Source: Thauera propionica (lineage in GTDB: Bacteria > Pseudomonadota > Gammaproteobacteria > Burkholderiales > Rhodocyclaceae). Taken from it: DNA of 64,000 nucleotides. The position numbers were made by a program, and so were the translations under genes. The notes under the pieces were generated by a model. The model ran no database searches and was not told the DNA's origin. It saw only the letters and a list, made by a program, of their open reading frames with translations. Positions 1 through 64,000 of the stretch are shown in pieces; position 1 is the stretch's first letter, and each line of letters starts with the position of its first letter. The DNA lies in assembly GCF_002245655.1 (NCBI RefSeq), contig NZ_NOIH01000007.1, positions 248,001-312,000 on the forward strand. The letters are read 5' to 3'.

Positions 1-327
1 GAACGCAGTCTCGGCACTGGCACCGGCGGCCTGCGTTGCCGCTTGCAGGTCGAACTGGACGAATTCGTGCAGGTGTTCCCGAATCCCGAGCAGAGCCGGG
101 TCGAACTCCTTGCCCGTATCGGGCTGTTCCCGCCGCGCAGCGATGTGCCAGTCGCGCACCGCGAGTTCCATATCGTCGAAGCCGCGCCGACGGCCGATGC
201 GGCGGGCGGCGTTGCCGGGTTCCGCCGGGCCAGCGAACTGCTTGCCTCGAAGGTAGCCGAATGGATCACCGAACTTGACCAGGAGCCGGGCGAGGGCTTG
301 AATGGCCGCGGGCGTTGCGGCGCCTGA
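1..327 (+). CDS. C-terminal part of a PqiC/ABC_trans_aux-type lipoprotein (5' end outside window)
   Basis: Frame 1 is open from the first base to TGA at 325-327, giving 108 residues of a gene that begins upstream. The text resembles the C-terminal half of ABC-type transport auxiliary lipoproteins (PqiC/DUF330-like): a beta-rich stretch with VELDEFVQVF, then AHREFHIVEAAP, then a helix ending in SKVAEWITELD. Such proteins are outer-membrane lipoproteins that work with MlaD/PqiB-type MCE proteins and an ABC permease in lipid transport. The lipobox and N-terminal half are missing, so the family call rests on this end only. The last ten residues are Gly/Arg-rich and look unconserved. Confidence 0.6.
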   Translation, partial: ERSLGTGTGGLRCRLQVELDEFVQVFPNPEQSRVELLARIGLFPPRSDVPVAHREFHIVEAAPTADAAGGVAGFRRASELLASKVAEWITELDQEPGEGLNGRGRCGA

Positions 328-461
328 ACGTCGACTGAGGCGGAGGGCGCCACGGATCGTCCGCCTTGGGCGTAGCGGCAGACCAACTTCGCATCTCAGC
401 CCATGTTCGCCGATGCAGTGGGCTTGGCGACTCGAAGCGTCGCCGGGTACCATCAGTCGAC

Positions 462-479
462 GTTTACGTTAACGTAAAC
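462..479. promoter_or_regulatory. Perfect 18-bp palindrome upstream of the enoyl-CoA hydratase gene
   Basis: GTTTACGTTAACGTAAAC reads the same on both strands without a mismatch and ends 41 bases before the ATG at 521. It lies in the only non-coding gap (328-520) before this gene, where an operator would be expected. ACGT-containing palindromes of this kind are known from regulators of acyl-CoA and branched-chain amino acid catabolism; which regulator binds here is not known. Confidence 0.6.
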
Positions 480-520
480 AAACCACAGCACCCGAGACCT
501 GACAACCGGAGGAGATCCCA

Positions 521-1321
521 ATGAGCGCCGTGCCCGTTCCCAACACCGATTCCATGCTGCTGCGTCATGACCACGACGGCGTCGCGACGCTGACGCTGAA
601 TCGCCCGAACCAGTTCAACTCCCTGTCCTTCGAGATGCTGGAGGCCCTGATCGCGGCCGTGGACGAGATTGCGCGCGACGACAGCGTGCGCGTCGTGGTG
701 CTGGCGGGTGAGGGCAAGGCGTTCTGCGCCGGGCACGACCTGAAGGAAATGCGTGCCAACCACACGCACGACTTCCAGCAGCGTCTGTTCCGCCTGTGCG
801 GCAAGTTCATGATGAAGCTCACCGAGCTGCCACAACCCGTCATCGCCCGGGTGCACGGCATCGCCACCGCGGCGGGCTGCCAGCTGGTGTCGATGTGCGA
901 CCTGGCAGTCGCGTCCGACGTCGCACGCTTTGCCGTGTCCGGCATCAATGTCGGCCTGTTCTGCGCCACGCCGGGCGTAGGCCTGTCGCGCAACATGGGG
1001 CGCAAGGAAGCCTTCGAGATGCTGGTGACCGGTGATTTCATCGACGCCCACGAAGCCAGGCGCCGGGGCCTGATCAATCGCGTCGTGCCGCTCGAGCAAC
1101 TCGACGCCGAGATCGCGAAGCTCGCCGCCTCGATCGTCGCCAAGTCACCGGTGGCCATCCGCATGGGCAAGCAGATGTTCTACAAGCAAATCGAGATGGG
1201 CATGGATGCGGCCTACCAGATGGCCGCCGAAACCATGGCCTGCAACGCGATGTGCGAGGATGCGGCAGAGGGCATCGACGCCTTCATCGCCAAGCGCAAG
1301 CCGGAGTGGAAGGGACGTTGA
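521..1321 (+). CDS. Enoyl-CoA hydratase/isomerase family protein
   Basis: The 266-residue protein is a crotonase-fold enzyme, expected to hydrate trans-2-enoyl-CoA in the cytoplasm during fatty acid or related acyl-CoA degradation. LTLNRPNQFNSLS near residue 25 is the N-terminal crotonase motif. GEGKAFCAGHDLKEM (about 64-78) forms the CoA-binding/oxyanion loop, and GIATAAGCQLVSMCDLAVAS (about 111-130) carries the second oxyanion-hole glycine. Length is normal. The start is set by GGAGGAG seven bases before the ATG. The human ECHDC3-type subgroup has a similar CAGHDL loop, so the exact substrate is open. The palindrome at 462-479 probably controls it. Confidence 0.9.
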   Translation: MSAVPVPNTDSMLLRHDHDGVATLTLNRPNQFNSLSFEMLEALIAAVDEIARDDSVRVVVLAGEGKAFCAGHDLKEMRANHTHDFQQRLFRLCGKFMMKLTELPQPVIARVHGIATAAGCQLVSMCDLAVASDVARFAVSGINVGLFCATPGVGLSRNMGRKEAFEMLVTGDFIDAHEARRRGLINRVVPLEQLDAEIAKLAASIVAKSPVAIRMGKQMFYKQIEMGMDAAYQMAAETMACNAMCEDAAEGIDAFIAKRKPEWKGR

Positions 1322-1353
1322 GCCGGAGCGGCTGCACCTCGTCGCCGTGCGCC

Positions 1354-2118
1354 ATGCTGATCGATACTCATATTCACCTCGATGCGGCCGAATTCGACGC
1401 GGACCGGCCGCAACTCATCGAGGGCGCACGCAGGGCGGGGGTCGGTGGGTTCGTCGTGCCTGCGGTCGACCGATCGAGCTTCGACGCGGTCGCAGCGCTA
1501 GCGTCGGCGCACGAGGACATTTGCTTTGCCCTTGGCATCCATCCGCTCTACGTGATGCAGGCGCAGGAGGCCGATCTCGAGCAACTCGACGTCCGGCTTG
1601 GCGAGGGTAGGGCAGTGGCGGTGGGCGAGATCGGACTCGACCATTTCGTTGCGGACGTCGATCACGCCCGCCAGCTCGAATTCTTCGTTGCACAACTCAG
1701 GCTGGCCAAACGCCACGATCTACCCGTGATCCTTCATGTTCGGCGGGCGATCGACCCCATCCTTAAGCAGCTGCGCCGCATCGGCGTCAAGGGCGGCATC
1801 GCTCACGCCTTCAACGGCAGCCGTCAGCAGGCCCAGATGTTCATCGATCTCGGGTTCAAGCTCGGCTTCGGGGGCGCGATGACCTATAGCGGATCGACGC
1901 GGATCCGCGAACTGGCCGCCACGTTGCCGCTGGGGGCCATCGTGCTCGAAACGGACGCGCCGGACATCCCGCCCGAGTGGGCACAGCGGCGGCGCAACGA
2001 ACCCGCCAATCTTGCGCGCTATGCCGAAATTCTCGCTGCCTTGCGGGGCGTCGACGTTGCCGAGGTGATCGCGATCACCGGGCGCAACGCGCTCGACGTC
2101 CTGGGTTGGAGACGCTAG
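1354..2118 (+). CDS. TatD family hydrolase (metal-dependent DNase-like)
   Basis: A 254-residue TIM-barrel metallohydrolase. The start chosen gives the typical N-terminus MLIDTHIHLDAAEFD with the HxH metal ligands at residues 5 and 7. GEIGLDHF (about 92) supplies the glutamate ligand, VILHVRRA (about 126) a histidine, GGIAHAFNGS (about 147) a further histidine, and LETDAPDIPP (about 202) the terminal aspartate. This set matches TatD/YcfH/YjjV nucleases. The gap to the hydratase gene is 32 bases, so they may be co-transcribed. The 3' end overlaps the end of the convergent TetR gene by four bases. Confidence 0.9.
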   Translation: MLIDTHIHLDAAEFDADRPQLIEGARRAGVGGFVVPAVDRSSFDAVAALASAHEDICFALGIHPLYVMQAQEADLEQLDVRLGEGRAVAVGEIGLDHFVADVDHARQLEFFVAQLRLAKRHDLPVILHVRRAIDPILKQLRRIGVKGGIAHAFNGSRQQAQMFIDLGFKLGFGGAMTYSGSTRIRELAATLPLGAIVLETDAPDIPPEWAQRRRNEPANLARYAEILAALRGVDVAEVIAITGRNALDVLGWRR

Positions 2119-2720
2119 CGGGCGCCGGACGCTTCCGCGGACGACTGCGAACGGGCAATCAGATCTGCGATGTCGCGCTTCAGCCGCAGGACATCGCTGT
2201 CGAACTTCTCGTAGATCATCAGCGATACGCCGAACACGTAGGCGTAAAGCAGCATGCAGCGGCTGGACGCCTCTTCCATCGGCACGCCACAGGCGAGGAA
2301 GAGGTCGCGCGCGCACCGCAGACGTACGTCATCCACCTCGGCCACGATGGCCGCAGCCTCGGCGTCGCGCCGCGCCCAGTCGCGCACCGCCAGCTCGATC
2401 ATCATGCCGCGCCGGCTGCGGCTGGCGCTATACACGTCAATCACGTGGTAGATCTGGGCCAGTTCCTTGCCGGGCTGGGCACGCGTCTGCTTGATGATGT
2501 CGCGGATCCGGCCGTCCTTCCAGTGGTGCAGGATGGCAAGAAGCAGGTCGCGCCGGTCCTGGAAGTGCCAATAGAAACTGCCCTTCGTCACCTTGAGGCG
2601 TTTTGCGAGCACCTCCACGCGCAGGCCGGCAATACCTTCCTCTGCCAGCACTTCGACGGCGGCGGTCACCCAGCTCTGACGATCGAGCTGGACGCGGGTC
2701 TTCTTGGGAGTGTTTTCCAT
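2115..2720 (-). CDS. TetR/AcrR family transcriptional regulator
   Basis: A 201-residue one-component regulator. The N-terminal helix-turn-helix is clear: [48 protein letters not shown] (residues about 16-63), with the canonical K-G-S-F-Y-W-H-F recognition segment. The C-terminal half is the variable ligand-binding domain. I chose the methionine at 2720 (MENTPKK) because the upstream ATG at 2750 lies inside the palindrome 2748-2763. The gene diverges from etfBA, so it probably represses etfBA and itself in response to an acyl-CoA-type ligand. That role is inference from position. Confidence 0.88.
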
Positions 2721-2747
2721 ACGGAGTAGTATTGACGATTCCCGCCC

Positions 2748-2763
2748 CATACGCTACCGTATG
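2748..2763. promoter_or_regulatory. Inverted repeat, likely operator of the TetR regulator
   Basis: CATACGCTACCGTATG has perfect 6-bp arms around a 4-bp centre and sits between the divergent tetR and etfB genes. A second, weaker site with ATAC/GTAT arms lies at about 2719-2732, overlapping the tetR start. This arrangement fits autorepression plus control of etfBA. Confidence 0.55.
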
Positions 2764-2894
2764 TCGATGCTGTCGCAAAGCGTGCGTCGTCCCTTGCGGG
2801 ACCTGCGTGTCTTGCGGCAGGAGCAGTGCCATAATCATCCGGTCCGGTCGCAAGCGCCGGAGGAGACTTCGATCAATACAAGGAGCGCGGCAGA

Positions 2895-3644
2895 GTGAAG
2901 ATTCTCGTACCAGTCAAACGCGTTGTGGACTACAACGTCAAGGTTCGCGTCAAGGCCGACGGCAGCGGCGTGGACATCGCCAACGTCAAGATGAGCATGA
3001 ACCCCTTCGACGAAATCGCGGTGGAAGAAGCCGTGCGCCTGAAGGAAGCCGGCGTGGCGACCGAGGTCGTGGCGGTGAGCTGCGGCGTCACCGCCTGCCA
3101 GGAAACGCTGCGCGCGGCGATGGCGATTGGCGCCGACCGCGGTATCCTGGTCGAGACGGACGTCGAACTGCAGCCGCTGGCCGTCGCCAAGCTGCTCAAG
3201 GCCGTGTGCGACAAGGAACAGCCCGACCTGGTGATCGCCGGCAAGCAGGCGATCGACGACGACGCCAATCAGACCGGGCAGATGCTCTCCGCGCTGATGG
3301 GCTGGCCGCAGGCCACCTTCGCCTCCAAGGTCGCGCTCGCCGACGGCAAGGCACAAGTCACGCGCGAGATCGACGGCGGTCTCGAGACCCTGTCGGTGAA
3401 GCTGCCCGCGGTGGTCACCACCGACCTGCGCCTGAACGAGCCGCGCTACGCCACGCTGCCCAACATCATGAAGGCCAAGAAGAAGCCGCTCGACACCGTC
3501 AAGCCGGCCGATCTGGGCGTCGATGTGGCGCCGCGCCTGACCACGCTCAAGGTGTCCGAGCCGCCCAAGCGCAGCGCGGGCGAACGCGTGGCCGATGTCG
3601 CGCAGCTGGTCGACAAACTCAAGAACGTTGCGAAGGTGATCTGA
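2895..3644 (+). CDS. etfB: Electron transfer flavoprotein beta subunit
   Basis: A 249-residue ETF beta subunit. With EtfA it accepts electrons from acyl-CoA dehydrogenases and passes them to ETF:ubiquinone oxidoreductase. [20 protein letters not shown] is the characteristic N-terminus and [17 protein letters not shown] (about 35-51) the family signature; [28 protein letters not shown] (about 115-142) is the AMP/dehydrogenase-binding region. The start is GTG at 2895 with AGGAG nine bases upstream. etfA follows after two bases, so they form an operon and are translated together. Confidence 0.97.
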
Positions 3645-3646
3645 AC

Positions 3647-4576
3647 ATGGCCATTCTCGTCATTGCCGAACACGACAACCAATCGATCAAGGCCGCCACG
3701 CTCAACACCGTAACCGCGGCGAGCAAGCTGGGTGGCGACATCCACGTGCTGGTGGCCGGTGCCGGCTGCGGTGCCGCGGCCGAGGCGGCGGCCAAGGTCG
3801 CAGGCGTGGCCAAGGTGCTCGTGTGCGACGCCCCGCAGTACGAAGCCCAGACCGCGGAGAACGTCGCCGAGCTGGTGAAGGGTCTGGCCCCGAGCTACAG
3901 CCATGTGCTCGCCCCGGCCACCTCGGCCGGCAAGAACATGCTGCCGCGCGTGGCCGCGCAGCTCGACGTCGCGCAGATCAGCGACATCGTCGCGGTCGAG
4001 TCCGCCGACACCTTCGTGCGCCCGATCTATGCCGGCAACGCGCTGGCCACGGTCAAGAGCGCTGACGCGATCAAGCTCATCACGGTGCGTACCACCGCGT
4101 TTGACGCCGCCGGTGACGGCAACGCCGCACCGGTGGAAGCCGTGGCGGCAGCGGCCGATCTCGGCGTGACCGCGCTGGTCGGTCGCGAGATCACCAAGAG
4201 TGCCCGTCCCGAACTGGGTGCGGCCAAGATCATCGTCTCGGGTGGTCGCGGCCTGGGCAGCGGCGACAACTACCACCAGCTGCTCGAGCCGCTGGCCGAC
4301 AAGCTCGGCGCCGCGCTGGGCGCGAGCCGCGCCGCGGTCGACGCCGGCTACGTGCCCAACGACTACCAGGTCGGCCAGACCGGCAAGATCGTCGCGCCGC
4401 AGCTCTACATCGCGATCGGCATCTCCGGCGCGATCCAGCATCTGGCGGGCATGAAGGACTCCAAGGTGATCGTGGCGATCAACAAGGATCCGGAAGCACC
4501 GATCTTCCAGGTGGCCGACTACGGCCTGGTGGGGGATCTGTTCGAGGTGGTTCCGCAACTGACCTCGGCGATCTGA
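3647..4576 (+). CDS. etfA: Electron transfer flavoprotein alpha subunit
   Basis: A 309-residue FAD-binding ETF alpha subunit. The N-terminal domain starts [25 protein letters not shown]. The C-terminal FAD domain shows [69 protein letters not shown] (about 195-265), which contains the conserved R-A-x-V-D and Q-x-GQTGK motifs. Length is normal. The product pairs with EtfB and probably serves the acyl-CoA dehydrogenase encoded at 5304. Confidence 0.97.
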
Positions 4577-4606
4577 TCGCGCGACCGGCCTGGCGGAGGC
4601 GCCGAC

Positions 4607-5272
4607 ATGAACCTTGCGAGTTCGCTGTTTCCGGCGGTCTGGCACGGCATCATGCTGGCGCTTTCGCTGGCTGTCGTATGGCAAACGGTGCGCCGCGCCC
4701 CCTGGCGGCGACTTCTGGAGAGCTCCCAGCTCAACCTGCTACTGGGGTTCGCGGTGGGGCTCACCCTGATGTGGAGCCTGAAGGCCGGCGTGAAACCTGG
4801 TCTCAACCTCCACATGCTTGGAGCCATGGCCGCGACACTCACGCTTGGGCCGTGGCTCGCCCTGGTTGCGCTCGCGGCGGCCCTGAGCGGAGTCACCCTA
4901 AACGGGGCAATCGAATGGGATGCTTGGCCGATCAACTTCATCCTGATGGCGGTGGTCCCGGTGGCCATCGCGAGCGGCATCCAGCGATGCATCGAGAGAT
5001 GGTTGCCCGCCCACTTCTTCGTCTTCATCTTCGTGACGAGTTTTGCCGGTGCTGCACTCACGGTCATGCTGCAAGGCGCGGTCGCCTCGGCCGCAATGGT
5101 CGTGGCGGGTGCCTACAGCGCCGAGTTCCTGCTCAGCGACTACCTGCCCTTTTTCCTGCTTCTCGGTTTCTCCGAGGCATGGATCAGCGGCGCCATCGTC
5201 ACGTTGCTGGTGGTTTACCGACCCGACTGGGTAGCGGGCTTCGACGATAGCCGCTACCTCCTGAACAAGTAA
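4607..5272 (+). CDS. CbiM-like integral membrane protein (energy-coupling factor permease family), atypical
   Basis: A 221-residue polytopic membrane protein with about six hydrophobic segments. Its profile resembles CbiM/NikM substrate-binding components of ECF transporters (GAMAATLTLGPWLALVALAAAL, ALTVMLQGAVAS, FLLLGFSEAWISGAIV). True CbiM/NikM proteins begin Met-His and use that histidine to bind Co or Ni; this one begins MNLASSLF and lacks it. No CbiQ or CbiO partner is nearby. It lies between etfA and an acyl-CoA dehydrogenase gene on the same strand, with gaps of 30 and 31 bases. Its substrate is unknown. Confidence 0.7.
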   Translation: MNLASSLFPAVWHGIMLALSLAVVWQTVRRAPWRRLLESSQLNLLLGFAVGLTLMWSLKAGVKPGLNLHMLGAMAATLTLGPWLALVALAAALSGVTLNGAIEWDAWPINFILMAVVPVAIASGIQRCIERWLPAHFFVFIFVTSFAGAALTVMLQGAVASAAMVVAGAYSAEFLLSDYLPFFLLLGFSEAWISGAIVTLLVVYRPDWVAGFDDSRYLLNK

Positions 5273-5303
5273 GACCAACACCCTTTCTGGAGATACCCAA
5301 TCC

Positions 5304-7100
5304 ATGAGCAACTACAGCGCCCCAATCCGTGACATGCAGTTCGTTATGCGCGAACTGGCCGGCCTTGACGAAGTCGCCCAACTGCCGGGCAACGAGGAAG
5401 TGTCCCCCGACCTGGTCGACGCCATTCTCGAGGAAGCCGACAAGTTCGCCAGCGGCGTGCTCGCTCCGCTGAACTGGACGGGCGATCAGGAAGGGGCCAA
5501 GTGGAACGATGGCGCCGTGACGACGGCCCCCGGCTGGAAGGACGCCTACAAGCAGTTCGCCGAATCGGGCTGGACCGCACTCGCGGGCGATACCAACTAC
5601 GGAGGCCAGGGCCTGCCCAAGCTGCTATCGACGGCCGTCATGGAGATGTGGAAGTCGGCCAACATGGCGTTCTCGCTCTGCCCGATGCTCACCACTGGCG
5701 CCATCGAGGCGCTGCTGCTGCGCGGTACGGACGAGCAGAAGGAGATGTATCTGCCGAAGATGATCTCGGGCGAGTGGACCGGCACCATGAACCTGACCGA
5801 ACCGCAAGCGGGTTCGGACCTCGCCGCTGTCCGCACCAAGGCAGAACCGCAGGGTGATGGCACCTACAAGATCTTCGGCCAGAAGATCTTCATCACCTAC
5901 GGTGATCACGACATGACGGACAACATCATCCACCTGGTGCTGGCTCGCCTGCCGGACGCGCCGGAAGGGGTGAAGGGCATCTCGCTGTTCGTGGTGCCGA
6001 AGTTCATGGTCAATGCCGACGGCAGCCTGGGTGCGCGCAATGACGTGCATTGCGTGTCGATCGAGCACAAGCTCGGCATTCACGCCAGCCCGACCTGCGT
6101 GCTCGCGTTCGGCGACAAGGGTGGCGCGATCGGCACGCTGGTGGGCGAGCCCAACCGCGGTCTCGAGTACATGTTCATCATGATGAACGAAGCCCGTTTT
6201 GCGGTCGGCATGGAAGGCCTGGCGCTGTCGGAGCGCGCCTACCAGCATGCGCTGCAGTACGCCAAGGATCGCGTGCAGGGCACCGACGCCGGCGTGCGCG
6301 GCGGTCCGAAGGTCAACATCCTTCACCATGCCGACGTCCGCCGCCTGCTGATGAACATGAAGAGCAAGACCGAGGCGATGCGTGCGCTGGCGTACGTGGT
6401 CGGCGCGGCGTTCGACAAGGCCCACAACCATCCGGATGAATCCGTCCGCGCTCAGAACCAGGCATTCGTCGACCTGATGATCCCGGTGGTCAAGGGCTGG
6501 TGCACCGAGAACTCGATCGACGTCACGTCCGACGGCGTGCAGGTTCATGGCGGCATGGGCTTCATCGAGGAGACGGGTGCGGCGCAGCACTTCCGCGATT
6601 CCCGCATCACCACGATCTACGAGGGCACGACGGCGATCCAGGCGAACGACCTGATCGGCCGCAAGATCGCCCGCGAGAACGGTGTCACCATTGCCGGCGT
6701 GGTCAAGATGATGCGTGCAGTCGAGGCGGAACTGGCCGGTGCCGGCGATGCCGCGCTGGGCGCGATCGCCAAGTCGCTGGGCGCCGGTGTGTCCGCGGTG
6801 GAGGAGGCCGTGGCCTACATCCTCGCCACCTACAGCCAGGACATCAAGGCTGCATCGGTCGGGTCCGTACCCTTCCTGAAGCTGCTGGGCATCGTTGCCG
6901 GCGGCTGGCAGATGGGACGCGCCGCGCTGATCGCGAAGCGCAAGCTGGAAGCTGGTGAAGGTGAAGCGTCGTTCTACAAGACGAAGATCGTCACCGCGCG
7001 CTTCTACGCCGACCACGTGCTGGCCCAGGCATCCGGCCTGGCCTACACCATCGTCAACGGCGCGGCAGGCGCCCTCGAGCTGAGCGAAGAGCAGTTCTGA
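5304..7100 (+). CDS. Acyl-CoA dehydrogenase with C-terminal extension (DmdC/AcdA-type)
   Basis: A 598-residue flavoenzyme of the long acyl-CoA dehydrogenase branch, about 200 residues longer than ordinary ACADs. NLTEPQAGSDLAAVRTKAEPQGDGTYKIFGQKIFITYGDHD (about 158-200) is the FAD/substrate motif. VHGGMGFIEETGAAQHFRDSRITTIYEGTTAIQANDLIGRKI (about 413-455) is the C-terminal ACAD signature. The last 140 residues form the extra domain found in 3-methylmercaptopropionyl-CoA dehydrogenase and relatives. The actual substrate cannot be read from sequence. It probably passes electrons to the EtfBA pair encoded just upstream. Confidence 0.92.
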   Translation: MSNYSAPIRDMQFVMRELAGLDEVAQLPGNEEVSPDLVDAILEEADKFASGVLAPLNWTGDQEGAKWNDGAVTTAPGWKDAYKQFAESGWTALAGDTNYGGQGLPKLLSTAVMEMWKSANMAFSLCPMLTTGAIEALLLRGTDEQKEMYLPKMISGEWTGTMNLTEPQAGSDLAAVRTKAEPQGDGTYKIFGQKIFITYGDHDMTDNIIHLVLARLPDAPEGVKGISLFVVPKFMVNADGSLGARNDVHCVSIEHKLGIHASPTCVLAFGDKGGAIGTLVGEPNRGLEYMFIMMNEARFAVGMEGLALSERAYQHALQYAKDRVQGTDAGVRGGPKVNILHHADVRRLLMNMKSKTEAMRALAYVVGAAFDKAHNHPDESVRAQNQAFVDLMIPVVKGWCTENSIDVTSDGVQVHGGMGFIEETGAAQHFRDSRITTIYEGTTAIQANDLIGRKIARENGVTIAGVVKMMRAVEAELAGAGDAALGAIAKSLGAGVSAVEEAVAYILATYSQDIKAASVGSVPFLKLLGIVAGGWQMGRAALIAKRKLEAGEGEASFYKTKIVTARFYADHVLAQASGLAYTIVNGAAGALELSEEQF

Positions 7101-7148
7101 TCTTCGGTTTCGTGCCCGCGCAAGCGGGCGCGAAACCGAAGCGGACAA

Positions 7149-7180
7149 AAAAAGACCCGGGCCAAAACCCGGGTCTTTTT
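7149..7180. terminator. Bidirectional rho-independent terminator
   Basis: AAAAAGACCCGGG (7149-7161) pairs without mismatch with CCCGGGTCTTTTT (7168-7180) around a CCAAAA loop. A run of A precedes and a run of T follows, so it works on both strands. It sits between the convergent acyl-CoA dehydrogenase and parvulin genes and ends both transcripts. Confidence 0.95.
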
Positions 7181-7215
7181 CTTTGCCGCAGACGGAGGCG
7201 AATCCGTCGGATGCC

Positions 7216-7998
7216 TTACTCCACCTTTGCCTTGGCGCGCAGGTCGAGCACATGCTTCTCGACCTTCTGCTGCTGCAGACGCTGCTGCAGTTGCGGCTTC
7301 ACTTCTTCGAACGGGGGCGCCTGAGTCGCACGTACATCGTCGAGCTGGATGACGTGATAGCCAAAGTCGCTCTTGACCGGCGTGGTCGTGAACTTGCCCT
7401 TCTCGAGACCCACCATGGCGTCGGAGAACGGCTTCACGAACATGCCCGGGTTGCTCCAGCCAAGATCGCCGCCGCGATCCTTCGAGCCCGGGTCGCGCGA
7501 ATCCTTGGCTACCTCTTCGAACGCGGTGCCGGACTGCAGCTTGGCGATGATGGCCTTCGCTTCGTCTTCGGTTTCGACCAGCACGTGACGGGGCTTGTAT
7601 TCCTTGTCGCCCATGCGGCCCTTGATCGCGTCGTACTCCTTCTTCAGGTCGGCATCGCTGACCGGGTTGTTCTTGACGAAATCCTGCAGGTAGGCGCGAA
7701 TCAGGATGGCCTGCTTGGCCATTTCCATCTGGGCCTGGACGTCAGCCTTCTTGGCCAGCCCCTTGTTGGTGGCTTCCTGGCTCAGCACTTCGCGACGGAT
7801 CAGCTCCTCACGGACGGCATCCTTCAGCTGCTGGCTTTCAGGCGCACCCTGGGCGCGCTGTTCGGCAAGCATGGCTTCGGCACGCTCGGCCGGAATCGCA
7901 ATGCCATTAACCTTGGCCAGCGATTCGGCCGCAGCCGCGGGGAGGGCAATGAAGCCGGCCATCAGGGCAATGGCAAGGCGGCTCGGAAAGCGTTTCAT
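7216..7998 (-). CDS. Periplasmic parvulin-type peptidyl-prolyl cis-trans isomerase
   Basis: A 260-residue PpiC/SurA-like foldase. The first 23 residues (MKRFPSRLAIALMAGFIALPAAAA) are a signal peptide. A helical SurA_N-like region follows (about 30-125), then a single rotamase domain from about 130 to 230 with PRHVLVETEDEAKAIIAKLQSG, GDLGWSNPGMFVKPFSDAM and PVKSDFGYHVIQLDDVR, all parvulin signatures. The tail is coiled and Gln/Lys-rich. It acts on proline bonds of unfolded periplasmic or outer-membrane proteins. It heads away from the bolA gene with a ten-base gap, probably the last gene of the bolA-yciI-yciB set. Confidence 0.93.
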   Translation of the reverse strand: MKRFPSRLAIALMAGFIALPAAAAESLAKVNGIAIPAERAEAMLAEQRAQGAPESQQLKDAVREELIRREVLSQEATNKGLAKKADVQAQMEMAKQAILIRAYLQDFVKNNPVSDADLKKEYDAIKGRMGDKEYKPRHVLVETEDEAKAIIAKLQSGTAFEEVAKDSRDPGSKDRGGDLGWSNPGMFVKPFSDAMVGLEKGKFTTTPVKSDFGYHVIQLDDVRATQAPPFEEVKPQLQQRLQQQKVEKHVLDLRAKAKVE

Positions 7999-8008
7999 AG
8001 GTGTTCCT

Positions 8009-8296
8009 TCAGGAGGGTTGTGTGGTGGCCTCTTCGGCCGTGTTTGCCTTGATGGCGAGGGCGTGAATGTCTTTCTTCATCATGTCGCCCAAGGCTTGGT
8101 AAATCATTCGGTGACGTGCGACGGTGCCATGCCCCGCAAAGACTGGCGACACGATCCGCAAGCGGTAGTGGCCGCCGCCCTCACGCGCGCCGGCGTGGCC
8201 CGCGTGCAGGGCGCTGTCGTCGTGGATCTCGATCAACTCGGGCTCGAACGCGTCCACCAGCCGTTCATGGATGCGGGAGACGACGGCTTGCGTCAC
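8009..8296 (-). CDS. BolA family protein
   Basis: A 95-residue BolA/IbaG-type protein. IHERLVDAFEPELIEIHDDSALHAGHAGAREGGGHYRLRIVSPVFAGHGTVARHRMIYQALGDMMKKDIHALAIKA covers the whole class-II KH-like fold, including the HxxH-type region and the HRMIYQAL helix. BolA proteins bind Fe-S clusters with monothiol glutaredoxins and influence cell shape and stress responses. The start overlaps the yciI-like stop by four bases, so the two are translationally coupled. Confidence 0.93.
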   Translation of the reverse strand: MTQAVVSRIHERLVDAFEPELIEIHDDSALHAGHAGAREGGGHYRLRIVSPVFAGHGTVARHRMIYQALGDMMKKDIHALAIKANTAEEATTQPS

Positions 8297-8592
8297 GGCA
8301 GGACCTTCTTGAACGGGCGTACGGAGGTGCGGGCAAACACACCCTCGCGCACGTATGCGTCCTCAGCCAGCCATCTCTCGGCACTGGCCTGGGAGTCGAA
8401 CTCGGCGACAACGAGACTGCCGGCGAAACCGGCAGGACCGGGGTCCGGCGAGTCGATCGCGGGCATCGGGCCGGCGATCAGCAGACGCCCCTCGTCGCGC
8501 AGGGCCTCGAGCCGCGCAAGGTGCTCCGGACGGACCGCCATGCGGCGATCGAGCGTACCTGGAGCATCCTCGCCGATCAGTGCATAGAACAT
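8293..8592 (-). CDS. YciI family protein
   Basis: A 99-residue single-domain YCII protein with a dimeric ferredoxin-like fold: [48 protein letters not shown] followed by GSLVVAEFDSQASAERWLAEDAYVREGVF. The conserved His (R-x-EHL) and the D-P/A-Y region are both visible. The biochemical role of YciI proteins is not settled. The gene order yciB-yciI-bolA is common in betaproteobacteria. It starts on the base where yciB ends. Confidence 0.92.
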   Translation of the reverse strand: MFYALIGEDAPGTLDRRMAVRPEHLARLEALRDEGRLLIAGPMPAIDSPDPGPAGFAGSLVVAEFDSQASAERWLAEDAYVREGVFARTSVRPFKKVLP

Positions 8593-9200
8593 CAGTTACT
8601 TTCCTCTTCGAGGTGACGTGAGAGATAGAAGCCTTGGGCTAGCACGAATGCAAACATCAGACCCATGCCGCCGAACAGCTTGAAGTTGACCCAGGCTTCC
8701 TCGCTGAAACTGTAGGCTACATACAGGTTCAGCAGGCCCATGGAAATGAAGAAACCCGCCCAGGCCAGATTCAGGCGGCCCCAAACCGGGTCCGGCAACT
8801 GGATCTGCGCCTCGAGCATCTTCCGGATCAGGTTCCTGCGGAACAGTGTCACCGAACCGAGCAGCACGCCACCGAAAAGCCAGTAAAGCGCGGTCGGCTT
8901 CCACTTGATGAAGGTGGGATTGTGGAAGAAAAGGGTGGCACCGCCGAAGACGACGATGATTGCCAGGCTGACCCAAAGCATGGTGTCGACCTTGCGGTGC
9001 TTGATCCACACCAGCGCGATCTGCGCGAAGGTCGCAAGGATTGCAACCGCGGTCGCTATCAGGATCGGCGCCTGTGCCACGCCGATGCCGTCACCCAGCC
9101 AGTGAGCGGCGAGTTCGTGGGAGGCCTCGGGCTGCGCTCCGGCCAGTTTGTAGGCGCCAAAAAACAGAATGACGGGTAGCAGATCGAACAGGAATTTCAT
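8592..9200 (-). CDS. yciB: Septation protein A / inner-membrane protein YciB
   Basis: A 202-residue inner-membrane protein with five hydrophobic segments. [21 protein letters not shown] is the family N-terminus; [26 protein letters not shown] (about 90-115) and [60 protein letters not shown] (about 137-196) are the IspZ/YciB signatures. YciB takes part in cell envelope elongation and septum formation. It is a little longer than the E. coli protein (about 180 residues), mainly in the segment after the first membrane helix. Confidence 0.95.
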
Positions 9201-9209
9201 GCGATGGAA

Positions 9210-9650
9210 TTATAGCGATTGTTGCCCGGCCTGCTCAGCAGGCGTTTCAGCGCGGTTGCGCATGTGATTTGCCAATCCGGCGAACGCGCCGTAGAGACTC
9301 TCCCGCAGCGCCGCGTCGCAGACACACTCTTCGAGCGCAAGGCGCATGCACAGCAGCCACTGGTCGCGCTCGGCCACACCGATGGAGAAGGGAAGGTGGC
9401 GTGCGCGCATGAATGGCGGGCCGAATCGTTCGACGTAGAGGTTGGGGCCGCCCAGCCAGCCCGAGAGGAAGAGGAAGAGCTTCTCCTCAGAACCGCCGAG
9501 GTCCTCGGCGTGCAGGCGTCGCACTCCCCATGCCTCGGGCAACTCGTCCATCAGGTTGTAGAACCGCCTTACGAGAGCACGTACGGCAGCCTCACCGCCA
9601 ATACGTTCGTAGGGCGTGGCGGTGGGTTCGTGTCTTTGCTCAGGAGGCAT
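9210..9650 (-). CDS. Group II truncated haemoglobin
   Basis: A 146-residue 2-on-2 globin. PYERIGGEAAVRALVRRFYNLMDELPEAWGVRRLHAEDLGGSEEKLFLFLSGWLGGPNLYVERFGPPFMRARHLPFSIGVAERDQWLLCMRLALEE contains the family markers: GGPNLYVERFGPP, RARHLPFSIG with the proximal His, and ERDQWLLCM with Trp at the G8 position. Group II proteins bind O2 or NO and are linked to oxygen supply or stress protection. Its start overlaps the end of the persulfide dioxygenase gene by 11 bases, so they form one unit. Confidence 0.94.
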   Translation of the reverse strand: MPPEQRHEPTATPYERIGGEAAVRALVRRFYNLMDELPEAWGVRRLHAEDLGGSEEKLFLFLSGWLGGPNLYVERFGPPFMRARHLPFSIGVAERDQWLLCMRLALEECVCDAALRESLYGAFAGLANHMRNRAETPAEQAGQQSL

Positions 9651-10356
9651 GGATATCGAGCGGGCCGGCGGACAGGCCGCAGCGCAGGTTGGCAGGCACG
9701 GCCTGTTCGATCAGGCGTGGGCGTGGTAGGTCGAGCGACTGCATCAGTTCGATGAACTCCTGGCGCGAGCGGCCGGGCACCCGCGAGTTGGTCAGTTTCT
9801 CCTGTCCGATCGAACTCACCCGCATACCCTTGTAGTCGTGCGCGGGATACACGAGGGTTTCGTCCGGCAACGTAAACAGGCGTTGCGTGATGCTGTCGTA
9901 AAGCGCGCCTGCATCACCACCCTGGAAGTCCGTCCGGCCGCAGCCGCCGATCAGCAGGGCATCGCCGGTAAACAGGCAGTTGCGCCAGCGGTAAGTCACG
10001 CAGCCCGGCGTATGGCCTGGCGTCGCGATCACGCGCATCACCTCGTCGCCGAACACCAGGGTATCCCCATCAGTGAGTTGCAAATCGGCGCAGGCGACCC
10101 CTGTGCGATGTCCGGTGGCGGTACGCGCTGTCGTATGCTCCCTGAGCACGCCTGCGCCGGTGACGTGATCCGCATGCGCGTGCGTTTCGAGCAGATAAAC
10201 GAGATTCAGATCGAGCTCGCGCAGCAGCCCCAGATACATTGCGCTGTGCTCGGCGACCGTGTCGATGAGCACAGCATCGCCGGACTGCGCATCGGCGAGG
10301 AGGTAGGTAAGTGTGGAGCTTTGCTCATCGAACAACTGGCGAAAGATGATGCTCAT
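9640..10356 (-). CDS. Persulfide dioxygenase-like metallo-beta-lactamase fold protein (ETHE1 family)
   Basis: A 238-residue single-domain MBL protein. IIFRQLFDEQSSTLTYLLADAQSGDAVLIDTV is the ETHE1-type N-terminus. ETHAHADHVTGAGVLREHT (about 57-75) holds the HxHxDH motif, TPGHTPGCVTYRW (about 112) the next His, and FTGDALLIGGCGRTDFQGGDAGALYDSI (about 129-156) the iron-ligand Asp. YPAHDYKG (about 169) supplies the last His. ETHE1 proteins oxidise glutathione persulfide to sulfite with O2 using a mononuclear iron. The pairing with an O2-binding globin fits an O2-dependent step but does not prove a link. Confidence 0.92.
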   Translation of the reverse strand: MSIIFRQLFDEQSSTLTYLLADAQSGDAVLIDTVAEHSAMYLGLLRELDLNLVYLLETHAHADHVTGAGVLREHTTARTATGHRTGVACADLQLTDGDTLVFGDEVMRVIATPGHTPGCVTYRWRNCLFTGDALLIGGCGRTDFQGGDAGALYDSITQRLFTLPDETLVYPAHDYKGMRVSSIGQEKLTNSRVPGRSRQEFIELMQSLDLPRPRLIEQAVPANLRCGLSAGPLDIHAS

Positions 10357-11777
10357 TTGTCATTTGCCTCCCGACCGTCTTCCGGCATTCTAGCGTGGCT
10401 CGCGACGCTTCCGCCTGCGGGCAGGCGGAGAATTGCGCGCAGGCCGCCCCCTTCTCGCGGAAGGAGGTCGAGGTGGCCCTGATGGGCACGCATCACGCGG
10501 TCTACGATAGCCAGACCGAGCCCCGCCCCCTTGGTGTTCGAGCGGGCCTTCTCCAGCCGCGTGAAGGGATGGCGCATGCGTTCCACTTCGTTTTCGGGAA
10601 TGCCCGGACCGCGATCGGCGACTTCAATACAGACCTCCGACTCCATGACGCCTGCCGTGACTGTCAAAGGCTTGTCCTCTCCTGCGTAACGCAGGGCATT
10701 GTCGATGAGGTTTGCGAGTGCCCGCCTGATCGACAATGCACGAGCTGGCGCGACCAGACTGTCCGGCACCGCGACCGTGATGTCGACACCCCTGAGGCGA
10801 TAGGGTTCTGTGACATCCCGCACCAGGCTCGCGATGTCGATCGCCTGGGGTGGCTCCTGCGGGGTGCCACGGCCGAAATCGAGAAACTGGCCAATGATGC
10901 GGTCCATCTCTTCGATGTCGGCGACCATCGCGCTAACTTCATCCTCCGGCGCCCCGGACATCTCGATTCCCAACCGCAATCGCGCCAGGGGAGTCCTGAG
11001 ATCGTGCGACACGCCGGCGAGGATAAGGGCTCGATCGGCGTCGGTGCGCGCGAGATCGCCCGCCATCTGGTTGAAGGCATGGGCGACGACGGCAATCTCC
11101 TGCGGGCCGCTTTCTTCCAGCGGCGGGGGGGTCTGTCCGCTGCCGACCAAGCGCGCTGTGCGCGCCAGGGCGCGTAATGGCTTGCCGATGCGGGACACGA
11201 TCAGATATGCGCCGAGCAGTGCAGCCACGAGTGCGCCGAAACCCCATACGAGCCATCCCAGCGTGTCCGTGGTCTCGATGCGCTCTGACGGCAGCATGAC
11301 CCAGTACTCGTCGAACTGGTCGTCCGGATCAAGGCGAAAGCTCACCCAGAAACCGTCGAGCGCCTTCCACCGCGACGCGAAGCGCGTGTGCTCGCCGAGT
11401 TGCCGTCGTACCTCGTCGGTCAATAGCCTGAGAGGGCGACTCCCACGCAGTGGCAGGATTTCGTCGGACGCCTCCGCCGGGTAGATGCGGATCCCTTCAA
11501 GCGCGGCAAGGTCGATCAGCAGGTCGATACGGCGTTCCGCGTGCGCGTTGATCAGCGCGGTCCGGGTCAGGTTCACGACCGACACAACCATCTGTGCCAC
11601 ATCACGCGCACGCGCCGGCTCCTGAAAGTAGCGGAAGATTTGCGACCAAGCGCCGAGCGACAGGATCAGCAGCAACGCGACCAGCAGGAAGGTCTGCCAG
11701 AGCAGGGTGCGCGGAAGCCACGCGGTCACGAAACGCCCCAGCGCACGCATGCGCCGGATGCTCAGAGGACGGGGCAT
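10353..11777 (-). CDS. envZ: Osmosensor-type histidine kinase EnvZ
   Basis: A 474-residue membrane sensor kinase. It has an N-terminal membrane segment (about 22-45), a periplasmic domain (about 60-160), a second membrane helix (about 172-195), HAMP, a HisKA domain with GVSHDLRTPLARLRLGIEM (phospho-His in SHDLRTP, about 258), and an ATPase domain with NLIDNALRYA (N-box), DRGPGIPENEVERM (G1) and GAGLGLAIVDRVM (G2). ompR lies eight bases upstream in the same operon. The stop overlaps the start of the persulfide dioxygenase gene (ATGA), an unusual junction. It phosphorylates OmpR in response to envelope stress or osmolarity. Confidence 0.93.
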   Translation of the reverse strand: MPRPLSIRRMRALGRFVTAWLPRTLLWQTFLLVALLLILSLGAWSQIFRYFQEPARARDVAQMVVSVVNLTRTALINAHAERRIDLLIDLAALEGIRIYPAEASDEILPLRGSRPLRLLTDEVRRQLGEHTRFASRWKALDGFWVSFRLDPDDQFDEYWVMLPSERIETTDTLGWLVWGFGALVAALLGAYLIVSRIGKPLRALARTARLVGSGQTPPPLEESGPQEIAVVAHAFNQMAGDLARTDADRALILAGVSHDLRTPLARLRLGIEMSGAPEDEVSAMVADIEEMDRIIGQFLDFGRGTPQEPPQAIDIASLVRDVTEPYRLRGVDITVAVPDSLVAPARALSIRRALANLIDNALRYAGEDKPLTVTAGVMESEVCIEVADRGPGIPENEVERMRHPFTRLEKARSNTKGAGLGLAIVDRVMRAHQGHLDLLPREGGGLRAILRLPAGGSVASHARMPEDGREANDK

Positions 11778-11784
11778 GCCGCGC

Positions 11785-12546
11785 TCACTCGGCGGCGTCC
11801 GCCTCGCGTTCCTCTCCCTGGCCGCCCTTGGTGTCGTCCGGTACGAAGACGTAGCCGAAGCCCCAGACCGTCTGGATGTAGCGCGGCTTGGCGGGGTCGT
11901 CCTCGACCAGCTTGCGCAGGCGGGAAATCTGAACGTCGATCGCCCGGTCGAACACGCCGTACTCGCGGCCGCGGGCGAGTTCCATCAGCTTGTCGCGCGA
12001 CAGGGGCTGCCGGGGGTGCTGCAGAAGCACCTTCAACAACGAAAACTCGCCCGTGGTGAGCTGGATTTCCTCGCCGTTGCGCTCCAGGGAGCGCGTGCCG
12101 AGATTCACGCGGACACTGCCGAAGACCACGATCTCGTCCTCGGGCGTCGGCGCGCCGGGCAGGCTCTGCGGCTGACGGCGCATGACCGCCTGGATGCGGG
12201 CAACCAGTTCGCGCGGATTGAACGGCTTGGCCACGTAATCGTCCGCACCCATTTCAAGGCCGACGATACGGTCAACGTCGTCACCCTTCGCCGTCAGCAT
12301 GATGATCGGGATGTGGTTCTCGGCCGCGCGCAGTCGGCGGCAGATCGCCAGTCCATCCTCACCGGGCAGCATCAGGTCGAGCACCATCAGGTCGAAGTGC
12401 TCACGGTGCAGCGCCCGGTCCATCATCGGCGCATCACCGACGGCCTTCACGGCAAAGCCCTGTTCCTGAAGATAACGGGACAACAACTCGCGCAGTCGCG
12501 CATCGTCGTCCACCAGCAGTACGCGGTATCGTGTTTTTCCGTTCAT
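11785..12546 (-). CDS. ompR: DNA-binding response regulator OmpR
   Basis: A 253-residue OmpR/PhoB-type response regulator. The receiver domain (about 7-122) has the acidic pair in LLVDDDARLRELL, phospho-acceptor Asp in LMVLDLMLPGEDGL, and Lys in DYVAKPFNPRELVARIQAVMRR. The winged-helix domain (about 140-235) shows LTTGEFSLLKVLLQHPRQPLSRDKLMELARGREYGVFDRAIDVQISRLRKLVEDDP and the terminal TVWGFGYVF. The Glu/Gly-rich tail is variable. It is transcribed ahead of envZ and controls porin-type genes. Confidence 0.95.
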   Translation of the reverse strand: MNGKTRYRVLLVDDDARLRELLSRYLQEQGFAVKAVGDAPMMDRALHREHFDLMVLDLMLPGEDGLAICRRLRAAENHIPIIMLTAKGDDVDRIVGLEMGADDYVAKPFNPRELVARIQAVMRRQPQSLPGAPTPEDEIVVFGSVRVNLGTRSLERNGEEIQLTTGEFSLLKVLLQHPRQPLSRDKLMELARGREYGVFDRAIDVQISRLRKLVEDDPAKPRYIQTVWGFGYVFVPDDTKGGQGEEREADAAE

Positions 12547-12648
12547 GGCGCAAATCGTATCCTTAGTCCCGAACGCTGGCCAGTGCCCGGAATCTGCATC
12601 CCGGGGGGAGACGGGTAACGCTTCGTAAGCATGATGCCAAAAGGCAAC

Positions 12649-12667
12649 ACGCCCTTACAAAGGGCGT
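12649..12667. promoter_or_regulatory. Short hairpin in the ompR / secreted-protein intergenic region
   Basis: The 221-base gap 12547-12767 separates divergent genes. ACGCCCTT (12649-12656) and AAGGGCGT (12660-12667) are perfect 8-bp arms around ACA. There is no T-run, so it is not a terminator; it may be a leader structure or an operator. I see no convincing -35/-10 pair in the rest of the gap. Confidence 0.35.
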
Positions 12668-12767
12668 CTGCGATGTCGTCGCAAGACTGTTTTCGGACAG
12701 GGGAATCCCGTATGTTTCGTCCTGCGTATTACCGCGTTGCGCGTGAAAACCACCCGAACGGTAGATC

Positions 12768-13118
12768 ATGAAGACGAGTCAACCCGCTTTCCCACAAACG
12801 TCTCACCCTGCCCGCAGAGTGCGGGTTGCGTTCGGCTTGGCGGTGTTGACGGCTTCGGTGATGGGACTGACGAGCAGCAGCGCCTTGGCACGCAGTCCGA
12901 ATGCGTCGCCTGTCCTGCAGGACAGCGAAGGGGTTCTGATCGAGCGGCCGCGTGGCGACCTGCGCCGCGTCCTGATCTCTAACCATGAATCGCAGGAAGC
13001 TCCACCCGCCCGACGCCGCCTGAACGCGGAAGAGCGGGACGCCCTGCACCGCGATCTGCGCGACGCGATGCGCGGTGCCTATCCGGAGAACGCCGTAGGG
13101 CGCAAAAAGGGGCGCTGA
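12768..13118 (+). CDS. Small secreted basic protein of unknown function
   Basis: A 116-residue protein with an N-terminal export signal: arginines at 16-19, a hydrophobic core AFGLAVLTASVMGLTSSSA (about 21-39) and an ALA-R cleavage site. The mature part is Arg-rich, ending in RRRLNAEERDALHRDLRDAMRGAYPE, an amphipathic helix of a kind seen in many short betaproteobacterial periplasmic proteins. No known domain is recognised. Position between ompR and tsaB does not indicate a role. Confidence 0.6.
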   Translation: MKTSQPAFPQTSHPARRVRVAFGLAVLTASVMGLTSSSALARSPNASPVLQDSEGVLIERPRGDLRRVLISNHESQEAPPARRRLNAEERDALHRDLRDAMRGAYPENAVGRKKGR

Positions 13119-13181
13119 GGCTCAATGCCTTTGCCGCGCGCGGCGCGCGCTGGGCCTCCAAGCCGTTAGAATACGGCGATC

Positions 13182-13874
13182 ATGAAAATCCTGGCTATCG
13201 AAGCGTCGAGCGAGCAGGGCAGTGTTGCGTTACTCGTCGACGGAGCAATTCTCAGCCGCCGAATCGACGGGGCTGCCAATCATTCCGAATCCGTCCTGCG
13301 CGACATTGCTGCGCTGTTGAGCGAGGCCGGCCTGACCGTGGGCCAACTGGACGCAGTCGCTTTCGGTGCGGGGCCCGGCGCCTTCACCGGGCTTCGGCTC
13401 GCCTGCGGCGTAGCCCAGGGGCTTGCCCTGGGCGCGGGGCTTGGCATTGCCACCGTGGGCAGTCTCGATGCGTTGGCGCTGCAGGCCAGCGCGCCAAGGG
13501 TTTTCGTCGCCACCGATGCGCGCATGGGCGAGGTTTACCACGCAGCGTATGTGCGTGACGAAGACGGAACCCCCAGGCTCGTCAGCGGCCCACGCTGCGA
13601 TGTACCTGAAGATATCGAACTGCTGGAGGGGCACTGGACTGCGGTCGGGTCCGCGTTCGCAGTCTGGCCGGATGCCCTTCGTCATCGTCTGGCGATGTTC
13701 ATCGACGACTGCCGCGACAATCTCGTCGCGCGAGCGGATGAAGTCGCCGTGCTCGGCGCCCGCATGGCCGTCAGCAGCCGCTTGCTCCCCCCGGAACAGG
13801 CCGCGCCGCTCTACGTCCGCGACAAGGTCGCACTGACGACCGCTGAGCGCCTTGCACGTGGAGGACGTGCGTGA
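13182..13874 (+). CDS. tsaB: tRNA threonylcarbamoyladenosine biosynthesis protein TsaB
   Basis: A 230-residue ASKHA-fold protein. ILAIEASSEQGSVALL is the N-terminal phosphate-1-like motif; GPGAFTGLRLACGVAQGLALG (about 66-86) is the diagnostic TsaB motif; TDARMGEVYHAAY (about 111) follows. TsaB is the catalytically inactive partner that forms a heterodimer with TsaD in making t6A37 on ANN-decoding tRNAs. The stop overlaps the rimI start by four bases, giving the widespread tsaB-rimI order. Confidence 0.96.
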   Translation: MKILAIEASSEQGSVALLVDGAILSRRIDGAANHSESVLRDIAALLSEAGLTVGQLDAVAFGAGPGAFTGLRLACGVAQGLALGAGLGIATVGSLDALALQASAPRVFVATDARMGEVYHAAYVRDEDGTPRLVSGPRCDVPEDIELLEGHWTAVGSAFAVWPDALRHRLAMFIDDCRDNLVARADEVAVLGARMAVSSRLLPPEQAAPLYVRDKVALTTAERLARGGRA

Positions 13875-14326
13875 ACGAGGGCGCCATCCGCCATTTTTCT
13901 CCCCTGACGCCGAACGACCTCGATTGGGTCCACGCCCAGGAGGTCGATCTGCATCCCTTCCCGTGGACACGGGGCAATTTCGCCGACTCGCTGACGGCGG
14001 GCCATGGCGCGTGGCTCATGCGCGTCGACAACGAGCGCGTCGGCTACGCAGTGGTACTCAAGGTGCTGGACGAGGCTCATCTGCTCAACATCAGCGTCGC
14101 TCGGGCCGCGCAGGGCAAGGGGCACGGCAGGGCGCTGCTGGAGTGGCTCCAGTTAACCGCAAAGCGGAATGGGGCGGGGCAGTTCTTCCTGGAAGTACGC
14201 CCGTCAAATCTCGCCGGGCTTGCCTTGTATCGCTCGCAGGGATTCGAACAGATCGGTCGACGCAAGGGCTACTACCCCGCGGCCGGGGGACGGGAAGACG
14301 CCATCGTGATGCGCCGGGAGCTCTGA
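13871..14326 (+). CDS. rimI: Ribosomal protein S18-alanine N-acetyltransferase RimI
   Basis: A 151-residue GNAT acetyltransferase. LTPNDLDWVHAQEVDLHPFPWTRGNFADSL is the RimI-type N-terminus; ISVARAAQGKGHGRALLEWL (about 74-93) contains the acetyl-CoA pyrophosphate-binding Q-x-x-G-x-G/A motif; FFLEVRPSNLAGLALYRSQGFEQIGRRKGYYPA (about 105-137) is the RimI signature. It acetylates the N-terminal alanine of ribosomal protein S18. The start is GTG in the overlap with tsaB, giving tight coupling. Confidence 0.95.
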   Translation: MNEGAIRHFSPLTPNDLDWVHAQEVDLHPFPWTRGNFADSLTAGHGAWLMRVDNERVGYAVVLKVLDEAHLLNISVARAAQGKGHGRALLEWLQLTAKRNGAGQFFLEVRPSNLAGLALYRSQGFEQIGRRKGYYPAAGGREDAIVMRREL

Positions 14327-14330
14327 TTTC

Positions 14331-15290
14331 ATGGCCCGTGCTGCCGCAAGGATCACGTCCCGGCGCGACGCCGTTCTGCGCGAGATGGGCCTCGGCCCGG
14401 TCTGGCGTCTGCGCACCGCTGTCGAGGAAGAAGCCCCCGCTCCGCCGGAAGCGTCGGCTGCGGCTCAACGTGAGTCTGCCTCACCGATCGCCCCAGACTT
14501 TGTGCCACACGCACGCGCGGTCGCAGACACACTGGTTTCGGCACAGGTCGTGCCGGCGGCACATGTCGCCGAAGCCATTGTGCCGCCACGCCATTCCGTT
14601 GCATCGCCTGCAGCATCCTCGCGGAACCGCGCTGGGACCGAGGACAGACCGCGCCCAACGACGCCCGCCGGTGTCGTGGCAATGCGTGATCCGGCCCGTT
14701 CCGAACGAATCGCGACACTGGACTGGACGTCCCTCGAGGCCGACATGCGAACGTGCTCCGCCTGCGTACTCTGCGAGCGCCGCAATCAGGCGGTCCCCGG
14801 CATCGGCGACCGCCACGCGAGCTGGATGTTCGTCGGAGAAGGGCCGGGCAGCGAGGAGGACCAGCGCGGTGAACCCTTCGTCGGCCAGGCGGGGAGGCTG
14901 CTCGACAACATGCTTGCAGCGATCGGCCTGCAGCGGGGGGAGGACGTCTACATCGCCAATGCGGTGAAGTGCCGCCCGCCGCACAATCGCACTCCGGCAC
15001 CGGAGGAGATCAGCAGCTGCCGTCCGTACCTCGAGCGTCAGATCGCGCTCGTGCAACCCACGGTGCTGGTCGCGCTCGGACGTCCCGCCGCGCTGGCGCT
15101 GCTCGAGAGCGAAGTCAGCATCGGCGCCGCGCGCGGGCGCAGTTTCGACTACAAAGGCATTCCGGTGGTGGTGACCTACCACCCCGCCTACCTGCTGCGC
15201 AATCCGCAGGACAAGGGCAAGGCGTGGGCCGATCTCTGCCTCGCACGCCGTATCGTGGCAGAGCGGAAACGGGGCGCGGCGAGCAACTGA
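14331..15290 (+). CDS. Family 4 uracil-DNA glycosylase (Fe-S)
   Basis: A 319-residue protein. The first 115 residues are Ala/Pro-rich and low in complexity. The catalytic part starts about residue 127 with MRTCSACVLCERRNQAVPGIGDRHASWMFVGEGPGSEEDQRGEPFVGQAGRLLDNMLAAIGL. CSACVLC carries the first two Fe-S cysteines, GEGPGSEED the active-site motif, and CRPPHNRTPAPEEISSCRPYLERQI (about 215-238) the other two. HPAYLLR near the end is the second active-site motif. It removes uracil from DNA. It follows rimI after four bases. Confidence 0.94.
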   Translation: MARAAARITSRRDAVLREMGLGPVWRLRTAVEEEAPAPPEASAAAQRESASPIAPDFVPHARAVADTLVSAQVVPAAHVAEAIVPPRHSVASPAASSRNRAGTEDRPRPTTPAGVVAMRDPARSERIATLDWTSLEADMRTCSACVLCERRNQAVPGIGDRHASWMFVGEGPGSEEDQRGEPFVGQAGRLLDNMLAAIGLQRGEDVYIANAVKCRPPHNRTPAPEEISSCRPYLERQIALVQPTVLVALGRPAALALLESEVSIGAARGRSFDYKGIPVVVTYHPAYLLRNPQDKGKAWADLCLARRIVAERKRGAASN

Positions 15291-15308
15291 AGCCCGCGCG
15301 ATCCGCCC

Positions 15309-16559
15309 TTAGTGGGCGCGGTCTTCAAGCAGGGAGACGTTGTCGAACTCGCGCTGGTTGGCCTCATGGCGGCGCTTGACCATCAGCATCGTTCCGGCGA
15401 CGAAGAGGCCGAACAGCACGATCACGACGTCGATCGACAGGCCGAACATGATCAGCAGGGCATAGGTGCCGGTCATCACCAGTATCGACAGGTTCTCATT
15501 GAAGTTCTGCACCGCGATCGAATGGCCCGCACCCATCAGGATGTGCCCGCGGTGCTGGAGCAGGGCGTTCATCGGCACCACGAAGAAGCCGGCCAGCGCG
15601 CCGACGACCACCATCAGCGCCATGGCGACGGTTGTGTTGGTGACGAAGATCATCGAGATCACGCCGATACCCATCGCGATGCCGAGCGGAATCACCCGCA
15701 CGGCCTTGCGCAACGTGACGTAGCGCGCAGCCAGGATGGATCCGACTGCAACACCGACTGCAACGACGCCCTGCATCATCGAGGCCTGTGACAGGCTCAT
15801 GCTCAGGTTGTGCTCGGCCCACTTGATCACGATGAACTGCAGCGTAGCCCCGGCGCCCCAGAACAGCGTCGTCACCGCGAGCGAAATCTGCCCGAGCTTG
15901 TCGCGCCACAACAGGTGCAGACAGTGGTTGAAGTCATGCAGCAGGTATAGCGGATTGTTCTTCAGCGGCTTGTGGTCGACGCCGGTATCCGGGATGTAGA
16001 AGTTGAAGCCCGCGGCGATCAGGTAGAGCGAACCGATGACCAGTACGCCAGCCTCGAACGGCGTATCGACGAAGGGAAGGCCGAGGCCCATGAGGAAGCC
16101 CGCAACGTCGCCACGAATCATGAGGCCACCCATCACCGTGCCGATGATGATGGCGCCAACCGTCAGACCCTCGATCCAGCCGTTTGCGACGACCAGCAGG
16201 CGGTGCGGCAGGTACTCGGTGAGAATGCCGTACTTGGCCGGCGAGTAGGCTGCTGCGCCGAGCCCGATAATGGCGTAGGCGAACAGGGGATGGACGCCAA
16301 GGAAGAGCATCAGACAGCCGCCGATCTTGATCGTGTTGCTGATCAGCATCACGCGCCACTTCGGCATCGAGTCGGCAAAGGCGCCGACGAAGGCGGCCAG
16401 CGCCACGTAGGAAACGGTGAAGAACAGCTTGAGCAGGGGCTCGTATTCCGAAGGGGCGGCCATGTCCCGCAACAAGGCAATGGCGACGATGAGCAGGGCG
16501 TTATCCGCAAGCGCAGAAAAGAACTGCGCCGCCATGATGATGTAGAAGCCGAACGGCAT
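15309..16559 (-). CDS. lplT: Lysophospholipid transporter LplT (MFS)
   Basis: A 416-residue major facilitator with about 12 hydrophobic segments. MPFGFYIIMAAQFFSALADNALLIVAIALL is the LplT N-terminus, and YSPAKYGILTEYLPHRLLVVANGWIEGLTVGAIIIGTVMGG (about 102-142) is its signature loop. LplT flips lysophospholipids to the inner face for reacylation by Aas; no aas gene is next to it here. It is transcribed away from the LysR gene, converging on udg with an 18-base gap. Confidence 0.94.
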   Translation of the reverse strand: MPFGFYIIMAAQFFSALADNALLIVAIALLRDMAAPSEYEPLLKLFFTVSYVALAAFVGAFADSMPKWRVMLISNTIKIGGCLMLFLGVHPLFAYAIIGLGAAAYSPAKYGILTEYLPHRLLVVANGWIEGLTVGAIIIGTVMGGLMIRGDVAGFLMGLGLPFVDTPFEAGVLVIGSLYLIAAGFNFYIPDTGVDHKPLKNNPLYLLHDFNHCLHLLWRDKLGQISLAVTTLFWGAGATLQFIVIKWAEHNLSMSLSQASMMQGVVAVGVAVGSILAARYVTLRKAVRVIPLGIAMGIGVISMIFVTNTTVAMALMVVVGALAGFFVVPMNALLQHRGHILMGAGHSIAVQNFNENLSILVMTGTYALLIMFGLSIDVVIVLFGLFVAGTMLMVKRRHEANQREFDNVSLLEDRAH

Positions 16560-16683
16560 CGTGTGGACCGGGCAACAAGTTGTCGGGAGCGCGGTTTATA
16601 ACACGAAGCCTTGACGCCTGCGCTGACGTGGATCACGCAGAATGAGGACCGTGTTTTCCGGGGTGTGCAAGGGCGTACTGGTT

Positions 16684-16711
16684 TATGATCTAATTCACAC
16701 AATAAATCATA
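16684..16711. promoter_or_regulatory. AT-rich inverted repeat in front of the LysR gene
   Basis: TATGATCT (16684-16691) and AAATCATA (16704-16711) are 8-bp arms with one mismatch, 12 bases apart. The stretch is far more AT-rich than its surroundings and ends 12 bases before the ATG at 16724. Position and interrupted dyad symmetry fit autoregulation by the LysR protein; lplT diverges upstream. Confidence 0.5.
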
Positions 16712-16723
16712 CTTATCTACACC

Positions 16724-17644
16724 ATGGCTGATCGCAGACTTCAGGTATTCCATGCCGTGGCCAAGCACGGCTCATTCACCCGTGCCGCCGAGCATCTCTA
16801 CATGACGCAGCCGGCCGTCACCTTCCAGATCAAGCAGTTGGAGGAACACTTCGACACCCGTCTGCTCGATCGCGGCCACGGCAAGATCACGTTGACGCCC
16901 GCAGGTGAGCTGGTGCTCGCCTACGCCGAGCGCATTCTCGGCCTATCGGCGGAGCTCGATTCACGCGTCTCCGAAATGACCGACGAGCTCGCCGGCCAGA
17001 TCAAGATCGGCACCAGCACCACGATCGCCGCCTACTGGCTGCCGACCATCCTCGAAGGCTTCAAGCGCAAGTACCCGCGGGTGCTGCCGCGCGTCGTGGT
17101 CGGCAATTCGAAACTGACCGAGGACAGCGTCGCGGCACGCGACCTCGACATCGGGCTCATCGAAATCGTCACCGAGCAGCACACCATCGAGCGCCGTAGC
17201 GCCGCACGCGACGAACTCATGGTCATCTGCAGCCCGGACCATCCGCTGGCCAAGTTCGACAAGCTGACCGCCAAGGACCTGGTTGGCCATCCCTTCATCG
17301 ACCGCGATCCTGGCAACGGCATCCGCCAGATCGCCGACGAGTTCTTCGAGGCCGCTGGCATCGCCGGCAGCGAGATCACCCTGTGCGCCGAAGTCGGCAG
17401 CCTGGCCACGATCAAGCAACTGGCCGCCGCCGGCCTCGGGTTCGCGATTGCCTCCGAACGCGCGATTCGCCGCGACGTGGCCGAGGGCCGCCTCGCCGCC
17501 ATCCGCCTCGAACCGCGCATCTACACGCCGCTGGAAGTGATCGTACCGCGCGACAAGTTCCGTTCGCGCCTGATCACGGCCTTTGCCGACTATGCATGCG
17601 ACGAGTTCGCACGCATGGCGCAGGACAAGGATACCGTGAGCTGA
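16724..17644 (+). CDS. LysR family transcriptional regulator
   Basis: A 306-residue LTTR. The winged helix-turn-helix is at residues 1-60 (LQVFHAVAKHGSFTRAAEHLYMTQPAVTFQIKQLEEHFDTRLLDRGHGKITLTPAGELVL). The effector domain is PBP2-like, from about 90 (GQIKIGTSTTIAAYWLPTILEGFKRKYP). CbbR/CysL-type proteins have this layout; the ligand cannot be predicted. The stop shares bases with the radA start (TGATG), which is odd for a regulator and suggests translational coupling. Confidence 0.92.
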   Translation: MADRRLQVFHAVAKHGSFTRAAEHLYMTQPAVTFQIKQLEEHFDTRLLDRGHGKITLTPAGELVLAYAERILGLSAELDSRVSEMTDELAGQIKIGTSTTIAAYWLPTILEGFKRKYPRVLPRVVVGNSKLTEDSVAARDLDIGLIEIVTEQHTIERRSAARDELMVICSPDHPLAKFDKLTAKDLVGHPFIDRDPGNGIRQIADEFFEAAGIAGSEITLCAEVGSLATIKQLAAAGLGFAIASERAIRRDVAEGRLAAIRLEPRIYTPLEVIVPRDKFRSRLITAFADYACDEFARMAQDKDTVS

Positions 17645-19014
17645 TGGCGAAGGCGAAGTCGGCCTTCGTCTGTAGCGAATGCGGCGCGCAGGTGCCGCGC
17701 TGGCAGGGGCAGTGCCCCCAGTGCCACGCCTGGAACACCCTCAGCGAAACGATCATCGAGAGCGGCCCCTCCGCAGGGAGTCGCTTTGCCGCACTGGCCG
17801 GACAGACGAGCCGGCTGCAACCGCTGTCCTCGCTGCAGCCGCGCGAGGAACCGCGCCAGCCCACCGGTCTGGACGAGTTCGACCGCGTGCTGGGCGGCGG
17901 CCTCGTCGCGGGCGGCGTCGTGCTGATCGGCGGCGACCCGGGCATCGGCAAGTCAACGCTGCTGCTGCAGGCCCTGTCAAACCTGTCGGCCGCGCACAAA
18001 GTGGTCTACGTCAGCGGCGAGGAGTCCGGCGAACAGGTGGCGCTGCGCGCGCATCGTCTGCAACTTCCGCCATCCGAGCTGCAGATGCTCGCCGAAATCA
18101 ACCTCGAGCGCATCCTGCACACGCTGCGCGAATCCCGCCCGCGCGTGGCGGTCATCGATTCGATCCAGACGGTGTACTCTGAGGCCCTGCAGTCGGCCCC
18201 GGGTTCGGTCGCCCAGGTGCGCGAGTGTGCCGCGCAGCTCACGCGCTTTGCCAAGCAGAGCGGCACCAGCCTGATCCTGGTCGGCCATGTCACCAAGGAC
18301 GGCACGCTCGCCGGCCCGCGTGTACTCGAGCACATTGTCGACACCGTGCTGTATTTCGAGGGCGACACGCATTCGAGCTTCCGTCTGATCCGCGCTTTCA
18401 AGAATCGCTTCGGCGCGGTCAACGAGCTCGGCGTGTTCGCCATGACCGAGCGCGGGCTGCGCGGCGTATCCAACCCGTCGGCGATCTTCCTGTCGCAGCA
18501 TTCGCAGCAGGTCGCAGGCAGCTGCGTGCTGATCACGCAGGAGGGCACGCGTCCGCTGCTGGTCGAGGTGCAGGCGCTGGTCGATGCCTCGCAGAGCCCC
18601 AATCCGCGGCGGCTGTCGGTCGGCCTCGAGCCGACCCGGCTGGCCATGCTGCTCGCGGTCATGCACCGCCATGCAGGGGTGGTGTGCTTCGATCAGGACG
18701 TGTTCGTGAATGCGGTGGGTGGGGTCAAGATCACCGAGCCGGCGGCCGACCTGGCCATCCTGTTCGCAATCGTGTCCTCGCTACGCGACCGTCCGCTGCG
18801 CCGCGGCCTGGCGGTGTTCGGCGAGGTCGGCCTGGCCGGCGAAATCCGCCCGGCGCCGCGCGGGCAGGAGCGCCTCAAGGAGGCGGCCAAGCTCGGCTTC
18901 GACGTCGCGATCGTGCCCAAGGCCAACGCCCCCAAGCAGGCCATCGACGGCCTGAAGGTCATCGCCGTTGACCGCGTCGAGGAAGCGCTGGAGAAGATGC
19001 GCGAGCTGGAGTAG
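17644..19014 (+). CDS. radA: DNA repair protein RadA
   Basis: A 456-residue RecA-family branch-migration ATPase. MAKAKSAFVCSECGAQVPRWQGQCPQCHAWNT contains the N-terminal C4 zinc finger. GGDPGIGKSTLLLQ (about 97-110) is Walker A, VAVIDSIQTV (about 169) Walker B, and RAFKNRFGAVNELGVF (about 249) the RadA KNRFG motif. The C-terminal Lon-protease-like domain runs from about 280 (PSAIFLSQ) to the end. RadA processes recombination intermediates with RecA. The start is the ATG overlapping the LysR stop. Confidence 0.97.
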   Translation: MAKAKSAFVCSECGAQVPRWQGQCPQCHAWNTLSETIIESGPSAGSRFAALAGQTSRLQPLSSLQPREEPRQPTGLDEFDRVLGGGLVAGGVVLIGGDPGIGKSTLLLQALSNLSAAHKVVYVSGEESGEQVALRAHRLQLPPSELQMLAEINLERILHTLRESRPRVAVIDSIQTVYSEALQSAPGSVAQVRECAAQLTRFAKQSGTSLILVGHVTKDGTLAGPRVLEHIVDTVLYFEGDTHSSFRLIRAFKNRFGAVNELGVFAMTERGLRGVSNPSAIFLSQHSQQVAGSCVLITQEGTRPLLVEVQALVDASQSPNPRRLSVGLEPTRLAMLLAVMHRHAGVVCFDQDVFVNAVGGVKITEPAADLAILFAIVSSLRDRPLRRGLAVFGEVGLAGEIRPAPRGQERLKEAAKLGFDVAIVPKANAPKQAIDGLKVIAVDRVEEALEKMRELE

Positions 19015-19045
19015 GGCGCAGCTTGCGCCCCATCTCCCGCCAGAC

Positions 19046-21172
19046 TCAGAAGCTGTAGGTCGCGCGCACGCCGCCGTAGAGGCTGCGTTCGGGGCCCGGC
19101 TCGTAGTAGCGCCCCTGCGCATCGCCAACGATCACCGAGCCGATGTGCTCGCGGTCGAACACGTTGTCGAGGCGCAGCAACTGGGCGAACGTCCAGGGGC
19201 CGGATTTCTGCTCGGCCGACAGCCTCAGATTCACCAGCGTATAGGCCGGCGCGGGCCTGGCATCGTTGAGGTCGTTGACCTCGACCTTGCTGCGCTAGAT
19301 CGCCTCGGCCGCGACTGTCAGGCCACTGCGCACGGACCACGCCAGCTCGCCAAACACGCTCACCTCAGGGATGCCGGGAATGCGGTTGCCGGAAGGCACG
19401 GTGGTGCCGCGGCTCACGAAGGCGTCGTCATAGCGTGCATCCAGCCAGGTCACAGCCCCTCGTGCGACCAGACCGGCCTGCAGTTCCGATTCCACCGACA
19501 GCTCGACGCCCTTGCGCTTGGTCTTGCCCGCGTTGGTGTAGCTGGTACGCCCGCCGGACGACTCGGCAACGACGATCTCGTCGTCCGTTCCGATCTGGAA
19601 GAGCGCGACATTCACGCGGGTCGCATCACCCACGATCGCCTTGAGGCCGACTTCGGCCTGTTTGCTGGTCGAAGGTTTCAAGTCGAAATTGAAGCCGGTG
19701 CTCGGCGATGCGTACGAAAGCTCGTTCAGCGTCGGCGTCTCGAAGCCCTCGCCGTAGCTCGCATAAACGTTTACGGCCGGGCTCAGCGCGTACGCGACCC
19801 CGAGGGCAGGCGTCGTTTCGCTGTACGAGACCGAGCCGCTGTCGTCGCCATTGCCGGGCACGATGTAGCGGTCGTCGACCTTGAAGCGCACCTTGGAGTG
19901 GCGCACGCCGGCGGTCCACAGCCAGTCGCCTTGCTTCCATTGGGCCTGCAGGTAGGGATCGGTGCTCGTGATCGTGTCAGTCTCGTTGCGCCTCAGCGTC
20001 CCCTTGACGCCCAGCACGCTGCCGATGAAGTTCTGGTAGCCGCGACGCGCGTCCTCGGCTTCGTCGTAGTCGATACCCGCCGTCACGGTCAGCAGGCCGG
20101 TGCCCAGGTTGCGCTCCGCGATCCAGCGCGCGCCACCGCCAAAGAAGTCTCGGTCGAAATCGACGACGCCCCCGGCATGGCGCGGCGCGGCCTGCGGCCC
20201 GGTCGGGATGGACTGATACTGTGTCACGCTGCGCGTGCCGGAATAGGCCGAGAGCTGCAGGCGGTCCCGGCCGAAACGGCGCTCATAGGTCACGCCGCCC
20301 TGCAAATGGTCGATGCTCTTGCGGGTGTTGTTGTCGAGGGCGACCTGTTCCACCCCGCGCGGATCACGCTTGTAGGTCTCCCAGGTGACGCCCAGCGGGT
20401 CTTCGGTGTCCTTCTGGCGCAAGCCGCTGCCCACCAGCGTGAGCTTGCTGTCCTCGTCCGGCCGCAAGGTGATCTTGGCGAAGCCCTGGTCGCGACGCGC
20501 CTCGCTGTGGTCACGATAGCCGTCGGTGTCCAGACGCGAAGCGTCGAGCACGAAGCCGACGCCGTTCTTCTCGCCTTCGGTCCCGAGACCGAAACGCGTC
20601 GTACCCCACGACCCGGCAGTCACGCCACCGGTGATGCGCGGCGGGCCTTCACCGTCGCGCGAGAAGAGCTGGATAACGCCGCCCGCGTGGTTGCCATACA
20701 CGGTGGAGAAGGGGCCGCGCAGCACCTCGATGCGCTCGGCGGTGTCGAGATTGAAGGTCGCCGCCTGCCCCTGTCCATCGGGATTCGAGGCCGGAATGCC
20801 GTCGGCGATGAGCTTCACCCCACGCACGCCAAAGGCCGCACGTGCGCCGAAACCGCGCACCGAGATCTGCAGATCCTGCGCGTAGTTCTGGCGGTTCTGG
20901 ATCACGAGGCCCGGCACGCCGTTGAGCGCCTCCGAGACGTTTACGCGCAGGTTGCCCTCCTGGGTGCCGCGCATATCAACGACGTCGACGGAATACGGCA
21001 AGTCGAAGCTCTCGGTCTCGACCCGGCTACCGGTGACGACGACCGGATTGAGCATCACCGGCGTTGCAGCCGCATCCTGCGCGGCCGCCGGCGCGACGCA
21101 CAGCAAGCTGGACGGGAGAAGGGCAGCCGCAACGAGACGGGGCAGGGGCTTCAAGGCGGGCGCGCGTTGCAT
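19046..21172 (-). pseudogene. pqqU: PqqU/YncD-like TonB-dependent receptor interrupted by an in-frame amber codon
   Basis: One frame of 709 codons encodes a TonB-dependent receptor, broken by TAG at 19295-19297 (codon 626). The first 625 residues have a signal peptide (about 1-31), a plug with NGVPGLVIQNRQNYAQDLQISVRGFGAR, and barrel strands. As I recall it, E. coli YncD (renamed PqqU, the PQQ receptor) matches closely: QNRQNYAQDL, RGFG, GYRDHS, TQYQSIP, HAGGV, PGNGDDSG, GFETPT, NELSYA, DDEIVV, SSGGRT. After the stop the frame continues 82 codons to a proper terminus, VGDAQGRYYEPGPERSLYGGVRATYSF, with terminal Phe. Neighbouring YncD text puts a Tyr at the stop position. It lies beside pqqABCDE, which supports PQQ uptake. 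A sequencing error or recent mutation is equally possible. Confidence 0.85.
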
Positions 21173-21253
21173 GGCGATTTCTACTCCAATAGGGTGTTGG
21201 CCGATTTTGGACTTCTGTGCCCCCGCTTACATCATCCCCATCGGGAGTCGGCA

Positions 21254-22348
21254 CTAGCGATTTTCATGAGCACAGCCAGCCACGGCCTCGAAATGACCAT
21301 TTCGATCGAAGCTGCGCAGTGCTTCAATGATCGCCCGGCTCATGGCAGTCTCGAACGGGCTATGTCCCGCGCCGTCCACGAAGACCAGCCGGCTGCCCGG
21401 CACCGCCCGGTGCAGGCGCCACGCATTGACCGGGCGGCATACCAGGTCGAGACGGCCGTGCAAAATGCAGACCGGCATCACGGCAAGGCGGTTCGCCATG
21501 CCGAGCAAGGCCTCGTCACCAAGGAAGCACGCGTGCGCCAGGTAGTGAGCTTGCACCCGATACTTGTCGATGGCGGCCTGCAGCGCCGGGACGTCCAGTT
21601 CGGGCAGGGCTGGCGGCGCCATGCCGGGTGCCCCCACTGCGGCTTCCCAGGCCATCCAGGCCCTTACCGCCTGTGCGGCGAGGTTCGGGTCAACCGCATG
21701 GACCGCCGCCAACAGTTGCGCCGCGACGCGCTCCGGCGTGGCCGCGCCGACACCTTCGATCAGCTGCGTCCACGCTTCGGGTGCCAGGGCTCCGGCGCCC
21801 TGGAAGAACCAGTCAATGTCTTCGCGACCGGTCAGGAAGATGCCGCGCAACAGCGCGCCGAGACAGCGCGCAGGATGGCTTGCGCAGTAGGCGACACCGA
21901 GGCTAGCCCCCCACGACCCGCCCACCACCAGCCAGGCATCGATGCCCAGGTGGGCACGCAGCAACTCGATGTCTGCGATCAGGTGCGGCGTGGTATTTGC
22001 GGCGAGCCCGCCCCGGGGCAGGCTGCGTCCGCAGCCGCGTTGGTCGAACAGCACCACCCGGAAGCGCTCGGCATCGAACAACTGCCGGTGCCGCGGGCAG
22101 CAGCCACTGCCCGGGCCGCCATGCAGGAACACCACCGGCAGGCCGTCCGGGTTTCCGCACTGCTCGTAGTAGAGACGATGCCCGTCGCCCACCGCGAGCA
22201 TGCCGGTGTCGAACGGCTCGAGCGGCGGAAACAGGACAGCCTCCGTCTCGACGCCCGCAAGGGCGGGCTCGCCAACTGGGGCGGAAACGGAATCGCAAGC
22301 GCTGCCTGCGTGGTTGTCAGTCCTTGGGGTGCCAGACTTCTTGCTCAT
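21254..22348 (-). CDS. Prolyl iminopeptidase-like alpha/beta hydrolase (peptidase family S33)
   Basis: A 364-residue hydrolase. VFLHGGPGSGCCPRHRQLFDAERFRVVLFDQRGCGRSLPRGG (about 72-114) has the HGGPG oxyanion motif and the DQRGCGRS motif typical of prolyl aminopeptidase. VVGGSWGASLGVAYCASHP (about 141-159) holds the nucleophile Ser in GGSWG. ILHGRLDLVC (about 297) gives the Asp and GAGHSPFE (about 328) the His, completing the triad. The first 40 residues are extra. It diverges from pqqA. Some pqq clusters carry proteases that trim the PqqA product; whether this one does is unknown. Confidence 0.88.
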   Translation of the reverse strand: MSKKSGTPRTDNHAGSACDSVSAPVGEPALAGVETEAVLFPPLEPFDTGMLAVGDGHRLYYEQCGNPDGLPVVFLHGGPGSGCCPRHRQLFDAERFRVVLFDQRGCGRSLPRGGLAANTTPHLIADIELLRAHLGIDAWLVVGGSWGASLGVAYCASHPARCLGALLRGIFLTGREDIDWFFQGAGALAPEAWTQLIEGVGAATPERVAAQLLAAVHAVDPNLAAQAVRAWMAWEAAVGAPGMAPPALPELDVPALQAAIDKYRVQAHYLAHACFLGDEALLGMANRLAVMPVCILHGRLDLVCRPVNAWRLHRAVPGSRLVFVDGAGHSPFETAMSRAIIEALRSFDRNGHFEAVAGCAHENR

Positions 22349-22397
22349 GTGTCGATCTTAGGCGCTCGACAGGTGTCGCAGGGCGTCGAAAGCGCAT

Positions 22398-22414
22398 CTC
22401 ATGAAAATCATGAG
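22398..22414. promoter_or_regulatory. Palindrome in the pqqA promoter region
   Basis: CTCATGAAAATCATGAG has perfect 7-bp arms around AAA. It lies 109 bases before the pqqA ATG, in the 174-base gap between the divergent hydrolase gene and pqqA. An operator for pqq expression is the simplest reading. The LuxR-type regulator encoded at 25917-26564 is one candidate, without direct evidence. Confidence 0.5.
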
Positions 22415-22470
22415 GCCAGGTTCCACGTCCTCACGATGCCTCACACCGGCAACTCCCCCATGATGCATCG

Positions 22471-22495
22471 CGTGGCCTTGCCCGACAGGGCCACG
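22471..22495 (+). promoter_or_regulatory. Hairpin in the pqqA leader
   Basis: CGTGGCCTTG (22471-22480) pairs with CAGGGCCACG (22486-22495) around CCCGA, with one G-U wobble in RNA. It ends 27 bases before the pqqA start codon and 16 bases before the AGGAG ribosome site. It could stabilise the abundant pqqA mRNA or modulate translation. Confidence 0.45.
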
Positions 22496-22522
22496 AAAAC
22501 CAACACCGACAGGAGACACATC

Positions 22523-22597
22523 ATGAAATGGGAAACCCCGGCCGCCTGCGATTTTCGTTTCGGCTTTGAAATCACGATGTACATCGCCAACCGCTGA
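22523..22597 (+). CDS. pqqA: PQQ precursor peptide PqqA
   Basis: A 24-residue ribosomal peptide, MKWETPAACDFRFGFEITMYIANR. Glu16 and Tyr20 in the conserved E-x-x-x-Y spacing are cross-linked by PqqE to make the PQQ skeleton. The length, the start resembling MxWxxP, and the ending Y-I-x-N-R all match PqqA peptides. The ribosome site is AGGAG eight bases before the ATG. It has only 75 bases and precedes pqqB by 56 bases, with a hairpin between them. Confidence 0.97.
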   Translation: MKWETPAACDFRFGFEITMYIANR

Positions 22598-22605
22598 TCC
22601 AGGCC

Positions 22606-22635
22606 GACAGGGCGGCTCCTCGGAGCCGCCCTGTC
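22606..22635 (+). promoter_or_regulatory. pqqA-pqqB intergenic hairpin
   Basis: GACAGGGCGGCTC (22606-22618) pairs perfectly with GAGCCGCCCTGTC (22623-22635) around a CTCG loop, 13 bp in all. Only ACGTTT follows, not a full T-run. Such a structure between pqqA and the downstream genes usually limits read-through or protects the pqqA transcript, so that the precursor peptide is made in excess over the enzymes. Confidence 0.75.
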
Positions 22636-22653
22636 ACGTTTACCGGAGGTCGC

Positions 22654-23568
22654 GTGAGGATTCACGTACTGGGCTCTGCCGCCGGCGGCGGTTTTCCGCA
22701 GTGGAACTGCAACTGCACGAACTGCGACGGCGTGCGCAAGGGCCGCATCCGCACTTCGGCACGCACGCAGTCGTCGATCGCCGCCAGCGGCGACGGTGAG
22801 AGCTGGGTGCTGTTCAACGCTTCACCCGACGTACTGCAGCAGATCCGCAGCTTCCCGGCGCTGCAACCGGCGCGTGCGCTGCGCGACACGGCGATCGCCG
22901 CGATCGTGCTGATCGACGCCCAGATCGACCACACCACCGGCCTCTACATGCTGCGCGAACATCGCAAGCCCTGGCCGGTGTGGTGCACGCCCGGCGTGCG
23001 CGAGGACCTGTCGGTCGGCAACCCCATCTTCGGCGTACTGGCGCACTACGCCGGCGTCGACTGGCGCGCGCTGCCGCTCGACGACCGCTTCTCCATCGAC
23101 GGCGCCCCGGGTCTCGCCTTCGAGGCCTTGTCGCTGACCAGCAATGCGCCGCCGTACTCCCCGCACCGCGATAAGCCGCAACCCGGCGACAACATTGGCG
23201 TCACGCTCGTCGACGCGACAAGTGGCAAGCGGGTTTTCTATGCGCCGGGGCTGGGCGAAATGGAAGCCCATGTGTGGACCGCCATGCAGCGCGCCGACTG
23301 CGTGCTCGTCGACGGCACGCTGTGGACCGACGACGAGATGATCCGCCTCGACGCCTCGTCCAAGACCTCGCGCGCCATGGGTCACCTGCCGCAGTCCGGC
23401 CCGGGCGGCATGCTCGAATGGCTGGAGCAGTTGCCGCAAACCACACGCAAGATACTGATTCACATCAACAATACCAACCCCATCCTCGACGAGGACAGCC
23501 CGCAGCGCGCCGAGTTGAGCGCCCGCGGCATCGAGGTCGCTTTTGACGGCATGGAGATCGCCCTGTGA
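22654..23568 (+). CDS. pqqB: PQQ biosynthesis protein PqqB
   Basis: A 304-residue metallo-beta-lactamase-fold protein starting at GTG behind [34 protein letters not shown] is the PqqB N-terminus with the CNCxNC zinc site. [17 protein letters not shown] (about 88-104) replaces the usual HxHxDH motif, as in other PqqB proteins. [20 protein letters not shown] and [22 protein letters not shown] (about 264-285) are further signatures. It is a non-haem iron oxygenase-type enzyme that hydroxylates the PqqA-derived diamino acid. The end overlaps the pqqC start by four bases. Confidence 0.96.
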
Positions 23569-24404
23569 ACGCCCGCATGCAGACCGCCGCACCGCCCGAA
23601 GCTGCCCACGCCGAACTCCTCTCCGCCCGCGGCGCCGGCGCCGGCGACCTGCCGCCCTGGAGTGCAGAAGAATTCGAAGCCCTGCTGCGCGAGAAGGGCA
23701 CGAGCTACCACATCTACCATCCGTTTCACGTGATGATGGCCGAGGGCAGGCTCACGCGTTCGCAGTTGCAGGGCTGGGTCGCGAACCGCTTCTACTATCA
23801 GATCGCCATTCCGGTGAAGGACGCCGCGATCCTGTCGAATTGCAGCGACCGCGAGATCCGCCGTGAGTGGATCCAGCGCATCCTCGACCACGACGGCTAT
23901 GCTCAGTTGGGTGATGGCGGTGGCATCCACGACCCCGGCGGTATCGAGGCGTGGATCCGGCTGGGCGAGGCGGTGGGCCTCAGCCGCGACGACGTCACCT
24001 CGCTGCGCTACGTGGCGCCCGCAGCGCGCTTCGCGGTCGACGCCTACATCAACTTCGCCCGCCAGCGCCCGTGGCAGGAAGCGGTCGCCTCCAGCCTCAC
24101 CGAACTGTTCGCGCCGCACATCCATCAGCAGCGCATCGACACCTGGCCGACGCAGTACCCCTGGGTCGACACCGCCGGCCTGCAGTACTTCAGGAACCGC
24201 CTCACCCAGGCGCGGCGCGACGTCGAGCACGGCCTGCGCTTCACGCTCGATTACTTCAGCCAGAGCCGCGCGCTGCAGCAGCGCGCGCTCGACATCCTGC
24301 AATTCAAGCTCGACGTGCTGTGGGCGCTGGCCGACGCAATCATGTTGAGCCAGTGCGAGGTGCACATTGCCGGACCGCGCGAACTGGGGGCGAGGGCGCA
24401 ATGA
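23565..24404 (+). CDS. pqqC: Pyrroloquinoline-quinone synthase PqqC
   Basis: A 279-residue cofactor-free oxidase that carries out the last ring closure and eight-electron oxidation to PQQ. The start is GTG in the pqqB overlap. The first 30 residues are a variable Ala-rich extension. [65 protein letters not shown] (about 46-110) and [32 protein letters not shown] (about 191-222) are unmistakable PqqC blocks, including the active-site His and Tyr residues. The fold is haem-oxygenase-like. Confidence 0.97.
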
Positions 24405-24682
24405 CCGAGGCCGCTGTTTTCAGCCCCGACGCCTACCCCCGCATCTCGCGCAAGTTCCGCCTGCAGTGGGAGGACGCGCAGCAGGCCTGGGTGCTGCTGT
24501 ACCCCGAGGGGATGGTGAAGCTCAACCAGAGCGCCGGCGAGATCCTGCAGCGCTGCGACGGCACGCGCAGCACGCTCGACATCGTCGCCGACCTCGAACA
24601 GGCCTTCGCCACCACCGGGCTGCTCGCCGACGTGCAGGCTTTCCTCGGCATGGCAAGGCAGCAGCACTGGATCGAGGGCTGA
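24401..24682 (+). CDS. pqqD: PQQ biosynthesis peptide chaperone PqqD
   Basis: A 93-residue RiPP recognition element protein. [57 protein letters not shown] is the entire PqqD fold, including the L-x-x-P-E-G-x-V-x-L-N-x-S/T-A-x-x-I-L signature. PqqD binds PqqA and presents it to PqqE. It starts in a four-base overlap with pqqC and ends one base before pqqE, so pqqBCDE is translated as one block. Confidence 0.96.
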
Positions 24683-24683
24683 C

Positions 24684-25889
24684 ATGAGCGCCCAGCACGC
24701 ATCGCCGGCGTCGCCCGCATCGTCCCTAACGCCACCCGGGCCGCCACTGTGGCTGCTGGCCGAAGTCACCTACCGCTGCCCGCTGCACTGCGTGTTCTGC
24801 TACAACCCGGTCGATTTCGCCCATACGCCGGATGAACTTTCCACCGACGACTGGTTGCGCGTTCTGCGCGAGGCGAGGGCGGCCGGCAGCGTTCAATGCG
24901 GCTTCTCCGGCGGTGAACCGCTGTTGCGCGACGACCTCGAGGTGCTGGTCGCCGAGGCGCACCGGCTCGGCTTCTACACCAACCTGCTCACCTCCGGTGT
25001 CGGCCTCACGGAAGCACGGGCGAGGGCGCTGAAGGACGCCGGGCTGGACCACATACAGCTCTCCTTCCAGGATTCCACCAGGGAACTCAACGACTTCCTG
25101 TCGCACACCCGCACCTTCGACCTCAAGCAGAAGGTCGCGGCCATCATCAAGGACAATGGCTGGCCGATGGTGATGAACTGCGTGATCCATCGCCTCAACA
25201 TCGACTACATCGACCACATCATCGACATGGCGGTGGAGCTCGATGCGGAGTACCTGGAACTCGCCAACAGCCAGTACTACTCCTGGGCACTGCTCAACCG
25301 CGACCAGCTGCTGCCCTCGCGCGAGCAGATCGAGCGCGCCGAACGGGTCACCAACGAACGCCGCCAGCGCTACGGCGATCGCATCCGCATCTTCTTCGTC
25401 GTGCCGGATTACTACGAGACGCGACCCAAGAAGTGCATGAACGGCTGGGGCAACGTGTTCCTCACCGTCACCCCCGACGGTACCGCCTTGCCCTGCCACA
25501 CGGCGCGCATGCTGCCCGGGCTGTCCTTCCCCAACGTGCGCGACATGGACGTGCGCAGCATCTGGTCCGACTCCGAGGGCTTCAACCGCTACCGCGGCGA
25601 CAGCTGGATGAAGGAGCCGTGCCGCACTTGTCCGGAGAAGGAAAAGGACCTCGGCGGTTGCCGCTGCCAGGCCTTCATGCTCACCGGCGATCCGGCTGCC
25701 GCCGACCCGGTGTGCGACAAATCGCCGTCGCACCACAAGGTGCTGGAAGCGGTCGATCGCGCCCAGCGCGGCGAACCGCTGCTGCGCGAGATGCCGCTGG
25801 TGTTCCGCGGGCCGGAGGAGTCGCGCCGGCGGCCGAAGCTGCATGGGGAGCCGATCGCGCAGGATCAGGACGCGGCACAGGCGCGGTAA
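24684..25889 (+). CDS. pqqE: PqqA peptide cyclase PqqE (radical SAM/SPASM)
   Basis: A 401-residue radical SAM enzyme that links Glu16 and Tyr20 of Pqq[23 protein letters not shown] (about 22-43) holds the CxxxCxxC cluster site. [16 protein letters not shown] (about 74) is the SAM-binding GGEP motif. The SPASM domain has [24 protein letters not shown] (about 252-275) and [19 protein letters not shown] (about 314-332), with Cys for two auxiliary clusters. The Pro/Ser-rich start and the tail are variable. Last gene of pqqABCDE; no clear terminator follows before the convergent regulator gene 27 bases on. Confidence 0.97.
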
Positions 25890-25916
25890 GGGCCCGGCGA
25901 CGGCTTGGCCCCGGGA

Positions 25917-26564
25917 TCAGACTTCAATCAGCCCGCTCCGCACCGCGATCAGCGTCAATTCCGCAGCATTGCTCGCATTGAGCTTCTGCTTGATGTGATA
26001 GAGGTGCGTGCCCACCGTGCTGGGACTCAGGTTGTGGCTGCTCGCCACTTCCGATACCGAACGGCCCTGAGCAAGCTGGATGAAGACCGCGAATTCCTTC
26101 TCGGTCAGTGCCTCGAGCGGATCTGACGTTCCGCCGAGTTGCGCCAGCGCCAGTTGCGGCGCGAGCTCGGGGTCGAGGTAGCGCTTGCCACGCGCCACCT
26201 GGCCAACCGCACGGATGAACTCCTGCGGTTCGGCACGCTTGGACAGGTAGCCTGTCGCGCCCGCCTTCAGGGCGCGGCTCGGAATCTGGGCGTCCTCATG
26301 CGCGGAAAGCATCAGCACCCGCGCCTCCGGGGCATGCGCGCGCAGCCGCTCCAGCGCGGTGATGCCGCCGATGCCCGGCATGGACACATCCATCACCAGT
26401 GCGTCGGGCTTCAGCGCCAGGAACCGCGACACCGCGGCCTCGCCGCTGTCGGCTTCGCCCACCACCTGGGCGCCCGCACCCTCGAGCAGCAGGCGAAAGC
26501 CCATGCGCACGACGGCATGATCGTCGGCGAGCAGGATGCGCAGATTGTCCAGCGTCGAACCCAA
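25917..26564 (-). CDS. NarL/LuxR-type response regulator (AgmR/ExaE-like)
   Basis: A 215-residue regulator with a receiver domain: [21 protein letters not shown], phospho-Asp in [15 protein letters not shown] (about 55), and Lys in [14 protein letters not shown] (about 104). The LuxR-type HTH is at the C-terminus: [56 protein letters not shown] (about 148-205). No ATG fits; TTG at 26564, one base after the kinase stop with GGGAG upstream, gives the natural start. Proteins of this type (AgmR, ExaE) control PQQ-dependent alcohol oxidation in pseudomonads, so this one is a likely pqq/xox regulator. Confidence 0.87.
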
Positions 26565-26565
26565 C

Positions 26566-27987
26566 TCAAGTCTCCCGTGTGCTGTCCCGATGCGGCAGGC
26601 GGGCACAGACGCTGAGCCCACCGCTCGGGGGCGATTCGAAATACAGCTCGCCGTGCAGTTCGCTGACCCGCTCCCGCATTCCCAGCACGCCAAAGCGATC
26701 AGGTGCTGCAGTGCCCGAGAACCCGCGCCCATTGTCGCGCACGCGCAGCTCGAGCATCGCACCGATGCGCTTCAGACTCACTTCCACCTGGGTCGCCCCT
26801 GCGTGCCGGGCAACATTGGTCAGGCTCTCCTGCAGCAGGCGCAGCACGGTCAGGGCCAGCTTCTCGGACAAGGGCGCGTTCAGGGTGCCGAGGTCGAGCA
26901 CCACCTGAATGCTGGGATGGTGGTTGGACCATAAAGAACAGTAGTCGCGCACCGCATCGCCGATGGCGACATCGGCCACGGCGCTGCCGGGTCGCAGGCG
27001 CTGCAGGATGGAACGCACGCCGTCCTGCATCTGCCCGGTCATCGCCAGGATGGCCTGGGCGCTGCCGTGGATGGGCGGCAGCTGTTCGCTGCGCTGCATG
27101 ATGGCGCCGGCGATAGCGCGCACGGCCGTGATCGACTGCCCCAGCTCGTCGTGCAGTTCGCGCGCAATGACGCGGCGCTCCTCCTCCAGGCGCGCGTGCA
27201 GTTCGCGCGAGAAAGCCTGATCCTGTTCGAGGCGGGCATTCTGCGCGCGCGTGCTGTCGAGGCTGTCGGCGAGGCGGTTGTAGCTGCGCGCCAGCAGGTC
27301 GACCTCCGCGACCGGGTAGGCCGGCAACCGGGTCTGGAAGTTGCCTTCCGCGCCACGAATGAGCGCATCGCGAATCTGCGCAAGCGGAGCGAGGGCACGG
27401 TCCAGTGCCGCGCGGCTGATGACCCAGCCAAGCACGAGCAGCGCGCAGGCCCAGCCGAGTCCGGCGACCACGTTGTCCCATGCATCGAGTACCGCACGCG
27501 ACGCGTCCGGCACCATGCGGATGTGAAGTTCGCCGGCGGCGTAGTCGCGCGCGGCCAGTTCAGGCGTCAGCAACTCCGCGAACCAGGACGGCGCGAAGCG
27601 GCCCGCCTTGTAGGTCGGGGCGGGCGACACGTAGCGCAGCTCGCCCTCGGCGCCATAGACCTCAAGCTGGTTCGCCCGAACGCGGCCGACCGCGCCCAGG
27701 TGGGACATCAGCCGTGTCAGACCCTCGTCGCCGTCACGCACGGTTTCGTCGATCAGCACCACCAGCCATTGCTCGGCGACGCGACTCGCAGCCTGGATCT
27801 CCTCGTGGATCGCGTGGCGCGTCTCGCGCACCCAGGCGGTGCTGCCGACCACGAGGACGAGGGCGAGCAGGGCGGTGAGCACCAGCGTGACCCGGCTTCG
27901 CAGGGTGATCCTCGCGGCGGAGCGGGCGCCGGGCAGAGAACCGCGCTCGGGTGCGATGCCCGTCAGCCAGTGGATGAGCGACTTCAT
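26566..27987 (-). CDS. NarX-type sensor histidine kinase (HisKA_3)
   Basis: A 473-residue membrane kinase. A membrane helix at about 28-48 is followed by a periplasmic region to about 160, a second helix (about 163-183), and HAMP. The dimerisation domain HisKA_3 has EERRVIARELHDELGQSITAVRAIAGAI (phospho-His in ARELHDELG, about 272). The ATPase end has ESLTNVARHAGATQVEVSLK and RDNGRGFSGTAAPDRFGVLGMRERV. ATG at 27987 with GAGG upstream is preferred to TTG at 28005. It pairs with the adjacent regulator. Its ligand is probably an alcohol, aldehyde or redox cue, by analogy with quinoprotein regulators. Confidence 0.9.
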   Translation of the reverse strand: MKSLIHWLTGIAPERGSLPGARSAARITLRSRVTLVLTALLALVLVVGSTAWVRETRHAIHEEIQAASRVAEQWLVVLIDETVRDGDEGLTRLMSHLGAVGRVRANQLEVYGAEGELRYVSPAPTYKAGRFAPSWFAELLTPELAARDYAAGELHIRMVPDASRAVLDAWDNVVAGLGWACALLVLGWVISRAALDRALAPLAQIRDALIRGAEGNFQTRLPAYPVAEVDLLARSYNRLADSLDSTRAQNARLEQDQAFSRELHARLEEERRVIARELHDELGQSITAVRAIAGAIMQRSEQLPPIHGSAQAILAMTGQMQDGVRSILQRLRPGSAVADVAIGDAVRDYCSLWSNHHPSIQVVLDLGTLNAPLSEKLALTVLRLLQESLTNVARHAGATQVEVSLKRIGAMLELRVRDNGRGFSGTAAPDRFGVLGMRERVSELHGELYFESPPSGGLSVCARLPHRDSTRET

Positions 27988-28098
27988 CGCGGCAGCCTCG
28001 CGCAAGGAGACTCAGCCCGCTGCGAGCGACGTCTTCCAATTGTTTCGACGGGCAAGGAGTGAGGAATACGTGACTTCATTTGCAGACATAAGCAGGGT

Positions 28099-28923
28099 TC
28101 ATGCCGTGGCCTTCAGTCGCAGGCTGGCCCGGGCAAAGAATCGCCCGCCGCCACAGGTGCGCAACACGAAGGGCTCGGACTGCGCGAGTGCCGCCTGGCC
28201 GACGAGCCCCGGCCACGGCGCGTCGAAACAGTCCGGACACAGCAGGCTGGCTCGCCGCTCGTCGATCTCGAGCAGATTGCGTGCGACGCGGTTGCCGACC
28301 ACCAACCGGCTTTCACGGTCGAAGACGGCCAGGGCCTCGAGCGGGCTGCCCAGTACCCCCGGGTGCGTATGGAAGCGGAGCATCAGGAATCCGCGTTCGT
28401 CGCTCTCGATCAGCCTGTGTTCGATGATGCCGGCGGTGGTCTGCAGCAGGGCGCCCGCATGGCTCAGGTTGTCGAAGGGTGCGGCAGACAGATCGAGGAT
28501 GCCGAGCACGCCGCCCAGCGGCGCGAGAATGGGCGCGGTGATACCCATCACGATCCGGTTGCCCGCAAAGACGGCGAACGTGCCCGATTCCGCATCGTCC
28601 GCATCTGCGCCGGGGTGCGCACCAAACCCGGCCGCCGCGAGTCGGGACGCTTCGCGGGTTGGGGACGCCTCACGGGTTGAGGACGTTTCCCGGGAATGAG
28701 AGGCCGCCGGCCGCAGCGGGCCGACGACGCCGAGGACGAATCCCTGGCGGTCCGCCAGCAGCACGGTAAGCGATGGGCTGGCCAACTGCTGGTGCAGGCT
28801 TTCCATGGCCGGCATCGAGAACGCGAGCAAGCGCTCGTGCTCGGCATCGAGCACGTCGCTTGCAGCAAGAGGCGCCGGGGAACCGGTGTCTGCGACATGC
28901 TCGGTGTGATCTGCTCGGCTCAT
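28099..28923 (-). CDS. Stand-alone GAF-domain sensory protein (AcoR N-terminal type, no AAA+ domain)
   Basis: A 274-residue protein. SMPAMESLHQQLASPSLTVLLADRQGFVLGVVG (about 36-68) and ITAPILAPLGGVLGILDLSAAPFDNLSHAGALLQTTAGIIEHRLI (about 128-172) match the N-terminal GAF module of AcoR-family sigma-54 activators. RFHTHPGVLGSPLEALAVFDRESRLVVGNRVARNLL (about 182-217) matches the PAS-like part that follows. It stops where the AAA+ domain should begin: no GAFTGA motif, no Fis HTH. A tandem repeat (28647-28700) lengthens the central loop. It lies 111 bases upstream of the kinase, on the same strand, after a sigma-54-like promoter. It may be a free sensor or the remnant of an activator. Confidence 0.7.
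   Translation of the reverse strand: MSRADHTEHVADTGSPAPLAASDVLDAEHERLLAFSMPAMESLHQQLASPSLTVLLADRQGFVLGVVGPLRPAASHSRETSSTREASPTREASRLAAAGFGAHPGADADDAESGTFAVFAGNRIVMGITAPILAPLGGVLGILDLSAAPFDNLSHAGALLQTTAGIIEHRLIESDERGFLMLRFHTHPGVLGSPLEALAVFDRESRLVVGNRVARNLLEIDERRASLLCPDCFDAPWPGLVGQAALAQSEPFVLRTCGGGRFFARASLRLKATA
28647..28700. repeat. Three degenerate 18-bp tandem repeats inside the GAF gene
   Basis: Units start at 28647, 28665 and 28683. The first two differ at three positions (ACGCTTCGCGGGTTGGGG, ACGCCTCACGGGTTGAGG); the third is more diverged. In the protein (minus strand) this gives S/T-R-E-A/T-S repeats at about residues 76-92, a hydrophilic insert in the GAF module. Confidence 0.8.
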
Positions 28924-28998
28924 GTTGCGGGTCGTCCTGTGACGAGGGTTGCGACCCCCATCCGCAAGAGCAGCGTGGAGCGGTCGCAGCGTCGGCTA

Positions 28999-29014
28999 TG
29001 CAGATTTCGTGCCG
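28999..29014 (-). promoter_or_regulatory. Sigma-54 (-24/-12) promoter, GAF-kinase-regulator operon
   Basis: On the minus strand CGGCACGAAATCTGCA has GG and GC ten bases apart and differs from TGGCACGNNNNTTGCA at two outer positions. The predicted start near 28988 leaves about 65 bases to the GAF start codon at 28923. It lies in the 341-base gap 28924-29264. Confidence 0.65.
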
Positions 29015-29066
29015 TTGCACTCGACTGTCGCGGGCGAGTCCTGCGGAGCATGGAGCAGCCAACGGG

Positions 29067-29104
29067 CTGTTTCAGGATTGAACACCTGCTCCCAATCGAA
29101 ACAG
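29067..29104 (+). promoter_or_regulatory. Long imperfect inverted repeat upstream of the ABC transporter
   Basis: CTGTTTC at 29067-29073 and GAAACAG at 29098-29104 pair, and inside them GATTG (29076-29080) pairs with CAATC (29093-29097), leaving AG bulged. In RNA this makes a 12-bp stem. It is in the 341-base divergent gap (28924-29264), 160 bases before the binding-protein start. It may be an operator or a leader structure. Nothing else is recognised between it and the gene. Confidence 0.4.
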
Positions 29105-29264
29105 GAGTCCCGGCGCGCGGGCCCGGCCGCTGGGCTCAGATCCGCCTCGACCTGCCTGAAATCACCGCCCGGTGCGCCTTTCGGCACGTTTACTGCTAAG
29201 TCCAGGCAATGGCTGGCGCCGTTTCCCGCGCGCCGAAGCTGACGACACGAATCCGGGAGGGGGC

Positions 29265-30257
29265 ATGCGCACGATGTTTCGGGCCTGGCTGGCCATGCTG
29301 GTGATTTCCTGCGCGTTCAGCGCGGCGTCATCGCGCGCGGCGGAGCTGCCGACGATCCGCGTCGGTGTGCTGCAGTTCGGCACCGTCAGCTGGGAACTCG
29401 AGGCCATGCAGCGTGCGGGGTTCGACACCCGGGCCGGCATCCGGCTGCAGGTGGTGCCGCTAGCGCTGAAGGATGCGGCCAACGTCGCCATGCTCGGCAG
29501 CGCGGTCGATGTCATCGTCAACGACTGGATCTGGGTCGCCCGCCAGCGTGCCGAAGGGCGAGATTTCACCTTCGTACCGTACTCGCTCGCAGTGGGCGGC
29601 ATCATGGTCAGGCCCGATGCGGGCATCCGGGGCTTTGCCGATCTGCGCGGCAAACGCCTCGGCATCGCCGGCGGCCCCCTCGACAAGAGCTGGCTGCTGC
29701 TGCGCGCCTATGCGCGCCGTACGGTGGGCGAGGATGCGGCACAGTGGCTCAAGCCCGACTTTGTCGCGCCGCCGCTGCTCAACGAGCTGATGTTCAAGGG
29801 CGAACTGCCCGCGGGCCTCAACTTCTGGCATTACGCCGCCCGGCTGCAAGCCGCGGGCATGGTGCCGCTGCTCAGCATGGAAGAGATTCTCGCGACGCTC
29901 GACGTCAAGGCCGAGTTGCCGCTGGTGGGCTGGGTGTTCCGCGAGCAATGGGCCGCCAGCAATGCGGCCGCGATCCGGGGCTTCCTGCAGGCGTCGGCCG
30001 AAACGAAACGCCTGCTGCGCGAGTCGGACGAAGCCTGGCTGGCGCTGCGCCCGTCGATGAAGGTCGATGACGACGCCACCTTCGTGGCGCTGCGCGAGGG
30101 CTACCGCGCTGGCATTCCCGCCGCCAAGATGGGCGAGGCCGAAGAGGCCGCACGCAAGGTATTCGACATCCTCGCCGCAGAAGGCGGCACCGCGCTGGTG
30201 GGCAATGCGCGCAGCCTGGCGGCCGGCACATTCTGGACGGAGCACGCGGATCGGTGA
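29265..30257 (+). CDS. ABC transporter substrate-binding protein, SsuA/NMT1-like
   Basis: A 330-residue periplasmic protein. The ATG at 29265 follows GGGAGGGG and gives a clean signal peptide (about 1-25, ending SSRAAE). The fold is PBP2-like: PTIRVGVLQFGTVSWELEAMQ, AAVDVIVNDWIWVARQRAEG-type region at about 70-90, and GIRGFADLRGKRLGIAGGPLDKSWLLLRAYARR (about 120-152). These match the nitrate/sulfonate/taurine group, but this subgroup is not one I can assign a substrate. Position between the quinoprotein regulators and PQQ-associated ABC genes suggests a role in alcohol oxidation or cofactor/metal supply. Confidence 0.85.
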   Translation: MRTMFRAWLAMLVISCAFSAASSRAAELPTIRVGVLQFGTVSWELEAMQRAGFDTRAGIRLQVVPLALKDAANVAMLGSAVDVIVNDWIWVARQRAEGRDFTFVPYSLAVGGIMVRPDAGIRGFADLRGKRLGIAGGPLDKSWLLLRAYARRTVGEDAAQWLKPDFVAPPLLNELMFKGELPAGLNFWHYAARLQAAGMVPLLSMEEILATLDVKAELPLVGWVFREQWAASNAAAIRGFLQASAETKRLLRESDEAWLALRPSMKVDDDATFVALREGYRAGIPAAKMGEAEEAARKVFDILAAEGGTALVGNARSLAAGTFWTEHADR

Positions 30258-31087
30258 CGGTCAAGGCACAGTACGAACCCCGCATGTCAGCCCAGCCGCA
30301 CCAGAGGGCCAGCACACAGGCACCCGCCAGTGAATCCCCGCCTGCCCGCAGGGATGCGCTGACCCGGTTTGCCTCGCTGCTGGTCTTCGTGCTGGTCTGG
30401 CATGTGGCTGCGCTCGCCGTCGAGTCCTCCACGCTGCCGCCGCCGCTCACGGTGTTCGAGCGCATCGTGGCCGAAACCGTTTCGCTTGCGCTGCCCGAGC
30501 ACCTGGCGACCACCTTGTCGCGCGTCGTCATCAGCTTCGGCGCGGCGATGCTCATCGGCACCGCCATCGGCATCGCCATGGGGCACTGGCGCCGGCTCGA
30601 CCTGTTCCTCGATGGCTGGCTGGTGCTCGGGCTCAACATCCCGGCGCTGGTGACCATCATCCTGTGCTACGTGTGGTTCGGCCTCAACGACGCCGCCGCC
30701 ATCATCGCCGTCGCCATCAACAAGATCCCGACGGTGGTGGTCACGGTGCGCGAGGGCGCGCGCGCGATCGATCCGCGACTGATGCAGGTAGCGAGCGCCT
30801 ACCGCCTGTCGCGCTGGCGAACCTTCACGCGGGTCTATCTGCCGCAGCTGCAGCCCTACCTGATGGCGGCCGCACGTTCCGGCCTGTCGCTGATCTGGAA
30901 GATCGTGCTGGTGGTGGAGCTGCTCGGCCGCAGCAACGGCATCGGCTTCCAGCTCAACGTGTTCTTCCAGTTCTTCGACATCACCGGCATCCTGGCCTAC
31001 ACGCTGGTGTTCGCTGCCATCGTGCTGCTGGTCGAGGCGCTGGTGCTGCGCCCGCTGGAACGGCGCGTCACGCGGTGGAGGGGCTGA
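30254..31087 (+). CDS. ABC transporter permease, SsuC/TauC-like
   Basis: A 277-residue BPD-type permease. About six membrane helices are seen, with the EAA loop EGARAIDPRLMQVASAYRLSRWRTFTRVYLPQLQPYLMAAARSGLSLIWKIVLVVELLGRSNGIGFQLN (about 162-230), typical of SsuC/TauC/NrtB. The start is GTG in a four-base overlap with the upstream stop; ATG at 30284 is an alternative. It forms the channel for the binding protein at 29265. Confidence 0.9.
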   Translation: MTVKAQYEPRMSAQPHQRASTQAPASESPPARRDALTRFASLLVFVLVWHVAALAVESSTLPPPLTVFERIVAETVSLALPEHLATTLSRVVISFGAAMLIGTAIGIAMGHWRRLDLFLDGWLVLGLNIPALVTIILCYVWFGLNDAAAIIAVAINKIPTVVVTVREGARAIDPRLMQVASAYRLSRWRTFTRVYLPQLQPYLMAAARSGLSLIWKIVLVVELLGRSNGIGFQLNVFFQFFDITGILAYTLVFAAIVLLVEALVLRPLERRVTRWRG

Positions 31088-31089
31088 CC

Positions 31090-31872
31090 GTGCTCGAGAT
31101 CGACATCGCGCGCAAGTCCTACCCGGATCGCGGCGGCCAGCCCCATCTGGCCCTCGAAGCCCTGCGCATGCGGGTGCGTCCCGGCGAGTTCGCCTGCGTC
31201 GTCGGCCCCTCGGGCTGCGGCAAGAGCACGCTGCTCAACCTGGTGGGCGGGCTGGATGCGGATTTCCAGGGTCGCATCGCGCTCGACGGACAACCGCCAG
31301 CCGGGGGTGTCGGCTTCATGTTCCAGGAACCCCGGCTGATGCCCTGGCTGACCGTGCTCGACAACGTGCGGCTGGTGCTGGGCGACGACCCCGGCGGTCC
31401 GGAACGGGCGCGCCAACTGCTGGCGGCGATGGAGCTCGGTGACGTCCTCGACGCCTTCCCGGGGCGCTTGTCCGGCGGCATGCAGCGTCGTGTGGCACTG
31501 GCGCGCGCCTTCGTCATCGAGCCGCGACTGCTGCTGATGGACGAGCCTTTCGTGTCGCTCGACGCGCCGACGGCCGACCGCCTGCGCACCATGCTGGTCG
31601 AGATCTGGCGCGAACGTCAGACCACGGTGCTGTTCGTCACCCACGACCTGCGCGAAGCGCTCGCGCTCGGCGACCGGGTGTTCTTCCTGTCGGGCGCGCC
31701 GGCGCGGGTGGTGCTCGAACTGCCGGTCAGGCTCGACCGGCCACGCAGCCCGGCCAATCCGGCTGTGCAGGCGCTGCAACAGGCGGTGCTCGAACGCCAT
31801 CCCGAGTTGCTGGCGGGGCTGGCCAACGCCGCCGACGATGCAATCGAGGAGACCGAGCTTGAGCAGCCCTGA
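31090..31872 (+). CDS. ABC transporter ATP-binding protein, SsuB/TauB-like
   Basis: A 260-residue ATPase. VVGPSGCGKSTLLNLVGG (about 39-56) is Walker A; QEPRLMPWLTVLDNVRL the Q-loop; LSGGMQRRVALARAF (about 131-145) the signature; LLLMDEPFVSLD Walker B; VLFVTHDLREAL the H-loop. It starts at GTG, two bases after the permease stop; the first residues VLEIDIARKSYP align with family members. It completes an importer with the two genes before it. Confidence 0.92.
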   Translation: MLEIDIARKSYPDRGGQPHLALEALRMRVRPGEFACVVGPSGCGKSTLLNLVGGLDADFQGRIALDGQPPAGGVGFMFQEPRLMPWLTVLDNVRLVLGDDPGGPERARQLLAAMELGDVLDAFPGRLSGGMQRRVALARAFVIEPRLLLMDEPFVSLDAPTADRLRTMLVEIWRERQTTVLFVTHDLREALALGDRVFFLSGAPARVVLELPVRLDRPRSPANPAVQALQQAVLERHPELLAGLANAADDAIEETELEQP

Positions 31873-32683
31873 ACTCCACGCAACATCCACACGCCCGCCC
31901 GCGACCGCTGTCGCCGCCAACGCAGCGCCGCGCGCCGACTGGCTGCTGCAAGTCGCGGACGTGCGCAAGTCCTATGGCCCGCGCGCGGCACTCAATGGCG
32001 TCAGCCTCGCTGTCGCGCCGGGCGAGTTCGTCGCGCTGCTGGGGCCCAACGGCGCGGGCAAGAGCACGCTTTTCCAGCTTCTCACCGGGCTGTTCAATGC
32101 CGACGCCGGCCAGGTGCGGGTGTGCGGCCACGACATGCGACACGAACCCGTGCGGGCGCTCGGTCGCATCGGCGTGGTGTTCCAGCAGATGACGCTCGAT
32201 CTCGACCTGACGGTCGAGGCCAACCTCCTTTTCCATGCCCGCCTGCACGGCCTCGGTCGCCGCGAGGGCCATGCCCGGATTGCCGACGCGCTGCAACGCC
32301 TGGGGCTGACAGAGCGTGCGCGCGATCGCGTGCGCGAACTGTCCGGCGGCAATCGGCGCAAGGTGGAACTGGCGCGAGCCCTGATCCATCGCCCGGCCGT
32401 GCTGCTGATGGACGAAGCCACCGTGGGCCTGGACCCGGCCTCGCGCCGCCACCTGCTGGATGAGGTGCTGGCCCTTCGCACGCACGGTGTCGCCGTGCTG
32501 TGGGCCTCGCATCTGGTTGATGAAGCCGAGGCGGCCGATCGCGTGATCGTGCTGCACAAAGGAAGGATTCTGGCGGAAGGATCGCCGCAGGCGTTGGTCG
32601 ACACCACCGGTGCCGACTCGCTCGCGGCAGCCTTCCTGCAGATGACGGGCGGCACGGATGCAGCAGCCGTGACTGCCGAGTAG
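31859..32683 (+). CDS. ABC transporter ATP-binding protein of the PQQ-dependent alcohol dehydrogenase system
   Basis: A 274-residue ATPase of the drug/exporter (CcmA/NodI-like) class. LLGPNGAGKSTLFQLLTGLFNADAGQVRVCGHDM (about 50-83) is Walker A; GVVFQQMTLDLDLTVEANLLFHARLHGL the Q-loop; ELSGGNRRKVELARALIHRP the signature; LLMDEATVGLDPASRRHL Walker B. It resembles the ATP-binding subunit found with PQQ-linked alcohol oxidation (TIGR03864-type). TTG at 31859 behind GAGGAG is preferred to ATG at 31838, which has no ribosome site. The permease is probably the gene at 35094. Confidence 0.88.
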   Translation: MSSPELHATSTRPPATAVAANAAPRADWLLQVADVRKSYGPRAALNGVSLAVAPGEFVALLGPNGAGKSTLFQLLTGLFNADAGQVRVCGHDMRHEPVRALGRIGVVFQQMTLDLDLTVEANLLFHARLHGLGRREGHARIADALQRLGLTERARDRVRELSGGNRRKVELARALIHRPAVLLMDEATVGLDPASRRHLLDEVLALRTHGVAVLWASHLVDEAEAADRVIVLHKGRILAEGSPQALVDTTGADSLAAAFLQMTGGTDAAAVTAE

Positions 32684-32731
32684 GACCACGGCGCCAGCCG
32701 AAAACCGACCACCACCGAGGAGACAATCACA

Positions 32732-33739
32732 ATGAACGACAAACGACCCGCCGCCACCGTCAAACGCATCGTCGGCGTACTTTCCGCCGTAATGCTGTTT
32801 TCCCTGCCGATGAGTGGGGCAGTGGCCAAGGACACCGGCTACATCTTCGTCAGCAGCGAAAACGACAACGCGGTGACAGTGCTGGACGGCAAGTCCCACG
32901 CGGTGGTCAAGACCATCGCGACCGGCGAGCGCCCGCGCGACATGAAGCTCAACGCCGCACGCGACAAGCTCTACGTGATCGCCTCCAACTCCGAGCGTGT
33001 CGACATCATCGACATCGCCAAGCTGGCGGTGGAGCGCTCGGTGGATGTCGGCGAGGACCCCGAGATGTTCGACATCAGCAAGGACGGCAGCCGCTTCTAC
33101 GTCTCGAACGAAGAGGACGCCAAGGTCTCGGTGATCGACATCGCCGGCAACAAGGTGCTGGCCGAGATCGAGGTGGGCGAGGAACCCGAGGGCGTGATGA
33201 TCAGTCCCGACGGCAAGAAGCTGTACGTCACCTCCGAGGTCGCCAACATGGTGCACGTCATCGACACCGCCACCAACGAGGTCAAGGCCAACATCGTCGT
33301 CGGCAACCGCCCACGCCGCTTCGCCGCCACGCCGGACGGCAGCGAGGTCTGGGTGACGAACGAACTCGGCGGCTCGGTCACCATCCTTGATGGCGTAAAG
33401 GACGAGATCAAGGGCACCGTCTCCTTCGCGCCCAAGGGCTTCCGCGCCGACGACGTGACACCGGTTGGCATCACGATGACGCGCGACGGCAAGACCGCCT
33501 ACGTCACACTCGGCCGTGCCAACCACTTCGCGGTGGTCGACGTCGCCAGCCGTACGGTCAAGGACTACGTGCTGGTCGGCCAGCGCGCCTGGGGTGCGAC
33601 GCTGAACCGCGACGAGAGCCTGCTGTTCGTGGTCAACGGCCTGTCGGACGACGTGTCCATCGTCGATACCAGGACCAACAAGGTCATCAAGTCGGTGCCG
33701 GTCGGCCGCGTGCCGCATACGGCCGTGATCGACGACTGA
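32732..33739 (+). CDS. PQQ-dependent catabolism-associated beta-propeller protein
   Basis: A 335-residue secreted protein. A signal peptide (about 1-31, ending SGAVAK) precedes seven YVTN-type blades, for example GYIFVSSENDNAVTVLDGKSHAVVKTI, LYVIASNSERVDIIDIAKL and LYVTSEVANMVHVIDTATNEV. Blades repeat about every 42 residues, each with a D-G/x-S-x-x-Y/L-V-x-N pattern. Proteins of this family (TIGR03866-type) travel with PQQ dehydrogenases and PQQ-linked ABC transporters; their job is unknown. The start follows GAGGAG. Confidence 0.92.
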   Translation: MNDKRPAATVKRIVGVLSAVMLFSLPMSGAVAKDTGYIFVSSENDNAVTVLDGKSHAVVKTIATGERPRDMKLNAARDKLYVIASNSERVDIIDIAKLAVERSVDVGEDPEMFDISKDGSRFYVSNEEDAKVSVIDIAGNKVLAEIEVGEEPEGVMISPDGKKLYVTSEVANMVHVIDTATNEVKANIVVGNRPRRFAATPDGSEVWVTNELGGSVTILDGVKDEIKGTVSFAPKGFRADDVTPVGITMTRDGKTAYVTLGRANHFAVVDVASRTVKDYVLVGQRAWGATLNRDESLLFVVNGLSDDVSIVDTRTNKVIKSVPVGRVPHTAVIDD

Positions 33740-33748
33740 CCTGCATCT

Positions 33749-33785
33749 GTCCTGCATCGCCCCCCGGTGGGTGCGGTGCAGGACA
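33749..33785 (+). promoter_or_regulatory. Intergenic inverted repeat, beta-propeller to binding-protein gap
   Basis: TGTCCTGCA (33749-33757) and TGCAGGACA (33777-33785) are perfect 9-bp arms around a GC-rich loop. The gap 33740-33850 holds nothing else that I recognise. There is no T-run, so mRNA processing or a partial transcription stop is more likely than full termination. Confidence 0.45.
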
Positions 33786-33850
33786 CCCCGTGCCCACACC
33801 GGGCTGCGAATGCACTCCGGATTCCCAACGACCCGCCCAGAGGCCGCACC

Positions 33851-35032
33851 ATGTCTCTTCGCCGACTGATCCACGCCAGCGCCTTCGCCGCTGCCACCCT
33901 GTGCGCCAGCCTGCCGGCTGCCGCCGAGACCGTCCGTTTCGGTTTCCTCGAACTCGACCGCAACCCCGCCTATGACGACAAGCGCACCTTCTTCCGCACG
34001 CTGTCGCAGCCGCTCGGGTCGCCGGTCGTCGGCGCCGAGGTCGCCCTGCGCGAATCGCGCTTCGTCGGCCAGGCGCTGAAGGTGGATTTCGCGCTCGAAC
34101 GCGCCAAAGGCGCCGACACCGCCGCGCTGATCGCGGAGGCGAGCAGGCTGCAGGCAGGCGGCGTGCGCTACTTCCTGGTCGACGCGCCCGCTGCGGTGGT
34201 CGCCGAGTTGGCCAAGGCCACCCGCGGCAGCGAGATGGTGCTGTTCAACGTGTCGGCGGCCGACGACGCACTGCGCCAGGCTCAATGCCAGCCCCATCTG
34301 TTCCACACCTTGCCGAACCACGCCATGCAGACCGACGCGATGGCGCAGTACCTGGTGTCGCGCAAGTGGCGTTCGGTGCTGCTGCTCGAAGGCCCGCTGG
34401 CCGACGACAAGCTGATCTCGGCCGCGTTCGAGAACTCGGCCAAGCGGCTCGGCATCAAGATCGTCGACAAGCGGCAATTCGTCCTGAGCAACGATCCGCG
34501 CCAGCGCGAGCAGGGCAACGTGGCGCTGCTGACCGCCGGCAAGGACTACGACGCCATCTTCGTCGCCGATTCGGATGGCGAATTCGCCCGCACCGTGCCT
34601 TACCGCGCCGTGCTGCCGCGCCCGGTGGTGGGCGCCGAAGGCCTTGTGGCGGAAGCCTGGCACTGGGCCTGGGAACGCCACGGCGCGCCGCAACTCACCA
34701 GCCGCATGGTGAAGCAGGGCGATCGCCACCCTTCGAGCAGGGACTGGGCGGCGTGGGTCGCGGTGAAGGCCGTCGTCGAATCCGTGGTGCGGACGAACAA
34801 TGCCCCCTTTGCGCAGCAGGTCGCGTACCTGGCCGGCGAGGAGATCACCATCGACGGCTTCAAGGGCAACAAGCTGGGGTTCCGGCCCTGGGATCGCCAG
34901 CTGCGTCAACCGCTCCTGATTGCGACCCACAACGCCGTCGTGGAGCGTGCGCCGATCCAGGGCTTCCTGCACCAGACCAACAACATGGACACCCTCGGCT
35001 TCGACCAGCGCGACAGCCAGTGCAAGCCCTGA
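33851..35032 (+). CDS. ABC substrate-binding protein of the PQQ-dependent alcohol dehydrogenase system
   Basis: A 393-residue periplasmic protein with a signal peptide (about 1-25, ASLPAAAE). The mature part has a branched-chain amino acid-receptor-like fold (PBP1): VRFGFLELDRNPAYDDKRTFFRTLSQPLGSPVVGAEVALRES, then ALIAEASRLQAGGVRYFLVDAPAA, ending with HQTNNMDTLGFDQRDSQCKP. It matches the family found beside PQQ-linked alcohol dehydrogenases (TIGR03863-type). Its partners are the ATPase at 31859 and the permease at 35094. A binding protein of importer type with an exporter-type ATPase is unusual; the substrate is unknown. Confidence 0.88.
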   Translation: MSLRRLIHASAFAAATLCASLPAAAETVRFGFLELDRNPAYDDKRTFFRTLSQPLGSPVVGAEVALRESRFVGQALKVDFALERAKGADTAALIAEASRLQAGGVRYFLVDAPAAVVAELAKATRGSEMVLFNVSAADDALRQAQCQPHLFHTLPNHAMQTDAMAQYLVSRKWRSVLLLEGPLADDKLISAAFENSAKRLGIKIVDKRQFVLSNDPRQREQGNVALLTAGKDYDAIFVADSDGEFARTVPYRAVLPRPVVGAEGLVAEAWHWAWERHGAPQLTSRMVKQGDRHPSSRDWAAWVAVKAVVESVVRTNNAPFAQQVAYLAGEEITIDGFKGNKLGFRPWDRQLRQPLLIATHNAVVERAPIQGFLHQTNNMDTLGFDQRDSQCKP

Positions 35033-35093
35033 CTCGCAAGCAGCGTCATATACGCAGTCATACCCCGTCCATCGAATCCGCCGGAGCCACCCG

Positions 35094-35906
35094 ATGAACC
35101 TGCGCCATGCGCTGCTCGCCCTGCAGGCCGTCACCAGCCGCGAAGTTGCCAAATTCGTCCGCCAGGGCGGGCGGCTGGCGTCTGCGCTGGTGCGACCGCT
35201 GCTGTGGCTGGTTGTGTTCGCCGCAGGTTTCCAGAACGTGTTCGGCGTGTCGATCATCCCGCCGTACGAGACCTACATCCCGTACCAGACCTACATCGTT
35301 CCGGGCCTGCTCGGCATGGTGCTGCTGTTCAACGGCATGCAGTCCTCGCTGGCCATGGTCTACGACCGCGAGATGGGCGTGATGCGCCTGCTGCTGACGG
35401 CGCCGCTGCCGCGCTGGTACCTGCTGTTCTGCAAGCTGCTGGCCGGCACGCTGCTGTCGGTGCTGCAGGCCTACGTTTTCCTGATCATCGCCGCGCTGTT
35501 CGATGTCGGCGTACCGCTGTCGGGCTGGCTGTACGCGCTGCCGGTGCTCGTACTTGCGGGGATGATGCTGGGTGCGCTCGGCCTGCTGCTGTCCGTGCAT
35601 GTGAAGCAACTGGAGAACTTCGCCGGCACCATGAACTTCGTGATCTTCCCGATGTTCTTCCTGTCGCCTGCGCTGTACCCGCTGTGGAAGCTCGAGGAGT
35701 CCGGCGCCACGGTGATCCATTTCCTCGCCACCTGGAACCCTTTCACCCACGCCGTCGAAGCCGTGCGCTTCGCGCTCTACGGCCAGTGGTCGCCGCAATC
35801 GCTGGCAATCGTCGCCGGCTGCCTCGCGGCCTTCTTCACGCTTGCTGCCTGGGGCTACGACCCGCAGCGCGGCATGCTCAAGCGCAGTGGCGGCAAGCCC
35901 GGCTAG
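35094..35906 (+). CDS. ABC-2 type permease of the PQQ-dependent alcohol dehydrogenase system
   Basis: A 270-residue ABC-2 permease with six membrane helices. MNLRHALLALQAVTSREVAKFVRQGGRLASALVRPLLWLVVFAAGFQ starts it; GLLGMVLLFNGMQSSLAMVYDREMGVMRLLLTAPLPRWYLLFCKLLAGTLLSVLQAYVFL (about 70-128) and MNFVIFPMFFLSPALYPLWKLEESGATVIHFLATWNPFTHAVEAVRFALYGQW (about 180-232) are family blocks. It fits the TIGR03861-type alcohol ABC permease. It probably acts with the ATPase at 31859. A CXXCW-motif protein that often joins this set was not found in the window. Confidence 0.9.
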   Translation: MNLRHALLALQAVTSREVAKFVRQGGRLASALVRPLLWLVVFAAGFQNVFGVSIIPPYETYIPYQTYIVPGLLGMVLLFNGMQSSLAMVYDREMGVMRLLLTAPLPRWYLLFCKLLAGTLLSVLQAYVFLIIAALFDVGVPLSGWLYALPVLVLAGMMLGALGLLLSVHVKQLENFAGTMNFVIFPMFFLSPALYPLWKLEESGATVIHFLATWNPFTHAVEAVRFALYGQWSPQSLAIVAGCLAAFFTLAAWGYDPQRGMLKRSGGKPG

Positions 35907-35962
35907 GTGCCGTTCGGACCCACCATTCCAACCCGACACTCGGTCCCCGTCCGCAGCCCGAA

Positions 35963-35978
35963 TGGCACGCCGCTTGCA
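35963..35978 (+). promoter_or_regulatory. Sigma-54 (-24/-12) promoter of the mxaD-like gene
   Basis: TGGCACGCCGCTTGCA matches TGGCACGNNNNTTGCA at every fixed position, with GG and GC exactly ten bases apart. The predicted start near 35988 leaves a 50-base leader to ATG 36038. It lies in the 131-base gap 35907-36037. Confidence 0.8.
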
Positions 35979-36037
35979 TCGCATCCACCGTCGGCGCGGT
36001 CGACACCCCGAGGACACACAATCAGAACGGAGGAGCA

Positions 36038-36586
36038 ATGGGCGTAAGCAAGAGGCAATTCCTGCTGCTGGTACTGGGCACAGCGCTGGCCGGCACGGCA
36101 TCCGCACACGGGCCGTCGCGGCTCAAGGTCGAACTCGGCATCGACATCGCCGCGCCGGCCGACAGGATCTGGGCCCGCATCGGTAACTTCCAGGACATGT
36201 CCTGGCATCCGGCGGTGGCCAGCTCCAGCGGCAACGGCGGCAACGCAGCCGAGGCCACGCGCGTGCTGGTTCTGAAGGGCGAGGGCAATCCGACGATCGA
36301 GGAGGCACTGCGTCGGCACGACGCCGCCGGGATGAGCTACGCGTACAAGATCACCAAGGTCGATCCCGCGGTGCTGCCGGTCAATAACTACGCCTCGACG
36401 CTGTCGGTGGAGTCGGTGGGCGAGGGCAAGAGCCGGGTCTCGTGGAAAGGCGCCTTCTACCGCGGCTATCCCAACAACGACCCGCCGCCCGAACAGAACG
36501 ACGATGCCGCGATCAAGGCCGTCACCGGCGTTTACCAGAGCGGACTGGATGCACTGAAGGCGGAGTTCGAGGGTGGCGCCAAGTGA
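36038..36586 (+). CDS. MxaD-like SRPBCC family periplasmic protein
   Basis: A 182-residue protein with a signal peptide (about 1-24, GTASAHG). The mature SRPBCC/START-like fold shows LKVELGIDIAAPADRIWARIGNFQDMSWHPAV (about 29-60), then EALRRHDAAGMSYAYKITKVDPAVLPVNNYASTLSVESVGEGKSRVSWKGAFYRG. This matches MxaD, a methanol-oxidation protein that stimulates electron transfer between methanol dehydrogenase and its cytochrome c. ATG at 36038 follows GGAGG. A sigma-54 promoter stands just upstream. Here no mxa gene accompanies it, so it probably serves XoxF. Confidence 0.85.
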   Translation: MGVSKRQFLLLVLGTALAGTASAHGPSRLKVELGIDIAAPADRIWARIGNFQDMSWHPAVASSSGNGGNAAEATRVLVLKGEGNPTIEEALRRHDAAGMSYAYKITKVDPAVLPVNNYASTLSVESVGEGKSRVSWKGAFYRGYPNNDPPPEQNDDAAIKAVTGVYQSGLDALKAEFEGGAK

Positions 36587-36617
36587 ACGGAACGCGCCAG
36601 AAATAGGGGAGGGCGGC

Positions 36618-37652
36618 ATGACTGCTCAGTCCGCCCTGAGTGGCACCGTTTGTCATCGGATGGCATCGCGGAAAGGGCGGACATGGATTGCTCTGCTGCT
36701 GCTTGCGTGTGGCGGCCCGTCCGCCGCCGCACCCACCCTCCACGCGATGGACCGCCCCATCGCCGTCGTGACCACCCAGTCCGACGATGCGGTCTCCCTC
36801 GTGTCGCTGGACGAGATGCGCACGCTTGCGACCGTGACGGTCGGCGGCAAGCCTGCGGGCGTGGCGGTCGACTGCATACGCCGGCGCGCCTACGTGAGCA
36901 GTCCCGAAGGGGGCTACGTGTCGGTCCTCGATCTCGAACAAGCAGCCTTGGATTCACGCCTGCAACTGGGCGGCGGACCGCTGGGCATTGCGCTCGCGCC
37001 CGATGGCCGCACACTGTACGTGGCCGACTGGCACGGCCACCGCATCCACGTGATCGATACGGGCGTGCTGCAAGTGCGACAGACGATTCCGACCGGGCTT
37101 TCGCCCTCGGGGCTGGCGGTTTCACCCGACGGTCGGTTGCTCGCCAGCGCCGACCGCGACAGTGACCAGGTGTCGCTGTTCGACACAGGCAGTCTGGAAC
37201 GCCGTGCGGTCATCTCGACCGGCCAACGCCCCTTCGGGCTGGGGTTCTCGCCGGACGGGCGCTGGCTGATCACTGCGGACGTTGCCTCCGACAGCGCCAC
37301 CGTCATCGAGGTCGCGACCGAAAGGGCGGCCCACCGCCTGCAGGCCGGCGAACGCCCCTATGGGGTCGCCGTAGCCGGTCGGCGCATCTTCGTCACCAAC
37401 CAGTACGCGGGCACTGTATCGGTGTTCGATCTGGACACGTTCGCACCGCTCGCCACGATCGAAACCGGCGAGTACCCCGAAGGCGTCGACGTCGCCCCGG
37501 ACGGCAGATCGGTGCTGGTGGCAAATTGGTTCGACAACACCCTGAGCCGCATCGACGTCGACACCCTGAAGGCGGTCGGCGAGGCGCGAACCGGCAGCGG
37601 TCCGCGTGCTTTTGGCCGTTTCGTCCTGCCGTGCACGACGCCAATGCAGTAA
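36618..37652 (+). CDS. Second YVTN beta-propeller protein
   Basis: A 344-residue secreted protein with an N-terminal hydrophobic segment (about 23-37, WIALLLLACGGPSAAA). Seven propeller blades follow, such as PIAVVTTQSDDAVSLVSLDEMRTLATVTVGGKPAGVAVDCIRRRAYVSSPEGG and RTLYVADWHGHRIHVIDTGVLQVRQTIPTGLSPSGLAVSPDGR. It is a paralogue of the protein at 32732, sharing blade design but not close sequence. ATG at 36618 with AGGGGAGGG upstream is chosen. The gene starts 31 bases after the MxaD-like gene and so shares its sigma-54 promoter. Confidence 0.85.
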   Translation: MTAQSALSGTVCHRMASRKGRTWIALLLLACGGPSAAAPTLHAMDRPIAVVTTQSDDAVSLVSLDEMRTLATVTVGGKPAGVAVDCIRRRAYVSSPEGGYVSVLDLEQAALDSRLQLGGGPLGIALAPDGRTLYVADWHGHRIHVIDTGVLQVRQTIPTGLSPSGLAVSPDGRLLASADRDSDQVSLFDTGSLERRAVISTGQRPFGLGFSPDGRWLITADVASDSATVIEVATERAAHRLQAGERPYGVAVAGRRIFVTNQYAGTVSVFDLDTFAPLATIETGEYPEGVDVAPDGRSVLVANWFDNTLSRIDVDTLKAVGEARTGSGPRAFGRFVLPCTTPMQ

Positions 37653-37763
37653 ATCGGCAACAAAGGGAGACCTCCCTCACTCCCGACAGCGGAACACCGC
37701 ACGTACCCTGTCAGGGCGTGTGGGATAATCGCGGCCCTTTGAAGCGAACATGGAACAGGCTCG

Positions 37764-40700
37764 ATGGAGCGGAAGTCACTCAGGACGCGCCTGACCTTGG
37801 GCGTACTCAGCGCCGTGGCGTTCTCGCTGCTGGCGATGACCTGGGTTGTCAGTCGCGACCTGCGCGTCGACATGGAGGCTGCGATCTCGGCACAGCAGTA
37901 CTCGACCGTGTCGCTTCTCGCGGCCGAGATCGACCGCTCGGTGCGCGAGCGTGTCGACCTGTTGCACGAGTTGTCGCGCACGCTCACCCGCAATGGCGAG
38001 GACGGCAATGGCGTCCAGAAACGCCTTATGGAGGCCCAGGGGCCGCTGCTGCGGCTGTTCAACCTGGGGGTGTTCGTCACCGACGCCCACGGCATCGCCG
38101 TCGCCAGCGTTCCCGAGGAGCGTATCCGGGTCGGCACTGACTACAGTGCATTGGCTTACACGGCGGAGGTTCTGCAGCGCGGCCACAGCGTCGTTACCGA
38201 GCCGCTGCGCGGAAACAGCACCGGCGTCATCGTGGTGGCGATGGCTGTACCGATCACCGAGGCCGACGGCACGGTGCCGGGTGCCTTGGTCGGCGTCATC
38301 AACCTCGAACAACCGAATTTCCTCGACGAGATCAGCACGGCCAAGTACGGCCTGACCGGGGACTTCGTGCTGACGGCACCGGTATCGCGCGTCACCATCG
38401 CATCGTCCGACCGCCGCCGCACCCTCAAGCCCGGCCCCGAACGCGGCATCAACCCGATCTACGACCGCTACATCGACGGCTTCGACGGCTCGGGCATCGC
38501 GGTGAGCTCGCGTGGTGTGGAGGAGCTCAGCTCTTCGCGTCGCATCCCTGCGACCGGGTGGCTGATGCAGGCCGTCTTGCCGACAAGCGAGGCCTTCGCC
38601 CCCATCCACGCGCTGCAGCGGCGCATCGCGCTCAGCTCTGCCTTCATCATGCTGATCGTCGGCGGGCTCGCGTGGCTTTGGGTGCGGGGCCAGCTGCGCC
38701 CCCTGCAGGATGCGGCCGCGAGGCTTGGCGACATGGGGCAGGGCACCTTGCCTCGGCTGGCGCTGCCGGTGCGTGACAACGACGAGATCGGACAACTGAC
38801 CCAGGCCTTCAACGACCTGCTCGCCAAGATCGAACAGCAGGAAGCCCAGGCCATCGAGATCGTGTCGAACCGGCGCCTGCGCAAGATCCTGCACAACGTG
38901 CCGGGCATGGTGTTCCAGTACCGCAGCCACGCGGGCGACGGCGGCGACTTCCTGTTCGCCAGCGAAGGCGCGCTGGCGATCTACGGACTGCCCGCCGACG
39001 CGGTGATGGCCGATGCGCTGCTGATCCGCGACCTGATGCTTGAGGAGGACAGCGAGCGCCTGTTCGGTTCGATGCGACGCTCTGCCGAGAACATGACCCG
39101 TTGGCAGGTGGATTACCGCATCCGGCGCGAGGACGGCCGCATCCGCTGGCTGCGCGTCGATGCCTTGCCCGAACGCGATCCCGAAGGTGTGGTGATCTGG
39201 TTCGGCGTCGTCACCGACATTACGGCCACCAAGCAGATGGAAGCCGAGCTGCGCATTGCCGCGGCCACCTTCCAGAGCCACGAGGGTCTGTTCATCACGG
39301 ACACGCAGGGCGTGATCCTGCGTGTGAACCGCGCCTTCAGCGAGATCACCGGTTACGCCGAACACGAGGTGATCGGACACACGCCATCGATCCTGCGCTC
39401 GGGCCGCCATGACGCGTCGTTCTACACCCAGTTGTGGCAGCGCCTGGCCGAAGAGGGCGTTTGGTCGGGCGAGATCTGGAACAAGCGCAAGTCAGGCGAG
39501 GTGTACCCGGAGTGGGTAACGATCTCGGCCGTCAGGGACGCCGACGGCATGATCAGCCACTACGTCGCGGCGTTCCGCGACATCACCGAGCGCAAGGAGA
39601 CCGAGGAGCGCATCTACCGCCTCGCCTACTTCGACCCGCTGACGAACCTGCCCAACCGGCGACTGCTGGGAGACCGCATCCAGCACGCCATCGTGTCGAG
39701 CCAGCGCAGCCACGAATGCTGCGCCCTGTTCTTCCTCGACATCGACCATTTCAAGCTGCTCAACGACACCAAGGGGCACGACGTCGGCGACCGCCTGCTG
39801 GCCGACGTTGCACTGCGCCTCACGGCTGCACTGCGCCACGAGGACACGGTGGCGCGGCTCGGCGGCGACGAGTTCGTCGTGATGCTCGAGCGCCTGAGCA
39901 CCGACCCGGCGCTCGCCGCCGCGTCCGCGGCCCTGGTCGCGGAGAAGCTGCGCGCGGTCATCGCCGAGCCCTACGATCTCGACGGCTATCGCCACCTGAC
40001 GACGTCCAGCATCGGTGTCACGATCTTCCAGGGCGAGGGGCAGCCGGTCGACGCCCTGCTCAAGCAGGCGGACGTGGCCCTGTACGAGGCGAAGGCCGCC
40101 GGGCGCAATACGGCGCGCTTCTTCGACCCCGCGATGCAGCACCAGATCAACGAACGACTCGCACTCGAGGCTGCGTTGCGCGAAGCCATCGAACAGCGGC
40201 GCCTGACGCTGTGGTACCAGCCACAGGTGGACGCTACCGGCACTACGCTCGGTGCCGAGGCACTGCTGCGCTGGATCGACAAGGACGGCCGGATCGTCCC
40301 GACCGACCGTTTCATTCCGCTGGCCGAGGAAACCGGCCTGATCCATCCGATCGGCCGCTTCGTCCTGCAGGCGACCTGCGAGCAGCTCGCTGCCTGGGCC
40401 AGCGAGCCAAGGCTAGCCGGGCTCGTGCTGGCGATCAATATCAGCGCCCGCCAGTTCGCGGAACCGGATTTCGTCAGCGAACTACGGACCATGCTGGTCG
40501 ACCATCACGTCCCCGCGGGCCGTCTGAAGCTCGAGCTGACCGAAAGCGTGGTGCTGGAGCATGTCGACGAAGCCGTACAGCGCATGGAACAGCTCAGGGA
40601 GATTGGGCTGCTGTTCGCGCTGGACGATTTCGGCACAGGCTACTCGTCGCTCTCCTACCTGAAGCGCCTGCCGGTCGACCAGGTAAAGATCGACAAGGCC

Positions 40701-40928
40701 TTCGTCCGCGACGTCTGCGAGGACGCGGGCGATGCCGCCATCGCCCGGACCATCGTGACCCTCGGTCACGTGCTCGGTATCTCGATCATCGCCGAAGGCG
40801 TGGAGACGGAGGCGCAGCTCGACTTCCTGCAGGCCTGCGGCTGCGACGCCTACCAGGGCTACCTGTTCGGCAAACCCATGCCGGTGGACGAGTTCGAGCG
40901 CTTCGCTGCGTCCGTGGCCACTGCCTGA
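37764..40928 (+). CDS. Membrane GGDEF/EAL protein with dCache, HAMP and two PAS domains
   Basis: A 1054-residue c-di-GMP signalling protein. A first membrane helix (about 12-30) and a second one (about 288-310) frame a periplasmic dCache-like sensor. HAMP (about 310-365) and two PAS domains (about 370-490, 495-615) follow. The GGDEF domain (about 620-785) has FLDIDHFKLLNDTKGHDVGD, an intact I-site RHED and RLGGDEFVVML. The EAL domain (about 795-1045) has GAEALLRW and LDDFGTGYSSLSYLKRLPVDQVKIDKAFV, so both halves look active. It may link periplasmic alcohol or redox state to attachment; this is only positional. Confidence 0.93.
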   Translation: MERKSLRTRLTLGVLSAVAFSLLAMTWVVSRDLRVDMEAAISAQQYSTVSLLAAEIDRSVRERVDLLHELSRTLTRNGEDGNGVQKRLMEAQGPLLRLFNLGVFVTDAHGIAVASVPEERIRVGTDYSALAYTAEVLQRGHSVVTEPLRGNSTGVIVVAMAVPITEADGTVPGALVGVINLEQPNFLDEISTAKYGLTGDFVLTAPVSRVTIASSDRRRTLKPGPERGINPIYDRYIDGFDGSGIAVSSRGVEELSSSRRIPATGWLMQAVLPTSEAFAPIHALQRRIALSSAFIMLIVGGLAWLWVRGQLRPLQDAAARLGDMGQGTLPRLALPVRDNDEIGQLTQAFNDLLAKIEQQEAQAIEIVSNRRLRKILHNVPGMVFQYRSHAGDGGDFLFASEGALAIYGLPADAVMADALLIRDLMLEEDSERLFGSMRRSAENMTRWQVDYRIRREDGRIRWLRVDALPERDPEGVVIWFGVVTDITATKQMEAELRIAAATFQSHEGLFITDTQGVILRVNRAFSEITGYAEHEVIGHTPSILRSGRHDASFYTQLWQRLAEEGVWSGEIWNKRKSGEVYPEWVTISAVRDADGMISHYVAAFRDITERKETEERIYRLAYFDPLTNLPNRRLLGDRIQHAIVSSQRSHECCALFFLDIDHFKLLNDTKGHDVGDRLLADVALRLTAALRHEDTVARLGGDEFVVMLERLSTDPALAAASAALVAEKLRAVIAEPYDLDGYRHLTTSSIGVTIFQGEGQPVDALLKQADVALYEAKAAGRNTARFFDPAMQHQINERLALEAALREAIEQRRLTLWYQPQVDATGTTLGAEALLRWIDKDGRIVPTDRFIPLAEETGLIHPIGRFVLQATCEQLAAWASEPRLAGLVLAINISARQFAEPDFVSELRTMLVDHHVPAGRLKLELTESVVLEHVDEAVQRMEQLREIGLLFALDDFGTGYSSLSYLKRLPVDQVKIDKAFVRDVCEDAGDAAIARTIVTLGHVLGISIIAEGVETEAQLDFLQACGCDAYQGYLFGKPMPVDEFERFAASVATA

Positions 40929-40958
40929 GGAGACGAGCGCAGCTGACCGGCTGCGGCC

Positions 40959-41915
40959 TCAGTTGCGGAAACTGCGCGCCTCGAGCTCAAGGTAGCGGTG
41001 ATGGACATTGCGCCGATGAATGGCAGGGTAGCCAGCCCAGTCACGGTAGGGCAGGAAGGCCACATCCGTTTCGGCGGCATTGATCGTCTCCTGCAGCGAT
41101 GCGCCGCCGTTCAGCCGGCCGACGACGAAACGCTCGAGCGCCACGAGGTAGCCGTCGAGCGCATCCAGCAGGCGTTTGTCGCCCGGCGCCCCGTGGCCGG
41201 GCACGATGATGCGGGGTGACAGGGCGGCAATCCGGGCGAGCGTTTCCCGCCATGCTTCGATACGGGCATCGCGCACTTCTGGGATGCGCCGTTCGGTGAC
41301 GACTGTGCCGGAAAAGAGCACCCTGGCACGGCGATCGAACACCATCAGGTCGCCCGGCGCGCTGTTCCAGCCCGGGACGATCAGTTCGACCTCGCGCCGG
41401 CCGAGATCGATCAGCATGTCGCCACTGATCGATCGATCTGGCGCGACGACCCGCGTGCCGGTCATCGCCTCGTCACCGAGCAGCGCGTGCAGGTTCTCCA
41501 GGCACTGTTCGCACCGCTGCGCGAGCAGCCTCGCTGCCGCCTCGTGCGCCACGACCGGAACCCTCAGATCGGCAAACACAGCAGCACCGAGCACGAACTC
41601 CGGCACCGGCTGGGTCAGTACGAGCATGGTCATGCGCCTGCCCGGGGCCTCTCCCGCCACCTGAGCGAGCAACTGCCGGCCATGGGCATACGAGGTGCCG
41701 GCATTCACCACGAGCACCGCTTCGTCGCCGACGATGAAGCCTAGGTTACCGACCTCTCCGCGGTTCTGCCGGCTGGCCTCATTCCTGCTACCGATCAGGA
41801 CCTGGTTGCCGGGCGCGACTTCGACCGAACGCATGGGGTCCGCCGATGCGGCCGTGGCGAGGAGCGCGAGCAGTGTTCCGCTCAGCCAACGTCCCAATCC
41901 GCGCCGCATGCGCAT
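40959..41915 (-). CDS. Quinoprotein relay metallohydrolase 1 (SoxH-like MBL fold) lacking the metal motif
   Basis: A 318-residue protein with a signal peptide (about 1-24, ATAASADPM). It has the overall MBL layout: NRGEVGNLGFIVGDEAVLVVNAGTSYAHGRQLL (about 43-75), LSPRIIVPGHGAPGDKRLLDALDGYL (about 232-257) and the terminal RDWAGYPAIHRRNVHHRYLELE. The HxHxDH motif that should follow is TQPVPEF (about 91), so three His and the Asp are all replaced, in frame and in good sequence context. Zinc hydrolysis is therefore doubtful. Start 41915 is preferred; 41957 is possible. It resembles TIGR04558-type proteins in quinoprotein clusters. Confidence 0.82.
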   Translation of the reverse strand: MRMRRGLGRWLSGTLLALLATAASADPMRSVEVAPGNQVLIGSRNEASRQNRGEVGNLGFIVGDEAVLVVNAGTSYAHGRQLLAQVAGEAPGRRMTMLVLTQPVPEFVLGAAVFADLRVPVVAHEAAARLLAQRCEQCLENLHALLGDEAMTGTRVVAPDRSISGDMLIDLGRREVELIVPGWNSAPGDLMVFDRRARVLFSGTVVTERRIPEVRDARIEAWRETLARIAALSPRIIVPGHGAPGDKRLLDALDGYLVALERFVVGRLNGGASLQETINAAETDVAFLPYRDWAGYPAIHRRNVHHRYLELEARSFRN

Positions 41916-41960
41916 CAAGCCAGACACATCAGCCCGCCTTTGAAACGGAGCCTTCATCCC

Positions 41961-42506
41961 ATGCCAAGCCCCGCCATCCATCGCCTGCTTCCCTGGCTCG
42001 CCAGCCTGGCCCTGGCCTTGCCGGCCGCCGCCAGCGCCCAGCCCGTGGGTGCAACGCTCGCCGTGCTCGACTTCGACCTCATCGAGGAGCATGTCGACCC
42101 CGCCCAGGCCGCCGACATGCGTCGCCGAATCCTGCGCATGGAGGAGATGCTGGCGCAGGGGCTGGCCGAGCGCGGCCTGTATCGTGTGGTCGAGCTTGGC
42201 GACGCGCGCACGCGCCTGGAGGAACTGCGTCGGCAGCAGGAACACATGCATCGGTGCGGCGCCTGTCAGGTCGAGATGGGCAGGGCGGTGGGAACGAAGT
42301 ACGTCGTCGCCGGCTGGGTACAGAAGGTAAGCAACCTGATCCTCAACATCAACATCGAACTGCGCGAGGTCGAAAGCGATCGTGTGGTGCTGAACAAGTC
42401 GGTCGACATCCGCGGCAACAACGACCGCGCCTGGGAGCATGGCATGCGTTTCCTGCTGCGCGATTTCGCGGAAAAGCGTGCAGCCAACCCCGCCTACGGA
42501 CTGTAG
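41961..42506 (+). CDS. DUF3280 family secreted protein
   Basis: A 181-residue protein with a signal peptide (about 1-26, LPAAASAQ). The mature domain: GATLAVLDFDLIEEHVDPAQAADMRRRILRMEEMLAQGLAERGLYRVVELGDARTRLEELRRQQEHMHRCGACQVEMGRAVGTKYVVAGWVQKVSNLILNINIELREVESDRVVLNKSVDIRGNNDRAWEHGMRFLL. CGAC at about 96 is a vicinal CxxC-type pair. It resembles DUF3280/DUF2380 proteins that sit with PQQ dehydrogenases. ATG 41961 has GGAG nine bases upstream. It diverges from the MBL1 gene. Confidence 0.85.
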   Translation: MPSPAIHRLLPWLASLALALPAAASAQPVGATLAVLDFDLIEEHVDPAQAADMRRRILRMEEMLAQGLAERGLYRVVELGDARTRLEELRRQQEHMHRCGACQVEMGRAVGTKYVVAGWVQKVSNLILNINIELREVESDRVVLNKSVDIRGNNDRAWEHGMRFLLRDFAEKRAANPAYGL

Positions 42507-42533
42507 CCGGTGCCGCGCTTCATGCCGGTGCGC

Positions 42534-43418
42534 TCATGATCCCGGCTGCAGCCGAACCGCGGTATCAAAGCGCAGATCGTTGGTATCGACAACCTCGGCA
42601 CGTAGCTCGCCTTCGCCCTCGGGCACGAAGTAGAAGCGGAAATTGGGGTTCTCGCTGATCGAAAAGTCCACCTCTGCCGTAAGGATGGGCTTGCCGGCGT
42701 AGCTCACCTCGATCCGGCGCACGAAATGCGCCGGCGTGAAGTGGCGGGTCAGCTGGTCCATGACCAGCCCCGAGTTGTTCGGGTGGCTGATCATCAGTTG
42801 CGCCAGCACCGGCTGCCGTGCGCGTACGTCCCCATCCACGCGGAAGCGCATCTTGCCCAGCGTCGCCATGGCCGCAGCCTGATCCTTGCCCGGCGGCGCC
42901 GAGCAGCCGCCAGATGCCTTGACGAAGCGGGTGCTCATCATCAGTTCGCCGGTGTTCAGTTCCGCGATGGCGCGCACGTGCGTATAGGCATCCACCCGCA
43001 CGCGAGTCTCGATGTCGGCCTTGCCGCTGTCCGGGGTGAAGGTAAATACGGCACCGACGGGCGACGGGTTGTTGTCGATCACCAGCCACAGCTTGCGCAC
43101 GTGGCGCTCGGGCGTCTGCTCGAAGCGCGTCGATACCGAGATGGGCACGATGGCCGCATCCTCCGCCCGCACAGGTGCTTCGAGGCCAATCTGGGAATCG
43201 TCGCCGGTCGCGATCGGCCGCTGCTGGAACAGGCTGGCCCGCAATTGCTGCCAGACCGGGCTCGCTTCCGGGTCCTCCGCATTCGCGCCTTGGGCGACAA
43301 CCGTGCGCGGCAGCACCGCGAGCAGGAGCAGGCCGAGCAGCAGAGCTGCCGTGGCAAGCGAAAACGACCGCACCGTCGCGCGCGCGCGGAGCGGGCCAAA
43401 GGGGGTGAGGGCGTTCAT
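42534..43418 (-). CDS. Quinoprotein dehydrogenase-associated SoxYZ-like carrier
   Basis: A 294-residue secreted fusion of SoxY-like and SoxZ-like domains. A signal peptide (about 21-43, ending RTVVAQ) is followed by the SoxY-like half (SPVWQQLRASLFQQRPIATGDD..., about 53-178). KASGGCSAPPGKD places Cys172 where SoxY carries its substrate cysteine, here at the end of the half and not the protein. The SoxZ-like half has LMISHPNNSGLVMDQLTRHFTPAHFVRRIEVSYAGKPILTAEVDFSISENPNFRFYF (about 208-266). In thiosulfate oxidation SoxYZ carries sulfur; here the cargo is unknown. RBS GAGG precedes the ATG. Confidence 0.9.
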   Translation of the reverse strand: MNALTPFGPLRARATVRSFSLATAALLLGLLLLAVLPRTVVAQGANAEDPEASPVWQQLRASLFQQRPIATGDDSQIGLEAPVRAEDAAIVPISVSTRFEQTPERHVRKLWLVIDNNPSPVGAVFTFTPDSGKADIETRVRVDAYTHVRAIAELNTGELMMSTRFVKASGGCSAPPGKDQAAAMATLGKMRFRVDGDVRARQPVLAQLMISHPNNSGLVMDQLTRHFTPAHFVRRIEVSYAGKPILTAEVDFSISENPNFRFYFVPEGEGELRAEVVDTNDLRFDTAVRLQPGS

Positions 43419-43430
43419 GTGACCTCCTGA

Positions 43431-44372
43431 TCAGTCTTCCCACTCGAGCTCGGCGAAGCTGGCGGTGACGTTACGTCTGTGGAACTCATCGACCAGCAGC
43501 CAGTTGTCGGGGGATGGAATCGACGCCACCGCCTCGCCGATAGTGCGCCCGGCGCGGATCGCCGCCCGCACCTGGTCTCTCAGCGACTCGAGATATTTCC
43601 GCTGCGGCGCGACCGCCGCGGGCCACGCCGCACTGATGGCACCATGACCCGGCACGACACGGTCTACCGTCAGGCCTTCGAGTACGGAGAGCACCTCCAG
43701 CCAACCAAGCAATTTGCCGTCCACGACCGGAAGGTGAGCGGCGAACACCAGATCACCCGCAAACAGGGTGGCGGTGGCCGTATCGAACACCGTCAGGTCG
43801 TTGTCCGTATGCGCGGTCGGCCAGGCGCGCAGCTCGATGGTCCGATTGCCGAGATCGAGCTGCAGGCGGTCGGCAACCTGCAGGTCCGGATAGACGATCA
43901 GGGCAGCGTCGCGCGTCACGCCGAATTCGCGCTCCAGCGCGGCAAGGTAGGCGGGCGCGCGTGCCGTCAGCGCCGCGGTGAGCCGCACATGGCCCACGAA
44001 CTGAGGCCGATCGGCTCCGTTTGCCTCGAAGGCGCGATTGCCAAGCACGTGATCGGGATGCACATGGGTGTTGATGACGTAGCACACGGGCCGCGCCGTT
44101 CGTTGCGCAACCGCCCGCCGGAGCGCCTCGCCAAGGCCCGGCGAACCGCCACTGTCGATGACTGCGACACAGCGCTCGCCGACGATGAAGCCCAGGTTGG
44201 CGACGTCGCCGTTCGCCGCTTCGCCCCAAGGGGCATGTCGGCCCTCGTGGACGAACACGCCTGGGGCGATCTCGTGCATCGGCAGATCGCTGTCCGCCGC
44301 CTGCGCCAGCGCAGACGCGAGGAACACACCCGCTACAAGGCACCGAAGGTATGTTCCGTCGCGCGCACCCAT
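43431..44372 (-). CDS. Quinoprotein relay metallohydrolase 2 (SoxH-like MBL fold)
   Basis: A 313-residue protein with a signal peptide (about 1-24, ALAQAADSD). DVANLGFIVGERCVAVIDSGGSPGLGEALRRAV (about 55-87) leads to VINTHVHPDHVLGNRAFEANGADRPQFVGH (about 99-128) with an intact HxHxDH motif. The Asp ligand FAGDLVF (about 204) and VVPGHGAISAAWPA (about 235) complete a metal site. It is the functional relative of the MBL1 protein at 40959. It matches TIGR04559-type proteins. The gene ends 12 bases before the SoxYZ-like gene. Confidence 0.9.
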   Translation of the reverse strand: MGARDGTYLRCLVAGVFLASALAQAADSDLPMHEIAPGVFVHEGRHAPWGEAANGDVANLGFIVGERCVAVIDSGGSPGLGEALRRAVAQRTARPVCYVINTHVHPDHVLGNRAFEANGADRPQFVGHVRLTAALTARAPAYLAALEREFGVTRDAALIVYPDLQVADRLQLDLGNRTIELRAWPTAHTDNDLTVFDTATATLFAGDLVFAAHLPVVDGKLLGWLEVLSVLEGLTVDRVVPGHGAISAAWPAAVAPQRKYLESLRDQVRAAIRAGRTIGEAVASIPSPDNWLLVDEFHRRNVTASFAELEWED

Positions 44373-44396
44373 GACTTCGCTACCGGCTCTTCATGC

Positions 44397-44753
44397 CTAG
44401 TCGACCTTGATGAAGCACGCTTTCATGGCCGCCTTCTGGATTGCCCCAAATTCGCGCGCAACCTTCTGCTCCTGCTTGTTGGCGCGAATGTAGCCGCCAC
44501 GCTCGCCGCCGATCGAGCGCGCGTCGCTCGAGGTCTTCATGGCCATGTACTGCTCGTGGTTCATCTGTCCGGCGATACGATCAAGCGCACACGAACACTT
44601 GCTCACCATCTCGTAATGCCCGCCGTCGGGATGCTCGCGCATGCATTCGTGCACCCACAACACGCGATCGAGCGTCGGGAAATCGTTGGTCTGGGCCGCG
44701 GCGGCCGGCAGCGTCATGCCGGCCAGCGCCATCAGGGAAAGAAGTCGTTTCAT
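44397..44753 (-). CDS. Small secreted four-cysteine protein of unknown function
   Basis: A 118-residue protein with a signal peptide (about 1-19, MTLPAAAAQ). The mature 99 residues start TNDFPTLDRVLWVHECMREHPDGGHYEMVSKCSCALDRIAGQMNHEQYMAM. Cys at about 37, 52, 54 and 113 could form disulfides or bind metal; there is no CxxCH haem site. It starts in a TGATG overlap with the gene before it, so the two are coupled. I do not recognise a domain. It is probably an accessory of the xox system. Confidence 0.7.
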   Translation of the reverse strand: MKRLLSLMALAGMTLPAAAAQTNDFPTLDRVLWVHECMREHPDGGHYEMVSKCSCALDRIAGQMNHEQYMAMKTSSDARSIGGERGGYIRANKQEQKVAREFGAIQKAAMKACFIKVD

Positions 44754-45481
44754 CAGCTGGCCTTTGCAGCAGGGTTGGCGGTAACGGCGGGCAGGGTGCC
44801 GCCGTCGATGACCATTTCCTCGAGGATCAGCGGCTCGGCGGTCGATCCGGCTGGTCCGCTAAGCGTGCGGATGCCGAACACCCCGCCGGGCACGGCGTCG
44901 GACAACAGGAAGACGTACTCCTTACCCGCATACTGCTTGAAGCGGTCGCGACTCGGGTCCGAAATGTAAGGAGAAATGATGATCTCACGGCCTTCGACAC
45001 GCCGGCCCTGATAGTCGAACTGCGCATCCCGCACCCGGGCATCGTTGTAGATGGCCATACGGATTCGCTTGCGGAAGTGGTTGGGCTGACCCTTGGTCAG
45101 CCGCTGCATGTCGCGCACGTCGCGCTCGAGGAAATACAGGATGACCGGGTTGCCTTCAGCGTGCTCGATTTCGGGCAGCACCACCCGGCGCTCGGCGCTC
45201 AGGAATTCACCGCGTCCTGCGCAGCAGTCGCCGTTGGGCTCCCGATCCAGATGAATCGCCACCTTGTCGTCGAATCCCGCTTCCGCCGTTCCACCCTTGT
45301 GGAAACGGTAGTTCAGGGTGGAAGGCGGCGACACATTGGCCAGATGGTTGGTCATGAACAGGCTTCGTTCGGCCTCCGAGTAGTCCTGCGCATCCGCAGC
45401 GCGGACGAAGCTGGCCTGGCCTAAGCCCAGTGCCGCACACAGCGCGAGCGCGCCAAGGTGTCTGAAAGCGGGAAATGGCAT
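44753..45481 (-). CDS. Secreted protein of unknown function in the xox cluster
   Basis: A 242-residue protein with a signal peptide (about 1-29, SFVRAAD). The mature part is a beta-rich domain without a family I recognise: YSEAERSLFMTNHLANVSPPSTLNYRFHKGGTAEAGFDDKVAIHLDREPNGDCCAGRGEFLSAERRVVLPEIEHAEGNPVILYFLERDVRDMQRLTKGQPNHFRKRIRMAIYNDARV, then DFQYQGR-type and ISDPSRDRFKQYAGKEYVFLLSDAVPGGVFGIRTL. A vicinal CC at about 83 recalls the vicinal disulfide of methanol dehydrogenases but stands alone. Lies between xoxJ and the four-cysteine gene. Confidence 0.7.
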   Translation of the reverse strand: MPFPAFRHLGALALCAALGLGQASFVRAADAQDYSEAERSLFMTNHLANVSPPSTLNYRFHKGGTAEAGFDDKVAIHLDREPNGDCCAGRGEFLSAERRVVLPEIEHAEGNPVILYFLERDVRDMQRLTKGQPNHFRKRIRMAIYNDARVRDAQFDYQGRRVEGREIIISPYISDPSRDRFKQYAGKEYVFLLSDAVPGGVFGIRTLSGPAGSTAEPLILEEMVIDGGTLPAVTANPAAKAS

Positions 45482-45550
45482 CGTGGGTCGAACCTCTTTG
45501 TTTCAGCGCTGCTGATCGGCAACAAGGGCCCGCCAGCGGCAGGCCCCGGC

Positions 45551-46450
45551 TCAGTAGACAATCGGATTCAGCTGCTCGTCGACCAAGGGCACGTGATACG
45601 CCTTGAGAATCCGATCGAGGTCATCCTTGTGCCGGTCGATCAGGGTCTCGATCTGCTTCTTCCACTCGGGTTCGCCGTAACGCACCCCCATCGCGATCTC
45701 GAAATCGAACTTGATGCCCGGCTCCGACTTCAGCGGCACCACGACAAGCTCCATGTCCTTGATCTTGCTGGCGTAGTACGCTGCGACCGGCCCCCACAGA
45801 ATCGCGACATCGATCCTGCCCTTGACGAGGTCGTTGTCGATCATCCAGCCAGGATAGTGTTCGGCCACGACATCCACCGTTGCGTAGGGCACGCCCTGGT
45901 CCACCAGGTCATGACGGGCCAGCCACTTCGACGCCGGCGACTTGTCGTACAGGCCGATCTTCAGCGCCTTGAGCGTTGCGGGATCGAGGCGCAGGAAGTC
46001 CTCGCCGGTCTTCACGCCATCCAGCCCCTTGCCTTTCGGAAACACAAGCGCATAGGTCGAGCGGTAGTAGGGTTTTGTGCCCGATACCTGGTCGAAACCC
46101 GCCGGCACGCCGAGCATCACATCGCAACGGAAGTCCTCGCCGGGCAACTTGTAGCGCAAGGTGTTGCGCACGAAAGCGAAGCGCTGCGGATAGGAGTAAT
46201 ACTTCACCGGTACACCGAGGCTGCCGGCGAACAGTTCGGCGATGCGGTTCTCGAGACCTTCTCCCTTGTCGTTGGAGAAGGGCATGTTTGCGGGGTCCTG
46301 ACAGACCTTGAGTTCCTTCAGCGGCGGCGCCCCTTCGTTGGCCGAGACCGCGCCAGCGCCAAGCAGTGCGGCGCCGGTGCCGAGCGCGACCAGCAAGGCA
46401 CGCAGGCTGCGGCGGGATGCCGGCACGCCAGTTTGTGCAAGAGTCCTCAT
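45551..46450 (-). CDS. xoxJ: XoxJ/MxaJ-like periplasmic substrate-binding protein
   Basis: A 299-residue protein with a signal peptide (about 15-38, GAVSANEG). LKVCQDPANMPFSNDKGEGLENRIAELFAGSLGVPVKYYSYPQRFAFVRNTLRYK (about 47-100) and DVMLGVPAGFDQVSGTKPYYRSTYALVFPKGKG (about 110-142) are MxaJ/XoxJ signatures. GWMIDNDLVKGRIDVAILWGPVAAYYASK follows at about 200. XoxJ is thought to help XoxF mature or activate. AAGGAGATCGCCGA precedes the ATG. Order on the minus strand is xoxF, cytochrome c, xoxJ, matching known xox operons. Confidence 0.93.
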   Translation of the reverse strand: MRTLAQTGVPASRRSLRALLVALGTGAALLGAGAVSANEGAPPLKELKVCQDPANMPFSNDKGEGLENRIAELFAGSLGVPVKYYSYPQRFAFVRNTLRYKLPGEDFRCDVMLGVPAGFDQVSGTKPYYRSTYALVFPKGKGLDGVKTGEDFLRLDPATLKALKIGLYDKSPASKWLARHDLVDQGVPYATVDVVAEHYPGWMIDNDLVKGRIDVAILWGPVAAYYASKIKDMELVVVPLKSEPGIKFDFEIAMGVRYGEPEWKKQIETLIDRHKDDLDRILKAYHVPLVDEQLNPIVY

Positions 46451-46475
46451 TCGGCGATCTCCTTGTCGACGCTCA

Positions 46476-46883
46476 TCATTCGATCGCCTGGACGCGGGCC
46501 GAGGTGATCGCGCCGTCGGAGCGCCCCTTGAGATAGGCGTAGAGGTGATCGATGTTGTCCATCACCCGCGCGTCGTTCTTGAAGCTCTGCATGCCCTTGT
46601 CGAGGCGACCTTCGGTGACGGTCGTGACGAACTCCTCCTTTGTCAGCCTCTTCAGGCTCTCGATCAGCGACGGGCCGACCATGCCTTCCTGGTTCGCGCC
46701 GTGGCAGCGATCGCAGGCGGCAGCCCGCCAGGCTCGGAAACCCTTCAGCGTATCGGGGTCGACCTTGTTGCCGTCGACGACCGTGTACAGCGGCTTGCCA
46801 TCGTCGGCCGGCTTGGCATCCGCTGCGTGCAGCGGTACGGCGAGGGCGAGGGTGACAAGGGCAAGGGTATTGATGAAACGCAT
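46476..46883 (-). CDS. xoxG: Cytochrome c (XoxG-type electron acceptor)
   Basis: A 135-residue class I cytochrome c. ATG at 46883 follows GGAGG and gives a signal peptide (about 1-20, LHAAD). ACDRCHG (about 56-62) is the single CxxCH haem site; DKGMQSFKNDARVMDNIDHLYAYLKGRSDGA (about 95-125) gives the likely Met ligand. At 135 residues it is shorter than the usual XoxG/MxaG proteins. It lies between xoxF and xoxJ, so acceptance of electrons from XoxF is the expected role. The fit to XoxG is by position. Confidence 0.85.
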   Translation of the reverse strand: MRFINTLALVTLALAVPLHAADAKPADDGKPLYTVVDGNKVDPDTLKGFRAWRAAACDRCHGANQEGMVGPSLIESLKRLTKEEFVTTVTEGRLDKGMQSFKNDARVMDNIDHLYAYLKGRSDGAITSARVQAIE

Positions 46884-46948
46884 ACGGTATTCCTCCGGGT
46901 ATCCGGCCGGGGCCCGCACGGGTCCCGCCGGCATGCAAGCGGGGAAGG

Positions 46949-46988
46949 GCGCCCCCGCGGGCGCTGCGGCGGGCACCGAGCCCGCCGC
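46949..46988 (-). promoter_or_regulatory. Two GC-rich hairpins between xoxF and the cytochrome gene
   Basis: GCGCCC (46949-46954) pairs with GGGCGC (46959-46964), and GCGGCGGG (46966-46973) pairs with CCCGCCGC (46981-46988). They fill most of the 114-base gap between the xoxF stop (46998) and the cytochrome start (46883). Neither has a T-run. They may make the abundant xoxF message more stable than the downstream genes. Confidence 0.5.
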
Positions 46989-46997
46989 ACCTACGGG

Positions 46998-48833
46998 TCA
47001 GTCGGGCAGCGCAAAGACGGTCAGCGAACCGCCCAGTTCCGTGTATTGGCTCAGTTCGCGATAGCCACCCACGGCGCCCAGACCGTCGGTGTCCTTCTCG
47101 AGACCGGCGGCCATGCCGATGCCGGCCCAGCCGCCGATGCCCGAGAACACGCCGAGATACTGCTTGCCCTTGTGCTCATAGCTGAACACGTTGCCGATGA
47201 TCCCGGACGGGGTCTTGAACTTGAACAGCTCCTTCGTGATGTCCTTGGCATCGACGCACTTCAGGTAGCCTTCCAGTGTGCCGTAGCACGAGATGCCGCC
47301 CGCGGTGTTGAGTACGCCGCTCCACACCGAGAACTTCTCGGACTTGGACTGCACGATCTTGCCCGCGCTCGCATCCCAGGTGATGAAGTTGCCCATGCCG
47401 CCGTGACTGTCCGGTGCGGGATACATCGACAGCGTGGCGCCGACATAGGGCTGACCGGCGACGTAATCGACTTCGAACGGCTCGTAGTCCATGCAGACGT
47501 GGTTGGTCGGCACGTAGAAGAGCTTGGTGTTCGGGTCGAAGGCTGCGGGCTGCTGGTCCTTGGTGCCCAGCGCAGCGGGACAGATGCCCTTCACGTTCAC
47601 GTCCGGGCCGTGCTCGGGGTTGGTGTGCTTGGACGTGGAGTACTTGGCGACCACCTGCGGCCGACCGGTCTTCATGTCGACGTGCGAGGCCCAGTTCACC
47701 TTCGGGTCGTACTTTTCGGCCACCAGCAGTTCGCCGGTCACGCGGTCGAGCGTGTAGGCGAAGCCGTTACGGTCGAAGTGCACCAGCGCCTTGGTGGGCT
47801 TGCCCTTGACGTCGATGTCGGCAAGGATCATTTCGTTCACGCCGTCGAAGTCCCACTCGTCGTGCGGCGTCATCTGATAGACCCACTTCGCCACGCCGGT
47901 GTCGAGGTCGCGGGCGAAGATGGTCATCGACCACTTGTTGTCACCCGGACGCTGCGTCGGGTTCCAGGTCGAGGGGTTGCCGGTGCCGTAATAGACCATG
48001 TTGGTGGCCTTGTCGTAGCTGAACCAGCCCCAGGTCGTGCCACCACCGGTCTTCCACTGGTCGCCCTGCCAGGTCTTCAGCGACGAATCCTTGCCGACCG
48101 GCGCCATCTTGCCGTCCGTCCAGGTCATCGTCTTTTCGGGGTCCATCAACATCTCGTTGTCGGGGCCGGTGCTGTAGCCCTTCCACACCTGCTTGCCGGT
48201 GTTGATGTCGTAGGCTGCAAGGAAGCCACGTACGCCCCATTCGCCACCCGAGATGCCGGTGATGACCTTGTTGCCGAACACGTGCGGCGCCTGGGTATTC
48301 ACGGCGCCGAGCTTCGGATCGCCATTGACCACGCTCCACAGCACCTTGCCCGACTTGGCATCGAGCGCAACCAGGGTCGAGTCGGCCTGCTGCAGGAAGA
48401 TCTTCCCTTCGGCGTAGGCCAGGCCGCGATAGACCGTGTCGCAGCACATCTGCGAGATCACGAACGGATCCTGCTTGGGCTCGTGCCTCCATACGATCTT
48501 CTGCGTATCGAGGTCGATCGCGAAGACCTTGTTGGGGAAGGGCGAGTGCACGTACATCATGCCGTCGATGACGAGCGGCGAGCCTTCATGGCCCCGCAGC
48601 ACGCCGGTGGAGAACATCCACGCGACCTGCATCTTGCCGACGTTGTCCTTGTTGATCTGGTTGAGCTTGCTGTAGCGCTGGTTGAACATGTCGCCGGCTT
48701 GCGCTGCCCAGTTCTTCGGGTTGGCCATCTTGCTTTCGAGGTCGGCGTTCGCCAGTGCGAGTCCCGGCATTGCGAGCAGAAGTGCAGCGATCAGCGCCGG
48801 ACTGCGCCGGGCAGGAATCCCTTGTTGCTTCAT
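46998..48833 (-). CDS. xoxF: Lanthanide-dependent PQQ methanol dehydrogenase XoxF
   Basis: A 611-residue periplasmic quinoprotein, eight-bladed propeller. ATG 48833 follows GAGGAG, giving a 28-residue signal peptide (GLALANA). Cys130-Cys131 ([11 protein letters not shown]) is the vicinal disulfide. Predicted metal ligands are Glu198 (GGEWG), Asn286 ([10 protein letters not shown]) and Asp328 ([12 protein letters not shown]), with Asp330 the extra aspartate that marks lanthanide use (Ala in calcium MxaF). No MxaI small-subunit gene is nearby, also like XoxF. It oxidises methanol, probably to formaldehyde or formate, passing electrons to the cytochrome encoded next. A sigma-54 promoter lies about 109 bases upstream of the start codon. 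Confidence 0.97.
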
Positions 48834-48941
48834 CTTTGTCTCCTCGTTTGTTTGACGTTTTGCGCTCGCCACCTTCAAAGCCCGAAACCCGCCGCGCATG
48901 CGGGGCCGGTGTGACCAGGAAATCCGGCGTGCCCCGATCAA

Positions 48942-48957
48942 TGCAAAGCACGTGCCA
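48942..48957 (-). promoter_or_regulatory. Sigma-54 (-24/-12) promoter of xoxF
   Basis: Minus strand TGGCACGTGCTTTGCA matches TGGCACGNNNNTTGCA at every fixed position with exact 10-base spacing. The start would be near 48931, giving a 98-base leader to ATG 48833. Confidence 0.85.
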
Positions 48958-49052
48958 ACTGTCACGAAGCAGTAAGATGCTTGCCCGCCGGGCGGTTCGA
49001 GGAACTCCGCAACCCCACCGGAGCCCCGAAAAGGGATGTGATTTTTTGCACG

Positions 49053-49069
49053 GACTGGCAATGCCGGTC
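49053..49069. promoter_or_regulatory. Imperfect palindrome between xoxF and the first H4MPT gene
   Basis: GACTGGCAATGCCGGTC has 8-bp arms with one mismatch around a central A. It lies 51 bases before ATG 49120 and about 96 bases beyond the xoxF -24 box. It may be an operator shared by the divergent genes. I found no convincing -35/-10 pair in the rest of the gap 48834-49119. Confidence 0.35.
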
Positions 49070-49119
49070 ATGCGTGTTGCAATACGGTTCAAGTGCTTCG
49101 TTTTGACACAGGAGTCACG

Positions 49120-50331
49120 ATGCCCGCGCCACGGCAAGCCCCCTCGAAGGTCGAGTCACCCGCCCGCATCACGCGCGGCGCGCCCGGACGACCTGCGCTC
49201 GCCATCGCTGCGACGTCGGCAAGGTTGCTGGCGGAAGCGGCACGGGCCTCGGGATTCGACGTGATCGCCATCGACGTCTTCGGCGACGTCGACACGCGCG
49301 CGGCGGCACAGGCATGGATGCCGCTCGGCATGCCGGGCCGCCTGGCGCCGGAGGAGGGCAGGCTTGTCGCCGCGCTGCGCCGGTGCGCTACGCTGCCGCA
49401 CCTGGTCGGATGGATAGCCGGCAGCGGCTTCGAATCTGCACCCGCGCTGCTCGCCGCCGGGGCCGACGTGCTGCCGCTGCTCGGCAACCTGCCGCGCACG
49501 GTGGCACAGGTGCGCACACCGGGCGACTTCTTCGCGACGCTGACACGACTCGGGATTCCGGCGCCCGAGATCTCACTCGAACCGCCTGTGGCTTCGAACG
49601 GCTGGCTGTTCAAGGACGCACACGCCTGCGGTGGCTGGCATATCCGTCCTGCGGCGCGGACGCCCGCCGAGCCGGGCCCCGGAGCCTATTTCCAGCGCGA
49701 GGAGGCGGGCGGCGCGATGTCCGCGCTCTTCCTAGCGAACGGCGCATCTGCCGTCATCGTCGGCTTTGCCCGCCAGATCGTCGCCCCGCTCGGGCGACGC
49801 CCTTACGTCTATCGGGGTTGCGTCGGCCCGGTGACACTCCCGTCGCCGCAAGCCGCCGAGGTCGCCGACGCCGTGGGCGCGCTGACCCGCCACTACGGCC
49901 TGCGCGGACTCAATGGCATCGATTTTCTTTTTGGAACGGACGGCATCCAGGTACTGGAACTCAACCCGCGGCCCACGGCCAGCCTCGCCCTGTTCCACGA
50001 TGTGATCGCAGCTGGCCTGCTGGCCGCGCATGTCGATGCCTGCGCCGACGGACGTCTGCCCGACCCCGGGGACATCCCGCCATCGGCGAATGTGCGTGGC
50101 AGCGAAGTCGTCTTCGCTCCGGCACGGGGAACGGTCACGCCCGCGCTGGCGGACTGGCTCGCGGCACAACCGGACTGCCACGACCTGCCGGCCGCAGGCA
50201 CGCCCTTCGCGCGCCACGACCCGTTGTGCTCGATCACCTGCGAAGGGAAGACTCCCGCCGAGGTCGAGACAAGACTGAGCAGGCGATGCGAGGCGATCCT
50301 GTCGCAACTGGGCGACGCCGAACCCAGGTAG
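49120..50331 (+). CDS. ATP-grasp protein of the H4MPT cluster (COG2232, ORF5-like)
   Basis: A 403-residue protein. ATG 49120 follows CAGGAG. The N-terminal Rossmann-like part has ARAITRGAPG-type Arg-rich start and PALAIAATSARLLAEAARASGFDVIAIDVFGDVDTRAAA. The ATP-grasp fold has GWLFKDAHACGGWHIRPA, GPGAYFQREEAGGAMSALFLANG and GLNGIDFLFGTDGIQVLELNPRPTASLALF (about 270-300) with metal-binding E-x-N. Relatives in methylotrophs and archaea lie with H4MPT genes and are needed for cofactor synthesis in M. extorquens; the substrate is not known. First gene of the fae-mch region. Confidence 0.85.
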   Translation: MPAPRQAPSKVESPARITRGAPGRPALAIAATSARLLAEAARASGFDVIAIDVFGDVDTRAAAQAWMPLGMPGRLAPEEGRLVAALRRCATLPHLVGWIAGSGFESAPALLAAGADVLPLLGNLPRTVAQVRTPGDFFATLTRLGIPAPEISLEPPVASNGWLFKDAHACGGWHIRPAARTPAEPGPGAYFQREEAGGAMSALFLANGASAVIVGFARQIVAPLGRRPYVYRGCVGPVTLPSPQAAEVADAVGALTRHYGLRGLNGIDFLFGTDGIQVLELNPRPTASLALFHDVIAAGLLAAHVDACADGRLPDPGDIPPSANVRGSEVVFAPARGTVTPALADWLAAQPDCHDLPAAGTPFARHDPLCSITCEGKTPAEVETRLSRRCEAILSQLGDAEPR

Positions 50332-50365
50332 ACATCAGGGACATCACGTCTGGCATCGAAGCTGC

Positions 50366-51361
50366 ATGCGTGCCGCTTGCGCACATCACCTCATCACCGC
50401 AGCGAGACAGGATTTGAGCAGCACGACGACTCCGCCGAACCCAACCGCATTCCCGCACGCGGCCGACGCCTTCCTGTGGGCCTGCTTCATGGACGTCGCC
50501 ACCTTCAAGCCCGGCAACGTCAGCCTGCAATCGGCCGGACACGACATGCAGGCGCAGCAGTTCCTCGACAGTGCGCGCGCCAGCGCGGCGGGGCTGTTTG
50601 CCGAGAACGCCGGTGTCGGCGCGAGGGTGCACACCGCCGTGCGGGCCACGCGCGCCGTGGCGGGGTGCAACACCAACCTCGGCATCCTGTTGCTGTGCGC
50701 ACCGCTGGCACACGCAGCGCAGCGCGCCAGAGAAGGGTGCGAGGCGGCGCTCAGGGCCGCCCTGGAGGAGACGCTCGCCGCGCTCGATCTCGACGATGCG
50801 CGCGCAGCCTTCGCCGCGATCGCGCACGCCAGTCCCGGCGGATTGGGTGAGGCCAGCGCGCAGGATGTCCACGCACCGCCCAGCGTCGATCTGCGGGCCG
50901 CGATGGGCCTCGCCGCGCATCGCGACCGCATCGCGATGCAGTTTGCGGACGGCTACCGCGACATCTGGCGTGCGCTGGACGATTTCCGCCAGCCGCAGCG
51001 CGATCCCGACCTCTCGCGCCGCATCCAGCGCCTCTATCTTTCGCTGCTGGCCCAACACCACGATTCGCACATCGCCCGCAAGTACGGCAGCGAGACGGCG
51101 GCCGACGTCAGCGTTTCGGCCGCCGCCGTGCTCGCCCGTCTCGATGCAGGAGAGTCCGGCGACGATGGCAGCGATCAGGCTGAGCTCGACGCCATGCTGC
51201 AGGCGTGGGACGCGAGCCTGAAGGCCGCGGGCCTGAACCCGGGCACCACGGCAGACCTCACCGTGTGCGTCCTGTTCATCGCCGCCTTGCTCGAGCCATC
51301 GCTCATGCGCCCGGCATCGGAGGCGCAGGGCGCGACGCCCCGGTGGCCCGGAGCTTGCTAG
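50366..51361 (+). CDS. CitG/MdcB-like (triphosphoribosyl-dephospho-CoA synthase family) protein
   Basis: A 331-residue all-helical protein. FLWACFMDVATFKPGNVSLQSAGHDMQAQQFLDSARASAAGLF (about 35-77) contains the KPGNV-x-x motif of CitG-like proteins, and TRAVAGCNTNLGILLLCAPLAHA (about 91-113) the GxNTNLG motif. HDSHIARKYGSETAADVS (about 231) carries further conserved residues. CitG makes a CoA-like prosthetic group for citrate lyase, but there is no citrate lyase here. This is the ORF7-type protein linked to H4MPT synthesis in methylotrophs. The start is unsure: ATG 50366 or TTG 50414. Confidence 0.85.
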   Translation: MRAACAHHLITAARQDLSSTTTPPNPTAFPHAADAFLWACFMDVATFKPGNVSLQSAGHDMQAQQFLDSARASAAGLFAENAGVGARVHTAVRATRAVAGCNTNLGILLLCAPLAHAAQRAREGCEAALRAALEETLAALDLDDARAAFAAIAHASPGGLGEASAQDVHAPPSVDLRAAMGLAAHRDRIAMQFADGYRDIWRALDDFRQPQRDPDLSRRIQRLYLSLLAQHHDSHIARKYGSETAADVSVSAAAVLARLDAGESGDDGSDQAELDAMLQAWDASLKAAGLNPGTTADLTVCVLFIAALLEPSLMRPASEAQGATPRWPGAC

Positions 51362-51467
51362 AAGCTGGCATCCCGCGTGCCCGGGCGGTAATGTGCGTCT
51401 GCCATTGCGACGTACCATCGTCGGCGACGCACGCCCTCATCAATCACAGATGCGTGACCAGCGAGCG

Positions 51468-52517
51468 ATGTCCAATCTAGCCGATGTGTTCTCCGCCCCC
51501 GATCTCCGCATGACGTCTTCCCAGTCCGATGCGACCCCCTCCGTCACCGTCGATGCGCCTTCGCGGCTGCACCTCGGCTTCCTCGATCCAAGCGGCAGTC
51601 TGGGGCGACGCTTCGCCAGTCTCGGCATGGTGATCGAGGGTTTCGACACCCGTATCGAGATGCGGGCCGCGGAGCGGAGCGGGGCCAGCGTAGCATCCTG
51701 CCTCGCGGCTAATGTTGCCCGCCCGGCGCAGGAGCGCATGGCACGCTACCTGGAGGTATTGCAGCGCGAAACGGGGCTGCACGCACCCGCGTCGCTGCAA
51801 CTGCAGGCCGCACCGCCCGCGCATTCGGGTTTTGGCTCGGGCACCCAGCTTGCACTGGCCTGCGGCCGCGCGTTCTGTCAGTTCCACGGTCTCGATCTGA
51901 GCACCCGCGCACTGGCGGCGATGCTGGGCCGCGGCGAACGCTCCGGTGTCGGACTGGCCGGCTTCGATCAGGGCGGGCTCCTGCTCGATGGCGGCCCGGG
52001 CGCCGATGGCACGGTCGCCCCGCTGATCTCGCGCATTGGCTTTCCCGATGCCTGGCGGGTCCTGCTGCTGCTCGACGATCGCATTGACGGCCTGTCGGGC
52101 AAGGCCGAGCGCGTGGCCATGGAGCGCCTGCCGCCGTTTCCTCGCAGCCTCGCTGCCGATCTTTGCCATCAGGTCCTGATGCGCGTGCTGCCCGGGGCGC
52201 TGGAAGGCGACTTCGAGCCCTTCGCCGAAGGCGTTTCCGCGCTGCAACGGCTGATCGGTGATTACTTCGCACCCGCCCAGGGCGGATCGATGTACACCAG
52301 CGCGGCGGTCGGTCGCGCGCTGGAATGGGTGCGCGCCAACCACCAGGCCGGCATTGGCCAGAGCTCTTGGGGGCCGACCGGCTTCGCGATCGTGCGCACT
52401 GCGGACGAGGCCGAATCCATCCTCGGCGGTCTGCGCGCCGCCGGCGTACTCGATCCCGCGCTGCGGGCAGTGGTGGTGCGCGCCCGCAATCGCGGCGCCA
52501 CCATCCGCCGCCCCTGA
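51468..52517 (+). CDS. mptG: Beta-ribofuranosylaminobenzene 5'-phosphate synthase (MptG)
   Basis: A 349-residue GHMP-kinase-superfamily enzyme that joins 4-hydroxybenzoate or 4-aminobenzoate with PRPP, the first committed step to H4MPT. VTVDAPSRLHLGFLDPSGSLGRRFASLGMVIEGF (about 24-57) and AHSGFGSGTQLALACGRAFCQFHGL (about 117-141) are its signatures; GRGERSGVGLAGFDQGGLLLDGG (about 153-175) and QSSWGPTGFAIV (about 299) follow. ATG 51468 is chosen (MSNLADVF); 51510 is an alternative. The ribosome site is weak. Confidence 0.92.
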   Translation: MSNLADVFSAPDLRMTSSQSDATPSVTVDAPSRLHLGFLDPSGSLGRRFASLGMVIEGFDTRIEMRAAERSGASVASCLAANVARPAQERMARYLEVLQRETGLHAPASLQLQAAPPAHSGFGSGTQLALACGRAFCQFHGLDLSTRALAAMLGRGERSGVGLAGFDQGGLLLDGGPGADGTVAPLISRIGFPDAWRVLLLLDDRIDGLSGKAERVAMERLPPFPRSLAADLCHQVLMRVLPGALEGDFEPFAEGVSALQRLIGDYFAPAQGGSMYTSAAVGRALEWVRANHQAGIGQSSWGPTGFAIVRTADEAESILGGLRAAGVLDPALRAVVVRARNRGATIRRP

Positions 52518-52575
52518 GTCCAGGCGCGCCCATCGCCCTCCCTCCTTATCCCTCCCTTTCAGGACGCGAGACCTC

Positions 52576-53493
52576 ATGGAACAACGCCCCTACATCCTGC
52601 ACATGTTCACCCCCGGCAAGCAGATGAGTCCGTTCGACATCAACATGGCGGTCGACGCCGGCTACAACGTGGTCGTGCCGTACTGCGGCGTCACGGCCGG
52701 GGAGATCACCGGCCTGACGCAGGACACGATCTTCTCGCGCGGCCCCAAGGGCGTGAAGGCCACCGGCATCTTCATCGGCGGGCGCGACGTGATGCTCGCC
52801 GCCGACATGCTGGACACGGCGCGCAAGGCGATGGTGCCGCCGTTCGAGGTGTCGGTGATCGCCGATCCGAGTGGGTCCTACACGACTGCCGCGGCACTCG
52901 TTGCCTGCGTGGATGAACAACTGCGCAAGGCACACGGCACCGACTTCGCCGGCAAGCGCGTGCTGATCCTTGGTGGTACCGGCACCGTCGGCCGCATCGC
53001 CGGCGTGCTCGCCGCCGGGCTGGGTGCGGAGGTCACCCTCGCCAGCCACCGCGACGCCGCCGCCGCTGCGAAGGCGGCCGCGGAGACCCGACAACGCTTC
53101 GGCTGCAGCCTGCATGGCGCCGGACTGGCCGATGCCGCGGCCCGCGCAGCCGCGCTGGCACAGGCCGATGTCGTGCTCGCCACCGCGGCCGCCGGCGTAC
53201 AGGTCGTCAGTGCGGACGAACGCGCCGGGGCAGGGCGCCTGCTGGTGGCCGCCGACGTCAATGCCGTGCCACCCGAGGGCATCGCCGGCGTGGGCGTCAT
53301 GGACGACGGCAAGCCGCTGCCCGAAGGCAAGGGCGTCGGCATCGGCGCCCTGGCGGTGGGCAACGTCAAGTACCAGGTCGAGCACCGCCTGCTGGTCGCC
53401 ATGCGCAATGCCGACAAGCCGCTCTACCTCGGTTTCCGCGAAGCCTTCGACAAGGCGCGCGTGATCATCGCCGAAAAGCGGGCCAAGGCCTGA
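52576..53493 (+). CDS. mtdB: NAD(P)-dependent methylene-tetrahydromethanopterin dehydrogenase (MtdB)
   Basis: A 305-residue dehydrogenase. MEQRPYILHMFTPGKQMSPFDINMAVDAGYNVVVPYCGV (about 1-39) is the pterin-binding N-terminus; GPKGVKATGIFIGGRDVMLAADML the second block; RVLILGGTGTVGRIAGVLAAGLGAEVTLASHR (about 129-160) the NAD(P)-binding Rossmann fold. It oxidises methylene-H4MPT to methenyl-H4MPT in the cytoplasm, the step after Fae. mch follows after ten bases. Confidence 0.95.
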   Translation: MEQRPYILHMFTPGKQMSPFDINMAVDAGYNVVVPYCGVTAGEITGLTQDTIFSRGPKGVKATGIFIGGRDVMLAADMLDTARKAMVPPFEVSVIADPSGSYTTAAALVACVDEQLRKAHGTDFAGKRVLILGGTGTVGRIAGVLAAGLGAEVTLASHRDAAAAAKAAAETRQRFGCSLHGAGLADAAARAAALAQADVVLATAAAGVQVVSADERAGAGRLLVAADVNAVPPEGIAGVGVMDDGKPLPEGKGVGIGALAVGNVKYQVEHRLLVAMRNADKPLYLGFREAFDKARVIIAEKRAKA

Positions 53494-53503
53494 GGAGGGC
53501 GCC

Positions 53504-54511
53504 ATGAGCGAACATGCGCCCGTGCTGGCCGACAGCCCCTTCAGCATCAACACCCTGGCCGCTGCCCAGGTCGACGACCTGCTGGCCCGCGCCGACTCAC
53601 TCGGCATCGCGGTCGAGCGCCTCGACAGCGGTGTCACCCTGATCGACGGTGGCATCGACGTGCGCGGCAGTGCCGCGGCCGGCGTCGCCATCGGCGCCAT
53701 CTGCATGGGCGGCCTCGGTGAGGTCCGCCTTTCCGCACGACCGGAAGCAGATTGGCCGACCTGGATCGAGGTGTCGAGCGTGCAACCGGTGCTGGCCTGC
53801 CTCGGCAGCCAGTACGCGGGCTGGAGCCTTTCGGCAAGCAAGGAAGAGGCGGGCGGGCGGAAGTTCTTCTCGCTCGGTTCCGGCCCGGCGCGGGCGCTGG
53901 CCTGCCGCGAAGACCTGTTCGCCGAACTCGGCTACCGCGACCGTGCCGACCGTGGCGTACTGGTGCTGGAGGTCGACCGCCGACCGCCACAGGTCGTCAT
54001 CGACAAGATCCTGCGCGACTGCGGCCTCGTGCCCGAGGCGCTGACGCTGATCCTGACGCCCACCACCAGCCTGGCCGGCACCACCCAGGTCGTCGCCCGC
54101 GTGCTGGAAGTGGCAATGCACAAGGCCCATGAACTCGGTTTTGCGCTCGGCGACATCGTCGAAGGCAGTGCCTGCGCGCCCCTGCCGGCACCCAGCCCCG
54201 ATGGCGGCATCGCCATGGGCCGCACCAACGACGCCATCCTCTATGGCGGACGCGTCCAGCTCGCCGTCACCGGTAGCGACGAGGGCGCGCAGCGGCTGGC
54301 AAAGGCGCTGCCGTCCTCGAACTCCCGCGACTACGGCCGCTCCTTCGCCGACATCTTTCGCGACTACGAGTACGACTTCTACAAGATCGATCCGGCGCTG
54401 TTCGCCCCGGCCGAGGTGTGGGTCAGCAACCTCGACTCGGGCCGCAGCTGGCACGCGGGCGCGATCGACATGGCGCTACTGCGCAGCCTGTGGCTCGAGG
54501 TAGATGCATGA
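53504..54511 (+). CDS. mch: Methenyltetrahydromethanopterin cyclohydrolase
   Basis: A 335-residue enzyme that hydrolyses methenyl-H4MPT to formyl-H4MPT. SINTLAAAQVDDLLARADSLGIAVERLDSGVTLIDGGIDVRGSAAAGVAIGAICMGGLGEVRL (about 12-74) starts the fold; SGPARALACREDLFAELGY and ILTPTTSLAGTTQVVARVLEVAMHKAHELGF (about 182-213) follow; GRTNDAILYGG (about 238) is a further conserved block. AGGAGG precedes the ATG. It ends in a four-base ATGA overlap with the next gene. Confidence 0.97.
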   Translation: MSEHAPVLADSPFSINTLAAAQVDDLLARADSLGIAVERLDSGVTLIDGGIDVRGSAAAGVAIGAICMGGLGEVRLSARPEADWPTWIEVSSVQPVLACLGSQYAGWSLSASKEEAGGRKFFSLGSGPARALACREDLFAELGYRDRADRGVLVLEVDRRPPQVVIDKILRDCGLVPEALTLILTPTTSLAGTTQVVARVLEVAMHKAHELGFALGDIVEGSACAPLPAPSPDGGIAMGRTNDAILYGGRVQLAVTGSDEGAQRLAKALPSSNSRDYGRSFADIFRDYEYDFYKIDPALFAPAEVWVSNLDSGRSWHAGAIDMALLRSLWLEVDA

Positions 54512-55557
54512 CGCGTGAGTCAGGCGGCGACGCCCGGCGACGCGTCGCGATCTTCACCGACGAGACCGGCTGGCATACGCGCAAGCTGAGGGAAGCCCTT
54601 GCGCGACGAGGCTTCGAGGGGCGCTGCGTCGATCTGGAACACTGCCGTTTCGACACCGGCGCGAGCCCGTCCGGGCTGGTCATTCCCGGGTTCGGCCGCA
54701 CGCTGCCGCTGGCCGGCATCGTGCGCGGCATCGCCGGCGGCAGCCTTGAGCAGATCACCAAACGCCTCGGCATCCTGCATGCGCTGCGCGAACTCGGTGT
54801 GCCAATCTACAACGACGCCCGCGCGATAGAGCGCAGCGTCGACAAGTCGATGACGAGCTTCCTGCTGCACAAGGCCGGTGTTGCCACGCCGCAGGCCTGG
54901 GCGATCGAGGACGAGGCGCAGGCGCGGCGCCTGCTGATGCGCGAAACCGCCGCTGGTCGCTGCCTGGTGCTGAAACCGATGTTCGGCTCGCAGGGCAAGG
55001 GGTTGCGGAAGGTGGGCTGGGTCAAGGGTGAGGAAGGCAGCGATTGGGAAGACGGAGACGCCGATGGCGGCCGGGCCGTGCCACTGCCGGACCTGAAGTC
55101 GGTCGGAGGGCTCGCCTACCTGCAACGTTTCGTCCCGCAGCCGGAATCCGACGCGGCACCGGGTTTCGACTGGCGGGTGATGGTCATCGGCGGTCGCGCT
55201 GTCGCGGCGATGAAGCGCGTCAGCCCGCACTGGGTGCGCAATGTCGCCCAAGGTGCGCGCAGCGTGGCCTCACCGCTGCTGCCCGGACTCGCGCAACTGG
55301 CCGAAGCCGCCGCCGCGGCGCTGGACATGGACTACGCGGGAGTGGACCTCGTGCCCGACCCGGCCAGTCCGCAAGGCGCGCAGGTCATCGAGGTCAATGG
55401 CGTAGCCGCCTGGCGCGGCCTGCAGAAGGTCACGCCCTTCGACATCGGCCAGGCCATCGTGGATGACCTGTTGCGGCGCCGTCTGGGCGTGCCACTGCTG
55501 GCCGGCGGCGCGGGGCAGGTGTGTCAAATTGGGTCAGGTGTCACGCGCTCCGCGTGA
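54508..55557 (+). CDS. RimK-like ATP-grasp ligase (ORF17/MptN-like)
   Basis: A 349-residue ATP-grasp enzyme. RVAIFTDETGWHTRKLREALARRGFEGRCVDLEHCRFD (about 13-50) is the preATP-grasp part. VDKSMTSFLLHKAGVATPQAWAIEDEAQA begins the ATP-grasp fold; CLVLKPMFGSQGKGLRKVGW (about 152-171) holds Lys and the G-rich loop; FDWRVMVIGGRAVAAMKR (about 222-239) and MDYAGVDLVPDP...VIEVNGVAAWRGLQ (about 274-311) the metal-binding sites. MptN in archaea adds glutamate to H4MPT; the proteobacterial protein is needed for the pathway but its reaction is not shown. It is coupled to mch. Confidence 0.88.
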   Translation: MTRESGGDARRRVAIFTDETGWHTRKLREALARRGFEGRCVDLEHCRFDTGASPSGLVIPGFGRTLPLAGIVRGIAGGSLEQITKRLGILHALRELGVPIYNDARAIERSVDKSMTSFLLHKAGVATPQAWAIEDEAQARRLLMRETAAGRCLVLKPMFGSQGKGLRKVGWVKGEEGSDWEDGDADGGRAVPLPDLKSVGGLAYLQRFVPQPESDAAPGFDWRVMVIGGRAVAAMKRVSPHWVRNVAQGARSVASPLLPGLAQLAEAAAAALDMDYAGVDLVPDPASPQGAQVIEVNGVAAWRGLQKVTPFDIGQAIVDDLLRRRLGVPLLAGGAGQVCQIGSGVTRSA

Positions 55558-55770
55558 GGATTGAACACCGCCGCCCTGCGCAGCGACCTGCCAGCCTGCG
55601 CGGAAGCGCGAAATGACGATCGGCAGGCGCGCAAAACCGGGTTTTCGCCGCCGATATCGAAGCTGGCACGAATCATGAGTTACCCGTCGCGTATCGGCGA
55701 TTCAGGGATCGTCGGACGGCTGGGCTCCCCCTGCGGGGTGGCCACAACACATCAAACCGGAGAAGAAAGC

Positions 55771-56280
55771 ATGGCAAAGATCGATCGCATGATGGTGGGG
55801 GAGTCGCTGGTTGGCGATGGCAACGAAGTTGCGCACATCGACCTGATCCTTGGCCCTCGTGGTAGCGCCGCAGAAACCGCCTTCGCCACCGCACTGACCA
55901 ACAACAAGGACGGCTTCACTTCGCTGCTGGCCGTGGTTGCACCCAACCTGCTGTGCAAGCCCGCCACCGTGATGTTCAACAAGGTCACGATCAAGGGTGC
56001 CAAGCAGGCCGTGCAGATGTTCGGCCCGGCCCAGCGTGCGGTCGCGATGGCGGTCGCCGACAGCGTCGAGGACGGCACCATCCCGGCCGATGAAGCCGAC
56101 AACATCTTCATCTGCGTTGGCGTCTTCATCCACTGGCTGGCCGAAGACGACAAGAAGATCCAGGAATACAACTACCAGGCCACGCGCGAGTCCATCAAGC
56201 GCGCCGTCTCCGGCCAGCCCACAGCGGCCGAGGTCGTGTCGAAGAAGAGCACCGCCGCCCACCCGTTCGCGGCGAACTGA
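55771..56280 (+). CDS. fae: Formaldehyde-activating enzyme
   Basis: A 169-residue enzyme that condenses formaldehyde with H4MPT to methylene-H4MPT in the cytoplasm. [139 protein letters not shown] is nearly the textbook Fae protein, with the catalytic His in EVAHID. AGAAGAAAGC precedes the ATG. The 213-base gap upstream (55558-55770) holds no clear promoter. A strong terminator follows. Confidence 0.98.
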
Positions 56281-56313
56281 TCGTCCCGTCCAGCCCCATT
56301 GGGGGCCGGAAAG

Positions 56314-56343
56314 AAAAATGCCGAGGTTCGCCTCGGCATTTTT
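56314..56343. terminator. Rho-independent terminator after fae
   Basis: AAAAATGCCGAGG (56314-56326) pairs perfectly with CCTCGGCATTTTT (56331-56343) around a TTCG tetraloop. A-run before and T-run after allow it to work for fae and for the convergent folB-like gene. Confidence 0.95.
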
Positions 56344-56400
56344 CGTTCACCGGCGCGGCGAATCTCACCCAGGGCCGCGGCCCGCCGACCCGCACCGGCG

Positions 56401-56910
56401 TCAGCCTTGGCCGCCCGGCACCATGCCGGCGCCCAGCAGGCTCAATACTTCCGCGCCGGGACCATGTTCGCGCCGCGCACGTGGCGGACGGCTGCGCTCG
56501 ATCAGCACGCCAACGCCATCGACGTCGTCGAACTTGCGCGGCTTGGTCACCCCGACGCGCGCCCAATGTGCGCCGAAATCGTTCAGCAGCATCGCCGCCA
56601 CGCCTTCGGCGAAAGCCTCCAGCAGCTGGTAGCGGTGGTTCTGCAGCATGTCGAGCAGGGCGCTGCGCACCACGCTGTAGTCGATCGTGTCGCCGATGCG
56701 GTCGGTATTACAAGCCAGGCTGCGCGGCAGGCCGGCGGCGAGGTCGATGCGGATCGGCTGGGTGACGTCGAGTTCGTTGTCGTGGATGCCGATCACGGTT
56801 TCACCGACGAAACCATGGATGAAGATGATGTCGAGCGCGGCTGTGGTGGCGGTGCTGCCATCGGTGGGCAGCGGCTGGGACATCAGGCGGGCGAGCGGGT
56901 CGGAATGCAT
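56401..56910 (-). CDS. Dihydroneopterin aldolase-like protein (FolB family)
   Basis: A 169-residue FolB-type aldolase. ATG 56910 follows AGGAGA. DIIFIHGFVGETVIGIHDNELDVTQPIRIDLAAGLPRS (about 25-62), DTIDYSVVRSALLDMLQNHRYQLLEAFAEGVAAMLLNDF (about 71-109) and RVGVTKPRKFDDVDGVGVLIER (about 115-136) match the family, including the catalytic Lys in VTKPRKF. It is longer than the usual 120 residues, with an added tail. In this place it is likely to supply the pterin part of H4MPT from dihydroneopterin, not only folate. It is on the strand opposite to fae. Confidence 0.87.
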   Translation of the reverse strand: MHSDPLARLMSQPLPTDGSTATTAALDIIFIHGFVGETVIGIHDNELDVTQPIRIDLAAGLPRSLACNTDRIGDTIDYSVVRSALLDMLQNHRYQLLEAFAEGVAAMLLNDFGAHWARVGVTKPRKFDDVDGVGVLIERSRPPRARREHGPGAEVLSLLGAGMVPGGQG

Positions 56911-57165
56911 CGTCGCGAATTCTCCTGGGAAGGACGGGGCGGGCGGAATCGCCCGTTGCGGTCGAGCGCGGCAGGACCTCGACCGGACCAAAGCGAGAAA
57001 CGGACCATGGGCAGCAGAAGGGCCCAGGGACCACGGGACCCTGCCAGGCGACCGCAGACAGCGCGAGCGGGCGCGATGATACGCCAGTCGGCACGTATCC
57101 TGCTGGCTAACCGAGAAACCTGGCTGCGCGAGACCGCCCGCGCCATGCGACAGCCGTTATCATCG

Positions 57166-57840
57166 ATGCATTCGCGCAGCAAACCACAGGGCTGCGCCCT
57201 TCTGGAACACTCGAACGAATTGCCATACACCGACGCACACGACGACCTGCTGCCCACCGGCGGCACCGCGGGCACCCCTGAACGCCGCAGCCGCTTTGCC
57301 TGGGCGATCACCGGCTCGGGCCACTATCTTGACGAATGCATGGCGCTGGCACTGCGCCTGCCGAATGTGGATCTCTTCCTGTCCGCCGCGGCCGAGGAAG
57401 TGCTGCCGATGTACGACTTCGGGCTCTCCGAGCTGAAGGATCGCTGTCGCGTGTTCCGCGACAAGACGGCCAGCTCGGTTCCCGTGGGCCTGCTCTACGA
57501 CGACGTCTATCACACGGTGATCGTCGCGCCCGCCACCAGCAATACCGTGGCCAAGTGCGCGCTCGGCATCTCGGACACGCTGCCGACCAACATCTTCGCC
57601 CAGGCAGGAAAACTTGAAATCCCCGGCATCGTGCTGGCCTGCGACACCAAGCCGGTGGTCATCACCAAGGCGCCGCGGGAATGGGTGGAACTCAAGCCGC
57701 GCAACATCGACCTCGAGAACGTCGAGCGCCTGCGTCGGGTCGACTTCTGCCGCGTCGTCGAATCGCCCGACGAACTCGAGGCGCTGCTCGACGCCCGTCT
57801 TAGGGAACTTGCGCTGACATGGAACACCTCGTCTTCCTGA
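57166..57840 (+). CDS. AfpA/DmrB-like flavoprotein (dihydromethanopterin reductase type)
   Basis: A 224-residue flavodoxin-like protein of the COG1036 family: RFAWAITGSGHYLDECMALALRLPNVDLFLSAAAEEVLPMYDFG (about 45-88), YHTVIVAPATSNTVAKCALGISDTLPTNIFAQAGKLEIPGIVLACDTKPVVITKAP. These bind FMN. In methanogens and methylotrophs such proteins reduce dihydromethanopterin to H4MPT. The start is not clear: ATG at 57166 is used; 57076 and 57145 also fit, and none has a good ribosome site. The first 45 residues have no family match. The end overlaps the next gene by 22 bases. Confidence 0.82.
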   Translation: MHSRSKPQGCALLEHSNELPYTDAHDDLLPTGGTAGTPERRSRFAWAITGSGHYLDECMALALRLPNVDLFLSAAAEEVLPMYDFGLSELKDRCRVFRDKTASSVPVGLLYDDVYHTVIVAPATSNTVAKCALGISDTLPTNIFAQAGKLEIPGIVLACDTKPVVITKAPREWVELKPRNIDLENVERLRRVDFCRVVESPDELEALLDARLRELALTWNTSSS

Positions 57841-59255
57841 CCGGCCGGCTCGCCCAGCGCAACCTCGAGAAGGTGCTGCACGGCATGGAGCCCGCGCCCT
57901 TCACCTGGGAGGTGCGCGAAATCGGCCTGCAGGTCGCAGGGCTGATGACCGCCGACATGATCCGCCGCCGCGTAGAAGCCCCTGTGCGCGCCGACCGTAT
58001 CCTCGTGCCCGGCCGCTGCCGCGGCGACCTCGACGAACTGTCGCGCCACTACGGCATCCCGGTCGAGCGCGGCCCGGAAGAACTCAAGGACATCCCGCGC
58101 CATTTCAACCGCGCCGCGCGCACGGTCGATCTCAGCCGCCACGACACGCTGATCTTCGCCGAGATCGTCGATGCCGCCCGGCTAGACATCGACGCCATCG
58201 TCGCCCGCGCCCATGCGCTGCGCACCGACGGCGCCGACGTGATCGACCTCGGCTGCCTGCCGGCGACGCCCTTCGACCACCTGGAGGACGCGGTGCGAGC
58301 CCTGAAAGGCGAGGGCCTACGAGTCAGCGTCGATTCGCTGGACCTCACCGAACTGCGCCGCGGCGCAGGGGCGGGGGCCGACTACCTCCTTAGCCTGACG
58401 CCCGACCACCTCTGGCTGGCGGACGAGACCGACGCCATCCCGGTGCTGATCCCGCGCGAGCCCGCGGACGAAGCCTCGCTGCACGGCGCGGTGGAACACA
58501 TGCTGAAGCGCGGCAAGCCCTTTCTGGCCGACGCCATCCTCGACCCGATCCCGTATGGCCTGCTCGCCTCGCTGTGCCGTTACCAGCGCCTGCGCGAGCG
58601 CTTCCCGGACATCGACATCATGATGGGCGTCGGCAACGTCACCGAACTCACCGAAGCCGACACCAGCGGCATCAACGCCGTGCTGTTCGGCATCGGCGCC
58701 GAACTCGGCATCGCCGCGGTGCTCACGACCCAGGTCAGCGGCCACGCCCGCCGCGCGGTCAAGGAGGCCGACGTGGCGCGGCGGGTGATGTACGCCGCGC
58801 GCGAGACGCATTCGCTGCCCAAGGGCCTGAGCGACGACCTGATGACGGTCCATGCCAAGCGGCCTTTCCCCGACAGCCCGGCCGAGATCGCCGAGATCGC
58901 GGCGGCGGTGCGCGACCCGAACTTCCGCGTGCAGATCTCGGAGCAGGGCCTGCACGTCTACAACCGCGACGGTCACCACGTCGCGCGCGATCCCTTCGCG
59001 TTCTGGCCCAGGCTGGGCCTGCAGCACGATGGCGGCCACGCCTTCTACATGGGCGTCGAGCTCGCTCGCGCGGAGATCGCCTGGTCGCTGGGCAAGCGCT
59101 ACATGCAGGACCAGCCGCTCGACTGGGGCTGCGCGGTCGAGCGTGCACCGCAGGACCTGCTGGCGCACTGCGCGCCCGGCCCGACGAAGACGAAGCGGGC
59201 ACCCAGGCCCGACGCCTCCCCAACCCCCTTGCAGGCGCAAGCCCATGATCTTTGA
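57819..59255 (+). CDS. Dihydropteroate synthase-like protein of H4MPT synthesis (DUF6513/TIGR00284 type)
   Basis: A 478-residue protein. The N-terminal 115 residues (MEHLVFLTGRLAQRNLEKVLHGMEPAPFTWEVREIGLQVAGLMTADMI) are the DUF6513-type domain. A TIM-barrel pterin-binding fold follows: TLIFAEIVDAARLDIDAIVARAHALRTDGADVIDLGCLP (about 109-147) and DSLDLTELRRGAGAGADYLLSLTPDHL (about 169). GNVTELTEADTSGINAVLFGIGAELGIAAVLTTQVSGHARRAV (about 271-313) is the family block. It would join the pterin pyrophosphate to beta-RFA-P. The function is by analogy. It starts inside the flavoprotein gene. Confidence 0.86.
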   Translation: MEHLVFLTGRLAQRNLEKVLHGMEPAPFTWEVREIGLQVAGLMTADMIRRRVEAPVRADRILVPGRCRGDLDELSRHYGIPVERGPEELKDIPRHFNRAARTVDLSRHDTLIFAEIVDAARLDIDAIVARAHALRTDGADVIDLGCLPATPFDHLEDAVRALKGEGLRVSVDSLDLTELRRGAGAGADYLLSLTPDHLWLADETDAIPVLIPREPADEASLHGAVEHMLKRGKPFLADAILDPIPYGLLASLCRYQRLRERFPDIDIMMGVGNVTELTEADTSGINAVLFGIGAELGIAAVLTTQVSGHARRAVKEADVARRVMYAARETHSLPKGLSDDLMTVHAKRPFPDSPAEIAEIAAAVRDPNFRVQISEQGLHVYNRDGHHVARDPFAFWPRLGLQHDGGHAFYMGVELARAEIAWSLGKRYMQDQPLDWGCAVERAPQDLLAHCAPGPTKTKRAPRPDASPTPLQAQAHDL

Positions 59256-59814
59256 AACCATCGTCACCACGCTCTCGCCGGAAGGCGAACTGCATCTCGC
59301 GCCGATGGGCATCCGCTACGAAGGCGACGAGGTGCTGATGATGCCGTTCAAGCCCTCGCGCACGCTCGACAACGTGCTCGCGACCGGCAAGGCGGTGCTC
59401 AACCTCACCACCGACGTGCGCGTGTTTGCCGGCTGCGTCACCGGCCGCCGCGAATGGCCCACGATCGCACTCGAGGGTTTCGCCGGCCGCCGGCTGGCGA
59501 GCGCGCTGACCCACGTCGAACTGGAGTTGGTCAAGCCGCAGGACCACGATGTGCGTCCCATCCTGCACATGCAGCGCGTCGGCGAGCATGCCCACGCCGC
59601 CTTCCCCGGCTTCAACCGCGCCCAGGCCGCCGTCATCGAAGGCGCGGTGCTCGTCAGCCGGCTGTCCATGCTGCCACGCGAGAAAGTCGAGTCGGAGATG
59701 CTCTACCTGCAGATCGCCATCGACAAGACCGCCGGCCCGCACGAACTCGAGGCTTGGGAATGGCTGACCGACGCCGCCGACCGCTTCCATGCCGAACAGG
59801 AGACGCGCGCATGA
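59245..59814 (+). CDS. DUF447 family protein (ORF9-like)
   Basis: A 189-residue protein with an FMN-binding split-barrel-like fold: IFETIVTTLSPEGELHLAPMGIRYEGDEVLMMPFKPSRTLDNVLATGKAVLNLTTDVRVFAGCVTGR (about 2-68), and RVGEHAHAAFPGFNRAQAAVIEGAVLVSRLSMLPREKVESEMLYLQIAIDKTAG (about 111-164). DUF447/COG2457 genes occur in archaea and methylotrophs and are needed for H4MPT use in M. extorquens, with no known reaction. It overlaps the gene before by 11 bases and the gene after by four. Confidence 0.87.
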   Translation: MIFETIVTTLSPEGELHLAPMGIRYEGDEVLMMPFKPSRTLDNVLATGKAVLNLTTDVRVFAGCVTGRREWPTIALEGFAGRRLASALTHVELELVKPQDHDVRPILHMQRVGEHAHAAFPGFNRAQAAVIEGAVLVSRLSMLPREKVESEMLYLQIAIDKTAGPHELEAWEWLTDAADRFHAEQETRA

Positions 59815-60527
59815 TCCGGATGCTGGTCAGCGTGCGCTCTGTCGAAGAGGCGCTGCAGGCCGCGGGCTTCGGTGTCGATTACCTTGACCTCAAGGAGCCG
59901 GCCGCCGGCGCGCTCGGCGGGCTCGACACTGCGCGGATCAAGGACATCCTCGCCGCCGTTCGGCCACGGCACCCGAGCCTGATGATCAGCGCCACGATTG
60001 GCGACCTGCAGGCCATCGAACTGACTGCGATCGAACACGCCATCCGCGAAGTCGCCGATGCCGGCGTGGACCTGGTGAAGGTCGGCGTTCCGGGGCAGGG
60101 CGGGGCGGCCGCCGATGCGCTGCTCGGACGCGTGGCCTTGTGCGGACGCCCGATCGTGCCGGTGCTGATCGCCGACGACGGCATCGACGAGGGCCTGTTC
60201 GCTATCGCCTGCACGCTGCCATTCCCCGCGCTGATGGTCGACACCCAGGCCAAGCTCGGCGGCAGCCTCGTCGAGCGCATGGGGCCGGCGCGACTCGCCC
60301 GGCTCGTCGCCACCGCCCGCGCGCATGGCAAGCCTTTCGGCCTCGCCGGGGCGTTGCAACTGCGCGACCTGCCCGCGCTGCGCGAACTGAAGCCGGCCTT
60401 TGCCGGGTTTCGCAGCGCAGTGTGCGAGGGCGAACGCAGCGGCAGCCTCGTTCCCGCACGCCTGAAGGCGGTGCATGACGGACTGGCTGCGGACCGCACC
60501 GCCTTCTGCGAAGCGATCGCGGAGTAA
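59811..60527 (+). CDS. mfnB: (5-formylfuran-3-yl)methyl phosphate synthase MfnB
   Basis: A 238-residue TIM-barrel enzyme (DUF556) that makes the furan ring of methanofuran-type cofactors from two glyceraldehyde-3-phosphate molecules. MLVSVRSVEEALQAAGFGVDYLDLKEPAAGALGGLD (about 4-39) has the Schiff-base Lys in DLKEP, and GVDLVKVGVPGQGG (about 82-95) a second Lys. GLAGALQLRDLPALRELKPAFAGFRSAVCEGERS is the C-terminal block. It begins in a four-base overlap with the DUF447 gene and ends in convergence with mfnE. Confidence 0.93.
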   Translation: MIRMLVSVRSVEEALQAAGFGVDYLDLKEPAAGALGGLDTARIKDILAAVRPRHPSLMISATIGDLQAIELTAIEHAIREVADAGVDLVKVGVPGQGGAAADALLGRVALCGRPIVPVLIADDGIDEGLFAIACTLPFPALMVDTQAKLGGSLVERMGPARLARLVATARAHGKPFGLAGALQLRDLPALRELKPAFAGFRSAVCEGERSGSLVPARLKAVHDGLAADRTAFCEAIAE

Positions 60528-60577
60528 GACCTGGAAAGCGGGACGAGGCAACAGGACGGCCTGACACAGCCCCGGTC

Positions 60578-61156
60578 TCAGGGCGTCATCAAGCGGGGCA
60601 GCGTCTCCCAGTCAGTTGCCGAAACCACCCGCACCGGACACTCGAGCTGCGCGCGATAGGCGGCGAACTCGGTATCGACGATGCCGGCCTGAACGAACTC
60701 ATCCTCGTCCGCCCCGGCCGGCACGGCGCAGGACTTCACCATGATCACGCCCTCGGCCTGAAGCCGCGCGGCGAGCCGCAGCGCGAGGCTGTCGGACGTC
60801 ACGCCCCAGTTGGTCAGTTCATCCGGTGCCTCACGCAGCAGATCGAGCGGCATCCACACCGGCACGGCCCCCGCCGCAAGCTGGGCGCGAATTTCCGTTT
60901 CATCGCGCGCGCAGCGCAGGGCGGGGCAGAGCCCCTTCAGCATCTGCGCCATCTGCGCCATCCCGAGCACGGCCAGGTTGTGTCCGGCCAGATCGTCGAA
61001 ACCCCAGTGCTGCTGCGCCTCGCGCGCGACATCGGCAAAACGGCCGCCGCCGGGCACGATCACCACGCGGCCCCGTCCCTCGAGCGCCAGCATCTCGAGC
61101 CAGTCGCGCAACAAGGGATTGCGATCGAGGCTGCCGCCGAGCTTGACGACCCACAT
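60578..61156 (-). CDS. mfnE: Amino acid kinase family protein MfnE
   Basis: A 192-residue AAK-fold kinase. WVVKLGGSLDRNPLLRDWLEMLALEGRGRVVIVPGGGRFADVAREAQQHWGFDDLAGHNLAVLGMAQMAQMLKG (about 2-76) has K-L-G-G-S and PGGGRFAD motifs; WGVTSDSLALRLAARLQAEGVIMVKSCAVP (about 119-148) is the second block. In methanogens MfnE phosphorylates 5-(aminomethyl)-3-furanmethanol phosphate to the diphosphate. The start overlaps the mfnF stop (TGATG). Confidence 0.9.
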   Translation of the reverse strand: MWVVKLGGSLDRNPLLRDWLEMLALEGRGRVVIVPGGGRFADVAREAQQHWGFDDLAGHNLAVLGMAQMAQMLKGLCPALRCARDETEIRAQLAAGAVPVWMPLDLLREAPDELTNWGVTSDSLALRLAARLQAEGVIMVKSCAVPAGADEDEFVQAGIVDTEFAAYRAQLECPVRVVSATDWETLPRLMTP

Positions 61157-62289
61157 CAGCCCACCGCCCGTGCAAACAGCAGCGCCACCGCCACGCTCGG
61201 CGCGCAGGTATCGACCCAGGCGCGACAGGCCTCGTCGGCCGGCACCAGGCCAGCGAAATGCGCAAAGGGCAGGTCGTGGCGCCGGGCGAGTTCCTCGCCG
61301 AGGAAGAGGCCGCAGCCGGCACCGACCACGGTCGGCCGGGGGGCCACCGGCGTCGGACTGGAGAACCCGGACAGCACGCTGGCCAGGTTACGCTCGATCT
61401 CGGCGAGCATCGCCTCGCGCCAAGCGGACGCGAAGCGCAACCACGCGGCTGCATCGACGTCACCGGCATCGCGACCGATCATGCGGGCGATGCGCTGGCG
61501 GGTGGCTTCGGCGTCCTTGCCCGCCCCATCGGCTGCAGGGTACTGGTCGTGTTCGGGCGCCAGTTCGCCCGTGAGGCGGAAGACGTCGGCCGTAGTCGCG
61601 AAGAATTCGTTCATCACGTTGTATTCGCGGCCCTCGAATGCGATGCGCCGCGCCAGGGCGCACAGCGGGGTGCGCACTGCGCCGAGATACACCAACTCGC
61701 CGCTCGACAGGCGATCCGCATCGTTGCGCCCCAGCGGCACGGGCTGCCCCTCGCGCAGCGGAATCAGGTCGGTCGTGGTACTGCCGATATCCACCAGCAC
61801 CGCCTCCGGCATGCGCTCGCCCACCCACCATGCGGTCGCGAGCCAGTTGGCCGAGGCGATCGATGACCAGTGCTCGCCGATGGTCGCGGCCTCGACCCAG
61901 CCCTCGCTGCCTGCGAAGAAACGCACGCCGTCGCCGAGACGCGCACATAAATGCGCCGCCAACCCGCGCACGCCGGCCTCGCGGTTGGCGAAGCCATCGG
62001 TCATCTCGGCCGTCATCGTCACCGCGTGGCGCGCGGTGTCGCACAGCGGCCACTGCGCGCGGATCTCGTCGATTGCAGCATCGAGGTGCGACAGGCCTTG
62101 CCAGAGCGGCGCTGCGCACTGCCGCACTTCGCGCACCCGGCCATCGAGCACCAGTGCGGCCTTGACGTGCGCGCCGCCGATGTCCCAGCCGATGACGGGC
62201 AGGGATGCGCTGCCCGCCACGGCCAGCGGTGTGGCGGCGGCGAGTGGACTGGCAGGCGGCATGCTGGACATGAAGACTTCAGGGTTCAT
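61156..62289 (-). CDS. mfnF: MfnF-like hydantoinase/oxoprolinase-family H4MPT-linked C1 pathway protein
   Basis: A 377-residue ASKHA-fold protein. PVIGWDIGGAHVKAALVLDGRVREVRQCAAPLWQGLSHLDAAIDEI (about 32-77) is the N-terminal phosphate motif; AVTMTAEMTDGFANREAGV the next; AVLVDIGSTTTDLIPLREGQPVPLGRNDADRLSSGELVYLGAVRTPLCAL (about 163-212) the central signature. VVGAGCGLFLGEELARRHD (about 319) closes the site. In methanogens MfnF joins the furan to tyramine. ATG 62289 overlaps the mfnD-like stop (ATGA). The first 30 residues are variable. Confidence 0.9.
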   Translation of the reverse strand: MNPEVFMSSMPPASPLAAATPLAVAGSASLPVIGWDIGGAHVKAALVLDGRVREVRQCAAPLWQGLSHLDAAIDEIRAQWPLCDTARHAVTMTAEMTDGFANREAGVRGLAAHLCARLGDGVRFFAGSEGWVEAATIGEHWSSIASANWLATAWWVGERMPEAVLVDIGSTTTDLIPLREGQPVPLGRNDADRLSSGELVYLGAVRTPLCALARRIAFEGREYNVMNEFFATTADVFRLTGELAPEHDQYPAADGAGKDAEATRQRIARMIGRDAGDVDAAAWLRFASAWREAMLAEIERNLASVLSGFSSPTPVAPRPTVVGAGCGLFLGEELARRHDLPFAHFAGLVPADEACRAWVDTCAPSVAVALLFARAVG

Positions 62290-63389
62290 TGGACGGACAG
62301 GGCACCGACGGACGCTTCGTGCGCCCGCTCGAGCGCCGCATGCGGTAGCAGGGTGGGTGCGGGCGCGACGCTGAGGATCTCAGCCGCGAGATTACGCCCG
62401 TGCCGCACCGATTGCCCGACATAGGCACAGGTCACGCGCGGATTCACCTCGATCACCACCGGATCACAAGGCGCCGAGTCTGACCCGCCCCGACGCTCGC
62501 CCGCCAGCACGAGGTCCACGCCGACGAAGCCGGCCAGGCCGGGCAGGGCAGCGCCGACGCGTTGGGCGAGCTGGCGCAGTTCGTCCCCGAGGGCGGAGTC
62601 GAGCGGAATGGCGTCGATGTCGACGCCGCGATACTGCACCGCGCCGTCGTCTGCCAGCACTATGCGCTGTCGGTTGATGCTCAGCAGTTCGGTGCGATCC
62701 GGCCGGCACAGCAGTGACAGGCTCAACGCATCACCGTGGTCGCGAGCGTCCTTGAGATTCCCGCCCACCCAGGCCTCCAGCCGCGTCGGCTGTCCGCACG
62801 AGATCCGTCGCAAGGCCTCGTCCCGCGCCGGCGCAAAACTCGCGAAAACCCGCGTCTGCTCGGCGCCGGCACCATCGTCGGGCTTCACGATCCAGGGTCC
62901 GGCCCGCAGGGCTGCGGACGGCTCCTCCCCTCCGGGCGTCCAGCCCCAGGGCACGGCAATACCGGCTGCCGCCAGCCTGGCGCAGGTCGCCTGCTTGCTG
63001 CTGGCGACACGGATGCTGTCCGCGTCGCAGCCGACCCAGCGCGCAGCGCCAATCGCTTCGCACAGTTGCAGCAGGATCCCGTCGCTCTCCGGGGCGATGA
63101 CCCAAATGCGGTCGAAATCCCCTGCAACGCTGCGCAGAAAGTCCACCGCATGCGCCCCGGCCGGCACCCGGAGCGTTCGCTTGCCTTCAAGCGGCGCAAA
63201 CGCACAATCCACCGCGGTCGTTTCCACCTCCGCAAGCGCCATCAGGTCGGCCAGCACGGCATCACGCATGCTGATACCCTGCGCCAGCAGCGAGGCTTGG
63301 GCCGTGGTCGCCGCGCCCAACCCGCCGGCGCTGATTAATTCGTACAACAGGACCTTCGTTTTCCGTTCCATGCACATCATTCCGGTCAT
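62286..63389 (-). CDS. mfnD: ATP-grasp protein, MfnD-like (COG1821)
   Basis: A 367-residue ATP-grasp protein. KVLLYELISAGGLGAATTAQASLLAQGISMRDAVLADLMAL (about 12-52) is the N-terminal region. WIVKPDDGAGAEQTRVFASF (about 169-188) is the ATP-binding Lys and loop; LEAWVGGNLKDARDHGDALSLSLLCRPDRTELLSINRQRI follows; GFVGVDLVLAG...VVIEVNPRVTCAYVGQSV (about 291-329) supplies the metal ligands. In methanogens MfnD adds glutamate to tyramine; proteobacterial methylofuran uses tyrosine, so the substrate may differ. ATG 63389 follows AGGAG by four bases. mfnD, mfnF and mfnE form a coupled operon. Confidence 0.88.
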   Translation of the reverse strand: MTGMMCMERKTKVLLYELISAGGLGAATTAQASLLAQGISMRDAVLADLMALAEVETTAVDCAFAPLEGKRTLRVPAGAHAVDFLRSVAGDFDRIWVIAPESDGILLQLCEAIGAARWVGCDADSIRVASSKQATCARLAAAGIAVPWGWTPGGEEPSAALRAGPWIVKPDDGAGAEQTRVFASFAPARDEALRRISCGQPTRLEAWVGGNLKDARDHGDALSLSLLCRPDRTELLSINRQRIVLADDGAVQYRGVDIDAIPLDSALGDELRQLAQRVGAALPGLAGFVGVDLVLAGERRGGSDSAPCDPVVIEVNPRVTCAYVGQSVRHGRNLAAEILSVAPAPTLLPHAALERAHEASVGALSVQ

Positions 63390-64000
63390 CGATCTCCTGC
63401 GCGGGCAGGTCGTTCGCGGTATCCGCGGCGAGCGCCAGCACTACGCCCCCATCGAATCGCCGCTGTGCGGCAGCAGCGACCCGCGCGAGGTGGTGCCGAT
63501 TCTGCTCGATTACGCCGCGGCCGACACGCTGTATGTGGCCGACCTCGACGCACTGACGGGCGGGGCCGTACAGGCAGCGCTGCTGTCGCGCCTGCTCAAG
63601 CACGATCCGGGCCTCACGTTGTGGCTGGATGCCGGCTTCGCCGACGCGACCGCGTTCGACGCGCTGTGCGGGGAACTCGCCCGGCTCGGCGCGGACGCTG
63701 AGCGCGTCGTACCGGTGTTCGCCAGCGAATCGCTCGCCAGTCCAGCTCAGGCCGCCGCTGCGCTGCGCGATCGGACCCGCAGCATCCTGTCGCTCGACCG
63801 TCACGGCGAGGAGACGCTCGACCCCGCCGGGCTGTGGCGCGCGACGGCACTGTGGCCGCAGCGCCTGATCCTGATGGCACTGGAGCGCGTCGGCGCCTAC
63901 GACGGCCCGGCGCTCGAGCTGCTGCAGTCGGTGAGGGCGCAGGCTCCCGGTGGCACCCGCCTGATCGGCGCCGGCGGCATCCGCCATGCAGACGACCTCA
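63370..64000 (+). CDS. HisA/HisF-like TIM-barrel protein (COG1411), 3' end outside window
   Basis: Open for 210 codons to the window end. MHIIPVIDLLRGQVVRGIRGERQHYAPIESPLCGSSDPREVVPILLDYAAADTLYVADLDALTGG (1-65) is HisA-like, with the catalytic-type Asp in PVIDL and the D-L-D motif. GLTLWLDAGFADATAF and RLIGAGGIRHADDL (about 196-209) are the later barrel strands. In methylotrophs and archaea such genes lie in H4MPT or methanofuran clusters; a role in histidine synthesis is less likely here. The ATG lies inside the start of the opposite mfnD-like gene, and the ribosome site is weak. Confidence 0.85.
   Translation, partial: MHIIPVIDLLRGQVVRGIRGERQHYAPIESPLCGSSDPREVVPILLDYAAADTLYVADLDALTGGAVQAALLSRLLKHDPGLTLWLDAGFADATAFDALCGELARLGADAERVVPVFASESLASPAQAAAALRDRTRSILSLDRHGEETLDPAGLWRATALWPQRLILMALERVGAYDGPALELLQSVRAQAPGGTRLIGAGGIRHADDL

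Follow-up and report, generated by a model that had tools for sequence, protein, structure and literature searches.

A conserved -24/-12 element upstream of xoxF and a predicted sigma-54 regulon for methanol and formaldehyde oxidation in Thauera

The regulatory systems described so far for xoxF and pedH are MxbDM, MxcQE, MxaY/MxaB and PedS2/PedR2 (PMC11845868). Like the control proposed below for Thauera, these govern lanthanide PQQ dehydrogenases, but they are two-component or response-regulator systems, and the available text of that source mentions no sigma-54 promoter for any of them. The same holds for the wider literature on xoxF together with sigma-54 or rpoN: no sigma-54 xoxF promoter is reported in the part covered, which takes in few of the subscription papers, and the terms sigma, GAF and rpoN are absent from PMC9291206. 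The initial annotation of the DNA studied here had remarked that xoxF regulation is not usually described as sigma-54 dependent, and these sources, as far as their text was available, agree with it. The switching of xoxF has been described for only a few model methylotrophs.

Sigma-54 is an established partner in neighbouring areas of metabolism. In methanotrophs, the genes for soluble methane monooxygenase (mmoX) offer a close likeness, with C1 oxidation genes, -24/-12 promoters and the gene of a sigma-54 activator, MmoR, nearby, and inactivation of rpoN in Methylosinus trichosporium abolished mmo expression, according to the accessible part of PMC5874634; that system governs methane oxidation, whereas the Thauera case concerns methanol oxidation. 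Within the genus itself, the alcohol-responsive enhancer-binding protein BmoR of Thauera butanivorans acts on the sigma-54 promoter Pbmo from a distant upstream site, as set out in the available portions of PMC8899819 and PMC8784404. The target of BmoR is a butane (alkane) monooxygenase, in contrast to the lanthanide methanol dehydrogenase and tetrahydromethanopterin (H4MPT)-linked formaldehyde oxidation genes considered here. BmoR already serves as a biosensor part. A third precedent is exaA of Azospirillum brasilense Sp7, a PQQ alcohol dehydrogenase gene which is sigma-54 dependent (as cited in the accessible text of PMC6115532); its partner is a LuxR-type regulator and its product a glycerol-induced alcohol dehydrogenase, not XoxF. 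Ligand-sensing activators working with sigma-54 thus have precedents in the methane and butane monooxygenase systems, and a PQQ alcohol dehydrogenase offers one with a different partner; what our comparisons predict as new is the extension of such control to XoxF and the formaldehyde branch.

In the analysed 64-kb stretch of Thauera propionica DNA (the window), xoxF lies on the minus strand at 46998..48833 and encodes a lanthanide-type PQQ methanol dehydrogenase (TIGR03075, 709 bits). The product belongs to the PQQ alcohol dehydrogenase family and carries the D-F-D form of the D-x-D lanthanide motif, within a W-D-F-D sequence which we take to be the lanthanide signature; a role of lanthanides in the control of the gene is putative. 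The genes that follow, for a c-type cytochrome (46476..46976, minus strand; TIGR03874 at 57 bits, under the cut-off) and a MoxJ-like substrate-binding protein (45551..46450, minus strand; TIGR03871 above the cut-off), are presumably on the same transcript. Upstream, on the minus strand at 48957..48942, is TGGCACGTGCTTTGCA, which contains the GG-N10-GC core, matches the consensus TGGCACG-N4-TTGCW at 12/12 fixed positions and is predicted to be the sigma-54 promoter of xoxF on the basis of this match and its conservation. The ATG of xoxF is at 48833, 109 positions downstream of the element, and is preceded by a GAGGAG ribosome site. The sequence, strand, coordinates (48942-48957), 10-base spacing and distance of 109 bases from the start codon given in the initial annotation are thereby all confirmed.

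The statistical weight of such a motif depends on how strictly it is read. The pattern TGGCAC-N5-TTGCW occurs twice in the window, where a mean of 0.04 copies is expected from 100 dinucleotide shuffles, none of which reached two copies. Tolerating up to two mismatches yields 13 matches where 14 are expected, and only near-perfect -24/-12 matches therefore carry meaning. Across the whole genome TGGCAC-N5-TTGCA is found seven times, compared with two for a reversed control pattern. Taken without conservation, the motif would be moderate evidence for a promoter; the case for the xoxF element is strong because the element is conserved.

This conservation was assessed in a sample of 29 Thauera genomes, 16 of which contain xoxF at at least 87% identity (two of them cut by a contig end), and was counted on 15 loci, as the remaining locus has no upstream DNA. 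All 15 carry TGGCAC-N5-TTGCA upstream of xoxF, with the first base of the element 124 to 154 nt ahead of the ATG. In an alignment of these loci, none of the element's 11 fixed columns varies while the N5 spacer takes seven forms, and invariant gap-free columns number 0/51 in the 60 nt upstream of the element and 24/83 downstream. Pairs of sequences are on average 40% identical upstream of the element, 90% within it and 66% downstream, and the element is the sole invariant stretch upstream of the leader. The hypergeometric probability of its invariance is 3e-8, a figure that assumes independent columns and takes no account of relatedness. A scan of xoxF upstream regions in related genomes had been proposed in the initial annotation as a check, and its outcome is favourable, with the motif in every testable Thauera locus amid diverged surrounding DNA. 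One xoxF from another genus of the family (L015) has TGGCACAGGTTTTGCG upstream.

Similar sites stand before other genes of the same metabolism. Four of the seven exact TGGCAC-N5-TTGCA sites in the genome precede genes of, or among, alcohol and C1 oxidation genes, namely xoxF, an SRPBCC-family gene at 36038, fhcB and, on contig C2, a gene for a cytochrome c that lies some 15 kb from a second PQQ dehydrogenase. The other three were left out of the candidate regulon, two (L048 and L050) since they are inside genes and one (L049) since no listed gene start follows shortly downstream. The fhcB site (contig C55:312189-312204, 189 bases beyond the window end) is exact, and TGGCA[CT]-N5-TTGC[AT] precedes fhcB in 15/15 genomes that have the gene; fhcB itself scores below the curated cut-off of its family, while the gene that follows, fhcA, exceeds its own. 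The gap between this site and the ATG is 12 bases in all 15 species save one with 11 (G023), which places the predicted start at the start codon and would mean either a nearly leaderless sigma-54 message or another role for the site.

Within the window, a site of sequence CGGCACGTTTACTGCT (29182..29197, plus strand) is found ahead of ABC and PQQ-alcohol-dehydrogenase-system genes starting at 29265, and the best site upstream of this PQQ-linked ABC operon scores at least 10/12 in 10/11 Thauera relatives. Divergent from it, CGGCACGAAATCTGCA (28999..29014, minus strand) precedes a gene for a sensor-like protein (28099-28923), but here the best site in 11 relatives scores 8 to 10 of 12, and the case is weaker because 8/12 is common in shuffled DNA. 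The second full-consensus site of the window (35963..35978, plus strand) is 60 nt ahead of the SRPBCC gene and, among 15 genomes, is an intergenic site in this genome and its nearest relative, G017, and weak in G023; best scores in seven others are 8 or 9 of 12. Matches in the remaining five (G006, G013, G001, G021 and G002; TGGCATT(T/C)TTCTTGCT) were dropped, since we read them as falling at the end of the ABC permease coding sequence upstream. Two further sequences score 11/12: TGGCCCGGAGCTTGCT at 51344, which is within a gene end and 91 nt ahead of the next gene, and AGGCACGACTGTTGCT at 72583, with no gene shortly downstream.

These additional sites bear on the idea that the xoxF element is the binding site of some other protein or a chance match. 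That 2/7 exact copies in the genome are inside genes would fit such an origin, yet which positions are held constant and which vary across 15 Thauera species corresponds to sigma-54, and the sites ahead of fhcB and the ABC operon are similar; we regard this explanation as very improbable.

Transcription from a sigma-54 promoter requires an activator. In this genome there is a single rpoN match, along with 12 strong matches to Sigma54_activat, of which one stands out as a candidate. It is encoded beyond the window, near the fhc genes, at G000:C55:320767-322797, on the xoxF contig about 24 kb from xoxF and 5.6 kb past fhcA. The protein combines GAF, Sigma54_activat and Fis-type HTH domains, lacks a receiver domain and contains the GAFTGA loop, the contact with sigma-54; among the NCBIfam matches listed (25 of 31), all are below their cut-offs. 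This protein and BmoR may be one kind of activator, the BmoR/AcoR type. The two systems resemble one another, in the available text on BmoR, in sharing a genus and in pairing an alcohol-responsive enhancer-binding protein, as the candidate would be, with a sigma-54 promoter.

The distribution of this activator follows that of xoxF closely. Full-length orthologues (at least 65% identity) are present in 15/16 Thauera genomes with xoxF, the exception (G015) having the activator as pieces only, and in 0/13 without it, where the full-length matches are paralogues of at most 64% identity (Fisher P 2e-7). In a maximum-likelihood tree the 15 activators of xoxF-containing Thauera form one clade with support 97/96. 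This tree was built from 28 rows of 31, three being left out by a length limit and the GAFTGA loop being required, and gave a long-branch warning for two sequences (L161 and L042), both outside the 15-member clade. The activator is on the xoxF contig in 11 of the 15 genomes, 24 to 57 kb from the gene, and the xoxF contigs of the other four are 4 to 34 kb long. Shared linkage in an island accounts for part of the co-occurrence, which may indeed reflect only that both genes travel in one island.

The conservation of the element, its counterparts ahead of fhcB and the ABC operon, and the co-occurring activator together indicate that xoxF of Thauera is probably sigma-54 dependent. The proposal made in the initial annotation, that sigma-54 controls xoxF by way of an enhancer-binding activator, is supported in the same manner, by the 15/15 loci and by an activator that looks dedicated to the task, and we infer it on these grounds. 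We consider it likely that xoxF is transcribed from the -24/-12 element by sigma-54 as a member of a small C1 and alcohol regulon, with the fhc-linked protein as the most likely activator. RNA polymerase with sigma-54 would initiate from 48942-48957, with a predicted start near 48931, about 12 nt past the -12 GC, and a leader of about 98 nt. The regulon would comprise xoxF, fhcB and the PQQ-linked ABC operon, with the SRPBCC gene as a further member in this species and its nearest relative. The N-terminal part of the GAF, AAA and Fis protein would sense an alcohol or related metabolite, as reported for BmoR, and the protein would bind at a putative upstream site, bring about a DNA loop and use ATP hydrolysis to remodel the closed complex. 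Given that a sigma-54 promoter gives no transcript without its activator, lanthanide methanol oxidation would then be an on/off response to a sensed metabolite, and the control of xoxF, if this is true, would be more than a metal-driven swap of two enzymes.

A different regulator could serve the xoxF element in place of the fhc-linked activator, be it another enhancer-binding protein or a kinase and LuxR pair. The genome offers several such regulators with its 12 strong Sigma54_activat matches, and a GAF-type paralogue of the candidate activator (55% identity) shares a contig with the second PQQ dehydrogenase. Within the window, moreover, a histidine kinase and LuxR-type regulator pair is encoded on the minus strand at 25917-27987, the two predicted frames overlapping by about 170 bases; in the regions fetched from relatives the kinase is found in 11/11 and the LuxR-type regulator in 9/11; in both exceptions the fetched region stops at the kinase. 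This pair could be the lanthanide switch, or might even work with sigma-54, as a LuxR-type regulator does for exaA in A. brasilense, the precedent described in the accessible part of PMC6115532. The fhc-linked clade, however, tracks xoxF through the genus (15/16 versus 0/13), and lineages outside Thauera with a strong xoxF element have a relative of this activator (39 to 43% identity) at most 6 kb away. We judge it unlikely, while giving it more weight than the other alternatives, that a regulator other than the fhc-linked protein acts at the element. Adjoining the pair is the gene of the sensor-like protein mentioned above (28099..28923, minus strand), which is 25% identical to the N-terminal part of the activator (E 5e-11), without AAA and HTH domains and without a Pfam match. 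It is present in 11/11 fetched relatives at 38 to 86% identity and might modulate the candidate activator.

Outside Thauera, 78 xoxF loci (79 less one that was too short) were scored within 350 nt upstream. A score of at least 10/12 was reached by 13, where the opposite strand gave one and shuffles gave 1.8, and at least 11/12 by eight, where the opposite strand gave none and shuffles 0.2. These eight belong to Massilia (3), Pollutimonas, Candidimonas, a Nevskia MAG and two less classified MAGs. The proximity of activators was followed in 24 genomes, hand-chosen from 80 loci and consisting of the eight high scorers and 16 others. The activator relatives of 39 to 43% identity are those found at most 6 kb from xoxF in 7/7 testable high scorers; in the eighth (G103) the xoxF match is near a contig start and the activator on another contig. 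Among the matches listed for the 16 other genomes, an activator at most 6 kb from xoxF occurs in 0/16, and the nearest is 7.3 to 9.9 kb away in four. Methyloversatilis xoxF (two loci) has no -24/-12 element and many other loci have no strong one, so that sigma-54 control is not general for xoxF.

When the flanks of the 80 loci (up to about 3 kb) were searched with profiles, activator genes turned up at four, two of which (L082 and L084) have the element and two (L079 and L081) do not, a result that speaks against the pairing. In the latter two, which are outside the 24-genome set, the activator gene is directly upstream of xoxF and a TTGACC..TATAG-like sigma-70 promoter can be recognised by eye. 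Such promoters in relatives, along with the two-component systems by which xoxF control is described in the available text of PMC11845868, would fit a main xoxF promoter of the sigma-70 type under a lanthanide two-component switch, with the -24/-12 transcript minor or conditional. A strict sigma-70 consensus scan of 48700-49250 on both strands found no match, however, and nothing upstream of the leader other than the -24/-12 element is invariant in the Thauera alignment; we hold a main promoter of the sigma-70 type to be improbable.

Returning to the reading in which sigma-54 and a linked activator control xoxF, we lean, with only slightly more confidence than doubt, towards a broader form of it. 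XoxF and the H4MPT formaldehyde branch would constitute one sigma-54 regulon in methylotrophic Thauera under a dedicated ligand-sensing activator, the pairing of xoxF promoter and activator would recur in Massilia, Pollutimonas/Candidimonas and Nevskia-like bacteria, and this architecture would stand apart from the two-component switches.

The DNA between xoxF and its divergent neighbour has further features. The neighbour, an ATP-grasp gene (49120..50331, plus strand; PF02655), is the first of a set of H4MPT-related genes, with mch and fae following. Adjoining it is a block of the form AGCACTTG-N2-CC-N3-TTGCA (49078..49097, minus strand), a candidate enhancer or divergent-promoter element with a single exact copy in the window. 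A loose form of the block (AGCAC, 12-16 bases, GCANC) is found in 12/15 Thauera upstream regions, 218 to 396 nt ahead of the xoxF ATG; given its closeness to the divergent gene, the block at 49078-49097 may belong to that gene rather than to xoxF. A dyad search of the DNA upstream of xoxF, fhcB and the SRPBCC gene found just low-count G+C-rich dyads shared between them, none convincing as an enhancer site. An Rfam search of 48700-49250 gave no match at E up to 1. The predicted xoxF leader contains a 5-bp hairpin (48888..48904, minus strand) with all five pairs kept in 15/15 Thauera rows. Among its pairs there are C-G to U-G changes, and one pair is changed on both sides in one sequence.

The second PQQ dehydrogenase (L136:7356-9155) also has the W-D-F-D motif, and by this motif both PQQ alcohol dehydrogenases found in the genome look lanthanide-type. 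Since both carry D-F-D, a calcium-dependent counterpart for a swap may be absent from this genome. About 80 nt ahead of the ATG of this second gene is TGGCATGGTGCTTGCG. Repeats resembling GGAGCAC / GTGCTCC can be seen by eye at L136:6900-7360 and L047:1300-1516, upstream of two genes with -24/-12 sites, the second PQQ dehydrogenase gene and the one for the contig C2 cytochrome c, and they are possible sites of the paralogous GAF-type activator.
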